Virus record (IMG/VR): IMGVR_UViG_3300032286_002092
Span: 1 to 38,964 of that record
Reading direction: 5' to 3' (one strand)
Length of the DNA stretch: 38,964 nt
Origin: a virus
Positions 1 to 38,964 of this stretch are shown one piece after another. Under the pieces are notes generated by a model. It had not been told where the DNA came from and did no database searches. It saw only the letters and a program-made list of their open reading frames with translations. The position numbers were made by a program, and so were the translations under genes. The stretch's first letter is position 1; every line of letters begins with the position of its first letter.

Positions 1-79
1 CGCCGCACCGCGCGCGGTTTCTTTGGTCTCGAGGGGGCGCGCCGCACCGCGCGCGGTTTCTTTGGTCTCGGGGGGGCGC
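1..79. repeat. 39-bp tandem repeat, left-end part (two copies)
   Basis: Two tandem copies of a 39-bp unit (core GGTTTCTTTGGTCTCG within a CG-rich context) begin at about positions 2 and 41. The second has G for A in the CTCGAGGGG segment and then diverges after about 79. The same unit recurs three times at 38822-38940. The unit is 13 codons long, so copy-number change would not shift a reading frame. If the window ends are joined, the array lies between the portal stop and the protease start. Confidence 0.9.
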
Positions 80-163
80 GGCGGGCCGGCCGTTTCGCAA
101 GCACGCCGAACGACCGGCGAAACGGGGACGATCGCCTTCGCAGGCGGTGCTGTGTCGGTGCGA

Positions 164-1387
164 TCAGGCATCGGACGCATCGGGCTTCTCCTGCGGATCG
201 GGCTTGGAATCGCCCATGTTTTTGGGGGTCAACGGCGCATCGAGGCCGGGCAGCGGATCGAGGCCGTAGAAATCGCGAATCTCGTTGCGCGTGTAGATGC
301 CCATCTCGGCCATCGTGCGCGCCCACACGGCCGCATCCTTCATCGCACCTTGCATGAGATAGCGCGTGTCGAACTCGACGAAGAGAGGGCCGGCGCCGTC
401 GAGCACGGTTTCGTCGAGCCGCTGCACCCAAAGCTGGTGCCAGGGCGCAAGCGTGTGGCGCAGATGCGCGGCGAAAAACGCCTCCGACGAAGCGAAGGTC
501 GCGCTCTTGTCGGAATGGCCGATCATGATCGGAAACACGCCGAACGAGCGGCAGATTTCCTCAACCTGCAGTTTTCGCGTTTCCACATGCTGGCTGTCGA
601 CGCCGGAAACCGCGACCGGGTGCCATTCGAAGCCGCTGTCCAGCACCGCGGTGCCGTTGCGGTTTCGCTTCGTGAACTGCGCCCATTGTTCCTTCAGGCG
701 ATCGACGATCTCCGGCGTGACCGAATTCTTCGTGGTGAGGATGCCGCTTGCCCGCCCGCCATTGACGTGCAGCGAGACCTGGCTTTCTTCCGCAGCAGCG
801 GCAAGGCCGATCGCGACGCGCGCAAGCCGGAGGGCCGGCAAGCCCTTGACGATGTCCCAATGCAGGTTCGGCAGATGGAATACGTCTTCGGGGCCGAACT
901 GGCCGACCGGGCCGAATTCGTCGCTCACGCGATAGACGAGTTCGTAGCGGCCGACACGCTCGACGGTCCAGCAGCCCGGCGGCACCGGCAGCAGCTCGCG
1001 CAAGCGCGTGCCGACCTTGGTTTTGATCGCCAGCGCGTTGCCGGTGAGAGCGGCATGCAGCGTCATTTGCCTGCGAAATTCGAAACTCGTCTGGAACTCG
1101 TTCGGCCGCCGCGACAGCATCCGGAACTCCGGGATGTTCGTCGCAAGCTGGCGGCCGTTTCGCCCGTCGGTTGCACGATAGAGATTGAGCGGCGGCGTGG
1201 CGCAGCCGTCGGCGATGACTTTGACGCAAGCCAGAACCGACGACACCTGCAGCGCCGTTTCCGGCGAGACGTAGAGCGAAGACAACGCATCCCCGAATCC
1301 GCCGTCGAGACGCGCCATCGTTTCTTCGAACGTGCGAACGGCGGCGGGTGCCGATTTGCGGCCAAAGAACGGCAGGCGCCAAGCCAT
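164..1387 (-). CDS. Phage portal protein (HK97 type)
   Basis: This 407-residue protein is the dodecameric portal through which DNA enters the capsid and to which the tail attaches. It has the expected length and block order of HK97-like portals: an N-terminal head-facing part (FFGRKS, then the SSLYVSPETAL segment), a central HVNGG(R)ASGIL stretch, and a C-terminal FVEFDTRYLMQG-KDAAVWARTM-EMGIYTRNEIR-YGLDPLPG signature typical of the family. The ATG at 1387 overlaps the terminase stop by one base (TAATG), giving translational coupling. The gene ends in a charged tail at 164. The next structural gene expected, the prohead protease, is found only at the far end of the window. This is one of the arguments for a circular map. 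Confidence 0.95.
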   Translation of the reverse strand: MAWRLPFFGRKSAPAAVRTFEETMARLDGGFGDALSSLYVSPETALQVSSVLACVKVIADGCATPPLNLYRATDGRNGRQLATNIPEFRMLSRRPNEFQTSFEFRRQMTLHAALTGNALAIKTKVGTRLRELLPVPPGCWTVERVGRYELVYRVSDEFGPVGQFGPEDVFHLPNLHWDIVKGLPALRLARVAIGLAAAAEESQVSLHVNGGRASGILTTKNSVTPEIVDRLKEQWAQFTKRNRNGTAVLDSGFEWHPVAVSGVDSQHVETRKLQVEEICRSFGVFPIMIGHSDKSATFASSEAFFAAHLRHTLAPWHQLWVQRLDETVLDGAGPLFVEFDTRYLMQGAMKDAAVWARTMAEMGIYTRNEIRDFYGLDPLPGLDAPLTPKNMGDSKPDPQEKPDASDA

Positions 1388-3144
1388 TACAGCACCGCCA
1401 TGCTGCTGCTCTCGAGATACGAGCGCGGCGGCGCTTCGCCCGGCGTGACGGCGAGCGCGTGGCACATCAAGAGCGCCGTCATGCCGTCGATGCGGCCGGT
1501 CGAGCTGCCTTTGTGGGGCATCTTGTTGTCCTTGCCGTCTTTCCACCAGTGCAGATTCGACGCCATCCACGCCAGCACCGGGTTGCCCCCATGGTCGAGA
1601 TCGCCTGCTGCGAGGCGCGCTTCGAACTCGGCCACGCCGGCGGCGTAGCTGCGCAGCGTTTGCGGGAATTCGACGATCGACACGCCTTCGGCGGCGACGG
1701 CCTGGGAGAGCATCGTCGCGTTCCAGGGATCGAAGCCGAGTCTCTCGAGCGGCGATTGTTTGTGGCCGTCGACGATCGCCTGCTTGATCGCCGCGTGGTC
1801 GATGAGATTGCCCTCGGTCGCTTCGATCCAGCCTTGCGCGACCCAGTCGCGGTAGCGCGCGCGGTCGCGCTTTTCGCGCTCGTTGAGTTTGTCGCCAGGA
1901 ACCCAGAAGCGCGCTTCCAAGCGCCATTTTGGATCGGCGCCACACGGCTCGTAGAGCCGCAGAAAAGCTGCAAGGTCGGTCTTCGAGGCGGCATCGAGTG
2001 CGCCCCAGCAGCGGCGGCCCGCGCGGATCTCGACCGGTGCTGGCTTTGCACGCATAGGGGCAAGCGCGTTCCAATCCGCCATCTCGACCGCGCGCGTGGC
2101 GGCGGCGGTGCGGATATTGAGGCGCAGGCGCTTGAAGCCGGACTGCGCATCGGGCGTGCCTTTGGCCTTTTCGGCGGCACTGCGCAGGTTTTCGAGATCG
2201 ACCGACACGCCCAGGTTGGGGTTGGCTTTGATCCAGTTTTTCTCGTCCGTCCAGTCGTCGCCCGGATCGAGCATCGCGAGGTACGCGAAATAGGTGTCGT
2301 CGGCGAGCGTGCCTTCGAGCACCTTGATCGCGTAATCCTCTTCCGTGGCGTAGGGCGTGGTCGGCCGGTCGTCGCCCGCCGTGGTGATGACCCACAAAAG
2401 CGGCTGGCTGCGCGCGTCCATCGAATCCGACAAGAGGTCGAGCATCGCGCGCGTCTTGTGGCGGTGCAGCTCGTCCACGATCGCCATGTGGACGTTGATG
2501 CCGTCGGCGGTGTTGCTGTCGGCCGACAGCGGCTGGAAGCGCGACGACGACTGCGAATCGACGATCGAGGATTTGAACCGGTCGAGCCGGTTCATCATCA
2601 GTGGCGAGGATTTGACCATGAAATCGGCGGCGTCGAAGACCTGTCGCGCCTGCTCTTTCTTGGTGGCGGCCGTGTAGATCTCGGCGCCGAATTCGCCGTC
2701 GCTCAAGAGTCCGTAGAGGGCGATGCCGCCCAGTATCGTGGACTTCCCGTTTTTCTTCGCGACCACGACCGTGGCACGGCGGAAGCGGCGCTTGCCCGTG
2801 GCTGCGCGCAGCCAGCCGAACACGCAGCCGACGACGAAGCATTGCCACGGCTCGAGATCGATGACGCTGCCGCCTTTCGCACCTTTGCCGTGGCGCAGGA
2901 AGCGGAAGAAATTGGTTGCGTGCATAGCATGCGCGACGCTCCACACGTAGCCGCGCTCGGATGCGGTTTCGAGATCGCGCAGATGGCGCGCGCACGCAAG
3001 GCGCACGAGGCGGCCGGTCGCAATATGGCCGGCAACGACGGCGCGCGCATAAGCGGTGGCGCGGTCGGCGGGATCAGTTGACGGGGCCGGCGGGGCGCTC
3101 TGCGATGTACGCGTCGAGCGGGTTTGCCGGAGGGCGGTTTGCAT
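1387..3144 (-). CDS. terL: Terminase large subunit (Terminase_1 family)
   Basis: This 585-residue packaging ATPase and nuclease cuts and translocates phage DNA into proheads. A Walker A-like loop (VVVAKKNGKST, residues about 126-136) and a Walker B (MAIVDE, about 220-225) lie in the N-terminal ATPase half. The C-terminal half carries nuclease-domain features such as WGALDAASKTDLAA and GFDPWNA. Length fits the HK97-like large-terminase family. The only in-frame start I can find is the ATG at 3144, overlapping the small-terminase gene by about 70 bases, so the first 25 or so residues may be untranslated if an unusual start is used. It is followed with a one-base overlap by portal. Confidence 0.96.
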   Translation of the reverse strand: MQTALRQTRSTRTSQSAPPAPSTDPADRATAYARAVVAGHIATGRLVRLACARHLRDLETASERGYVWSVAHAMHATNFFRFLRHGKGAKGGSVIDLEPWQCFVVGCVFGWLRAATGKRRFRRATVVVAKKNGKSTILGGIALYGLLSDGEFGAEIYTAATKKEQARQVFDAADFMVKSSPLMMNRLDRFKSSIVDSQSSSRFQPLSADSNTADGINVHMAIVDELHRHKTRAMLDLLSDSMDARSQPLLWVITTAGDDRPTTPYATEEDYAIKVLEGTLADDTYFAYLAMLDPGDDWTDEKNWIKANPNLGVSVDLENLRSAAEKAKGTPDAQSGFKRLRLNIRTAAATRAVEMADWNALAPMRAKPAPVEIRAGRRCWGALDAASKTDLAAFLRLYEPCGADPKWRLEARFWVPGDKLNEREKRDRARYRDWVAQGWIEATEGNLIDHAAIKQAIVDGHKQSPLERLGFDPWNATMLSQAVAAEGVSIVEFPQTLRSYAAGVAEFEARLAAGDLDHGGNPVLAWMASNLHWWKDGKDNKMPHKGSSTGRIDGMTALLMCHALAVTPGEAPPRSYLESSSMAVL

Positions 3145-3658
3145 CTTTGGGGTGGATTTCCGAATGGCTCGGGTTGGGGGTCAACGGCAACGGCATTTGT
3201 TCGCCGCCGATTGTCGAAACGCGCGTGCGGGCCTGCGGCGAAAGGCCGAAGCGGTCGCGCAAATCGCGCAGATCCTTGAGCGTCTTCTGCAGGTCCGAGA
3301 CCGCCGGGTGGCGGCGGACGATGCCGTTCAGCTCGTAGTAGCGGCCCTTCTTCGCGATCGTGCGCTCGAGATCGATGCGCAGCGCTTCAAGCGAGCAAAG
3401 GGTCTTGAAACTATCTGTATCGGTCTCGCGCAGCAGTCCGCGCTTGACCAGGATCGGCGCCAGGCCGCGCCAATGGTCGCGCGCGGATTTATCGAGACCG
3501 GCTGGCGGCGGCGGCACCGGCATCGACACGACCGAGCCTTCGATCTGCTGCGCTTTGCCAGGGGCGAGCGCTGCATCGTCCGACGCGCGCTTGCGCTTGC
3601 CCGGATTGCCGTTCAGCGCATGCACCGCCGCCGGTTTCGGCGGACGTCCACGCGGCAC
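3074..3658 (-). CDS. terS: Terminase small subunit, P27 family
   Basis: This 194-residue DNA-recognition subunit of the packaging motor has the signature P27-family N-terminus (RGRPPKP followed by HALNGNPGKR). It also has the central block of a small terminase: LDKSARDHWRGLAPIL, LLRETDTDSFKTLC and a long amphipathic helix. The start is GTG at 3658, chosen because a strong GGAGG ribosome binding site lies 8-10 bases upstream and the start places the family N-terminus exactly. HNH endonuclease upstream and large terminase downstream form the usual packaging cluster. Confidence 0.92.
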   Translation of the reverse strand: MPRGRPPKPAAVHALNGNPGKRKRASDDAALAPGKAQQIEGSVVSMPVPPPPAGLDKSARDHWRGLAPILVKRGLLRETDTDSFKTLCSLEALRIDLERTIAKKGRYYELNGIVRRHPAVSDLQKTLKDLRDLRDRFGLSPQARTRVSTIGGEQMPLPLTPNPSHSEIHPKDANRPPANPLDAYIAERPAGPVN

Positions 3659-3762
3659 GTTTTCAAACCTCCAAAAAAGTTTTTCCGAATTTCGCGGCCA
3701 CGCACGCGATGGTCCCCAAGCGGTCTATAGAGGGAGGGTTGGGGAGATTTGATCCCCCCCCC
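3659..3762. other. Gap between HNH and terS, candidate cos/packaging site
   Basis: This is a 104-base non-coding gap in an otherwise packed leftward operon. It contains a run of nine G/C (plus-strand C9 at about 3754-3762), a purine-rich GAGGGAGGGTTGGGGAG block (about 3729-3745), a short AT-rich segment and the terS ribosome binding site. In HNH/P27-terminase phages the cohesive-end site is commonly just upstream of terS, so this is the best place for cos. The assignment rests on position only; no cleavage site can be read from sequence alone. Confidence 0.35.
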
Positions 3763-4152
3763 CTACCCCTTGCTGTCGTCTCGGGCGGTCTTGGCGCGGT
3801 GGCACGCGACACAGAGCGGCTGCAGGTTGCTGCGCGCGTCGGTGCCGCCTTTGGCCTTCGGCACGATATGGTCGAGATGCTTGGCCGCGACGATGCGACC
3901 CTCGGCATGACACGCGCGACACAGCGGCTCCTCGGCCAACACCGACAGCCGCAGCCTCTGCCACGCAAACCCGTAACCTCGCGCACTCGAGCCCTTGTCG
4001 GCAGGCCGATGCCAGGGCACAGGCGGCTTCCAGCCCGGCGGCCGATGCTTGGGCGGCGCGCTGGGCATTCCCTGGTCTCCAAACGAAAGGCGCCCGCGCA
4101 ACGGGGCTTCCCCGCGCAGGCGCAATTCACCGTTCGATGCTTTGTCAATCAT
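3763..4152 (-). CDS. HNH endonuclease (packaging-associated)
   Basis: This 129-residue HNH nuclease has paired CxxC zinc ligands (EPLCRACHAEGR and LCVACH) around the HNH core (HLDHIVPKAKGGTD, NLQPLCVACHRAKTARD), with both Asp-His and Asn-x-x-x-Cys elements intact. Genes of this type directly upstream of terS assist terminase at cos in several siphoviruses. The ATG at 4152 overlaps the previous stop as ATGA, the coupling style used across this genome. A shorter start at 4068 (MPSAPPKHRP), preceded by GGAG, matches family N-termini better, so the first 28 residues are uncertain. Confidence 0.9.
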   Translation of the reverse strand: MIDKASNGELRLRGEAPLRGRLSFGDQGMPSAPPKHRPPGWKPPVPWHRPADKGSSARGYGFAWQRLRLSVLAEEPLCRACHAEGRIVAAKHLDHIVPKAKGGTDARSNLQPLCVACHRAKTARDDSKG

Positions 4153-4790
4153 TCACCCCCAGATGTCAATAGCCATGGTGCAGAGGGTACGGCAGGCGGC
4201 GCCACACGATGCCCCACGAGCCTCCCCTTCAGCACGCGCGACAGATGATCGAGCGCTTGCCACCACACCACATACTGATACCTATCGAGATCGATCGTGC
4301 CTTGCGAAAGGCGCCATTGCAGCTTGCAATATCCATAGCGACATTTCGCATCCGACCAGATCACGACAGGCCGACCGCGATCCGTCGCCGCTTCAAGTCT
4401 CGCCACCTTGCCCACATGCGGCTCCGGCCTTGTGCCCGCGACCGCATGGGAAACCACCAACCCGACATCGAACGCATCGAGCCGCACCACCTCGCTATGC
4501 ACGATCTCGGCGTCTTCCGCCAAAGCACCGTTCGCATACCCTCCGCCATCGACCGCACATCCGAGCGCCGCGATCTCGGCCACCCGCGCACACCCGTCTC
4601 GCGACGAACTGCCCCAGCCCGGCCGATGCAGACCAATCGGCTCGACCTTATGCGCCTGCTGCTTTTGATAAACCCACACCAGCAAATCCTCGATGTCGGT
4701 CTCGACCACTGCCTTTGTCGCCAGACCCACGCGCCCACGCGCCGCGCTCGCACCCATTGTTGACGTTGTAATTGCCGCTTTTGGTGCCAT
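4149..4790 (-). CDS. Conserved-looking phage protein of unknown function
   Basis: I do not recognise this 213-residue protein. It has a Cys/Tyr/Trp-rich C-terminal region (WSDAKCRYGYCKLQWR, YQYVVWWQALDHLS) and a Gly/Ala-rich middle. The two close cysteines could bind a metal or be structural. A good ribosome binding site (TAGGAG) precedes the ATG at 4790. The gene sits between helicase and HNH/terminase and is coupled to HNH by ATGA. Its upstream region holds a terminator-like hairpin and a large inverted repeat, so it may be the first gene of the late transcript or of an attenuated segment. In some phages a late-gene activator (ArpU/RinA-like) occupies this slot, but I see no helix-turn-helix to support that. 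Confidence 0.7.
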   Translation of the reverse strand: MAPKAAITTSTMGASAARGRVGLATKAVVETDIEDLLVWVYQKQQAHKVEPIGLHRPGWGSSSRDGCARVAEIAALGCAVDGGGYANGALAEDAEIVHSEVVRLDAFDVGLVVSHAVAGTRPEPHVGKVARLEAATDRGRPVVIWSDAKCRYGYCKLQWRLSQGTIDLDRYQYVVWWQALDHLSRVLKGRLVGHRVAPPAVPSAPWLLTSGGE

Positions 4791-4804
4791 TTTTCGCTAC
4801 TCCT

Positions 4805-4833
4805 AAAAGAAAAAGACCGGCGCGTTAGCGCGC
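4805..4833 (-). terminator. Terminator-like hairpin/attenuator before the 4149-4790 gene
   Basis: On the minus strand a GCGCG-CTAA-CGCGC hairpin (plus positions 4820-4833) is followed by a T-rich tract (TCTTTTTCTTTT). The stem is only 5 bp. It lies about 15 bases upstream of the start codon of the next same-strand gene, where a terminator can be read through, so attenuation or antitermination control of the late genes is possible. Confidence 0.5.
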
Positions 4834-4888
4834 GTACCCCTCAAGCCCTTGCGCGCGCGAAGAAAAGAAGCTCGCCAGCGTTTGCCGA

Positions 4889-4944
4889 GGCTCGGCGAGG
4901 TTCGGCGAGGCACAGCCCCGCCACGCGCCGAACCTCGCCGAGCC
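4889..4944. repeat. Perfect 19-bp inverted repeat in the helicase downstream gap
   Basis: GGCTCGGCGAGGTTCGGCG at 4889-4907 is exactly complementary to 4926-4944, with an 18-base loop. The left arm is itself built from tandem CGGCGAGG-like 8-mers. The 242-base gap 4791-5032 that holds it is by far the longest non-coding stretch in the leftward arm; it also holds a small GGGGC-TCAC-GCCCC hairpin at 5006-5019. Possible roles are a transcript-stabilising hairpin, a factor-dependent terminator of the replication block, or an origin element next to the helicase gene. Confidence 0.85.
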
Positions 4945-5032
4945 GCGCGCACGAGCCCGGCGGCGACACGCGCCCTCAGCGCGTCGCCCCGAAAATTCCG
5001 GCGAAGGGGCTCACGCCCCGCCGCCCCTCTCT

Positions 5033-6436
5033 TCAGCCGAAATCGCCGGCGCTCGGGTCGTCCCCGCCGCCGTCCGACGTCACGCGCAGCCGCCATCCTT
5101 TGACGCCCTTATCGTTGCCGCCGTTCATCTGGTTCCAGATGTCGCCCCAAGGCAGTCCAGCGCCGCGCGCCAGCTTGCCGATCGTGCGCGTGTCGATCTT
5201 CTTGCCGCCCTTGCGCCATGCGTTGAATTCGTCGGCGAGCTCGCCCGCTCGCACGTTGCCGGTCGCATCGGCGATCAGGCGTGCGGCCTGGAACTGATAG
5301 AACGGATTGCTCTCTTCCTTCATGGTCTGGGCCAGATCGAGCCCCGCCTTCGGCGTCACGAACTTGCCGCCGCGCGCGATCACGCGCCGCGCCCCCACAA
5401 TGGCGAGGTTCAAGAGCCCGCTCATTGCCGCTTGCGTGGTCAGCCGCGCAAACAACCCCTCATCCTGCTCGTGCGCCTGAAACACGCGCGTAAACGGGAT
5501 CGGCAGCAAACGGTTGAAGGTCGCAGCCGAGCGGTCGTTTACCTGCGGAAACGAGTTCGCCGCGATCACGTGTTTTGCGATCGGCACATAGGTGTGTGGG
5601 TTCTCGTATTTTGGATTGAGCAAGATCGGCTCTTCGGTCGAGACCATGGTCTTGAAGCCGCCGTCGCGGATCATGGCGTCGCTCGAAAGCTCGGTCAGGA
5701 TGTTGAGCCGCTTGTGTTTGATGACGGCCCGCTTGACCGGATCGTCCATCTCGTCAACGCCGAGCGAGCAGCTGAACTCGTCGCCCACGAATTTGCGCAA
5801 CAGCTTCAGCGGCACCGATTTGCCGCTGTCGCCTTCGCCGTGCAGAAAAAGCGCCTTTTTGAAGCGCGCATGGGGCAAGGCCACATAGCCGAAAAAATCG
5901 ATCAGCGCTTCCGCGCGATCGTCCGCGACGCCGAACGCGTTGCCGAACCAGTCTTTGAGCGCTTCGATGAAATCGTCGGCCACGGCATCGGGATCGAAAT
6001 CGACGGGAAGCACGCTGTCGAGCCAGTCGGCCTTGCGATGCGGCCGGATCCTGTTGGTGAGCACGTCGACAACGCCGTTGCGCACCGGGATTTCGTGGTC
6101 GCTCGTGCGCACGAATTCGAGATCGTGTTTGTAGACGGAAGCCTCGAGCACCCCCACGATGTCGGCGATGCGGCTGCGCTTGGTGGTGCCGCACGAAGCG
6201 ATGTCGCCCAGATACGCGATGCGCTTCAAAGTGGCGGGCGATGCCGGCTCCCAATAGCGGCCGTTGTAGCCGTAGGCGAGGCCCGAGCGCGATTGCACAA
6301 GCCCCGCAAAAAGCTGGCCGCGCTCGAAACAATTGGGCTCTGCCATCTCTTCCAAAATCAGGTCGGCAACCTGTTTGGGCGATTTCTGCCGCGCCTTGGC
6401 GCGCGCCGATTTCGCATCGAGCTTCGAAACGGCCAA
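5033..6436 (-). CDS. D5/P4-type SF3 replicative helicase
   Basis: This 467-residue phage DNA helicase has a D5-like N-terminal region with conserved blocks VRNGVVDVLTNRIRPHRKADW and DFFGYVALPHARFKKALFLHGEGDSGKS. The latter is the Walker A (about 200-207). It is followed by an SF3-type core with the B' region (KRLNILTELSSDA) and sensor-1-like KHVIAANSFPQVNDRSAATFNRLLPIPF. No N-terminal primase (prim-pol or TOPRIM) is fused, unlike P4 alpha. The start is TTG at 6436, four bases past the preceding stop; no ATG is available before residue 31. It is the only clear replication enzyme in the genome, so host polymerase and probably host or unrecognised primase are used. Confidence 0.92.
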   Translation of the reverse strand: MAVSKLDAKSARAKARQKSPKQVADLILEEMAEPNCFERGQLFAGLVQSRSGLAYGYNGRYWEPASPATLKRIAYLGDIASCGTTKRSRIADIVGVLEASVYKHDLEFVRTSDHEIPVRNGVVDVLTNRIRPHRKADWLDSVLPVDFDPDAVADDFIEALKDWFGNAFGVADDRAEALIDFFGYVALPHARFKKALFLHGEGDSGKSVPLKLLRKFVGDEFSCSLGVDEMDDPVKRAVIKHKRLNILTELSSDAMIRDGGFKTMVSTEEPILLNPKYENPHTYVPIAKHVIAANSFPQVNDRSAATFNRLLPIPFTRVFQAHEQDEGLFARLTTQAAMSGLLNLAIVGARRVIARGGKFVTPKAGLDLAQTMKEESNPFYQFQAARLIADATGNVRAGELADEFNAWRKGGKKIDTRTIGKLARGAGLPWGDIWNQMNGGNDKGVKGWRLRVTSDGGGDDPSAGDFG

Positions 6437-6439
6437 GGC

Positions 6440-6712
6440 TCACCCGCGCCCGGTCTGGGCATCGAACTGTTTCTTCGCGTGCGCGTGCGCGACCTTGGCC
6501 AAAGCCGCCAGCTGCACGAGGCCGTCGAGCACGGAAGCGCGCCGGCACCACGCCGCATCGCCCACGAGCCGCCCGACGATCTGCACGGCTTGGACCGCAA
6601 CCCAGCCCATGCCGAAGCCGGGTTCGTCCTTCGGCAGATGCTCCGCCTTAAGGGCTGCTACAGCGGCAACATCGCGATCAAATGCCGTAATGTCGAACTT
6701 CTTATCGCTCAT
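6440..6712 (-). CDS. Small protein of unknown function before helicase
   Basis: This 90-residue protein has an acidic/basic N-terminus (MSDKKFDITAFDRDV), a helical middle with EHLPKDEPGFGMGW, and an Ala-rich helical C-terminal half. No family is recognised. The ATG overlaps the upstream stop (ATGA) and the stop is three bases from the helicase start. A tight link to the helicase suggests a replication accessory role, but nothing in the sequence shows it. Confidence 0.75.
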   Translation of the reverse strand: MSDKKFDITAFDRDVAAVAALKAEHLPKDEPGFGMGWVAVQAVQIVGRLVGDAAWCRRASVLDGLVQLAALAKVAHAHAKKQFDAQTGRG

Positions 6713-7707
6713 GCCGCCTGTTCCTTTACGTTCGAAGAATCGTCCGGCGTCCACAGCAGCACCTCGGGCTTGGGCGGCATGCGCCGGCGCCGCGCGCGGT
6801 CGAGGGCTGCCTGCACGAACAGCGGAAAATCGGAATCGACACTGCCGTCGGCCAGAACCGGCACGGCCGCGCACAGCAGATCTTCGGCTTCCCGCTGCAA
6901 ATGCGTGTCGAGCACAATCCCTTGCGCTGGGTCGATCCCGGCGATCCAGGCGCACGGCTGCCCGTCGAGCAGCGGAACGCAGGCCCCGGTTTCAGGCGCC
7001 ACGGCAAAGCGCCGCAGCCAGTCGAGCGGATGCGCCACAAGGGCAAGCCTGGTCGAGTTCTCCCGCCATTCGCGCGCCTCGAAACTGTGCGTGCCAAGCC
7101 CCACCGCATGGCCCGTGCGCAGATACACGCGGCCTGCGCGGCGCTGCGTGGCCTGCGGGGCAAGCTCGAGCGCAAACAGCTCGACGATGTCGGGCCCGTC
7201 GAACGCCGGCATGGTCAGCACGGCCGTGCCCGCCTTCGGCCCGTCGATGTCGTGCGTGGCGCAATGGTCCCACGTGCCGTCGGCAAACGTGTCCGCGCGC
7301 GCAATGCCGCAGCCGGCCACCCGCCAGGCGGGCGTGCCGATCGCGGCATCGAGCCATCGCGCCACGGCGGGCGCAAAAAACGCGGTGCAATGCGCTTCGG
7401 CCGCCAAAGCCTCCAGCCCGCGCGGCGCATAGCCCAATTCGAGCGACCGCAGATCGGTGCTGCGCGAGCGCAACGCTTCGATCGGCGACATCGCGAACAG
7501 CTCGGAACGATAGGCCCGCGCAGTCGCCACCCGACGACGTTTCGACCGGTGCTTGAGCATGCGCAGCCAGCGGCGATAGTCGGCGAGCAGCAACGAAGTC
7601 GCCGACGCGCCCGAAAGGCTCTGCCCATGCGGCGGCGCATCGCCCCAAAAATGAATATCGCCAAAATCCATGCGCGGCACGCCGCGCGCCAGAACGCGCA
7701 CGGTCAC
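6709..7707 (-). CDS. Phage protein of unknown function, possibly a primase-type replication protein
   Basis: This 332-residue protein begins with GTG at 7707, overlapping the methyltransferase stop (GTGA). It has mixed alpha/beta composition with blocks GTAVLTMPAFDGPDIVELFALEL, RVYLRTGHAVGLG and LALVAHPLDWLRRFAV. The pattern of acidic residues in beta-strand contexts and the position directly before the helicase recall toprim/primase-like proteins of alphaproteobacterial phages. I cannot place a catalytic motif, so this is only a suggestion. It is coupled by ATGA to the 6440-6712 gene. Confidence 0.75.
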   Translation of the reverse strand: MTVRVLARGVPRMDFGDIHFWGDAPPHGQSLSGASATSLLLADYRRWLRMLKHRSKRRRVATARAYRSELFAMSPIEALRSRSTDLRSLELGYAPRGLEALAAEAHCTAFFAPAVARWLDAAIGTPAWRVAGCGIARADTFADGTWDHCATHDIDGPKAGTAVLTMPAFDGPDIVELFALELAPQATQRRAGRVYLRTGHAVGLGTHSFEAREWRENSTRLALVAHPLDWLRRFAVAPETGACVPLLDGQPCAWIAGIDPAQGIVLDTHLQREAEDLLCAAVPVLADGSVDSDFPLFVQAALDRARRRRMPPKPEVLLWTPDDSSNVKEQAA

Positions 7708-8645
7708 GGAAACACCCGGCCGACCGGTGCGTCATCTCGCGGATAAAGCAAGCGCCCGTCGGGCCCGCGTTTCAGAAAGCGTGGGATCTCGAGCAGATCG
7801 TCTTCGCTTGAAGAATTGCTGCAGCTGACCGGGCTCGCTGCAGCACTTTCCCGCGATCGATTCGCTGCGACGCAATCGTCCGGGCGGGAAGCGGCCTCGC
7901 AAGCGAGGGCGCGCGTTTCGGGCAATTCTTCGTCGTCGAAAGTGCCGGCGCTATCCATATCTTCGCCACCGGCCCCAGGGTAGCGGGGCCCGCCGACTGG
8001 CGTGCATCTATGGCTTGGGTCGAACTTGGTCGTCTCGTTGCCCCAGGCATCGAAGCCGGGGCGTGTGGTGCGTGCGAACAGCTCGGCGCGCGGCCCTTTG
8101 GCCAAGCGGCAGATGCTGTCGGCGATCTCGTCGGGCTTCTGGCTATGCGCGCGCAACGGGGCGTGCACCACTTGCGCTTCGCCCTTGGACAAGCGCTCGT
8201 AGCCCTTGCCGCGCGTGGCGATCCAGCATTGCTCGCTGCCCGAGCGTGTGTGGTAGCCAAGCCCCTTGCGCGCCAGCCCTTGCGCAAAGGCCTCGTCCCA
8301 GAACAGCATTTCGCCGGGCGGCGTTTTGCACTTGATCCAGATATAGCCGACAGTCTTGTACTCGAAGCCCCAGGCGCGAATGAGATCGAGCGCTTGCGGA
8401 AACAGCGGCTGCACCACCCACAAAAAAAGTGCTGCGTTGGGGGCGGCAAGGTCGGAAATCGGCAGACTCTTGAGCCAATCGAGCCCTTGCGTGGCATAGT
8501 GCTGCGAAGCCCCCTTGCCCTGGCCGCGATGCGACCAAGTCTCGAACGCCCACGGCGGATCGGCATAGACCACGCGATAGCGCCCGGCCTGCCGCAGATC
8601 GGAAAGTGCCGGCAGAGATACATCCGATGGCGGGCTGTGTGTCAT
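7704..8645 (-). CDS. MT-A70-family DNA adenine N6-methyltransferase with an unusual C-terminal tail
   Basis: This is a 313-residue SAM-dependent adenine methyltransferase. The catalytic DPPW (residues 29-32) lies in YRVVYADPPWAFETW. Family blocks follow in MT-A70 order: AALFLWVVQPLFPQAL, WGFEYKTVGYIWIK, GLGYHTRSGSEQCWIATRGK and the closing RTTRPGFDAWGNE. About 95 residues after the domain form a Ser/Glu/Asp-rich tail ending in LLEIPRFLKRGPDGRLLY, a phage-style C-terminal motif of unknown role. The ATG at 8645 overlaps the stop of the GcrA-like gene (ATGA), so methyl writer and candidate methyl reader are co-translated. The target sequence cannot be inferred from the sequence. Confidence 0.92.
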   Translation of the reverse strand: MTHSPPSDVSLPALSDLRQAGRYRVVYADPPWAFETWSHRGQGKGASQHYATQGLDWLKSLPISDLAAPNAALFLWVVQPLFPQALDLIRAWGFEYKTVGYIWIKCKTPPGEMLFWDEAFAQGLARKGLGYHTRSGSEQCWIATRGKGYERLSKGEAQVVHAPLRAHSQKPDEIADSICRLAKGPRAELFARTTRPGFDAWGNETTKFDPSHRCTPVGGPRYPGAGGEDMDSAGTFDDEELPETRALACEAASRPDDCVAANRSRESAAASPVSCSNSSSEDDLLEIPRFLKRGPDGRLLYPRDDAPVGRVFP

Positions 8646-9259
8646 GCCGCCGCACCCGCTGCGCCGACCGGTGCCGCGCGCCGCACAAAACACCGCGCAT
8701 GATGCCCCGCGCAATAGGGCGAAGGCCCGCCATCCACGCGCCGCGTGGTCGGCTGGCCGCAGGTGTAGTACGCACGGCCGAGGCGGCCGGGTTGGCGGGC
8801 GGCGGCCGCATCGGCCGAAATAGAATCGCCCCACAGCGGAAACGCACACTGGGTCGATTTCGCTTCCCCGAAAAGAACGCCCTTCGAAAAAGCCCCGGCA
8901 CCGCCGAGCGGGGGACTGCCCGGCGGCGTCGGGGAGTTCAGGGAGGTACGCCCACGATGCGGCGCTGCGTCCGGTGCGCGCGGCATCGCCTTCGCCGGCG
9001 CAGGGCGCAGCGGCGAAGCTTGTTGCTGCGGCACAGCCGCAGCTTGATCGATTCTCTTGCGCAGCCGCCCGCCGCGTTTGGGCAAGCCCTGGCGGCCGAC
9101 ACGACCCAGCACCGCACTGCGCGATCGACCGATGCGCGCGGCGATCGTGCCGCTGGTCAGCCCCTCGGCCCACAGCTTGCGCAGCAGCGCATCGTCGGCT
9201 GGCGTCCATTCGACCCAGCTTTTCGACGCGCCCATAGATCCCGAAGCCTTGGCGCTCAT
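8642..9259 (-). CDS. gcrA-like: GcrA-like cell-cycle transcription regulator
   Basis: This 205-residue protein has an N-terminal GcrA-type helix-turn-helix (residues about 16-60: EWTPADDALLRKLWAEGL, then IAARIGRSRSAVLGRVGRQGL). A Pro/Ala-rich linker follows, then the GcrA C-terminal region with CAFPLWGD, a second Cys-x-x-Pro and YCAGHHARCF. In Caulobacter, GcrA binds sigma-70 holoenzyme and activates promoters carrying N6-methyladenine placed by CcrM. The phage copy has a longer linker and an insertion between the C-terminal cysteines. It overlaps an adenine methyltransferase gene downstream and an acetyltransferase-like gene upstream by four bases each. It would be expressed early from PR. 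Confidence 0.9.
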   Translation of the reverse strand: MSAKASGSMGASKSWVEWTPADDALLRKLWAEGLTSGTIAARIGRSRSAVLGRVGRQGLPKRGGRLRKRIDQAAAVPQQQASPLRPAPAKAMPRAPDAAPHRGRTSLNSPTPPGSPPLGGAGAFSKGVLFGEAKSTQCAFPLWGDSISADAAAARQPGRLGRAYYTCGQPTTRRVDGGPSPYCAGHHARCFVRRAAPVGAAGAAA

Positions 9260-9984
9260 GCAGCCCCTGCCGTTTCGAACTGCAGGCGGCGGATTTTGGC
9301 GCGGGCCCCGGCGACCAGCACCAATTCCGATTGCACGGGCTTGACGCCTTGCGACCGGCGCCACAGCCGCGCCTCGAGCCGGTCGAACGGCGCCAAGCCG
9401 AGACGCTGCTGCGCGCTCTCGCGCCGCATGCCGAGAAACCACGACCACTGCCAGCGCGCGAGCGCATCGAGTGCCGCCATGGTCACGAGCTCGGCGCCGA
9501 TGCGCTTGCCGCGCAGCGTGTCGTGGCGCCACAGGCCGCAGGCCCAAGCGATATGGCAGTCGCTCACGTCGCGCGCCAAATCGCCGTCGAACACCAGATC
9601 CTCGAAGATCGCAGGTGCGCCGAAGGCCGTGCGCAGCGCTTGCCCCAGATCGCCTTCGATCCAAAAACGCCGAACGCAGATGGCCCCGAACGCTTGGCGC
9701 CCGCCATTGGCAGTCAGCACGAGTATCGAGCTGGTGCTGCGCGCATCGGGCCAATATTCGGCGCGCAGCGGCGCCCATTGGCGTGCGGCATCGCCGCATT
9801 CGGCGAGCGTCTCTTGCAGCCAAAACAGATCGTTCGTCCAATGCACGTCGCAGCCGCATTCGGCCGCGCGCGCCAAGCACGAAGCCGCCGCCCGGCCCGC
9901 AAGAGGCCGCAACTCGGTGTCGGGCAGCGCCGAGAAATCGAGCGCATTGCCCCAAAGCACCGCATCCTCCGGCAGTGTTTTCAT
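9256..9984 (-). CDS. GNAT-like N-acyltransferase of unknown substrate
   Basis: This is a 242-residue protein. The segment DTLRGKRIGAELVTMAALDALARWQWSWFLGMRRES resembles the GNAT acetyl-CoA loop and following helix (R-x-K-x-x-G-x form, one residue off the canonical Q/RxxGxG/A). The Leu/Trp-rich N-terminus (WTNDLFWLQETLAE) could be the substrate-binding half. GNAT assignment is moderate. Overlaps of four bases on both sides tie it to the GcrA-like gene and the preceding unknown gene. Confidence 0.65.
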   Translation of the reverse strand: MKTLPEDAVLWGNALDFSALPDTELRPLAGRAAASCLARAAECGCDVHWTNDLFWLQETLAECGDAARQWAPLRAEYWPDARSTSSILVLTANGGRQAFGAICVRRFWIEGDLGQALRTAFGAPAIFEDLVFDGDLARDVSDCHIAWACGLWRHDTLRGKRIGAELVTMAALDALARWQWSWFLGMRRESAQQRLGLAPFDRLEARLWRRSQGVKPVQSELVLVAGARAKIRRLQFETAGAA

Positions 9985-10919
9985 GCCGTCACCTTTTCGA
10001 TCGATTTGAAAGAAACCACGTGGGCCACGAAGCGCCGGTCGGAAGTGGGCAAAGCGAGCCGGTCGTAGCTTGCGCGCACGCCGGCCGTCTCGATGCCGGC
10101 GAGATGCCAAAGCTTGGCGCCGCAGGCGGCAGCGCTGCGCACATGCCGTTCGAGCATTGCCGCGAAGGGCCGGTCGGCGCGCGCAGCCAAAGGGAAGCCG
10201 ATCGCCTCTGCCGAGGTCTTGATCTCGGCCCCGAGCCAAATCGTCGTCACGCGGTCGCGCTCGATCGCATAGAGGCTCGAGCGATCCATAAGCTGCGTGG
10301 CCTGCAGCGCATCGCGCAGGGCACCGATTCCGCGCGCGAAAACCAGATTGTCGAATTCGCGCGGCAGCCCTGCCGCGATCGAGGCCGTGGCCACCTGCCA
10401 GCCGCGCGGCTGTGCTTCCTCGGCGTTTCCCAGAAACGCCTGTGCGGACGCAAGCGCCTTTGCCGCCGCCGCCGCATTCGAAACAAGCACGCCGTCTTGC
10501 ACGCCGACCCAGCCGAGATTGCGCTGCGCAAACGCAGAGGCATCGATCCCGGCCGGCAGATTGAGGGCGAGCCGCGCCGCTGTTTCGAAATCGGGCAAGG
10601 CCGCGAAGCGACGGCCGTACTCGTCGAACCACCACGAATCGCTTGCAACCGCCAGCCGGTCCTTGATCGCGGCAAGGTCCGCGCGGATTTCGGCGAGCGG
10701 ATCGGCTTTCGGCGTGGCGAAAATCTCGCCAACAAACGCCGGGCCGTCTTCAAGCTTCGCAGCCAGCCGCGCCACGAACGCGGCATCGAGCGTGCGCGTC
10801 TCGGCGCGCTGCAGCCGCTCGAGCATCTTGGGATGGCCGTCGCCCAAATAGGCGGCAGTCTTGAGATTGAGCCGCCGCTTGGCGAGGGCAGCAAAAAACG
10901 CGGCGACCGTATCGGCCAT
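9981..10919 (-). CDS. Unknown 312-residue early protein
   Basis: No family is recognised. The first 50 residues (NLKTAAYLGDGHPKMLERLQRAETRTLDAAF) resemble a small helical DNA-binding region. Residues about 60-100 carry a DPLAEIRADLAAIKDRLAV helix. The remainder is alpha/beta with SWWFDEYGRRFAALPDFETAARLALNLP, a form reminiscent of PAS-like sensor proteins of alphaproteobacteria. It is third in the operon led by the Cro-like gene, with TAATG coupling to the upstream gene. Confidence 0.7.
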   Translation of the reverse strand: MADTVAAFFAALAKRRLNLKTAAYLGDGHPKMLERLQRAETRTLDAAFVARLAAKLEDGPAFVGEIFATPKADPLAEIRADLAAIKDRLAVASDSWWFDEYGRRFAALPDFETAARLALNLPAGIDASAFAQRNLGWVGVQDGVLVSNAAAAAKALASAQAFLGNAEEAQPRGWQVATASIAAGLPREFDNLVFARGIGALRDALQATQLMDRSSLYAIERDRVTTIWLGAEIKTSAEAIGFPLAARADRPFAAMLERHVRSAAACGAKLWHLAGIETAGVRASYDRLALPTSDRRFVAHVVSFKSIEKVTA

Positions 10920-11200
10920 TATTGGGCCTCCGGTCGGACGGAGTCGGCCGGGTCGACCGCGATAGGTTTGCGGCCATGAAAAAACGACGCAAAAAAATCG
11001 TTCCGGGCCCGTTGATACTGCTTTGCGGATGCCACAAACCCGGCGGCAATTCGGTCAGCCACGCGCTCGAAGACGACCGCGATCTTCGCCTCGACGACCC
11101 AGCATTCGAGATTGCGTGCCGTCGGGCGATAGCGGTCGCGCGCTTTGGCCAGCTTGTGAAGCTTGTGGCCCGGCAGCGGATGCAGCGGAGGAACCTTCAT
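10919..11200 (-). CDS. Small basic early protein of unknown function
   Basis: This 93-residue basic protein begins MKVPPLHPLPGHKLHKLAKARDR. A helical middle (AKIAVVFERVADRIAAGFVASAKQYQRARNDFFAS) follows. No family is recognised. Its ATG overlaps the Cro-like stop (ATGA) and its own stop overlaps the next start, so it is the second gene of the PR transcript. Confidence 0.72.
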   Translation of the reverse strand: MKVPPLHPLPGHKLHKLAKARDRYRPTARNLECWVVEAKIAVVFERVADRIAAGFVASAKQYQRARNDFFASFFHGRKPIAVDPADSVRPEAQ

Positions 11201-11451
11201 TGACCGGCCTCCGCAACCTGCGAGACCGGCGGCGGAAAAATATCCGGGCGCAGCTCGTGCGCGGCGAGGCCGGTCATCGATCCGACTTGGCCGACGCGAC
11301 CTGCGGGGATGCAGGACCACTGGTAAATGGCCTGGCGTTTCACACCGAGACGCTCGGCCAAACGCGGCACGCCGCCCACGATTTCAATGGCGCGATACTT
11401 GGCAGCGACAAGGCGATCTTGAATGTCGGGCGGGGTGAGAGTGCTTTCCAT
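11197..11451 (-). CDS. cro-like: Cro/YdaS-like helix-turn-helix repressor
   Basis: This 84-residue protein has one helix-turn-helix (AIEIVGGVPRLAERLGVKRQAIYQW, residues about 21-45), followed by the WSCIPAGRV-x-x-V type of C-terminus seen in YdaS/Cro-like phage repressors. It is divergent from the S24 repressor across an 82-base operator region. The chosen ATG (11451) lies exactly seven bases past the predicted -10 hexamer, so the mRNA may be leaderless. It is the first gene of the leftward lytic operon. Confidence 0.85.
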   Translation of the reverse strand: MESTLTPPDIQDRLVAAKYRAIEIVGGVPRLAERLGVKRQAIYQWSCIPAGRVGQVGSMTGLAAHELRPDIFPPPVSQVAEAGQ

Positions 11452-11458
11452 GACTATA

Positions 11459-11487
11459 AAGGTAAGCATTGCTTCCCTCGTTGTCAA
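11459..11487 (-). promoter_or_regulatory. PR-type early promoter for the leftward operon
   Basis: Minus strand: -35 TTGACA (11487-11482), 17-base spacer, -10 TACCTT (11464-11459). The ATG of the Cro-like gene starts seven bases after the -10, where a transcript would begin. The spacer contains an operator palindrome, so bound repressor would block RNA polymerase. It is nearly identical to the rightward promoter at 13047-13075. Confidence 0.8.
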
Positions 11488-11520
11488 GCACTGCTTGGTT
11501 TACGCAGAAAAGCATTGCTT
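11464..11520. promoter_or_regulatory. Three-site repressor operator cluster
   Basis: Three 11-bp palindromes of the form AAGCANNGCTT lie at 11464-11474 (AAGCATTGCTT), 11486-11496 (AAGCACTGCTT) and 11510-11520 (AAGCATTGCTT). They are spaced 22 and 24 bases apart, about two helical turns. They sit between the divergent Cro-like and CI-like genes, as OR1-OR3 do in lambdoid phages. The first two flank the -35/spacer of PR, and the third lies near the CI-like start. Confidence 0.9.
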
Positions 11521-11533
11521 TCACCGTAGCGGG

Positions 11534-12172
11534 ATGATGAAGAGCGATTCGCAAAGTACGCTGTCGAGACGCATTCGCGAGGCCCGCGAGGCGGCTGACT
11601 TGACACAGGCCGAACTTGCCAAAAGCTTCGGCATCGAACCCAAGGCGGTCTCGCAATGGGAGCGCGACCCAGCCCACGCCAAACGCAAGCCTGCACGGCC
11701 CGATATCGACAAGATACCGGCCCTCGCCGAGCGTTTGGGCGTCACGGTCGATTGGCTGCTGACCGGCAAAACAACGCCGCCCGCTTTGCCGCAAATCCCC
11801 GTGGTCGGCTATGTCGGCGCGGGTGCAGAGATATTTCTCGTTGACGACCTCGCCAAAGGGCAACGCATCGACGAAGCGCCGCCGTTTCCCGGGCAAGACG
11901 GCCCGGCCGTGGCCGTGCGCGTGCGCGGCGACTCTATGCTGCCCGAGATCGAAGACGGCTACACACTCTACTATTCGCGCAATCGCGACGGCGTGCCGTC
12001 GGCTTGCCTTGGCCGCCTGTGTGTCGTGCAAGTCCATGACGGCCCGGTGCTGGTCAAAAAGCTCGAAAAAGGATTGCGCACCGGGTTGTTTAGGCTGCAC
12101 AGCAGCAACGCGAGCCCGCGCGAAAATGTACGGCTTGATTGGGCCGCGCGCGTGTTGGCCATAATCCCTTAG
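11534..12172 (+). CDS. cI-like: CI-like repressor: HTH plus S24 autopeptidase domain
   Basis: This 212-residue lysogeny repressor has an N-terminal helix-turn-helix (residues about 10-65: REAREAADLTQAELAKSFGIEPKAVSQWER). A C-terminal LexA/CI peptidase domain follows, with a likely Ala-Gly cleavage site in VGYVGAGAE, catalytic Ser in RGDSMLPEIEDG and catalytic Lys in GPVLVKKL. Intact residues imply RecA-stimulated self-cleavage and SOS induction. The start is one of two consecutive ATGs (11534 or 11537); the ribosome binding site is weak. The stop overlaps the stop of the convergent HIRAN gene by four bases. Confidence 0.93.
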   Translation: MMKSDSQSTLSRRIREAREAADLTQAELAKSFGIEPKAVSQWERDPAHAKRKPARPDIDKIPALAERLGVTVDWLLTGKTTPPALPQIPVVGYVGAGAEIFLVDDLAKGQRIDEAPPFPGQDGPAVAVRVRGDSMLPEIEDGYTLYYSRNRDGVPSACLGRLCVVQVHDGPVLVKKLEKGLRTGLFRLHSSNASPRENVRLDWAARVLAIIP

Positions 12173-12975
12173 AGCTTCTGCGCGCGTATCCAGTCGAGAT
12201 GGGCGGCGACGGGTCCTAAGTCTGTCTGCGACCAACCCGCCAGCAATTCGAGCGAGCGCAACGCGGAACGCGTGCGCGATCCTGGAATGCCGTCGGCCGG
12301 GCCGATCGCGAAGCCCGCCCGGATCAAACCTTGCTGCAGCTCAACGATCTCTTCGCGGTTCAACGGCCGCCTGCCTGACGGCGTATCGGGACCGGCTATG
12401 CTCGATATCGTCGTAGCAGGCGGCTGCTGCGGGGTCGCGGGCGCTGCTGCACGCGGCATAGCGGATTGAGGCGAAGTGTTTTGCGCAGCGCGCTGCACGA
12501 ACCAACCGAATGCAAACACGATCGCGAAAAGCATCACAAAAGCCGCAACGATCGAACGGTTTGCGGAGGCCGGGCGACTCGAACCGAGCGCCGCAGGTTT
12601 CGATGCGGGCTCAGCCGCATTCGACAGCGGCGCTGCGGATTGCGCGGGATCGTCTTCGAAGATTTGAATTTCGAGAACCAACCCGTGCGAAGGTTTATCG
12701 ACCGTTCCGCCTGTCAGTTGGTCGATCTTGGCTTCGACCAAACCCGTTTCGACATCGTCGAAGAGCCCGTGCCCGCTAGGCAGATAGCCGACTTGACCAA
12801 GGCCGACGATCCACACCGCAACAGCTTCCGTGTCGTGCGGATTGTCTGACTCGGGCTCGAGATCGACATCCATCCACGGTTTCGCTTTCGCAAGAAGCTT
12901 TTGGCGGCTGGTGCCGTCGTCGTTGCGGAAACTCTCACCCGCCACTGCAATGCGATATGTCCTGGCAAGCCGCAT
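12169..12975 (-). CDS. HIRAN domain - transmembrane - peptidoglycan-binding protein
   Basis: This 268-residue protein has an unusual architecture. Residues about 7-80 form a HIRAN domain (IAVAGESFRNDDG-SRQKLL, then LEPESDNPHDTEAVAVW and VGYLPSGHG). After a linker, one hydrophobic helix (SIVAAFVMLFAIVFAFGWFV, 141-160) crosses the membrane. A Pro/Ala-rich spacer leads to a PG_binding_1-like helical repeat (REEIVELQQGLIRAGFAIGPADGIPGSRTRSALRSLE, about 207-243). Known HIRAN domains bind DNA, particularly 3' ends. The predicted topology puts it in the cytoplasm and the cell-wall module in the periplasm. The ATG at 12975 is preferred over an upstream TTG because GAGGTTGGAG precedes it. Its place in the immunity region, convergent with CI, suggests a lysogen-expressed exclusion or conversion protein. 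Confidence 0.85.
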   Translation of the reverse strand: MRLARTYRIAVAGESFRNDDGTSRQKLLAKAKPWMDVDLEPESDNPHDTEAVAVWIVGLGQVGYLPSGHGLFDDVETGLVEAKIDQLTGGTVDKPSHGLVLEIQIFEDDPAQSAAPLSNAAEPASKPAALGSSRPASANRSIVAAFVMLFAIVFAFGWFVQRAAQNTSPQSAMPRAAAPATPQQPPATTISSIAGPDTPSGRRPLNREEIVELQQGLIRAGFAIGPADGIPGSRTRSALRSLELLAGWSQTDLGPVAAHLDWIRAQKL

Positions 12976-13004
12976 CTCCAACCTCTTCAACCCTTACGTT
13001 TTCA

Positions 13005-13034
13005 ATCTTACCGGCAGGAGTAGGCGACGAACAA
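13005..13034 (-). promoter_or_regulatory. Candidate promoter of the HIRAN gene
   Basis: Minus strand: TTGTTC (13034-13029), 18-base spacer, TAAGAT (13010-13005), about 30 bases before the HIRAN start. The -35 lies just beside operator 13038-13048, so CI bound there could repress or activate it. This is a moderate match only. Confidence 0.45.
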
Positions 13035-13037
13035 GGA

Positions 13038-13070
13038 AAGCAACGCTTGACAAAGGGGGAAGCAATGCTT
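13038..13070. promoter_or_regulatory. Two-site repressor operator cluster (right arm)
   Basis: AAGCAACGCTT (13038-13048) and AAGCAATGCTT (13060-13070) share the AAGCANNGCTT form and the 22-base spacing of the cluster at 11464-11520. They bracket the -35 and spacer of the rightward early promoter, so the same repressor should shut off both arms. Confidence 0.9.
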
Positions 13071-13075
13071 ACCTT
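13047..13075 (+). promoter_or_regulatory. PL-type early promoter for the rightward operon
   Basis: -35 TTGACA (13047-13052), 17-base spacer, -10 TACCTT (13070-13075). The whole element matches the leftward promoter at 11487-11459 at nearly every position, as an inverted copy. Transcription would start near 13083, giving a short leader with GAGGTG ahead of the ATG at 13107. Confidence 0.8.
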
Positions 13076-13106
13076 TTGCCTCATCGCAACCCGACGAGGT
13101 GAACCG

Positions 13107-13355
13107 ATGCGCATTTCCCCACACAGCCGCCCCCCGCAAACAATGGCCGCGCGCCGCGAAAAAATGGCGGACACGATCTGCCGTATCGCGGCCGAACGCG
13201 GCGTTTGCACCGAAGCCGATCTTCAGCGCGAAGGTTTCACGCGCGCCGAAATCGACCTGCTCGGCGACGACGCGCGCGAAGAAGCCGGTCGGCGCCAAAC
13301 CCATGCGCGCGAACTGCAGCCGCGCCAAGCGCGAGCCAAAGCGGAGGCTCGCTAA
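13107..13355 (+). CDS. Small early protein, first gene of the rightward operon
   Basis: This 82-residue basic protein has a helical segment KMADTICRIAAERGVCTEADLQREGFTRAEID (about 18-50) that looks like a small winged-helix or HTH fold, followed by an Arg/Ala-rich tail. No family is assigned. The start is chosen for the GAGGTG ribosome binding site six bases upstream. The next gene begins one base after its stop codon. Confidence 0.75.
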   Translation: MRISPHSRPPQTMAARREKMADTICRIAAERGVCTEADLQREGFTRAEIDLLGDDAREEAGRRQTHARELQPRQARAKAEAR

Positions 13356-13356
13356 C

Positions 13357-13638
13357 ATGAAAACTCTCAACCCGCCCGCCTTTCCCTGCGCGGACCGACA
13401 CGAGGGCACCACACTCACGCGCACAGGCGCGCGAGGCATGGACCTGCGCGACTATTTTGCGGCGCGCGCGATGCACGCAGAGTTGCTGTCGGCCGGTTCG
13501 CACAAAGGTCCAGCCAAGGCGCTGGCCGATGCTGCGGATCCAGCAGGGCAAACAGTCGCCGAACGCATTGCGTCGCTGTCCTACGAGCTTGCCGACGCCA
13601 TGCTTGTCGAACGCGCCAAAGATCGGGGGCGCGCATGA
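13357..13638 (+). CDS. Conserved phage hypothetical protein
   Basis: This 93-residue protein has the pattern MKTLNPPAFP-x-GTTLTRTGARGMDLRDYFAARAM and ends with SYELADAMLVERAKDR. The GM-x-LRDYFAA and YxxADAMLxER blocks are common to a family of uncharacterised phage proteins in proteobacteria. Function is unknown. Its stop overlaps the next start (ATGA). Confidence 0.85.
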   Translation: MKTLNPPAFPCADRHEGTTLTRTGARGMDLRDYFAARAMHAELLSAGSHKGPAKALADAADPAGQTVAERIASLSYELADAMLVERAKDRGRA

Positions 13639-14057
13639 GCGCCCCGCTCCCCTTGCGCGATCTGCCGCCGGGCACGCTGGGTGCCATTGCGAGCAGCGCT
13701 GTCGGTGCCGCCGCCGCATCGCTTTTCGAGAACATGCGCTTCGCGCCCGTGCCGGAGCCTATCGCAGGCGACCCGCCCTGCCCGGACATCGGCCAGCGTC
13801 TGGCGCGTTTCCTGGTGCTGCGCGCGATCGGCCGCAGCTACGACGATCTCGCGCGCGCCTTCAACCTCTCCTACGAGCAGGTGCGCTTGCTGTTGGCCCG
13901 CCACGGCGAGCCGCCGCGTCTGGCCGGTGCCCAGGCCGCCGACATGGCCCGCGCCCTTGCCGCGACCCCGGCCTATGCCGGCTGCACGCGCGGCACCAAC
14001 CCTACCCATGCCGCCCATACGCACGCGGCGCTTGAAACCAATCCGGAGTCGCCATGA
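13635..14057 (+). CDS. Helix-turn-helix protein of unknown function
   Basis: This 140-residue protein carries LARFLVLRAIGRSYDDLARAFNLSYEQVRLLLARHGE (about 57-92), a sigma-region-4-like helix-turn-helix. A Pro-rich N-terminus and an Ala-rich C-terminus surround it. It probably binds DNA. It is coupled on both sides by ATGA overlaps within the rightward early operon. Confidence 0.75.
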   Translation: MSAPLPLRDLPPGTLGAIASSAVGAAAASLFENMRFAPVPEPIAGDPPCPDIGQRLARFLVLRAIGRSYDDLARAFNLSYEQVRLLLARHGEPPRLAGAQAADMARALAATPAYAGCTRGTNPTHAAHTHAALETNPESP

Positions 14058-14290
14058 CCCGCCTTTTTGCCCTCCCGCAGCCAGACCGCCTGCCGCAGGC
14101 GATCGTGCTGTTTTTCGATGCGCAAGCGCAGGATCCTGCCACGCGCGCGCAGCGCCTTGGCGTCGAGCTGCGCGATGCGAACACGCGCATGCCTATCGTG
14201 GCCTTGGGCTTGCGCGACGCGCATGCGTTTCTCGTCGGAAACGGCTATCGCTGGGAACCGGCGCTCGAACCGATGTGGGTGCGCGCATGA
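14054..14290 (+). CDS. Small protein of unknown function
   Basis: This 78-residue protein has beta/alpha character (QAIVLFFDAQAQD, MPIVALGLRDAHAFLVGNGYRWEPALEPMWVRA). No family is recognised. The ATG overlaps the previous stop and its stop overlaps the HD-hydrolase start, so it is a real member of the operon. Confidence 0.7.
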   Translation: MTRLFALPQPDRLPQAIVLFFDAQAQDPATRAQRLGVELRDANTRMPIVALGLRDAHAFLVGNGYRWEPALEPMWVRA

Positions 14291-14955
14291 GCGGCCCGGC
14301 TTCGATGCAAGCGGCAAAATCGAACAACCAAGCCACGCGCGCGCGCATGGCGACGTGGCGCGGCCAGCTGATGTCGCTTGTCGATCCGCGCGCGGCGGAT
14401 GTGCGCCTCAACGAAATGTGCGAGTCGCTTGCGCGCCTGCCGCGTTTCAACGGCCACGCGCGCATGAATTGGTCGGTCGCGCACCATCTGCTGCTGTGCG
14501 GCGATCTGGCGAGCCCGATGGGCGTCTCGTTCTCCGCGATGCCGCATATCCTGCTGCACGATGGGCACGAAGCCTATATCGGCGACACGACCAGCCCGCA
14601 GCAGCACGCCTTCGATGCGGCCTTGACCGAGCTTTATCCCGAGCTGCGCCCCTACGCGTTCACGGCCGCGCGCAGGTTGTTGGCGAACCGGTGGGACGAA
14701 GCGATCCGAACCGCCTTCGGCATCCATCCGCCGACCAGCACGGAAGACGCCGAGGTTCAGCATGTCGATCAGATCGCGCTGCTGTGTGAAGCGATCGTGT
14801 TCTTCGACGATCCGACCGATTTTGGGTTCAGCGCAGCGCAGATCGCCGAGCATTCGAACTTGGCCAGAAAATGCGTCGGCGAAATTTTGCGATCTTGGCC
14901 CACAGAAATGGCGAGCGCCAACCGCCTCGCGCACGAAATCCGGCGGCTCGTATGA
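14287..14955 (+). CDS. HD-domain nucleotide phosphohydrolase
   Basis: This 222-residue metal-dependent phosphohydrolase resembles phage and YfbR-type HD proteins. Metal ligands are visible as the first His (WSVAHHLLL), the HD pair (HILLHDGHEAYIGDTTSP) and a later Asp (EVQHVDQIALLCEA). Family-typical DPRAADVRLNEMCESLARLPRFNGH precedes them. It probably hydrolyses a nucleotide mono- or triphosphate, feeding or protecting phage nucleotide pools. Nearby MazG-type and HTH genes are in the same operon. ATGA overlaps both neighbours. Confidence 0.9.
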   Translation: MSGPASMQAAKSNNQATRARMATWRGQLMSLVDPRAADVRLNEMCESLARLPRFNGHARMNWSVAHHLLLCGDLASPMGVSFSAMPHILLHDGHEAYIGDTTSPQQHAFDAALTELYPELRPYAFTAARRLLANRWDEAIRTAFGIHPPTSTEDAEVQHVDQIALLCEAIVFFDDPTDFGFSAAQIAEHSNLARKCVGEILRSWPTEMASANRLAHEIRRLV

Positions 14956-15275
14956 CCGGCGCCAGCCCCACCGATGGATCGGATCGCGCAAATCCCGAAA
15001 TGTTTCGCGGCGAACATGTTTTCGCAGAAACATCGCGTGGCGTGACCGCCGCCGCGCAAACGCACCCGCGCGCAGGCGCGCTGTGGACCGGCTTCGAAGA
15101 ATTGCAGCTCACGCAGCGCCGGGCGATCGGCCAATCCTACGCCGAGATCGCCGAGACGCTGGGACGCCCCGAACGTGCCGTGCGCGTGCACGCCTGCAAG
15201 ATCGGCGTCGCCAAACGCAACGACCGCACCCGCGCGCTGAATGCGCGGCGGGCAGCAAAGGCAAAAACACGATGA
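14952..15275 (+). CDS. Small HTH (SANT/GcrA-N-like) protein
   Basis: This 107-residue protein contains ALWTGFEELQLTQRRAIGQSYAEIAETLGRPERAVRVHACKIGV (about 44-86). It is a three-helix domain with the W-x-x-x-E-L-x-L, G-x-S-x-x-E-I-A-x-x-LGR and AV-x-x-x-A-x-KIGV spacing also seen at the N-terminus of the GcrA-like protein. The tail is Arg/Ala/Lys-rich. Likely DNA-binding; it lacks the GcrA C-terminal cysteine region. Coupled to the GapR gene by a four-base overlap. Confidence 0.8.
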   Translation: MTGASPTDGSDRANPEMFRGEHVFAETSRGVTAAAQTHPRAGALWTGFEELQLTQRRAIGQSYAEIAETLGRPERAVRVHACKIGVAKRNDRTRALNARRAAKAKTR

Positions 15276-15592
15276 GCGACATCGGCCATAACAGCGGCGT
15301 TGCTGCCGCCTTGGTTGCAAACGGCATTGTCAAACCGCCGACGCAGCAGCCCGTCGAAGCCGGCGGCATCGCTGCCCAGAAGCTCCGCGTGTTCGTCGAC
15401 AAGATCGAACGGCTCGAAGCCGAGAAGGCGGACATCGCGACCGACATTCGCGATGTCTACAGCGAGGCGAAGGGCAACGGCTTCGACACGAAGATCATGC
15501 GCAAGATCATCGCCCTCAAAAAACTCCCCGACGACCAGCGCAAAGAGCAAGACGAGATGGTCGACCTGTACCGCCAAGCGCTCGGGATTTGA
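15272..15592 (+). CDS. gapR-like: GapR-like (DUF2312) nucleoid-associated protein
   Basis: This 106-residue protein has residues about 33-106 forming a complete DUF2312/GapR domain: KLRVFVDKIERLEAEKADIATDIRDVYSEAKGNGFDTKIMRKIIALKK, then an acidic coiled helix ending LYRQALGI. Host GapR binds overtwisted, AT-rich DNA ahead of replication forks and helps topoisomerases. A roughly 30-residue N-terminal extension (MSDIGHNSG...) is of a kind common in phage copies. It may shape phage or host DNA during replication, or compete with host GapR. Confidence 0.93.
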   Translation: MSDIGHNSGVAAALVANGIVKPPTQQPVEAGGIAAQKLRVFVDKIERLEAEKADIATDIRDVYSEAKGNGFDTKIMRKIIALKKLPDDQRKEQDEMVDLYRQALGI

Positions 15593-15616
15593 ACCCGCCC
15601 CCCAAAGAGGATTGCC

Positions 15617-16474
15617 ATGTTGACTTTCGAACGCCTGCGCGCCGCCAACGCCGCGCGCCAGATCGAGTGGGGCCGCTCCGACCAGAAGATCGGTCTCGGC
15701 TTCCGCGCGATCGAGCTCGCCGGCGAAACCGGCGAGGCCTGCAACATCGTCAAGAAGCTCGAGCGCGAAAAGCTCGGGCTTCAAGGCAGTCGCGCCACGA
15801 CGGCCGATCTGGCGGCCGAACTCGCCGATGTCGCGATCTGCGCCGATCTCACGGCTTTGTCCGCCGGCATCGATCTCGGCCAAGCGATCGTCGAAAAGTT
15901 CGACGCCACGAGCGAAGCACAAGGCCTCGCGACGCGCCTCGCTTCATCCCAACCCACACCGCCGCCCCCCACACCGCCGCCCCCCGCCCCGGCCGAACAC
16001 GTCTGGCAGTGGTGGTCAGGCGACAACGAAGACACCTACCACGGACCGTTCGAAACGCGCGACGAAGCGATCGAAGAGGCGCTGGAGAGGTACGGCATCG
16101 ATCCGAACGACTGGAGAGACGCCCGGAAATCCATTTTCGTGGTCGAAGCCGCGAAAGAAGAACTGCGCCTCGGCCCGTTCATCGACCTGGCCACATACGT
16201 GAGCGACCACCTCGAAGACGGCGGCGCTTTGGCCGAGTACCAGGGCGAAGAAGGCGACAGCATCACCAAGGACGTGACCGAGGCCCAATGGAAAGACCTG
16301 CAGGCGCGCTTCGAAGCCTTGGTCGATGCGTGGCAGGCCGACCACAACATAAAATTGATCCCGTGGCGTTTCGGCCAAACGCGAAACCACGAAGAGATTT
16401 TCCCGGCAGCGAACGCCGAGCCGCCGTCCGCCGAGCCGCAAGCCCCCCCCACACAGAACGAGGTGTCATCGTGA
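15617..16474 (+). CDS. MazG-like pyrophosphatase fused to a phage C-terminal domain
   Basis: This 285-residue protein has residues 1-110 forming a MazG-like all-alpha NTP pyrophosphohydrolase with the metal-binding E-x-x-E (ELAGETGEACNIVKKLE) and E-x-x-D (AAELADVAICAD). A PTPPPPTPPPPAP linker joins a C-terminal domain of about 150 residues that opens WQWWSGDNEDTYHGPFETRDEAIEEAL and ends near the stop. That domain resembles a stand-alone protein of other phages and has no assigned function. A ribosome binding site (AAAGAGG) precedes the ATG. The stop overlaps the next GTG start. Confidence 0.88.
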   Translation: MLTFERLRAANAARQIEWGRSDQKIGLGFRAIELAGETGEACNIVKKLEREKLGLQGSRATTADLAAELADVAICADLTALSAGIDLGQAIVEKFDATSEAQGLATRLASSQPTPPPPTPPPPAPAEHVWQWWSGDNEDTYHGPFETRDEAIEEALERYGIDPNDWRDARKSIFVVEAAKEELRLGPFIDLATYVSDHLEDGGALAEYQGEEGDSITKDVTEAQWKDLQARFEALVDAWQADHNIKLIPWRFGQTRNHEEIFPAANAEPPSAEPQAPPTQNEVSS

Positions 16475-17364
16475 GCACAAAAACCGGAATCGAGTGGACC
16501 GAAACCACCTGGAACCCGATCGCGGGCTGCGCGGTCGTGTCGCCCGGCTGCAAGAACTGCTACGCGATGGGCGAGGCGCACCGGCTTGGCGAGTTGATCG
16601 GTCAGGCCAAATACAAGGGCCTCACGCGCGTGGTGAACGGCAAGCCGGTCTGGACCGGCGAGGTGCGCGTCTGGGAAACGGCGCTGCTCGATCCGCTCAA
16701 ATGGCGCAAGCCGCGCCGTGTCTTCGTCAACAGCATGTCGGACTTGTTCGCCGAGGGCGTGTCGGACGAGACGATCGACCGCGTCTTCGCCGTGATGGCG
16801 CTTGCCCCGCAGCACACGTTCCAGGTGCTGACCAAGCGGCCCGAGCGCATGCGGGACTATCTGCGGGCGCGCAACGGCATGGGCAACATCGCGCTTTGCG
16901 TGGCGATCAATGCCATTCCGGCGCGTCATGCCATTCCTCGGAAGGGCGCACTCGAAATGCCCCTGCCCAACGTCTGGCTCGGCGTGTCGGTCGAAGACCA
17001 GCGCCGGGCAAACGAGCGCATTCCGTTGCTGCTCGACACGCCGGCCGCCGTGCGCTGGATCTCGGCCGAGCCGCTGCTCGGGCCGGTAGAATTGATACAG
17101 CCCTACAGCGCCCGCCTCGACTGGGTCGTGGTCGGCGGCGAGTCCGGCCCCGACGCGCGCCCGATGCAGATCGAGTGGGCGCGCCAGTTGCGCGACCAAT
17201 GCGAAGCCTCCGACGTGGCGTTTTTCTTCAAACAGTGGGGCGAACATCATCCGACGACCGAGTATCGCGACGGCAAGATTTTCATGAGCCGTGTGCGCAA
17301 AAACCGCGCCGGCCGCACGCTCGACGACCGCACCCACGATTCCTATCCGCAGGTGAAAGCGTGA
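16471..17364 (+). CDS. Phage Gp37/Gp68 family protein (DUF5131)
   Basis: This 297-residue protein has family-defining N-terminus GIEWTETTWNPIAGC followed by VSPGCKNCYA. The three cysteines (C20, C27, C30) resemble a radical-SAM-type iron-sulfur site with non-standard spacing. Further blocks RVFVNSMSDLF, TKRPERM, NVWLGVSVEDQ, RWISAEPLLGP and WVVVGGESGPDARPM are present, so the gene is intact. Function is unproven; the family recurs in phages and mobile elements. The GTG start is embedded in the previous stop (GTGA). Confidence 0.93.
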   Translation: MSTKTGIEWTETTWNPIAGCAVVSPGCKNCYAMGEAHRLGELIGQAKYKGLTRVVNGKPVWTGEVRVWETALLDPLKWRKPRRVFVNSMSDLFAEGVSDETIDRVFAVMALAPQHTFQVLTKRPERMRDYLRARNGMGNIALCVAINAIPARHAIPRKGALEMPLPNVWLGVSVEDQRRANERIPLLLDTPAAVRWISAEPLLGPVELIQPYSARLDWVVVGGESGPDARPMQIEWARQLRDQCEASDVAFFFKQWGEHHPTTEYRDGKIFMSRVRKNRAGRTLDDRTHDSYPQVKA

Positions 17365-17498
17365 CGCCCGTCGAAGTTCTGTTATGGGCCGCCGCGATCG
17401 CTGTCGGCAGTGTGGCCTCTATCGTCGCCCTTTTCGCCCTGGCCGCCATCTGCACCGCCGCATGGATTGTTTATGCGCTTTGGAGAATCGCCCGATGA
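17361..17498 (+). CDS. 45-residue single-pass membrane protein
   Basis: This protein begins MTPVEVLLWAAA and is almost wholly hydrophobic (GSVASIVALFALAAICTAAWIVYALW), ending in RIAR. It starts at GTG overlapping the DUF5131 stop and overlaps the next ATG by four bases, which supports translation. It could be a small membrane modulator, but no family is recognised. Confidence 0.75.
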   Translation: MTPVEVLLWAAAIAVGSVASIVALFALAAICTAAWIVYALWRIAR

Positions 17499-17830
17499 CC
17501 GAGCACAAGCCCTGGAAATGGCCCTTGAGCCCCAAATGCGGCCAACCGAACGGCACAGAGTTCCGCGCGAGCTACGCCGTGATTCTGCAAGAGCAAGGGC
17601 TGCTCGAAAGCTTCAATCGCCTCATCGAGCAGACGCAAGAGATGTACGAAAAAGCGGGCATCGACGCGCGGCACTATCCGATGGCCATGGCCTATTTGTG
17701 CGGCACTTTCTTTGGCACGCAACCCGCTTCGCCTGAGCGCGACAAAGGCATCGACATGGCGATCCAGTTCTTGCGGGCGAGCGCCGTCGTCGCGGACAGA
17801 TTCACCCACAAAGCCGGGGGCACCGCATGA
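17495..17830 (+). CDS. Unknown 111-residue protein
   Basis: The protein has an acidic helical middle (LQEQGLLESFNRLIEQTQEMYEKAGID) and an aromatic N-terminus (KPWKWPLSPKCG). No family is recognised. It is flanked by ATGA overlaps inside the rightward operon. Confidence 0.75.
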   Translation: MTEHKPWKWPLSPKCGQPNGTEFRASYAVILQEQGLLESFNRLIEQTQEMYEKAGIDARHYPMAMAYLCGTFFGTQPASPERDKGIDMAIQFLRASAVVADRFTHKAGGTA

Positions 17831-18696
17831 CCGACCGCCCGATCCTGTTCACCGCGCAGATGGTGCGCGCGTTGCTCAATGGCCGTAAGCAGCAGACCCG
17901 GCGCATCATCAAACACAATGGCCGTCTTCCGAGCTTTTTTGGCCCAAAAGGCGACACGAGCGATCCGTCGAACTGGGGATGGGAGACGGACTGGCCCGAA
18001 TCAATTTTGCTCGCAAAAGAACGTCCGACCGACCACGACATTGCCTATCTCGATTTGGCCACGACCTACCGGTCCGGCGACCGGCTGTGGGTGCGCGAGA
18101 CGTGGCGCACCGATGCCAGCATGGACGCGCTCAAGCCGAAGAAGATCGAGGCGTCATGTCTTGATGCGGGATACCGCCGCCCCTGGGCGCCGATCCAATA
18201 CGAAGCCGATGGCGAACGCGAGAATTTCACCGAGGCCGACCAGCGACCGGGAAAAACCCGCGTGGCGATCCACATGCCGCGCTGGGCGAGCCGCCTCACG
18301 CTGATCGTCGAGGCCGTGAAGGTCGAGCGGCTGCAGTCGATCATCGAGGCCGACGCAATTGCCGAGGGCGTTTATCGGGCGCCGGGCGGGTGGTGGAGTG
18401 CTGCCGAAGGGCAAGCAGGCAACACGCCAGAGGCCGCGTTCGCCGCCCTGTGGCAGTCGATCAACGGCGACGGCGCATGGACCGCAAACCCCTGGGTCGC
18501 CGCCGTCACGTTCCGCACGGTGCACGCGAATATCGACGATCCCGATTTCGCGGCACATCAGCCGATCCCGCGCGCGCGCTGCCCGGCCTGCAGCGGCTTG
18601 GGCAACCGCTACACGATCAATCGCACCGCAGAATTGTGCGCGGTCTGCGATCCGAAATGGTCCGAACCGATTTCGACCGCGACGGCGACACCATGA
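17827..18696 (+). CDS. ASCH-like phage protein with a C-terminal zinc ribbon
   Basis: This 289-residue protein belongs to a phage family often called 'morphogenetic protein': DRPILFTAQMVRALLNGRKQQTRRII, GDRLWVRETWRT and the ASCH-like end AIHMPRWASRLTLIVEAVKVERLQSI. ASCH-like domains bind RNA or nucleotides. After the family region a short CPAC...CAVC pair (about 30 residues from the end) suggests a zinc ribbon, not usual for this family. Precise role unknown. ATGA coupled to both neighbours. Confidence 0.88.
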   Translation: MTDRPILFTAQMVRALLNGRKQQTRRIIKHNGRLPSFFGPKGDTSDPSNWGWETDWPESILLAKERPTDHDIAYLDLATTYRSGDRLWVRETWRTDASMDALKPKKIEASCLDAGYRRPWAPIQYEADGERENFTEADQRPGKTRVAIHMPRWASRLTLIVEAVKVERLQSIIEADAIAEGVYRAPGGWWSAAEGQAGNTPEAAFAALWQSINGDGAWTANPWVAAVTFRTVHANIDDPDFAAHQPIPRARCPACSGLGNRYTINRTAELCAVCDPKWSEPISTATATP

Positions 18697-18821
18697 CCGA
18701 GCCCGATCTTTGGCTTCTCGCGGCCACCGTGATGGCCGCCCCGCACATTTCGAAATCGACAGGGCTCTTTTATGCGGTCGTTTACTTTGGGATCGCGATT
18801 TATTTGAGGCATTTCGCCTGA
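18693..18821 (+). CDS. 42-residue membrane-associated protein
   Basis: MTEPDLWLLAATVMAAPHIS is followed by GLFYAVVYFGIAIYLRHFA. One or two hydrophobic segments make up most of it. The ATG overlaps the preceding stop. This is the second tiny membrane protein of the same operon. No family recognised. Confidence 0.7.
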   Translation: MTEPDLWLLAATVMAAPHISKSTGLFYAVVYFGIAIYLRHFA

Positions 18822-18823
18822 CC

Positions 18824-19216
18824 GTGCCGCCCCGACCCGCCACACGCCGCCCGCAGATCCGCGAAGCGCCCGAGCTTTCGGAGATTCGCGACGCGGATCT
18901 CGATCGCGGCGTCACGGTCGCGCGCGCGGCCGAGCTGCTGGGCTGCGATGCTTCGACCGTGCGCCGCTTGGTCAAGGCCGGCGCATTGACCGGCTGGCGC
19001 GTGTCGGCCGATCCTGCGCGGCGCGGCGAGCCGCGTTTGTCGCTGGCATCGATCGAAGCTTGGCGCCGCCAACACAGACTCGAGTCCGATGCGTCGCCCG
19101 CCGACGCAGCGAACAAACGCCCTCTCGCCCCCAACAGCCCGACCGCCAGCGGTGCAGCGAGCACCGCGTTGCATCGCGCCGCCATTGCCAATCTGAAGGC
19201 GCTGGGCATAGTCTGA
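18824..19216 (+). CDS. Putative excisionase/recombination directionality factor (HTH_17-like)
   Basis: This 130-residue protein has a helix-turn-helix of the AlpA/excisionase type (GVTVARAAELLGCDASTVRRLVKAGALTGWRV, about 28-60) followed by RLSLASIEAWRRQ, the typical wing. It lies immediately upstream of integrase, the usual position of xis. GTG at 18824 is the first in-frame start after the previous stop. A long low-complexity tail is atypical of excisionases, so a transcription regulator remains possible. Confidence 0.7.
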   Translation: MPPRPATRRPQIREAPELSEIRDADLDRGVTVARAAELLGCDASTVRRLVKAGALTGWRVSADPARRGEPRLSLASIEAWRRQHRLESDASPADAANKRPLAPNSPTASGAASTALHRAAIANLKALGIV

Positions 19217-19220
19217 CGCC

Positions 19221-20477
19221 ATGACCGTCTTTTTCGACGCACGCCAAAATTGTTGGCTCTACGATTTCCGCGAAGGCGGGCGTCGCTTCAACCGCCGTGC
19301 GAAAAACCCCGACGGCACGCAAGCCCAATCCAAGCGTCAGGCCCAAGCCGCCGAAGACGCCGCGCGCGTCGCCGCCCGCCTCGACCAACGCCACGCGCTC
19401 GCGAAGCCCGGCGAATACACGCTCGCCCAAGCCGTCGCCGCGCGCGCGGCCGAGGCGAAGCACCTGGCGAACTGGCGCGACATCAAACACGCGCTCGCCG
19501 AGATCGTCGGGTTTTTCGGGGCCGCCGCAAACATCGAAGACGTCGCCCAGCGCTGGATGGAATATCGCGCTTTCGCGCGCGCGCAGCCGGTCAAGGTCTG
19601 GTGCGGCGGTCCGGCGAAGAAGAACGGCAGCAAACCAGCCGACGTCGCCGCCTTGCCCGCATCCTTGCCCGCATCCTTGCATCGCGCCACCGGCCGCACG
19701 CGATCGGCCGCGCGCACGAACCGCTATCTCGACCAGTTGTCGGCGCTGCTGCGCTTGGCGCACGCCACGCGCGGGCCGGGCGGCCGCCCGCTGCTCGAAT
19801 TCATGCCGGCGATCGAGCGCCTCGCCGAGGACAAGCGCGATCCCAATCCGGTGCCGCTCGAGATCGTCGCGCGCATCGAGGCCGATCCCGCGACGCCCGC
19901 CCATCTGCGCGACGCAGCCGCCCTGGTCCGGCTCTTCGGCTTCCGCCTGGACGAAGTTTTTGGCGCCACGGTCGGCCGCATCGATTGGGAGAATCGCGGC
20001 TATCGCCTGCCGGCCGCGCAGACGAAAGCGGGCCGCGACGAATTCATGCCGGCGAATGAAGAGGCGATGCAGTTGCTCGCGCGCTTGGCGGCCGACGCGG
20101 CCGCGCGCGCGCCCAGCGATCGCGCGGCCGCGCTGATCGTCTACACGCCGCCCGGCCGGGACAAGGAAACCGACAAGCCCAAAGCACCGCGCACGATCAA
20201 GAACGCGCGCAAGGCCTGGGCGAGTGCGCTGAAGCGCGCGGGCGTGGCAGGCGAATTCCGCTTCCACGATCTGCGCGCGACCTTCATCACCCAGGTGGCG
20301 CAGGTGGCGAGTGCGGCGACAACGCAGGATCTCGCGCGCCACACGAGTTCGGCCACAACAAAACGCTACACAAAAATCTCCGATCAGGCTAAACGAGCGG
20401 CGGTAGAAGCGATGCAAGCTCCAGCGCAAAGTCCCGATGCGCGTTCCCGATGGCCCATAATGAAGATCGTGAAATAG
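19221..20477 (+). CDS. int: Tyrosine-family site-specific integrase
   Basis: This 418-residue integrase has an N-terminal arm-binding region (YDFREGGRRFNRRAKN), a core-binding helical region, and a catalytic domain with R242 (GFRLDEVFG), K269, H349-x-x-R352 (FHDLRATF), H374 (ARHTSS) and nucleophile Y383 (KRYTK). All catalytic residues are present, so integration should be functional. The attachment site follows directly. The last 20 codons overlap one set of arm-type repeats. A 13-bp direct repeat (CCCGCATCCTTGC twice, about 19656-19681) lies within the gene. Confidence 0.95.
   Translation: MTVFFDARQNCWLYDFREGGRRFNRRAKNPDGTQAQSKRQAQAAEDAARVAARLDQRHALAKPGEYTLAQAVAARAAEAKHLANWRDIKHALAEIVGFFGAAANIEDVAQRWMEYRAFARAQPVKVWCGGPAKKNGSKPADVAALPASLPASLHRATGRTRSAARTNRYLDQLSALLRLAHATRGPGGRPLLEFMPAIERLAEDKRDPNPVPLEIVARIEADPATPAHLRDAAALVRLFGFRLDEVFGATVGRIDWENRGYRLPAAQTKAGRDEFMPANEEAMQLLARLAADAAARAPSDRAAALIVYTPPGRDKETDKPKAPRTIKNARKAWASALKRAGVAGEFRFHDLRATFITQVAQVASAATTQDLARHTSSATTKRYTKISDQAKRAAVEAMQAPAQSPDARSRWPIMKIVK
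20428..20453 (+). repeat. Integrase arm-type sites, P side
   Basis: AAGTCCCGATGC (20429-20440) and a degenerate tandem copy GTTCCCGATGG (20443-20453) lie inside the 3' end of int. The same 12-mer appears twice beyond the att core at 20625-20648. Tandem repeats on both sides of a core are typical of heterobivalent tyrosine integrase arm sites. Confidence 0.8.
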
Positions 20478-20505
20478 CCTATAAAGCATTGATCCAAAAC
20501 AGATC

Positions 20506-20542
20506 GCCGGTTTAGCTCAGCGGTAGAGCAGCGGTTTTGTAA
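20506..20542 (+). other. attP: attP core: 5' half of tRNA-Thr(UGU)
   Basis: Thirty-seven bases match the 5' part of an alphaproteobacterial tRNA-Thr: acceptor strand GCCGGTT, D-arm GCTCAGCGGTAGAGC, and anticodon stem and loop GCGGTTTTGTAA with anticodon TGT. Identity stops right after the anticodon loop and no T-arm or 3' acceptor strand follows. It is therefore an attachment core and not a tRNA gene. Integration in the host tRNA-Thr would rebuild it using the phage's 5' half. The position 29 bases after int supports the call. Confidence 0.85.
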
Positions 20543-20623
20543 GACCCTGACCGACCTTTAAGTTATTGATTTTCATAAGAACACTGTGAACGAAACGGGC
20601 CAAAGAGCGCCCAATTCGGCACC

Positions 20624-20648
20624 AAAGTCCCGATGCAAGTCCCGATGC
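20624..20648 (+). repeat. Integrase arm-type sites, P' side
   Basis: AAGTCCCGATGC occurs twice in direct tandem (20625-20636 and 20637-20648), about 80 bases past the att core. It mirrors the pair inside the end of int. Both arms flanking one core indicate an intact attP. Confidence 0.8.
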
Positions 20649-20685
20649 GGCGGCGACCGTGGTGCCTGCGCGCAAGAGCGAGCAT

Positions 20686-20714
20686 TTGACCCTGCATTGC
20701 AATCTCTGCAAGAT
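20686..20714 (+). promoter_or_regulatory. Weak promoter candidate for the M48 gene
   Basis: TTGACC (20686-20691) and CAAGAT (20709-20714) are separated by 17 bases, about 30 bases before the M48 ATG. The -35 match is good and the -10 is poor. The gene is separated from int by attP, so a promoter of its own is expected. Confidence 0.4.
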
Positions 20715-20746
20715 AGCCCCGCGCCCACAAACAAAGAGAGCAATCC

Positions 20747-21844
20747 ATGAAGTTGCAGCCCCTGATCGTCCTGGTCTTTGCTTCTGCCGCCGTCCTCGCA
20801 CTCGGTGCTTGCGCGCCGACCACCGAGCGGCCGACGGTCGATTCGGCTGCATCCAACGCCGAGGCCAAGCTGCAACGCGGCCTCGCTTTCGAGAATCTCG
20901 AGCGCCAACGCCAACGGCTCAACAACGTCGCATTCCGCGTGCTCACCGCAGGCGCCGAACTTTGCGGCACAAAATTGCGCCATTCGGGCGGCTTCTCGCT
21001 GCGCACGCTCGACATGTACACTGGCGCCATGCGCGCCGCCGCCGCCGACAAGGGGATCGACGCCAATATCAGCGTGGGCAGCGTCGCGCTCGCCGGCCCC
21101 GCCGCGCAAGCGGGCCTCCAAGTCGGCGACAATATCGTGCGGATCGGCGAGAAGCCGATCCCGACCGGGCGTGACGGCATGGCCGCCGCCGACAAAGCGA
21201 TCGCCGCCAAGGACCCTGCGCTTTCGCTCGCAATCGTGCGCGGTGGCGAGAAAATCGACATCACCCTGCAGCGCGTTCCGACCTGCGATTATCCCGTCGT
21301 CTATCAGACGAATGCGCAGCTGAACGCCTATGCCGACGGCTCCAAAATCGTGATGTTCTCGGGCATGGTTCGCTTCGCCGCGACCGACGAGGAATTGGCG
21401 CTGATCGTGGCGCACGAGCTTGCCCACAATATGCGCGACCATATCGACGCCAAAAAGGGCAACGCGGTTTTGGGCGCTATTCTCGACGGCTTGTTCCAAG
21501 GCCTCACCGGTGTGAGCACCGGCGGCGCGTTTTCGAATGCGGCCGCCAATGCGAACTCGCCCGATTTTGAAGCCGAGGCGGATTATGTGGGGCTCTATGT
21601 GATGGCGCGCGCGGGCTACGCGATCGCCGACGCGCCCACTTTTTGGCGCCGCATGGCGGTCGAGAACCCTGGCGGCATCAGCCACACGAGCTCGCATCCG
21701 GCCACGAATGACCGATTCGTAGCGTTGCAGTCCGCGATAGCCGAGATCGAGGGCAAGCGCGCGGCCGGGCTGCCGCTGGTGCCAAACGAACAAAAACGGC
21801 AGTCGGCACCGCCGCCGTCACCGAGCGCAGATTCTTCAAAATAG
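20747..21844 (+). CDS. M48-family zinc metalloprotease lipoprotein with a PDZ domain
   Basis: This is a 365-residue protein. A lipoprotein signal peptide ends at the lipobox LGAC (Cys22), so the mature protein is anchored in the cell envelope. Residues about 107-176 form a PDZ-like domain (AGPAAQAGLQVGDNIVRIGEKPI). The protease domain has the zinc motif HELAH (223-227), the third ligand region FEAEADYVGLYVMARAG (275-290) and the M48 end motif SSHPATNDRFVAL, so it looks active. Such proteases are common chromosomal envelope-quality enzymes in alphaproteobacteria. In a phage this is a cargo gene, probably expressed from the prophage. Confidence 0.92.
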   Translation: MKLQPLIVLVFASAAVLALGACAPTTERPTVDSAASNAEAKLQRGLAFENLERQRQRLNNVAFRVLTAGAELCGTKLRHSGGFSLRTLDMYTGAMRAAAADKGIDANISVGSVALAGPAAQAGLQVGDNIVRIGEKPIPTGRDGMAAADKAIAAKDPALSLAIVRGGEKIDITLQRVPTCDYPVVYQTNAQLNAYADGSKIVMFSGMVRFAATDEELALIVAHELAHNMRDHIDAKKGNAVLGAILDGLFQGLTGVSTGGAFSNAAANANSPDFEAEADYVGLYVMARAGYAIADAPTFWRRMAVENPGGISHTSSHPATNDRFVALQSAIAEIEGKRAAGLPLVPNEQKRQSAPPPSPSADSSK

Positions 21845-21847
21845 TCG

Positions 21848-21876
21848 TTGACGCCCCAACCGAATGACCCTAATAT
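21848..21876 (+). promoter_or_regulatory. Near-consensus sigma-70 promoter
   Basis: TTGACG (21848-21853), exactly 17 bases, then TAATAT (21871-21876). This is the best promoter match in the window. It drives the two-gene block 21930-22687 and overlaps a 47-bp palindrome, so it is probably tightly controlled. Confidence 0.75.
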
Positions 21877-21897
21877 AGGTTCATTCAGTCGGGGCGT
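21851..21897. repeat. 47-bp near-perfect palindrome over the promoter
   Basis: An inverted repeat is centred on 21874, with 19 of 23 base pairs complementary. The outer arms are ACGCCCC/GGGGCGT and the inner arms GAATGA/TCATTC. It begins seven bases after the M48 stop and covers the -10 element. It may be an operator for a dimeric repressor (the HTH protein at 22247-22687 is a candidate). As RNA it would also form a hairpin ending the M48 transcript, though without a U-tract. Confidence 0.8.
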
Positions 21898-21929
21898 TGG
21901 GCTCCGGCCAAGACGGGCAGGAGGCCCTT

Positions 21930-22250
21930 ATGACCGCACTCACCGACACAGACCGCGACGCGTTCCGCAGCGCCATCGTCCTCGCCGACATGCTTCCGGA
22001 GTACCGCGAAGCGGCGCGCGCCGACGCGCTCGACGTCGCGATCGATCGCACCGACGTCGTCGAAACCCAGGAGACCTATCACGATTTTTGCAGGGTTCAC
22101 GGCGCGCCACACGAAACCGTGACCTTCGGCGAGCAGCAGCTTCATATTTGGAATCGCGTTCAAATGGCGCGCGGTCGCGCGCGCGGCAAGCTCTATTTGA
22201 TGGAATTCCGCGCGGCGAACGCGAGCTTCTTCACCGGAGAATCTGCGTGA
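21930..22250 (+). CDS. Unknown 106-residue accessory protein
   Basis: The start is preceded by a strong GCAGGAGG site. The N-terminus is acidic (MTALTDTDRDAFRSAIVLADMLPEY), the middle has ETQETYHDFCRVHGAPHETVTFGEQQLHIW, and the C-terminus is basic (ARGRARGKLYLMEFRAAN). No family recognised. Coupling to the HTH gene by GTGA and control by a palindromic promoter recall a regulated pair, possibly toxin-antitoxin-like, but nothing in the sequence proves toxicity. Confidence 0.75.
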   Translation: MTALTDTDRDAFRSAIVLADMLPEYREAARADALDVAIDRTDVVETQETYHDFCRVHGAPHETVTFGEQQLHIWNRVQMARGRARGKLYLMEFRAANASFFTGESA

Positions 22251-22687
22251 CGATCGACGCGCCGATGGAAGCGGCCGAGTTCGCGGCCATCGGCGCCGCG
22301 CTTTACGGCCCGGAGTGGCGGCCCAGCGCCGCACGGCTGCTCGACTGCGGCTTGAGCAGCGTCAAGCGCTGGGCCAACGGCGCCTACCGCGTGCCGATGG
22401 GCGTCGCATTGCAGATGCGCGCAGCCGCCGCCGGCATGGCGGCTGCGCGAAATCTGCGCGCGATCGTCGATGCGATCGACATCGAGTCCGCGAACGGCCG
22501 CGTCGCGCAAATTCGCCTTTCGGAAAAAAAAGGCAATCCGATACAGCCGCTCGCGAACGACATCGTGATCGCGGCCACAGAACGCGTCGGCCGTCGCGCG
22601 CAGTTCGAGCGTATCGAGACCGCCGCAGAAACACCGGAAGAGCGCGCGCTCGAGGCTGCACTCGGGCGCCTTGGTTCGCGGGCCTGA
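22247..22687 (+). CDS. HTH-containing accessory protein
   Basis: This 146-residue protein starts at GTG inside the previous stop. Residues about 21-62 (YGPEWRPSAARLLDCGLSSVKRWANGAYRVPMGV) have the spacing of a lambda-repressor or MerR-like helix-turn-helix as found in 'Rha/DNA-binding transcriptional regulator' phage proteins. The remainder is helical and charged. It is a candidate autoregulator of the palindromic promoter upstream. A terminator follows. Confidence 0.78.
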   Translation: MTIDAPMEAAEFAAIGAALYGPEWRPSAARLLDCGLSSVKRWANGAYRVPMGVALQMRAAAAGMAAARNLRAIVDAIDIESANGRVAQIRLSEKKGNPIQPLANDIVIAATERVGRRAQFERIETAAETPEERALEAALGRLGSRA

Positions 22688-22696
22688 AACGGGCAA

Positions 22697-22726
22697 AAGC
22701 CCGCCTTGGTTTCCCAGGGCGGGCTT
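22697..22726. terminator. Terminator between convergent arms
   Basis: AAGCCCGCC (22697-22705) pairs with GGCGGGCTT (22718-22726) across a 12-base loop. On the minus strand the stem is followed by TTTT, so it best ends the leftward late/lysis transcript. It may also end the rightward accessory operon. Confidence 0.8.
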
Positions 22727-22748
22727 GAAGCGAACGGCGGTCGCCGGT

Positions 22749-23267
22749 TTAGCGCGTCGCCAGCGTCTTGATCGTGTCGTCTTTTTGAGCCGAGCGCGCC
22801 GAGCTGCCGAAGAAAAAATAGAGCACGAGCAGCGCGGCTGCATCGAGCATGCCGAGCACGCGCGTTACGATGGGCTCGGGCGTTTTCGGCGGCATGCCCC
22901 ACACGACAAGGCCGAGCTGCGCCGCGCCCCAGCAGGCCAGAACGAAGCAGGCGATGATTCCCGGCGCCCAGCTTTTGGTTTCGCGCTGCATCAGCCGCGC
23001 GTCCTTGCGATCGTCGACGGCCAGTTCCTCGAGCTTCACGCCGGCCTGCAGCATCTGCGTGCGGAAATCCGCGTCGAGTTTTTTGAGGGCGACGATCTGA
23101 TCGGGCGTTAGGCCCGAGGCGATCGCCTTCTGCACCTCGGCTTCCGGCGCGTCGTCGCGACCAAGCAGCAGGCCGCCGAGCAGCTTGACCGCCGTGCCGA
23201 CCAGCGGGCCGCCGGCAGCCGTCGCAAGCGTGGGTGCCACGCTGCCCAAGATCGATTTCCAATCCAC
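22749..23267 (-). CDS. Holin (3TM-type)
   Basis: This 172-residue protein has a hydrophobic N-terminal segment (VAPTLATAAGGPLVGTAVKLLGGLLLG), a cytoplasmic helical region (KKLDADFRTQMLQAGVKLEELAVDDRKDARLMQRETKSW) and two C-terminal membrane segments (APGIIACFVLACWGAAQLGLVVWG and MLDAAALLVLYFFFGSS). The block of charged helix followed by KSWAPGIIA and the FFGSS ending match the '3TM holin' family. It is the last gene of the leftward late operon, three bases from the endolysin stop, consistent with membrane permeabilisation at lysis. Confidence 0.88.
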   Translation of the reverse strand: MDWKSILGSVAPTLATAAGGPLVGTAVKLLGGLLLGRDDAPEAEVQKAIASGLTPDQIVALKKLDADFRTQMLQAGVKLEELAVDDRKDARLMQRETKSWAPGIIACFVLACWGAAQLGLVVWGMPPKTPEPIVTRVLGMLDAAALLVLYFFFGSSARSAQKDDTIKTLATR

Positions 23268-23270
23268 GTT

Positions 23271-23990
23271 TCAGTCCTCCAGTTTTTCCGGATGCATCGC
23301 CAATGCCGCCAGTGCGCGCGCGTAGCGCTTGGCGCGATCTTCGAGGCCGTGATGGCCGCCGTTGATCGCCTTCGTGATCGTCGCCAACCCCGCCTCGCCC
23401 TTGTCGGCGTGGCCGTTGCAAAGCGCACGGCCCCAAAACCATCCGGCGATCAGGGCCGCGTTCCAGGGCTTCAGCAATTCGTCGGGATCGCGCTCGAGCG
23501 CGATGCCGAGGGCGGCACCCGCCGCGCGATAGTTCGAGCGCCCGGTAAGCTGGATCAGGCCGCGCCCGCGAAAGCGCCACCCGTCGCCCGATGCCGGCGG
23601 GCCGTTTCCCAAACGACCGGAATAGACGAGGTTCGCCAGCCCATCGGGATTGCGCGCATAGGGCTCGGCCGTCGCATTCGTGCCGAATCGATCCGGCCAG
23701 ACCTGCCGCAGCCGCTCGACCGTGTAGTTCAGATTCTCTTCGAGCCGCGCGAAGCCGCCGCTCTCGTGCCCGAGCTGCGCTGCGAAATGCGCGAGGCGAA
23801 ACCGCGTGAGAATATCGAAGCGCTTGCACGCCACGGCGAGCGGGCCTGCAAAGAGATTGCGTGCGGGCATCGCGGCCCCTGCCGCCGCGATCGCGTCGGT
23901 GACGGCCGCGACGGTTTCCGGCAACACGCCGCCCACCGCTGCAGCCAGCTCCGAGCCAGACGGTGCCGCGCGGGTCTGTCGATCGTTCAT
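23271..23990 (-). CDS. Endolysin, GH19 chitinase/muramidase-like
   Basis: This 239-residue cell-wall hydrolase has catalytic Glu in FAAQLGHESGGFARLEENLNY. The GH19 blocks FRGRGLIQLTGRSNYRAAG and GWFWGRALCNGHADKG-x-x-ATITKAINGG follow. No signal peptide is visible, so release depends on the holin. A clear AAGGAG site precedes the ATG at 23990. Neighbours are the holin and a small membrane protein. Confidence 0.92.
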   Translation of the reverse strand: MNDRQTRAAPSGSELAAAVGGVLPETVAAVTDAIAAAGAAMPARNLFAGPLAVACKRFDILTRFRLAHFAAQLGHESGGFARLEENLNYTVERLRQVWPDRFGTNATAEPYARNPDGLANLVYSGRLGNGPPASGDGWRFRGRGLIQLTGRSNYRAAGAALGIALERDPDELLKPWNAALIAGWFWGRALCNGHADKGEAGLATITKAINGGHHGLEDRAKRYARALAALAMHPEKLED

Positions 23991-24003
23991 AAACGGGGCT
24001 CCT

Positions 24004-24216
24004 TCAGTTTCCGGCGAGCAACAGCCGCCGCGCCACTTCCAAAATCGATCCTTCGCCCAACGCAAGCAGACCGACGATCGCGTAGATCAGCAGGCGCAGC
24101 TCGCGCATCACCTTCGCGCCCTGATCGAGCCGCTTCTCGATAGCCTCGTAGCGCTCGGCGCAGACCGCTTCGTGCGTCGAAACGCGCTTGTCGAGATCGT
24201 GCAAAAGCTCGCTCAA
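24004..24216 (-). CDS. Small coiled-coil plus membrane protein in the lysis cassette
   Basis: This 70-residue protein has a charged helix (LLHDLDKRVSTHEAVCAERYEAIEKRLDQGAKVMRE) followed by one membrane segment (LRLLIYAIVGLLALGEGSIL). The arrangement is like XhlA-type haemolysin/antiholin proteins. The start is TTG at 24216 overlapping the fibre stop (TTGA), with GGGAGGTGG upstream. It likely modulates lysis timing or anchors the complex. Confidence 0.78.
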   Translation of the reverse strand: MSELLHDLDKRVSTHEAVCAERYEAIEKRLDQGAKVMRELRLLIYAIVGLLALGEGSILEVARRLLLAGN

Positions 24217-25835
24217 AGCACCACCTCCCCAACCAGATCGCGCGTGGCACCCGTGCGATTGATGAATGTCGTGCGCGTGTCGGCGTTCGCACCTGCGCCG
24301 TCGTCGTAGCGCACGTTCACGCGGTCGGTCGACGTCGCGTTGGCGATGCTGCCGCCGATGGTCAGCGGCTCGTCGCGCGCTGTGCCTGTGATTTCCGTGA
24401 AGGTTATCTCCGCGATCGCGCATTCGCTCGACGCGCCGTTGTGCGAAAAATCGATCCACACGTGATTCCAAACCGTCGTCTGGTCGGTGGATGCAACCGT
24501 TCGCGGGCTGGCACTCTCGTTTCCCGTATCGGTAAACGAGAGAGTGCCGAGCTGCGTCCCGTCGGTGCGACTGGCTGGCGCGGTTCCGGTTTTTCCACGC
24601 AAGACGAGCGTTACGGTAGGATTTATCGAACGCACGTAGCCCGCATCGAAGCTTCCGTAGACGACCGCTTGCTGGATCGATTTTCCTGGGCTGTACGTTT
24701 TCCCGACATAGCCTGACGTTCCGACTTTCGTACCAGAGCCTTCGATCGATTGGCTCGTGAACCCGTTGAAAACGGCTGCTAGGCCAGCGGCACTCGTGAA
24801 ATCGCCAATGCTCGTCCCCGTGCCGCCGGAAACTGCTGCCGTCGATGAGACTTGCACAAGATACGCCGCCTGCTCGCGCTCGCGGCCGCCGGTATCGACC
24901 CAATGCTGGACCGTCAGTGTGCCATCGACGGCAACGGACGAATTGCGCGCCGTGAAAACAGTATCGTCCTCTGGGTCGAAATCGATTTCGGTGGCGCTTG
25001 CCGCATAGCCGATCAGGCGCGTGGCGTTCTGCGTGCCGCTGGCCGGAATGGCGGGCGCCGTCTGCGTGACAGCACCGGCCGTGGCACTTGCGAACACCGC
25101 TTGGCCCGCCGTCAAGCCCGAAAAACCGGAGACGCGACCGGCGCGCAGCTGCGCCGACCCGCTTGCACCCGATGCGATCGCGGCCAAAGCGATGCCGATG
25201 CGGGGGCCGATCCGCACCGAGACGGTTGTGTCGGTATCGACCTCGTACCAGCGATCGGCACCGCCGCCACGCTGGTTGAACACGTCCTGATAGATCAGAT
25301 CGCGGTCGGCCAGCGCTTCGCCCGCCGTGATCGTGGCGGTCCCGGTGCTAAGGTCGCTGTTGCGCGGAATCTGGTTGGAGCCCGTACCAACATCGTAAAG
25401 CGCTGCCGTCCCGGTTGCAGCCGCGCGCTCGTCCACGATCATTGAATTCGCAATGGCGGTCGTGCTCGTCTCAAGCTGGAAGCGGCAGATCGGCAGGCGC
25501 CCGTCCGGGATCGTCGGCGCCACGGGCGAAGCCGCGACCGTGCCGGTCACAAGTTCGACAGCACCCGTGCTCGGATCGAGCACCACGCGGTCGATGCGCG
25601 GATTGCCGACCGGGGCCGCGATCGTGCCGGTGTTCTGCGCGGCGATTTCGGTCAAGCCGCCCGAGATCATCAGGGCACCGCCCAGAACCTTGATCGTCAT
25701 GTCGGGCGCGTCTTGCGCTTGCGGCAGAAACGCGATGGCGACGCGCGCACCCGCGACGATGGCATTGTCGATATTTCCTTTGTATTCGTTTCCCACCTGC
25801 GACGTATTGTCCGGTGCGATCCAGGGGGCCACCAT
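24213..25835 (-). CDS. Tail fibre/appendage protein
   Basis: This 540-residue protein begins MVAPWIAPDNTSQVGNEYKGNID with repeated Gly/Thr/Ala beta-rich stretches (GGALMISGGLTEIAAQNTGTIAAPVG, STGAVELVTGTVAAS, LRAGRVSGFSGLTAGQAVFAS). The C-terminal domain is beta-sandwich-like with many Thr/Ser. Position after the tail-tip gene suits a receptor-binding or cell-surface-degrading appendage. The C-terminal receptor domain is not recognised. AAGGAG lies at the right distance before the ATG. Confidence 0.82.
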   Translation of the reverse strand: MVAPWIAPDNTSQVGNEYKGNIDNAIVAGARVAIAFLPQAQDAPDMTIKVLGGALMISGGLTEIAAQNTGTIAAPVGNPRIDRVVLDPSTGAVELVTGTVAASPVAPTIPDGRLPICRFQLETSTTAIANSMIVDERAAATGTAALYDVGTGSNQIPRNSDLSTGTATITAGEALADRDLIYQDVFNQRGGGADRWYEVDTDTTVSVRIGPRIGIALAAIASGASGSAQLRAGRVSGFSGLTAGQAVFASATAGAVTQTAPAIPASGTQNATRLIGYAASATEIDFDPEDDTVFTARNSSVAVDGTLTVQHWVDTGGREREQAAYLVQVSSTAAVSGGTGTSIGDFTSAAGLAAVFNGFTSQSIEGSGTKVGTSGYVGKTYSPGKSIQQAVVYGSFDAGYVRSINPTVTLVLRGKTGTAPASRTDGTQLGTLSFTDTGNESASPRTVASTDQTTVWNHVWIDFSHNGASSECAIAEITFTEITGTARDEPLTIGGSIANATSTDRVNVRYDDGAGANADTRTTFINRTGATRDLVGEVVL

Positions 25836-25838
25836 TTT

Positions 25839-28800
25839 TCAAACTCCTTTTGCGAACCAATTGGCTGTCGCCGAAACGACCGCACCCGCACCTGTCGCGG
25901 TGCGCAGCGTGAAGCCCGTTGCGGTGACGTTTTCGGCCCACGCCTGTTGCGCCCCGCCGCCGACGGGCGTGCATTGCACGTTGGGCACGGCGAAGAAGGG
26001 CCGCGCGAATGTGATGGAAGTGCCGCCGACAGCGACCGCTGCCGCACTTGCCTGCTCCTCGCGCGCCTCAGCCTCGATCGTCGCCGTAAAAGCGGTCGCG
26101 ACCTGTTTGCCGTCGCTGCTGCGCAAAACGATGCGCTGCTTCACATAGCGCGCGGTCTTCGTGTCGGAAGCGCGCTCCACATATCCGCCATAGGAACCTG
26201 AAGCCGTTTTCGAATCCTGCTCGAGCACGGCGTTGGGCGCACCCACGGTCTCGCCTGCACCCAAGCGCGCGGCCGTCGCAGCGTAGGAAGTGACGGTCGC
26301 ATCGAGACCCAGATCGATCTCGGGCGATTCGTAGATCGCGGTCTCGACCGGGAATGCGTTGAACGTGTCCCACAGATCGGCGTCGCTCATTTCGGAAGCG
26401 AGCACGGTGCCGTTCGCAACCAAAGCACCGGTCCAGTGCACGTGGCAGTTTGTCTTGGCGCCGATCCAATCCGGATGCTGCGCCTGCGACACGATTGTCT
26501 GCGCCGTGGCCGACGAGCCGATGGTTGCATCGGCGGTGGCGGCATTGGCCGAGAGGTTGCCCGAATTGTCGCGCGCCTTGATATAAAAGCGCCACGCCCC
26601 CGGCGGCACCGCGATCGTGGTGAGCGACGTCGCACCCGTGGCCTGGCTCAAGGGCGTGGCGCTCGTCCAGGCATCGACCGTGTCGGCCGAATAGCGCAGA
26701 TCGTAGCCGTCGAGATCCACATCCGAAATCGCGGTCCAGCGCAGCACGGCGGCCGAGCCGTTGGCGGCGGCGGCAAAGCCCGTCACGTCGCTGGGTGCGG
26801 CGGTCTTGCCGATCACGACATGGTTCGTCGCCGTGACCCAATCGGGCGACGTGGCGCCGATATAGTTGCGCGCGCGAATGCGCACGTCGTAGGCCTCGCC
26901 ATCCGCCACATCGAGGATGCGGTAGAAGACCGAGCTGCCTTGCGTGAATTCGCTCGGCTGCCATGTCGCGTCGGCGGATTTTTTGTATTGGATCTCGATC
27001 AAGCCGCCCGAGACGACAAAGGCATCGTCGGGTGCCGTCCACGCGGCCTTGAGGCGCGAAAACACCGTGCCGTCGTTGCGCGTGTCGAGCTCGGAGGTGC
27101 CCGACGACAGAACGAGGTTCGTGGGGGCTGCCACTGTCGATGCGCTCGGCAAGTTCGTGCGCACCGCAGGCGACATGGAGGCCTCGTCCGTATCGGCATT
27201 CCACGCATAGACATTCGCGTCGATCTCGGCGAGTTCCATTTCGCAGACGATCGCGGGCGCCCCGCCGCCTGCGCCTGCGCCGTCCGACCGCGTGGCGAAT
27301 TTGAAGCGCGTAACCTCGAAGGTCTTCGCCGACCAGCCGTAGCGCGACCAATCGACCGCGATCGTGTCGCCGCCCCTGGTGTCGAAGGTCGAGAGTTTGC
27401 AGACGAGATTCGTCGCGATCTGCCGGCGCACGCGCTCGAGCTCGATGCGCGCCAAGCGTTGCGCCATGCTCGGCGACACCGTGAATTCAAGCGAATATCT
27501 CGAAGCCCAGGCGCGGATATTCTGGTCTTCCGCGAGGAAAGCGGCAGGTGCGACGGACGGATAGTCCGTCGCCTGCCATCCGCCGTCCGGGTCCACGAAC
27601 GTGCCCTTGACGCCGTTGTACACGTCGCGCGGCTCGCGCCGCCATGCAACCTTGAAGCCCTCGACCAAATCGTCGGCGCCGAGCGTGCGCGACGAGGCGC
27701 GCCATGCACCGGCGCGGGTGATCCACTTGCCCTCGGAGCGGATCAGGCGCCCGCCCATTGCCGAGAGCATGTCGCCGATGATCTTGTCGGGCGTCGATTC
27801 CGTGGCGGCGGTGCCGTTGGCCGTGTAGCGCGGCTCGCCGGTCGCCTCGATTTCGTGCGCGCCGCTGCCGGCACTCGTGATGTCGATCAGCACGCGGCTG
27901 CGCGCGTCTGCGAGCGATGCCGCGAGACCGCCGACCTTCGAACCCGTTTCGCAGAAGAAATAGTCGGTTTCGGCGGCAAGCCCGCCGGGCAGCGTTCCAT
28001 CGGTGAACAGCCGAACGACCGTGCCCGTGCGCAACCGCGCCTGAACACTCGACAGCGCGATAAGATCGGTCTCGGGGTCGGCCGTGAAATTCGTGCTCAA
28101 GCGGATCGTGTGCGTTCCGCTGCCGGCCGAGGTGAGCGTGACGGCAGTGCCGGCCTGGGCGTCGGCTTCCGTTGCGGCGAGCTTGATTATGAGGTCGCTC
28201 AAAAAGATCGCAAAGAGATTGCTTGAGGCAATAAGGCCGCCCGGCAGCGAGCCGCTGGTGACGCGCACCTGCGAGCCCGTCACCAGATTCATATCGTTGT
28301 CGGCGAGTGCCAGCGTGCTCGTCGACGGGTCTGCCGTGAATGTCGTTTGCTTGGCGCGCAGCGGCACGATCTCGTCGCTGATATTGGCGGCGGCAGCGAG
28401 CTCGGCTTCGTCGATCTCGGACCACGCCGCGCCGAATCCGCCGGCATTTTGCGGAATCGTGAGATAGCGCGCCAGACCGAGAGCGGCATTGTCGGTCCAG
28501 CCTGTCGAACCGTCGCGCGGATCGTAGACCGCAGCTTCGCAACGACACACGGCCGTGATGTTCGGCACGCCGTTGGCGTATTTGTCCGAATTCCAGGTGA
28601 GCTGCACATAGAGCTTTGCGCAGCCGGTTTGCCGATGCGCGTCGGTCCATTTTTCCGGCAAAGCCTCCTTGAGCTTGGCGTTGAGCGTGGCGTCGCCTTC
28701 GGTCGTGCCGTCGCCGAACCACGCCTTGGCGTAGCCCGCGTAATTGCCGGTCGCGTTGCCGTCGGCATCGAGCGGGACCACTTCGTCGGCAAACCACAGC

Positions 28801-29159
28801 TCGTCCATGCCCTTGAGCGGGTTGCAAGATAGCGTAATCAGAATATGCAGCGTGCCGTTGTCGCCGCCGGTTTTCTCGACCAGCGTGCGCGTGCCGCCGA
28901 GACGCAGCCGGCCGAAATGGATTTTGCCCTTGCCGACCGCCTCCTGCACCGTGACGGTGCGGTCTTGGGCCTGGCGGTCGAAGCTCGCCACCGCACCGCT
29001 GCCCTTCGGCTTCGATTGCAGAAGCGACGAGGCCGCGCCGAGAATGAGGGATCCGCCGAAAGCGCTCCACGAAAAACCCAGCGTGAGTCCGGCCGCGACC
29101 GAGAAAGTGGAGCCCGAGAAAACGGCTGCCGCGACGGCGGCGACGACGCTGCCCGGCAT
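25839..29159 (-). CDS. Tail tip / host-specificity protein (J- or GTA-like)
   Basis: This 1106-residue protein has a hydrophobic N-terminal segment (VVAAVAAAVFSGSTFSVAAGLTLGFSWSAFGGSLILG), then the tail-tip domain opening with QDRTVTVQEAVGKGKIHFGRLRLGGTRTLV. DGSTGWTDNAALGLARYLTIPQNAGGFGA and EGFKVAWRREPRDVYNGVKGTFVDP follow, as in siphovirus tip proteins. Fibronectin-III-like repeats lie near 710-900 (AWTAPDDAFVVSGGLIEIQYKKSAD, RWTAISDVDLDGYDLRYSAD). It forms the tail tip and contacts the receptor. It is preceded by the DUF6950 gene and followed by the fibre. Confidence 0.9.
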   Translation of the reverse strand: MPGSVVAAVAAAVFSGSTFSVAAGLTLGFSWSAFGGSLILGAASSLLQSKPKGSGAVASFDRQAQDRTVTVQEAVGKGKIHFGRLRLGGTRTLVEKTGGDNGTLHILITLSCNPLKGMDELWFADEVVPLDADGNATGNYAGYAKAWFGDGTTEGDATLNAKLKEALPEKWTDAHRQTGCAKLYVQLTWNSDKYANGVPNITAVCRCEAAVYDPRDGSTGWTDNAALGLARYLTIPQNAGGFGAAWSEIDEAELAAAANISDEIVPLRAKQTTFTADPSTSTLALADNDMNLVTGSQVRVTSGSLPGGLIASSNLFAIFLSDLIIKLAATEADAQAGTAVTLTSAGSGTHTIRLSTNFTADPETDLIALSSVQARLRTGTVVRLFTDGTLPGGLAAETDYFFCETGSKVGGLAASLADARSRVLIDITSAGSGAHEIEATGEPRYTANGTAATESTPDKIIGDMLSAMGGRLIRSEGKWITRAGAWRASSRTLGADDLVEGFKVAWRREPRDVYNGVKGTFVDPDGGWQATDYPSVAPAAFLAEDQNIRAWASRYSLEFTVSPSMAQRLARIELERVRRQIATNLVCKLSTFDTRGGDTIAVDWSRYGWSAKTFEVTRFKFATRSDGAGAGGGAPAIVCEMELAEIDANVYAWNADTDEASMSPAVRTNLPSASTVAAPTNLVLSSGTSELDTRNDGTVFSRLKAAWTAPDDAFVVSGGLIEIQYKKSADATWQPSEFTQGSSVFYRILDVADGEAYDVRIRARNYIGATSPDWVTATNHVVIGKTAAPSDVTGFAAAANGSAAVLRWTAISDVDLDGYDLRYSADTVDAWTSATPLSQATGATSLTTIAVPPGAWRFYIKARDNSGNLSANAATADATIGSSATAQTIVSQAQHPDWIGAKTNCHVHWTGALVANGTVLASEMSDADLWDTFNAFPVETAIYESPEIDLGLDATVTSYAATAARLGAGETVGAPNAVLEQDSKTASGSYGGYVERASDTKTARYVKQRIVLRSSDGKQVATAFTATIEAEAREEQASAAAVAVGGTSITFARPFFAVPNVQCTPVGGGAQQAWAENVTATGFTLRTATGAGAVVSATANWFAKGV

Positions 29160-29160
29160 G

Positions 29161-29589
29161 TCAGACCCGCCACGCGGCTTGGAGCCGCTTGTCGTCGATG
29201 CGCACGAGACCCAGGCCTGCGGGCAGCATCACGCCCACCTGCGCGCCCAGGCCCACGCCCAAATGCGGCAGCGATTGGACGAAGAGATAGAGATCGCCGC
29301 GACCGGCCGCCAAGATCGACACGGGCTCGACGCCAAAGACGATCTCGACCGCGCGCTTGAGATCGGCCCCTTCGCCATCGGAAGCCACGCTGCGGATAAG
29401 GCGAATCGCATCGGCGCGCGTCGCATACTTGCCTTCGAATTGCGGCCACACATCGCGCCCGGTCAGGGCGGCGACGGTCTCGCACGCGAGGCGGAAGCAA
29501 TCGTTCGAACCCAACGAATAGGTGCTGCGGTCGAAGCGATCGACCAGCTCGGCCAAGCGCAGTTCCCAGCCAGGGAGACGCATCGGCAT
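29161..29589 (-). CDS. DUF6950/NlpC-like tail protein
   Basis: This 142-residue protein starts MPMRLPGWELRLAELVDRFDRSTYSLGSNDCFRLACETVAALTGRD. The NDC block with nearby conserved residues is the DUF6950 pattern, related in position to cysteine peptidases of tail tips and GTAs. The ATG at 29589 is chosen for its AAGGAG nine bases upstream; a TTG at 29598 would add three residues. No second catalytic His is obvious, so it may be structural. Confidence 0.82.
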   Translation of the reverse strand: MPMRLPGWELRLAELVDRFDRSTYSLGSNDCFRLACETVAALTGRDVWPQFEGKYATRADAIRLIRSVASDGEGADLKRAVEIVFGVEPVSILAAGRGDLYLFVQSLPHLGVGLGAQVGVMLPAGLGLVRIDDKRLQAAWRV

Positions 29590-29605
29590 TAGGCCCAACT
29601 CCTTT

Positions 29606-30169
29606 TCACGAGCGACCCCATACGATCGACTTGTCCTGCAGCAGCGCCGCGAAACCGAAACCCTTGTCGCCGTCGTCGCGATTGGCTTGGTCTTCCGGCG
29701 TGTAGCGGATCTCGCGCGCGCGATTCAACGAGGCCATGATGTTTTCCGCCGACAGCGAAATTGTGCAGGTTTCGCCGTTTTCGTCCGTGCTCGGCACCGC
29801 GCACGTGCCCTCGAAAAGCAAGACGGGATCGGCAATCAAAAGACCCGTCTCAAGATCGCTGCAACCGAACCGCAGGCGCGCGGGCAGATTGTGGCGAATG
29901 GCCGAGATCGACTGCTCGAGCAAGGCAGGCTGAATTCCGGTCATCGTGAAAACAACGCCCGTCGATTTCAAATCGGTCGTCTCTTCGGGGGCCGACACGC
30001 TGCCGAGCGCGCCGACGCCGACGTAGATATTCGAATCGTAGGCGAGATCGCCAAGCCCCGACCAGACGCGAAGCCATTGCGTTGCGGTTTCGATTTCGAC
30101 GAGCAGGCACGGCGCCTTCGTCGCCGCCGAGATCGCCGCCTGCATGGCGGTCGATAAGGTTCTCGGCAT
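29606..30169 (-). CDS. Tail-tip associated protein, family not certain
   Basis: This 187-residue protein is AMQAAISAATKAPCLLVEIETA at the start, with EETTDLKSTGVVFTMTGI, IRHNLPARLRFGCSDLETG, and a C-terminal RYTPEDQANRDDGDKGFGFAALLQDKSIVWG. This last block is shared by siphovirus tail proteins between tape measure and tip. It may correspond to the distal tail or hub component. The start MPRTLST at 30169 is preferred; an upstream ATG at 30187 is possible. Confidence 0.75.
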   Translation of the reverse strand: MPRTLSTAMQAAISAATKAPCLLVEIETATQWLRVWSGLGDLAYDSNIYVGVGALGSVSAPEETTDLKSTGVVFTMTGIQPALLEQSISAIRHNLPARLRFGCSDLETGLLIADPVLLFEGTCAVPSTDENGETCTISLSAENIMASLNRAREIRYTPEDQANRDDGDKGFGFAALLQDKSIVWGRS

Positions 30170-30200
30170 TATTTGGGCCCCCGGCATTTCGGCGCCACCA

Positions 30201-30827
30201 TCAAACCACTCCGTTCGCCGAAAATTCGAGACCGTAAATCTGCGCGATGTCGATGTCCCACGGCGTCTCGTTGGACGCGAGGCGCCACAGGTTTTTGCAG
30301 TTCGCCGTGGCGATCGCGGCATTGTCGGCGATGCCGGTCGCGCGCAGGCCGGGGAAGATTTCGAGCGAAGCGAGACCCGTGTCATCGGAATTTGCATCGA
30401 CCAGCACCTTGTGGAGGCGCGTGTCGGCGCCTGTGCCGATCTGGATAAAATCGCCGGCGCGCAGTACGGGCGTCTGGCTGGCGGTCCAGCCCTTCGTGGC
30501 CAACGTGCGCGCGCGCGCGGATTGCGTGCCGTCTGCAACCGGCGTGCCTGCGGCAGGCCCGCGCGGCATTTTCGCGGTCGGGATGTCGAGCGTGAAGGTG
30601 CCTTCCATGCCGTTCAGCGACAGCAGGAAGCCGAGCCACGCTTCCGCCTCGGGCCGCTTCATGGGCGGCAACGACACGTCGATCTGCCAGTTCTGGCCGG
30701 GCCACACTTGGGCCTCTTGCGTGAGCGTGAAGGGCGACTGCGTGACGGCCACGACCGACAAGGCGCGCATGCGGATACGCCGCGCGGTCGGGGCTGCAGG
30801 CGGAGAGATCGGATAGGCGATGGCCAT
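30201..30827 (-). CDS. Distal tail protein-like (minor tail)
   Basis: This 208-residue protein has conserved tail blocks QEAQVWPGQNWQIDVSLPPMKRPEAEAWLGFLLSLNGMEGTFTLDIP and LRAGDFIQIGTGADTRLHKVLVDANSDD. This resembles minor tail proteins just after the tape measure in siphoviruses, which adopt the distal-tail fold. The ATG shares one base with the tape-measure stop (TGATG). Confidence 0.8.
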   Translation of the reverse strand: MAIAYPISPPAAPTARRIRMRALSVVAVTQSPFTLTQEAQVWPGQNWQIDVSLPPMKRPEAEAWLGFLLSLNGMEGTFTLDIPTAKMPRGPAAGTPVADGTQSARARTLATKGWTASQTPVLRAGDFIQIGTGADTRLHKVLVDANSDDTGLASLEIFPGLRATGIADNAAIATANCKNLWRLASNETPWDIDIAQIYGLEFSANGVV

Positions 30828-33028
30828 CAGCCTGCCCGCATCACTTTCGAGGTCTGCCCGCCCCGGCTGTAGTCTTCGGCGAAGGCGCTCAAGGCGCGCT
30901 TTTCGAGGGTGCCGTTCAAGGCCGAGATTTGACGCTCGAGGCGGGCGATCGCGGCTTGATCGGCACCGCGCGCGTCCAGATAGTAGGTGTCGCCCTTGGC
31001 ACCGCCGCCGCCGAGAATCGCAGCCGTGTCGTTGGCCGGATAGACGCGGCCTGCCGCACCGAACGCGACGAGCTCGGGGCCCTGCTCGCCGACGAGATAA
31101 GGCTTGCCCGCCGAAACCGAACCGCCCGAGGCGCGTGTGTCGATCGTGTTCAGGCCGTCGCCGAAACCCGTGCTCGAGCCGAATAGATCGCCGAACAGGC
31201 CGCCCGTGCCGCCGAGCGTCGGCGAATTGGTGCCGAGCAGGAGATTCTTGAGCGGGTTGGCGATCGCGAGTTTGAGAAAATCCGCATAGATCGACGCGAT
31301 CACGCTGGCGGCGATGCTGCGCAGACTGGCGAAGGCGTTGCCGCCTTCGAGCGCCATCTGCGCCATCGCATCGCCCACGCGATCGAAGGCGCGCTCGCCC
31401 GCATTGGCGAGAAAATCGTAGGTTTCCTGCTGGCGCTTGACCTCGGCCGTCTGCTGCTGCTGCGCCTCGCGCAACTCTTCTGCCGCATCGACCTGCGCTT
31501 CGGCTTGGGCGCGCGCCTCGTCCGGCGACAGGCCCAGATTGCGGGCGAGGATTTCCTGCTGCTTGTTGAAGATCGCGAGCTCGCGATTGACGATCTCGAA
31601 TTGCTGCGTGTAGCGATTCCAGACGATGCGACCCTGCCCCACCAGGGCAATCTCGCGCTGCTGGCGCGCGGCCGCTTCGTCGAGATCGCGCAGATAGGCC
31701 CGGCGCGCATCGCCCAAATCGCGCAGCCCCTGCACCTCGCGCGCTTGGGCCGCGTCGCGCGCGGCGGCGTCGTCGTAAACGGCCTGCAGGCGCCCTTGCA
31801 GTTCCTGGGCGGCATCGATCTGCGCTTGGATCGCGACGGCGGTGTTGATCGTCTCGGCCGCGTAGCGCTGCTCGGTGACGATTTGGCCGTTGACGATGCG
31901 CGTGTCCATCTCGCGCTCGAGGCGCAGGCGAAGCTGGGCCGCTTGGGTGAGATTGAGGGAATCCCGCGTGAGGGCCAACTGGCGGATGAGCTGATCGCCC
32001 GCGACGAGGCCTTGCAGATCCCGCGTCGATGCGGGGTTCTGATTGGGGCCGGGGGCCGACACGTCTTCGCCCGGCACATCGGGCACGCCGACATCGGCAG
32101 GTGCGGCGGCGCGCGGGCCCACGATCGTGCCGCCGCGCGGGTTGCGCGGGAGCCGCACTTGCGGCGACGACGGCGCTTGCTTTGGGCGCGCGCTGCGCGG
32201 ACCCACGGCACCGGGGCTGGGCACCCGCCCGGCCGAGGTGAACATCTCGTCGAGCGCACGCTTGCCCGCCTTGGCCGCGTCGATGATGGCGCCGATGCCG
32301 TCGGCTGCGAACACGGTGAGGCGCTTGGCATTGACGGCAGCGGCATCGCTCAAACTGTCGAAGCGCTTGATGAGCTCGGCATCGACCACAGTGCCCGCTT
32401 CGCGCGCGCGCACGATCAGCCCTGCAATGCCGACATCCGACACGTCTTTCAAAAGCGGGATCAGCTTTTGGCCCGACTTGCCGAAGATGTCGACGACGGC
32501 GGCGGCTTGGCGGGCCGGATCCTCGATGCGCGCGATCGCTTGCGCCACTTCGCCGAACAGCGTTTCGTTTTGGCGCAGCGCGCCGTTGCTGTCGAGGATG
32601 CCGATGCCGAGCTGCTTGAAGCGATCGAGCAGCGCGTCGTTGCCCTCGGCCGCATCGCCCACGCTGCGCGCGAATTTGGCAAGGCCGCCTTCGAGCGTTT
32701 CGACCGAAGCGCCCGACTGCAGCGCCTGGAACTGCAGCGCCTGCAGACCGTCGGTCGTAACGCCGAGCTGGTCCGCCATCTCGCCGAGCGAACCGACCGT
32801 CTCGACGATCTGCTGCGCGTACGCGACCATCGCGCCGATGCCGAGCGACACGCCGATCGTGCCGATCGCGGCAGCAGTACCCCGCGCAGCCGAGCTTACG
32901 CCCGAAAAGGCGCGCTGCATCGTGGTGGTGTTCTGGTCGATGATGCGGCGCGCCTCGGCCATGTCCGTGCGCAAGGCAGCCGTCTGCGCCTCGAGCTTGA
33001 TGACCAGCGAGCCGATCGACTGCGACAT
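30827..33028 (-). CDS. Tape measure protein
   Basis: This 733-residue protein is long, Ala/Gln/Glu-rich and helical, and sets tail length. The N-terminus (MSQSIGSLVIKLEAQTAALRTDMAEARRIID) is typical. Hydrophobic Gly/Ala segments follow, then ELADQLG-like blocks, long coiled coils (about 440-560: QQREIALVGQGRIVWNRYTQQF, QEILARNLGLSPDEARAQAEAQ), and a C-terminal domain GKPYLVGEQGPELVAFGAAGRVYPANDT common to lambda-type tape measures. Start chosen for the GAGAGGAACGAGAG leader. At 733 residues it implies a tail of about 110 nm by the usual 1.5 Å per residue relation. Confidence 0.92.
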   Translation of the reverse strand: MSQSIGSLVIKLEAQTAALRTDMAEARRIIDQNTTTMQRAFSGVSSAARGTAAAIGTIGVSLGIGAMVAYAQQIVETVGSLGEMADQLGVTTDGLQALQFQALQSGASVETLEGGLAKFARSVGDAAEGNDALLDRFKQLGIGILDSNGALRQNETLFGEVAQAIARIEDPARQAAAVVDIFGKSGQKLIPLLKDVSDVGIAGLIVRAREAGTVVDAELIKRFDSLSDAAAVNAKRLTVFAADGIGAIIDAAKAGKRALDEMFTSAGRVPSPGAVGPRSARPKQAPSSPQVRLPRNPRGGTIVGPRAAAPADVGVPDVPGEDVSAPGPNQNPASTRDLQGLVAGDQLIRQLALTRDSLNLTQAAQLRLRLEREMDTRIVNGQIVTEQRYAAETINTAVAIQAQIDAAQELQGRLQAVYDDAAARDAAQAREVQGLRDLGDARRAYLRDLDEAAARQQREIALVGQGRIVWNRYTQQFEIVNRELAIFNKQQEILARNLGLSPDEARAQAEAQVDAAEELREAQQQQTAEVKRQQETYDFLANAGERAFDRVGDAMAQMALEGGNAFASLRSIAASVIASIYADFLKLAIANPLKNLLLGTNSPTLGGTGGLFGDLFGSSTGFGDGLNTIDTRASGGSVSAGKPYLVGEQGPELVAFGAAGRVYPANDTAAILGGGGAKGDTYYLDARGADQAAIARLERQISALNGTLEKRALSAFAEDYSRGGQTSKVMRAG

Positions 33029-33050
33029 CTCTCGTTCCTCTCGTCTTGAG

Positions 33051-33446
33051 CTAAAGGCGTTTCGGTTTGCGTTTGCCCTGAGCCGCACCACCGCCGCGCT
33101 TGCCGGAGCCTTTGCGCAAGGCGTCGGGGGCGAGCGTCGCCAGTATCTTCGCGTTCATGCGCTCTCGATCGCGCGCGGCGAGTTCTTCGCGGTCGATATA
33201 GGCCATGAAATCGGCGGGCCGGAACGGCTCGCTTTTGGGGCCGCGATTGACGTTGGCGATCGTGCTTGCGACGATGCCGGCCGCAAGATCGCCGCGCTCC
33301 GGACCCCACGGATCGATTCGGTAGAGTTCTTCGAACTCGACCAGCTCGCGCGCGGTGAGCCTTTGGGAAAGCTCGCGCGGCGGAAGCCCGAACGACAGCG
33401 CCAGCCGCAGCAGGAAAGCCCGCCGCGACTGGCTTTTCAGTTTCCC
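33051..33446 (-). CDS. Tail assembly chaperone T-like part, made by -1 frameshift
   Basis: An open frame of about 130 residues overlaps the end of the G-like gene and has no start codon in its first half. It reads KLKSQSRRAFLLRLALSFGL, then RELSQRLTARELVEFEELYRIDPWGPERGD and IVASTIANVNRGPKS, then a basic tail. This is the pattern of phage tail assembly T/DUF4035 proteins (lambda gpT-like). It would be made only as a G-T fusion when ribosomes slip back one base at GGGAAAC (33446-33440). The stop (TAG) is 22 bases from the tape-measure start. Confidence 0.82.
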   Translation of the reverse strand, partial: GKLKSQSRRAFLLRLALSFGLPPRELSQRLTARELVEFEELYRIDPWGPERGDLAAGIVASTIANVNRGPKSEPFRPADFMAYIDREELAARDRERMNAKILATLAPDALRKGSGKRGGGAAQGKRKPKRL

Positions 33447-33769
33447 GCGATTTCCTCGCGCGCCACCGGCGTGGCGGCATTGACCTTGCCGATCGCCACG
33501 ATCAAGCGGCCGAGTGCCACGGCCGATTTTTTTGCGAGCGCCGCATAGTCGGCATCGACGAAGATGCGACCGCCGTTTTCGTCCACAGTGCAGAAGGCGA
33601 CGAGGCGCGCGTTGTAGCCTTTCTCCACACCGCCTTCCGCGAACAGCGAATCCTGCTCAGCCACGGTGAGGGCGCGCACGAACACGCGGCCCCCCCATTC
33701 CGGGACATCGACGGCCACGCGCGGCAGATCGGGCGCGGCGAAGATTTCGTCGCGGGACAGCGTTTTCAT
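33437..33769 (-). CDS. Tail assembly chaperone, G-like
   Basis: This 110-residue protein begins MKTLSRDEIFAAPDLPRVAVDVPEWGGRVFVRALTVAEQDSL, the known signature of siphovirus chaperones placed after the tail tube gene. The ATG at 33769 is chosen for its AAGGAGG site. It binds tape measure during tail assembly in the known system. Its final codons hold the slippery heptamer that yields the G-T fusion. Confidence 0.9.
   Translation of the reverse strand: MKTLSRDEIFAAPDLPRVAVDVPEWGGRVFVRALTVAEQDSLFAEGGVEKGYNARLVAFCTVDENGGRIFVDADYAALAKKSAVALGRLIVAIGKVNAATPVAREEIAGN
33440..33446 (-). promoter_or_regulatory. Slippery heptamer for programmed -1 frameshifting
   Basis: GGGAAAC in the register G GGA AAC is directly followed by the TGA stop of the G-like gene. 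After a -1 slip the ribosome reads GGG AAA CTG AAA, entering the T-like frame. Lambda uses GGGAAAG in the same gene pair. Confidence 0.82.
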
Positions 33770-33783
33770 GGGCGCAGCCTCCT

Positions 33784-34407
33784 TCACGTGAACGTCACCG
33801 CGCCCGTGACGCGCAGCGAGATGCTGCCCTTGACCACGTCGTCCACGCCGCCCGAGAGCGAGAAGCCCTTGCAGAAAGCGAGGAAGTCCAGCGTGGTGGC
33901 CGCGTCGTTCGGAAACGTGATGCGGTAAGAGTTTCGCGTTTGGCTGGCGCGAGCCTCGCGGCAGAATTTCTGGCCCACGTCGGCCGGGTCGTAATTGACG
34001 TCCATCGAAATCTCGCCCTCGTCCTGCAGGCCCATCAGGAATTCCTTGGCGGTCGATTCGAGGGTCGTCACGTCGATTTCCGAGGCTTGGCCGCCGGGAC
34101 CGTTGAAGCTCTTGATCTCACCGATTTTGGCAGCGCCGGTGATCGTCGTCGCTGCGGCCGCTGCGGTTGCAACCGTGCCGTCGACAGTGAGCACGAGGGC
34201 GGCCACGTTCGTGATTTTGCCGACGCTCGCATTCGTGTCGTCGGACGTGGTGGCATCCATGCCGACCGTGAAGCCGTCGGTGATGAACGAGCCCGTCTCG
34301 GCGGTGATGGTCTTCGCCTCGCTGTCGAACGCGACGGAACGGGTGGCAGCGACGATGCCGTCGATGCGGGTCTGCTGCGATTTCATCGCGTTGCTGGGAA
34401 CGGCCAT
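33784..34407 (-). CDS. Major tail tube protein
   Basis: This 207-residue protein is rich in beta-strand and Thr/Ser/Ala. Typical elements are GEIKSFNGPGGQASEIDVTTLESTAKEFLMGLQDEGEISMDVNYDPAD and NSYRITFPNDAATTLDFLAFCKGFSLSGGVDDVVKGSISLRVTGAVTF, as in phage tail tube (DUF5072-like) proteins. It sits between the tail terminator and the chaperone. A strong AAGGAG site precedes the ATG. Confidence 0.9.
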   Translation of the reverse strand: MAVPSNAMKSQQTRIDGIVAATRSVAFDSEAKTITAETGSFITDGFTVGMDATTSDDTNASVGKITNVAALVLTVDGTVATAAAAATTITGAAKIGEIKSFNGPGGQASEIDVTTLESTAKEFLMGLQDEGEISMDVNYDPADVGQKFCREARASQTRNSYRITFPNDAATTLDFLAFCKGFSLSGGVDDVVKGSISLRVTGAVTFT

Positions 34408-34419
34408 GGCGCGTACTCC

Positions 34420-34821
34420 TTAGAGGTTGAAACAGACGAGATAGTCGGCCTGCACGCGGTGCAGCCGCGGTTGCGTTTCCGACTCGTAGATGTCGCGGCT
34501 GTCGAGCCGCCGGATTTCGTGGATCGTTTGGCCTGCAAGCTGGCCAGACCAGCCGGCCAGCGCTTGGCGCAAGGCGTCGTCGAGCTCTTTGACGGCCTTG
34601 TAGGTTTTTGCGAACGCATCGAACTGCAGCCTCGCCCAGGCAATCTTGGCGGGCGTGCCGTCGAGATTCGCACTCGGCGCCTCGTTCGTCGAAACGCGGA
34701 AGTAGGTCACGTAAGGCAGGGTCGGTTTGGACGGCGCCGCGTTGCCGTAAATTCGCGCGGCCACAAGTGCCGTGACGCCGGAGACGGCTGCCAGCCGGGC
34801 GACGATCGCTTTTTCGAACAT
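34420..34821 (-). CDS. Tail terminator/completion protein (DUF3168)
   Basis: This 133-residue DUF3168 protein has VSGVTALVAARIYGNAAPSKPTLPYVTYFRVS, then AKIAWARLQFDAFAKTYKAVKELDDALRQAL and a C-terminal RRLDSRDIYE-x-x-LHRVQADYLVCF. It caps the tail tube at the head-proximal end and joins the connector. Confidence 0.9.
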   Translation of the reverse strand: MFEKAIVARLAAVSGVTALVAARIYGNAAPSKPTLPYVTYFRVSTNEAPSANLDGTPAKIAWARLQFDAFAKTYKAVKELDDALRQALAGWSGQLAGQTIHEIRRLDSRDIYESETQPRLHRVQADYLVCFNL

Positions 34822-34824
34822 CGA

Positions 34825-35310
34825 TCAGACCTTGAGCGAAAACCGTTTGGCTTGGCGCAGCACGCCCGCGCGCAGGCGCTTGGCGATCGCCTCGATGGCG
34901 CGCGGACCTGCGGCATCGAAGGCAGGCCGCATGAAGGGCCGCGCCGGGGCGGCCGCAACCTCGGTGCCGTAGAATTTGGAGCCGTCCGAAAGCGCCTGCT
35001 TGCGGCGAATCGTTACGGCTGCGCGCCCGAACTCGACCAAACTTGCATACCAAGCGCGGCCCGTGGTGACGGCGAAGGCCATGGCACCCACGCTGTTCGA
35101 TGCGCGGATCCGGCGAACGCGGATATTCTCCCGCAGATCGCCGAACTTTTGCACCTTGTCGCTGTCGGGCGCACGCAGCTTCGCCTCTTTGGCGATCGTG
35201 CCGGCACCGGCGCGCAACGCACCGCCAAGCTCGCGCCGCGCGATATTCTCCGGCAGCTCCTTGAGGATGCGATCGATATTGGCGAGGCCCGCGATCTTGG
35301 TTTCGATCAT
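34825..35310 (-). CDS. HK97 gp10-like tail-completion protein
   Basis: This 161-residue protein has the gp10 family pattern GLANIDRILKELPENIARRELGGALRAGAGTIAKEAKLRAP, AFAVTTGRAWYASLVEFG and APARPFMRPAFDAAGPRAIEAIAKRL. It acts in the head-to-tail interface. The ATG at 35310 is chosen since it gives the family N-terminus. Confidence 0.9.
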   Translation of the reverse strand: MIETKIAGLANIDRILKELPENIARRELGGALRAGAGTIAKEAKLRAPDSDKVQKFGDLRENIRVRRIRASNSVGAMAFAVTTGRAWYASLVEFGRAAVTIRRKQALSDGSKFYGTEVAAAPARPFMRPAFDAAGPRAIEAIAKRLRAGVLRQAKRFSLKV

Positions 35311-35317
35311 TGCGCCA

Positions 35318-35641
35318 TCAGCCTTCCGCCCGCGCTTTGGCCATGATCTCGAGACCGTCGCGGCGGCCGATCTCGGCAACGGACACGATGTCGTAATCGC
35401 GGCCATCGAAGGCGATGCGATTGAGCGGCGACACGTCCGACCGCCAGCGGATGCGAAACACGGTTTCGATCTGGGCGTTTTCGGAATTGGCCTGGAAATA
35501 CTCCCGGCCGCGCAGATCGCGCTTCTCGGCCCACACGGTGGCGAGGTCCGAAAGCGTTTCGGTCGGCGCGTTGAATTCGTCGGTATCGACCGTCACGGTT
35601 TTCAGGACGATGCGGCGGTCGAGCTTGCCGGCGGCGATCAT
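35318..35641 (-). CDS. Head closure / head-tail adaptor protein
   Basis: This 107-residue head-tail adaptor has the GKLDRRIVLKTVTVDTDEFNAPTETLSDLATVWAEKRDLRGREYFQA block with beta-barrel C-terminus (FRIRWRSDVSPLNRIAFDGRDYDIVSVAEIGRRDGLEI). It closes the DNA-filled head. Its ATG overlaps the upstream connector gene stop by four bases. Confidence 0.92.
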   Translation of the reverse strand: MIAAGKLDRRIVLKTVTVDTDEFNAPTETLSDLATVWAEKRDLRGREYFQANSENAQIETVFRIRWRSDVSPLNRIAFDGRDYDIVSVAEIGRRDGLEIMAKARAEG

Positions 35642-36246
35642 ACGTAGACAACCCGGAATGGATCGACGAGGCGCTTGACCGTGGCATTGTCCGACACGCT
35701 CGTGCCGACGATCTGCGCTTCGCGATTCTGGTAGAGATCGCCAAGCACCAACAGCAACGCCGCTTTGAGCGGGGCCGGTACGGCTGCCGCATCGCCGTAG
35801 CCCGCCACGAAGCGGATACGCACCGCGTGTTTCTGATCGCGCGCATCGGCAGGCCAGGTCTGGCCGTAGCCGGGCTGGATCGTGCCCGGCGTCGGGGCGG
35901 GCCCGACGGGGGCCGATACGAAATAATCCGCGACGGTCAGCGACAGCTCGGCGCCGGCGGGACCGACATAGGCAAACTGCGCGACCGATTGCAGCGGCGG
36001 ACGCGGCAGCTCGATCGCCACGGCGCTGCAGGACGGGAAACGGTCGAGACGCATCTCCCAGGTCTGCGATACGAGCGCGCGATTCGTCGCCTGCTCGACA
36101 TGCAGGCGCGCCGCCGCGATCAGCGTTTCGATCAGCGTGTCGTCGTCCGTGCCGTCCACGCGCAGATGCGTCTTCGCATCGGCGAGCGATACCGGCTCGA
36201 CTTCCGGTTCTTCGACGAGGGTCAGCATCGTGCCGAGCGCGCGCAT
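35638..36246 (-). CDS. Head-tail connector (gp6-like)
   Basis: This 202-residue protein has the pattern VEPVSLADAKTHLRVDGTDDDTLIETLIAAARLHVEQATNRALVSQTWEM, a helical N-terminal domain, and a C-terminal PAPLKAALLLVLGDLYQNREA. It extends the portal channel. Coupled to the adaptor by ATGA. Confidence 0.93.
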   Translation of the reverse strand: MRALGTMLTLVEEPEVEPVSLADAKTHLRVDGTDDDTLIETLIAAARLHVEQATNRALVSQTWEMRLDRFPSCSAVAIELPRPPLQSVAQFAYVGPAGAELSLTVADYFVSAPVGPAPTPGTIQPGYGQTWPADARDQKHAVRIRFVAGYGDAAAVPAPLKAALLLVLGDLYQNREAQIVGTSVSDNATVKRLVDPFRVVYV

Positions 36247-36256
36247 GGCCGTTCGG

Positions 36257-36637
36257 TCAATTCGCCGACGATTTGGCAGCGGCGGCGGCCTTCGCCGCGC
36301 GGGCCGCTTCGATCGCGGCGATCATCGCATCCTTTTTGGAATCCGGATCGAGCACGAGATCGAGCTCGCCTTTTGCCAATTCGACCAGCTCTGTTTTCTT
36401 GAGCGTGTCGAGCGCGACAGGTTCAGGCGGTCGCGGCGGCGTTTCGGCGGGCTTCAGCTTGGCGGCAAAACCCGAGACAGGTTCGGCCCAACCTTGCGCG
36501 ACGGCGACGCGCGCGAGATCGCCGCGCACTTCCTCGCCTTCGGCGAAATTTTTCGGCATCACGAGGCCGTCGGGAACGCCCGCAAAAGGCGAACGCACGC
36601 GCGCGACACACTGTTCGACAGCGGTTACGTCGGACAT
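36257..36637 (-). CDS. Small protein after capsid, possible head accessory
   Basis: This 126-residue protein has an N-terminal PFAGVPDGLVMPKNFAEGEEVRGDLARVAVAQGWAEPV, a Pro-rich linker and a C-terminal Rho-N/SAP-like helix-extended-helix (LDTLKKTELVELAKGELDLVLDPDSKKDAMIAAIEAAR). Small SAP-like domains follow capsid genes in several siphoviruses. Its exact role is unknown. An AGGAG site precedes the ATG at 36637. Confidence 0.8.
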   Translation of the reverse strand: MSDVTAVEQCVARVRSPFAGVPDGLVMPKNFAEGEEVRGDLARVAVAQGWAEPVSGFAAKLKPAETPPRPPEPVALDTLKKTELVELAKGELDLVLDPDSKKDAMIAAIEAARAAKAAAAAKSSAN

Positions 36638-36661
36638 TTTTGCATCTCCTGGGCTTGATCG

Positions 36662-36693
36662 AAAACGGCGGCGAGGCCGAAGCCCCGCCGCCG
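36662..36693 (-). terminator. Intrinsic terminator directly after the major capsid gene
   Basis: On the minus strand an 8-bp CGGCGGCG/CGCCGCCG stem carries an inner GGC-TTCG-GCC hairpin with a stable TTCG tetraloop. It is followed directly by TTTT. It lies in the 98-base gap between capsid and the next gene and would allow most transcripts to end after capsid, raising its relative level. Confidence 0.82.
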
Positions 36694-36735
36694 TCGTTTC
36701 GCGCATCGGGCGCAACGCGCGAGATTTTGCCGCGA

Positions 36736-38139
36736 TCAGGCTGCGATCTTCAGCAGCTTGATCGCCTGCGTGTTGCGCAAGATGCCGCCGACGCGCTTGC
36801 GGATGTAGAATTTCACGAAACCCGGCGTGGTGATTTCGTCGCGCGTGATCCGCATGCCGACGCGGTCGGCGATCAGATAACCCTGCTTGAAATCGCCGAA
36901 GGCCAACGGGAAAGCGTTGGCCGCGACCGACGGCATGTCCTCCGCTTCCGCGATCGGATAGCCCATGAACGTGTCGGGCTGCGCCGAAGTCAGCGTCGGC
37001 TGCCAGAGATAGGCACCCGTCGTGTCTTTGTATTTGCGCAAGGATGCCAGCACGAGCTTGGAGGTGAGCCACGTCGCGTTGGCCCGGTAGCGCGCGCGCA
37101 GCGCATAGATCACATCCAGGAACTTGTCGGGATCCGTCGGCAACGCCGCCGCCTGGCCGGAGGCGATGAATTGCAGAACGCCAAAGGCGCGGCTCGCATC
37201 GTCCGTGGCGACAGGCGTTCCGTTCAAAAAGCCGGTCGGCTTTTTGGTGCCGTTGCCGGAAATGAACGAAACCCCCTCGCCCTGCGCCATCGCTTCGCCG
37301 ACCGATTCCTTGAGCCAGGATTCGACGTCGAAGAAAAGGTCGTCGAGCGATTCTTCCGACGCCTGGGGCTTCGCCGACGCCATGCCGAAGGTCGGCGCGA
37401 CTTCGGCCATGTCGGGCGTATTCGTCTGGCTGCGCGTATCGGTCTCGCCGACCCATTCGAATGCGGCGCCGCCGAGATCGAACAGCTCCTTGTAGTCGGT
37501 GGTGCCGACCGTGCGCACCGTCGCAAGCTGGCGAAGGGGCGAGATGTCGAGCGAAAGGCGCTGGATTTCGCGCTCGATCATTTCCGGCAACGCGAAGCCG
37601 CCGGCCGCCCCGGTCGATGCGACCGTTTGCGTCGCGCGGGTCTCGAAGCCGTCGTCGTCGTCCTTTGCAGGCGACAGCTTGTAGAGCGCCTTTTTGGCAG
37701 CGCGCACTTCCATGCGGCGCTGGTCGTCCGCAGGGGCGCGCATCCATTTGAGAAAGACCTGGCGATATTTTGCCGCTTCCGGCGATTCGGCCTCGCCTGC
37801 GCGCAAACCGGCCCCGCCGGGACGCGCATTGCGCGTTTCGAGTTTCTCGAGATGCTTCTTGATCTCGGAGACGACATCGAGCGCTTCGTCCATCTTTTTC
37901 AGCTTGTCGGCCGTGAGAGGATCGACGGAACCTTTCTTGGCGAGCTGATCGATGCGCTCGTCGTTCGCCTTTTTGTATTCTTCGAACGTCTTGCCGATCG
38001 ACTCGATCGCCTTGGCGACGCTGTCGAGGTTGGCGACTTCGCGGACTTCGTAGAGCGCCGTGCCGCCCAGCAGGCGAGCGCGGAACGCGGCATGGTGGGC
38101 GAACGCCAAGGCGCCCGCCGAAACGAGGATCTTCGACAT
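36736..38139 (-). CDS. Major capsid protein (HK97 fold) with delta domain
   Basis: This 467-residue HK97-type capsid protein has an N-terminal scaffolding (delta) domain of about 100 residues (coiled coil AKAIESIGKTFEEYKKANDERIDQLAKKG). The coat fold follows: GGFALPEMIEREIQRL, DISPLRQLATVRTVGTTDYKELFDLGGAAFEWVGE, FFDVESWLKESVGEAMAQGEGVSFISGNGTKKPTGFL. It ends PIAEAEDMPSVAANAFPLAFGDFKQGYLIADRVGMRITRDE. The delta domain is presumably removed by the adjacent protease. A terminator follows the stop. Confidence 0.96.
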   Translation of the reverse strand: MSKILVSAGALAFAHHAAFRARLLGGTALYEVREVANLDSVAKAIESIGKTFEEYKKANDERIDQLAKKGSVDPLTADKLKKMDEALDVVSEIKKHLEKLETRNARPGGAGLRAGEAESPEAAKYRQVFLKWMRAPADDQRRMEVRAAKKALYKLSPAKDDDDGFETRATQTVASTGAAGGFALPEMIEREIQRLSLDISPLRQLATVRTVGTTDYKELFDLGGAAFEWVGETDTRSQTNTPDMAEVAPTFGMASAKPQASEESLDDLFFDVESWLKESVGEAMAQGEGVSFISGNGTKKPTGFLNGTPVATDDASRAFGVLQFIASGQAAALPTDPDKFLDVIYALRARYRANATWLTSKLVLASLRKYKDTTGAYLWQPTLTSAQPDTFMGYPIAEAEDMPSVAANAFPLAFGDFKQGYLIADRVGMRITRDEITTPGFVKFYIRKRVGGILRNTQAIKLLKIAA

Positions 38140-38168
38140 GGTATGCGTGTCCTTTCGGAGAGGGGAGG

Positions 38169-38816
38169 TTAGGATTTGAGGGTTTCTGCAATCCGCGCGA
38201 GGGCGGCATCGATGCGCGCTTTGGCGCTACGAGCGTCCCGCTCGTCCAACGCGAGGCGCTTGACCCTGGCGAGAAACGCCGAGGCCGCGTCGTCCGAGAA
38301 CCCGGCGTCCCGCAGGGCTTTCTCGGCAAGACGAAGACTGGTGACGCTCGCGACGTCCGCCGATTTTACCGACGTGACGCGCGCAGCATTTTGGGCCGGG
38401 AAGGTGACGAGCGACACTTCCCAAAGATCGATTTCGAGCAGGGTGCGAATTCCGGAATCCGCATCGTAGTTCCATTCGTTGGAAACGAAGCCGATCGACA
38501 AACCGTTGAGAGCGCCCTTCTTGAGCAGTGCGAGGGCGGCTCGCCCGCGCTCGGTTTCGACGATCAGCTGCCCTTTGACGCGCAGGCCTTTGGCGTCTTC
38601 GGACATTTCGGTCCATACGCCGATCGGTTCCGCCGGATCGTGCTGCCAAAGCATGGCAGGCATGGTCTTGGCTTTGACATGTGCGGCGAGCGAGGCCTTG
38701 AAAGCACCTTTGGCGATGACATCGTCGTAGCTGTCCGGCGCGCCGAAGACGGCACCGTAGCCTTCGACTGTTCCGTCGTCGCCGGTTTCGCGCAGCTCGA
38801 ACGAGAAAGCGCGCAC
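38169..38816 (-). CDS. Prohead protease (HK97 family, U35/S78)
   Basis: This 215-residue protein has the family start FSFELRETGDDGTVEGYGAVFGAPDSYDDVIAKGAF and catalytic His59 (MLWQHDPAEPIG) and Ser107 (KGALNGLSIGF). The GTG start at 38816 is chosen since it yields the known family N-terminus. Upstream, the frame stays open through the 39-bp repeats (as RPLETKETARGAA units), so an N-terminal extension is possible only from a start beyond the window end. It matures the capsid by cutting off the delta domain. Confidence 0.92.
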   Translation of the reverse strand: MRAFSFELRETGDDGTVEGYGAVFGAPDSYDDVIAKGAFKASLAAHVKAKTMPAMLWQHDPAEPIGVWTEMSEDAKGLRVKGQLIVETERGRAALALLKKGALNGLSIGFVSNEWNYDADSGIRTLLEIDLWEVSLVTFPAQNAARVTSVKSADVASVTSLRLAEKALRDAGFSDDAASAFLARVKRLALDERDARSAKARIDAALARIAETLKS

Positions 38817-38821
38817 CGCGC

Positions 38822-38940
38822 GCGCCGCACCGCGCGCGGTTTCTTTGGTCTCGAGGGGGCGCGCCGCACCGCGCGCGGTTTCTTTGGTCTCGAGGGGGCG
38901 CGCCGCACCGCGCGCGGTTTCTTTGGTCTCGGGGGCGCTT
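38822..38940. repeat. 39-bp tandem repeat, right-end part (three copies)
   Basis: Units begin at about 38824, 38863 and 38902, at exact 39-bp spacing. The last has a two-base change (CTCGGGGGC for CTCGAGGGGGC). It ends 24 bases before the window end in unrelated sequence. In the protease reading direction each unit encodes RPLETKETARGAA with no stop. This is the same repeat as at positions 1-79, separated from it across the junction by about 24 bases of unique sequence. Confidence 0.9.
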
Positions 38941-38964
38941 GCGGAGGCCCGCGGTCCAGGTGGC

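Follow-up and report, generated by a model that had tools for sequence, protein, structure and literature searches.

A HIRAN-domain protein with a predicted membrane segment in a phage immunity region: a candidate exclusion protein of the lysogen

Introduction

The position next to the repressor gene is the classic place for phage genes that block rival phages. We analysed a stretch of 38,964 nt of the IMG/VR virus record IMGVR_UViG_3300032286_002092 (hereafter, the window), in which this position is taken by a gene for a protein with a HIRAN domain, a predicted transmembrane (TM) segment and a putative wall-binding domain. What could such a protein do for a prophage? The original prediction, made from the sequence by eye, described a sensor at the membrane of the lysogen that contacts incoming DNA ends and passes this information to the cell wall, leading to superinfection exclusion or to an abortive response. 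Here we characterize the locus and its relatives and weigh this function against other explanations.

The immunity region

The cI gene (positions 11534–12172, plus strand) encodes a CI-type repressor with HTH_3 and Peptidase_S24 domains (Pfam, 42.5 and 42.2 bits), which matches a transcriptional repressor of PHROG with E-value 2.4e-34. Divergent from cI, a YdaS/Cro-like gene (11197–11469, minus strand) heads the leftward operon; its product has matches to YdaS_toxin (PF15943, 50.8 bits) and to a PHROG repressor, with P22_Cro slightly under the Pfam cut-off. On its other side cI is convergent, with a 4-bp overlap, with the HIRAN gene (12169–12975, minus strand). Translation from the ATG at 12975 to the stop at 12169 gives a product of 268 aa, in agreement with the gene coordinates and strand predicted originally.

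A pattern search identified three operator-like palindromes AAGCAnTGCTT in the gap between the cro-like gene and cI (11464–11520, with sites at 11464, 11486 and 11510) and two more in the gap that separates the HIRAN gene from the rightward operon (13038–13070, with sites at 13038, with one mismatch, and 13060). With at most one mismatch allowed, the window contains five sites versus 0.89 expected; none of 100 shuffles reached five, and none of 200 shuffles gave an equally good match between the two operator regions. These five are the only operator-like sites of the window, and they bracket both cI and the HIRAN gene. The latter is thus part of the immunity interval and has cI on one side and the rightward operators on the other, as anticipated. 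In phage lambda the equivalent immunity interval holds rexA and rexB. A rightward TTGACA hexamer (13047–13052) sits between and within the sites 13038 and 13060, placed as would be expected of a repressed early promoter; the first gene of the rightward operon (13108–13355, plus strand), divergent from the HIRAN gene, is without a family match. There is no second gene between cI and the rightward operators. A scan for the sigma-70 consensus around the HIRAN gene found no promoter, and a DNA similarity search with the immunity region against phage records gave no match.

In the leftward early operon, a gene for a GcrA-like cell-cycle regulator (8642–9235, minus strand; PF07750, 44 bits) adjoins a gene for an MT-A70 adenine methyltransferase (7704–8573, minus strand). 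The pair suggests that the host is an alphaproteobacterium and that the phage makes use of the GcrA/methylation circuit.

Domain composition of the HIRAN protein

The HIRAN match (PF08797) covers residues 20–67 with E-value 3.8e-7 and 30.3 bits, versus the curated cut-off of 24.7. The domain itself appears wider, reaching approximately residues 1–107 (12655–12975, minus strand), a region modelled by AF2 from 16 aligned sequences with pLDDT >90. In a Foldseek search with this model the PDB matches of ranks 1–17 were all HIRAN domains (best E-value 2.5e-5), including the HIRAN domain of human HLTF (4s0n, 6kcs and 4xzg), several entries with DNA, and the Lactobacillus protein lp_0118 (3k2y). The N-terminus of the window protein is thus predicted to have the HIRAN beta-barrel fold. 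The N-P-x-D motif of the HLTF domain (NPYD) is the part that touches the 3′ end of DNA, and the window protein has the same motif at N45, P46, H47 and D48; it may sense DNA ends. HLTF is a helicase, unlike the window protein, which has no catalytic domain.

Downstream of the HIRAN domain we found a single TM helix (residues 142–161; 12493–12552, minus strand). The hydropathy profile gave one TM segment at residues 142–160 with a score of 2.71, and the AF2 model has a long helix at residues 139–166. The positive-inside signal is weak (three K/R in the 20 residues before the TM segment and two after); the probable topology has the HIRAN domain in the cytoplasm and the wall-binding part outside. 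The latter is a PG_binding_1 match over 38 residues (PF01471, residues 207–244; 12244–12357, minus strand; E-value 1.1e-5, 26 bits versus the cut-off of 23), predicted to be periplasmic. The same stretch resembles the C-terminal domain of the lytic transglycosylase SltB3 (E-value 8e-4). The model of the C-terminal region 207–267 is helical (helices 207–219, 233–246 and 254–267) and poor, with pLDDT ∼40–68. The HIRAN-like N-terminus, the one TM helix and, by its Pfam score, the C-terminal peptidoglycan-binding domain of the original prediction were all recovered.

HIRAN genes of other phages and their position relative to repressors

To collect relatives, seeds and a HIRAN alignment were obtained by a Pfam search of 385 alphaproteobacterial genomes; IMG/VR phage loci were then gathered by use of alignments, one protein and the DNA pattern E-P-x-N-P-x-D-x-x-A-[VI]-x-V, so that conservation of N-P-x-D in the larger phage set is partly forced by the search. 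In this IMG/VR sample we found at least 132 distinct HIRAN stretches in phage loci. Among the matches listed, the HIRAN domain was followed by a TM segment in 9 proteins (HIRAN-TM) and preceded by one in 24 (TM-HIRAN), with 99 proteins having no TM segment.

All nine HIRAN-TM genes among the matches listed were located within 500 bp of a gene for a CI-like repressor, versus 1.85 expected from random placement inside the same loci, and none of 20,000 simulations reached nine. For TM-HIRAN genes the corresponding counts were 11 of 24 versus 4.7 expected, and for soluble HIRAN genes 31 of 99 versus 12.0; thus, 13 of the 24 and 68 of the 99 in this list were away from repressors. A HIRAN gene on the same strand as cI and 3′ of it was seen, among the matches listed, in 4 cases of HIRAN-TM, 8 of TM-HIRAN and 26 of soluble HIRAN. 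The convergent arrangement of the window occurs as well: for HIRAN-TM it is seen in L159/L247, where the two genes overlap by 4 bp just as they do in the window, in L025, where 7 bp separate them, and in L248 (2 bp); for TM-HIRAN it is seen in L219 and L170, and for soluble HIRAN in L027. Around the convergent pairs of L025, L027, L159, L219 and L248 no shared operators were found; L170 has a suggestive operator pair, as good as which were 4 of 200 shuffles.

Because four of the six seeds of the repressor profile came from loci already seen to adjoin HIRAN, the profile was checked in two ways. By Pfam, the repressors of L025, L159 and L219 have S24 domains above the cut-off, with L027 slightly below. 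The other check used deposited annotations of phages that had no part in building the profile: Streptococcus phage 315.3 has the order cI, HIRAN, integrase; Staphylococcus phages P954 and JS01 have cI followed by HIRAN; pneumococcal phiARI0285-2 has HTH, DUF955, HIRAN and integrase; and in Nostoc phage Nsp-JY10 the HIRAN gene is convergent with an XRE gene, 3 bp apart. By hydropathy, the HIRAN protein of phiARI0285-2 has a TM segment, and those of 315.3, P954, JS01 and Nsp-JY10 have none. HIRAN genes are also present in the lysogeny module of pneumococcal phages related to phiRMV8. The link of HIRAN genes to phage repressors is a general one, for membrane and soluble forms alike, and many unrelated phages have such genes beside the repressor. 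The original prediction had staked itself on a link to phage immunity loci, and this link is present both in the nine of nine HIRAN-TM cases among the matches listed and in the deposited annotations.

The closest layouts among the matches listed were those of L025, L151 and L159/L248. The L025 protein (259 aa) has a HIRAN domain, a Pro-rich linker, a TM segment and ∼100 aa outside with no Pfam match; that of L151 (270 aa) has a similar layout, and the L159/L248 proteins consist of HIRAN and a tail anchor. Of the three-part layout foreseen near repressors, the HIRAN-TM part was indeed found there, but the wall-binding domain was seen in the window protein alone, no second HIRAN protein among the matches listed having one. 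What these proteins have in common is HIRAN with a membrane segment, and the periplasmic part varies or is absent. The wall-binding part belongs to the window protein only and does not define the class, so that the core function is unlikely to depend on a link to the wall.

Searches with the whole protein gave no full-length relative in viral contigs; in genomes they matched the wall-binding part alone, and phages and plasmids gave partial matches. In a set of 43 records, nearly all of phages with related capsids, a HIRAN gene was present in just one further member (G414); its product is of the TM-HIRAN order, and the gene lies two genes behind one that looks like a repressor by eye, with no Pfam match. 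Stand-alone HIRAN genes were found on plasmids of Sphingobium and Sphingomonas, one of them beside a T4SS cluster.

Several features of these loci deserve mention. A family of soluble HIRAN proteins of ∼135 aa with an acidic end, such as FWPDDIPPDD, is encoded directly 3′ of, and in the same orientation as, the gene for a CI-like repressor; phages with this cI-HIRAN operon include L127, L137, L153, L155, L161, L197, L202, L207 and others. Genes for small lipoproteins or secreted proteins adjoin the membrane HIRAN gene in L159 (6273–6587, minus strand) and L116 (3134–3439, plus strand), and their products may be envelope partners of the HIRAN protein. Four related phage contigs (L021–L024) encode a 419-aa protein with two TM helices and HIRAN, the C-terminal part of which looks TerB-like by eye; no repressor was detected near this gene.

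Comparison with known systems

The nearest described protein is ThaL, a transmembrane HIRAN lysogeny protein named in 2025 in the Streptococcus pneumoniae prophage phiRMV8; the paper (PMC12637031) reports no function for it and does not refer to a wall domain. Compared by description, ThaL and the window protein share the HIRAN domain and the TM segment, and both are encoded in the lysogeny module of a prophage under C1 control. In contrast to ThaL, the window gene is convergent with cI, belongs to a phage of alphaproteobacterial type and encodes HIRAN before the TM segment and a wall-binding domain after it. With HIRAN and a TM segment in a product whose gene is in a repressor module between operator clusters, the window protein resembles the ThaL type in domains and gene position. 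The statement that no system of such architecture had been described was therefore nearly right: ThaL had been named (PMC12637031), though without mention of a wall domain. What is new in the window protein is its layout and host group; its kind is already named, and the phage loci above indicate that it is widespread.

RexAB combines a DNA-binding sensor with a membrane effector, and a RexAB-type system is known from P. putida (PMC12894663). The likeness to the window protein is in the DNA-binding function coupled with a membrane protein, in the expected expression by the lysogen and in the position between the repressor and the far operator. The differences are one gene instead of two, a HIRAN rather than a RexA fold, and one TM helix versus the polytopic RexB; no sequence relation of the window protein to RexAB was found. 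Sie2009 and sieB of P22 are examples of lysogeny-module genes for superinfection exclusion. Another, ltp of phage TP-J34, encodes a lipoprotein and is transcribed in the prophage (PMC3952083). Ltp resembles the window protein in being envelope-located and encoded in a prophage lysogeny module, yet it is an outward-facing lipoprotein that has no cytoplasmic DNA-binding domain, and there is no homology.

The HIRAN domains of HipL and HipN (PADLOC PDC-M03) have been put forward as sensors of phage DNA ends that trigger abortive infection (PMC8262856), a role like the one considered here. In the HIRAN stretch of the window protein PADLOC matches were weak (E-value 0.0014); there was no match to the HipA kinase in the window protein or in the tested neighbours, and no HipS-like domain. 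A nuclease or kinase partner was considered for the HIRAN protein and rejected, as none adjoins the gene. A gene of the HipL type, with a HipA-like kinase fused to HIRAN, was observed in the P2-like Escherichia phage 899 (L018, 3678–5237, plus strand) between the replication endonuclease and portal genes. In P2 this position, a known defence hotspot, is occupied by old and tin.

Possible function

We see about an even chance that the window protein is a prophage exclusion or abortive protein, expressed by the lysogen from the place that lambda gives to rexAB. This rating is based on the position in the immunity interval, the broad link to repressors, the location in the envelope and the combination of DNA recognition with a membrane segment. 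The lysogen would express the protein; its cytoplasmic HIRAN domain would recognise DNA ends or stalled forks arising from the injected or replicating DNA of another phage; the membrane segment would either act as RexB does for RexA, relaying the signal to the membrane, or hold the sensor at the point of DNA entry; and the wall-binding tail would fix the protein in the envelope. Since this tail differs or is missing in relatives, the working core would be HIRAN with the membrane anchor. Exclusion, as well as any effect on the membrane, is what we infer from these features. Lysogen expression has to be inferred too, because the gene converges with cI instead of sharing its operon, and the scan of its surroundings revealed no consensus promoter.

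Several facts argue against exclusion. RexB is polytopic, whereas a single TM helix forms no obvious channel, part of the HIRAN genes are away from repressors, and we found in the literature no experiment on any phage HIRAN protein. The DLP4 HIRAN gene was grouped by its authors with replication and repair genes (PMC6469090), and the lysogeny-module proteins SzaL and SpaL tune prophage activation (PMC12637031). In the literature on HIRAN together with superinfection or prophages, no HIRAN exclusion protein of a phage was found reported.

The role of SzaL and SpaL, which alter prophage activation on competence or DprA (PMC12637031), suggests that the window protein could instead adjust the lysogenic switch, with HIRAN sensing damaged or recombining DNA of the host and changing CI stability, induction or the timing of burst. 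The HIRAN gene adjoins cI, the CI encoded there has an S24 domain, and binding of DNA ends is known for characterised HIRAN domains (PMC8262856). We regard this as unlikely: CI, by precedent, already answers RecA via S24, sensing of DNA damage needs neither a membrane anchor nor a periplasmic domain, and SzaL and SpaL are not described as HIRAN proteins. Quite unlikely, in our judgement, is a lytic or early gene, with CI repressing the HIRAN promoter at 13038/13060 and the product acting after infection or induction, perhaps along with antisense transcription into cI. The operators are directly upstream of the HIRAN gene, and its orientation would send transcripts into cI; however, the operator centre closest to the ATG lies ∼68 bp upstream of it, the operators embed the TTGACA of the divergent rightward promoter, and among the matches listed the HIRAN genes linked to a repressor are mostly 3′ of cI in the same orientation and would be transcribed along with it.

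The presence of thaL in a prophage of transformable pneumococcus, reported in a paper on curing by transformation (PMC12637031), raises another option, that a membrane-held HIRAN domain binds the 3′ end of single-stranded DNA that is taken up in transformation or conjugation, shielding the prophage from curing or from competing elements. The plasmid HIRAN genes of Sphingobium and Sphingomonas, including the one beside T4SS genes, would fit. Nevertheless, cI-adjacent HIRAN genes are also found in phages of Staphylococcus, a genus with little natural transformation, and we hold this option to be improbable. It is hardly credible that the wall-binding part serves to change the host surface, with HIRAN being incidental: the PG_binding_1 match and the envelope location would agree with such a conversion, but relatives lack the wall domain and HIRAN is the part that is conserved.

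If exclusion is the function, it could extend further. Tentatively, and with somewhat less than even confidence, we suggest that repressor-adjacent HIRAN proteins, membrane and soluble, make up a widespread and as yet undescribed exclusion class in which one protein senses foreign DNA ends; sensing would take place at the inner face of the membrane and action would go through the membrane, the wall-anchored form of the window being one variant. A domain known from fork-repair enzymes would then be a common phage-versus-phage sensor, encoded beside the repressor in phages whose hosts are Alphaproteobacteria, Streptococcus, Staphylococcus or cyanobacteria. The many annotations as 'HIRAN domain-containing protein' would have an explanation, and, with DNA recognition and a membrane segment in one protein, the long-standing question of how Rex-like exclusion notices phage DNA and transmits this to the membrane could be put to a simple test.

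Elsewhere in the window, a gene adjoining the integrase (20747–21844, plus strand) encodes a predicted lipoprotein with PDZ and M48 metallopeptidase domains. This is an unusual phage gene, which we read as a moron or as host DNA at the prophage edge.
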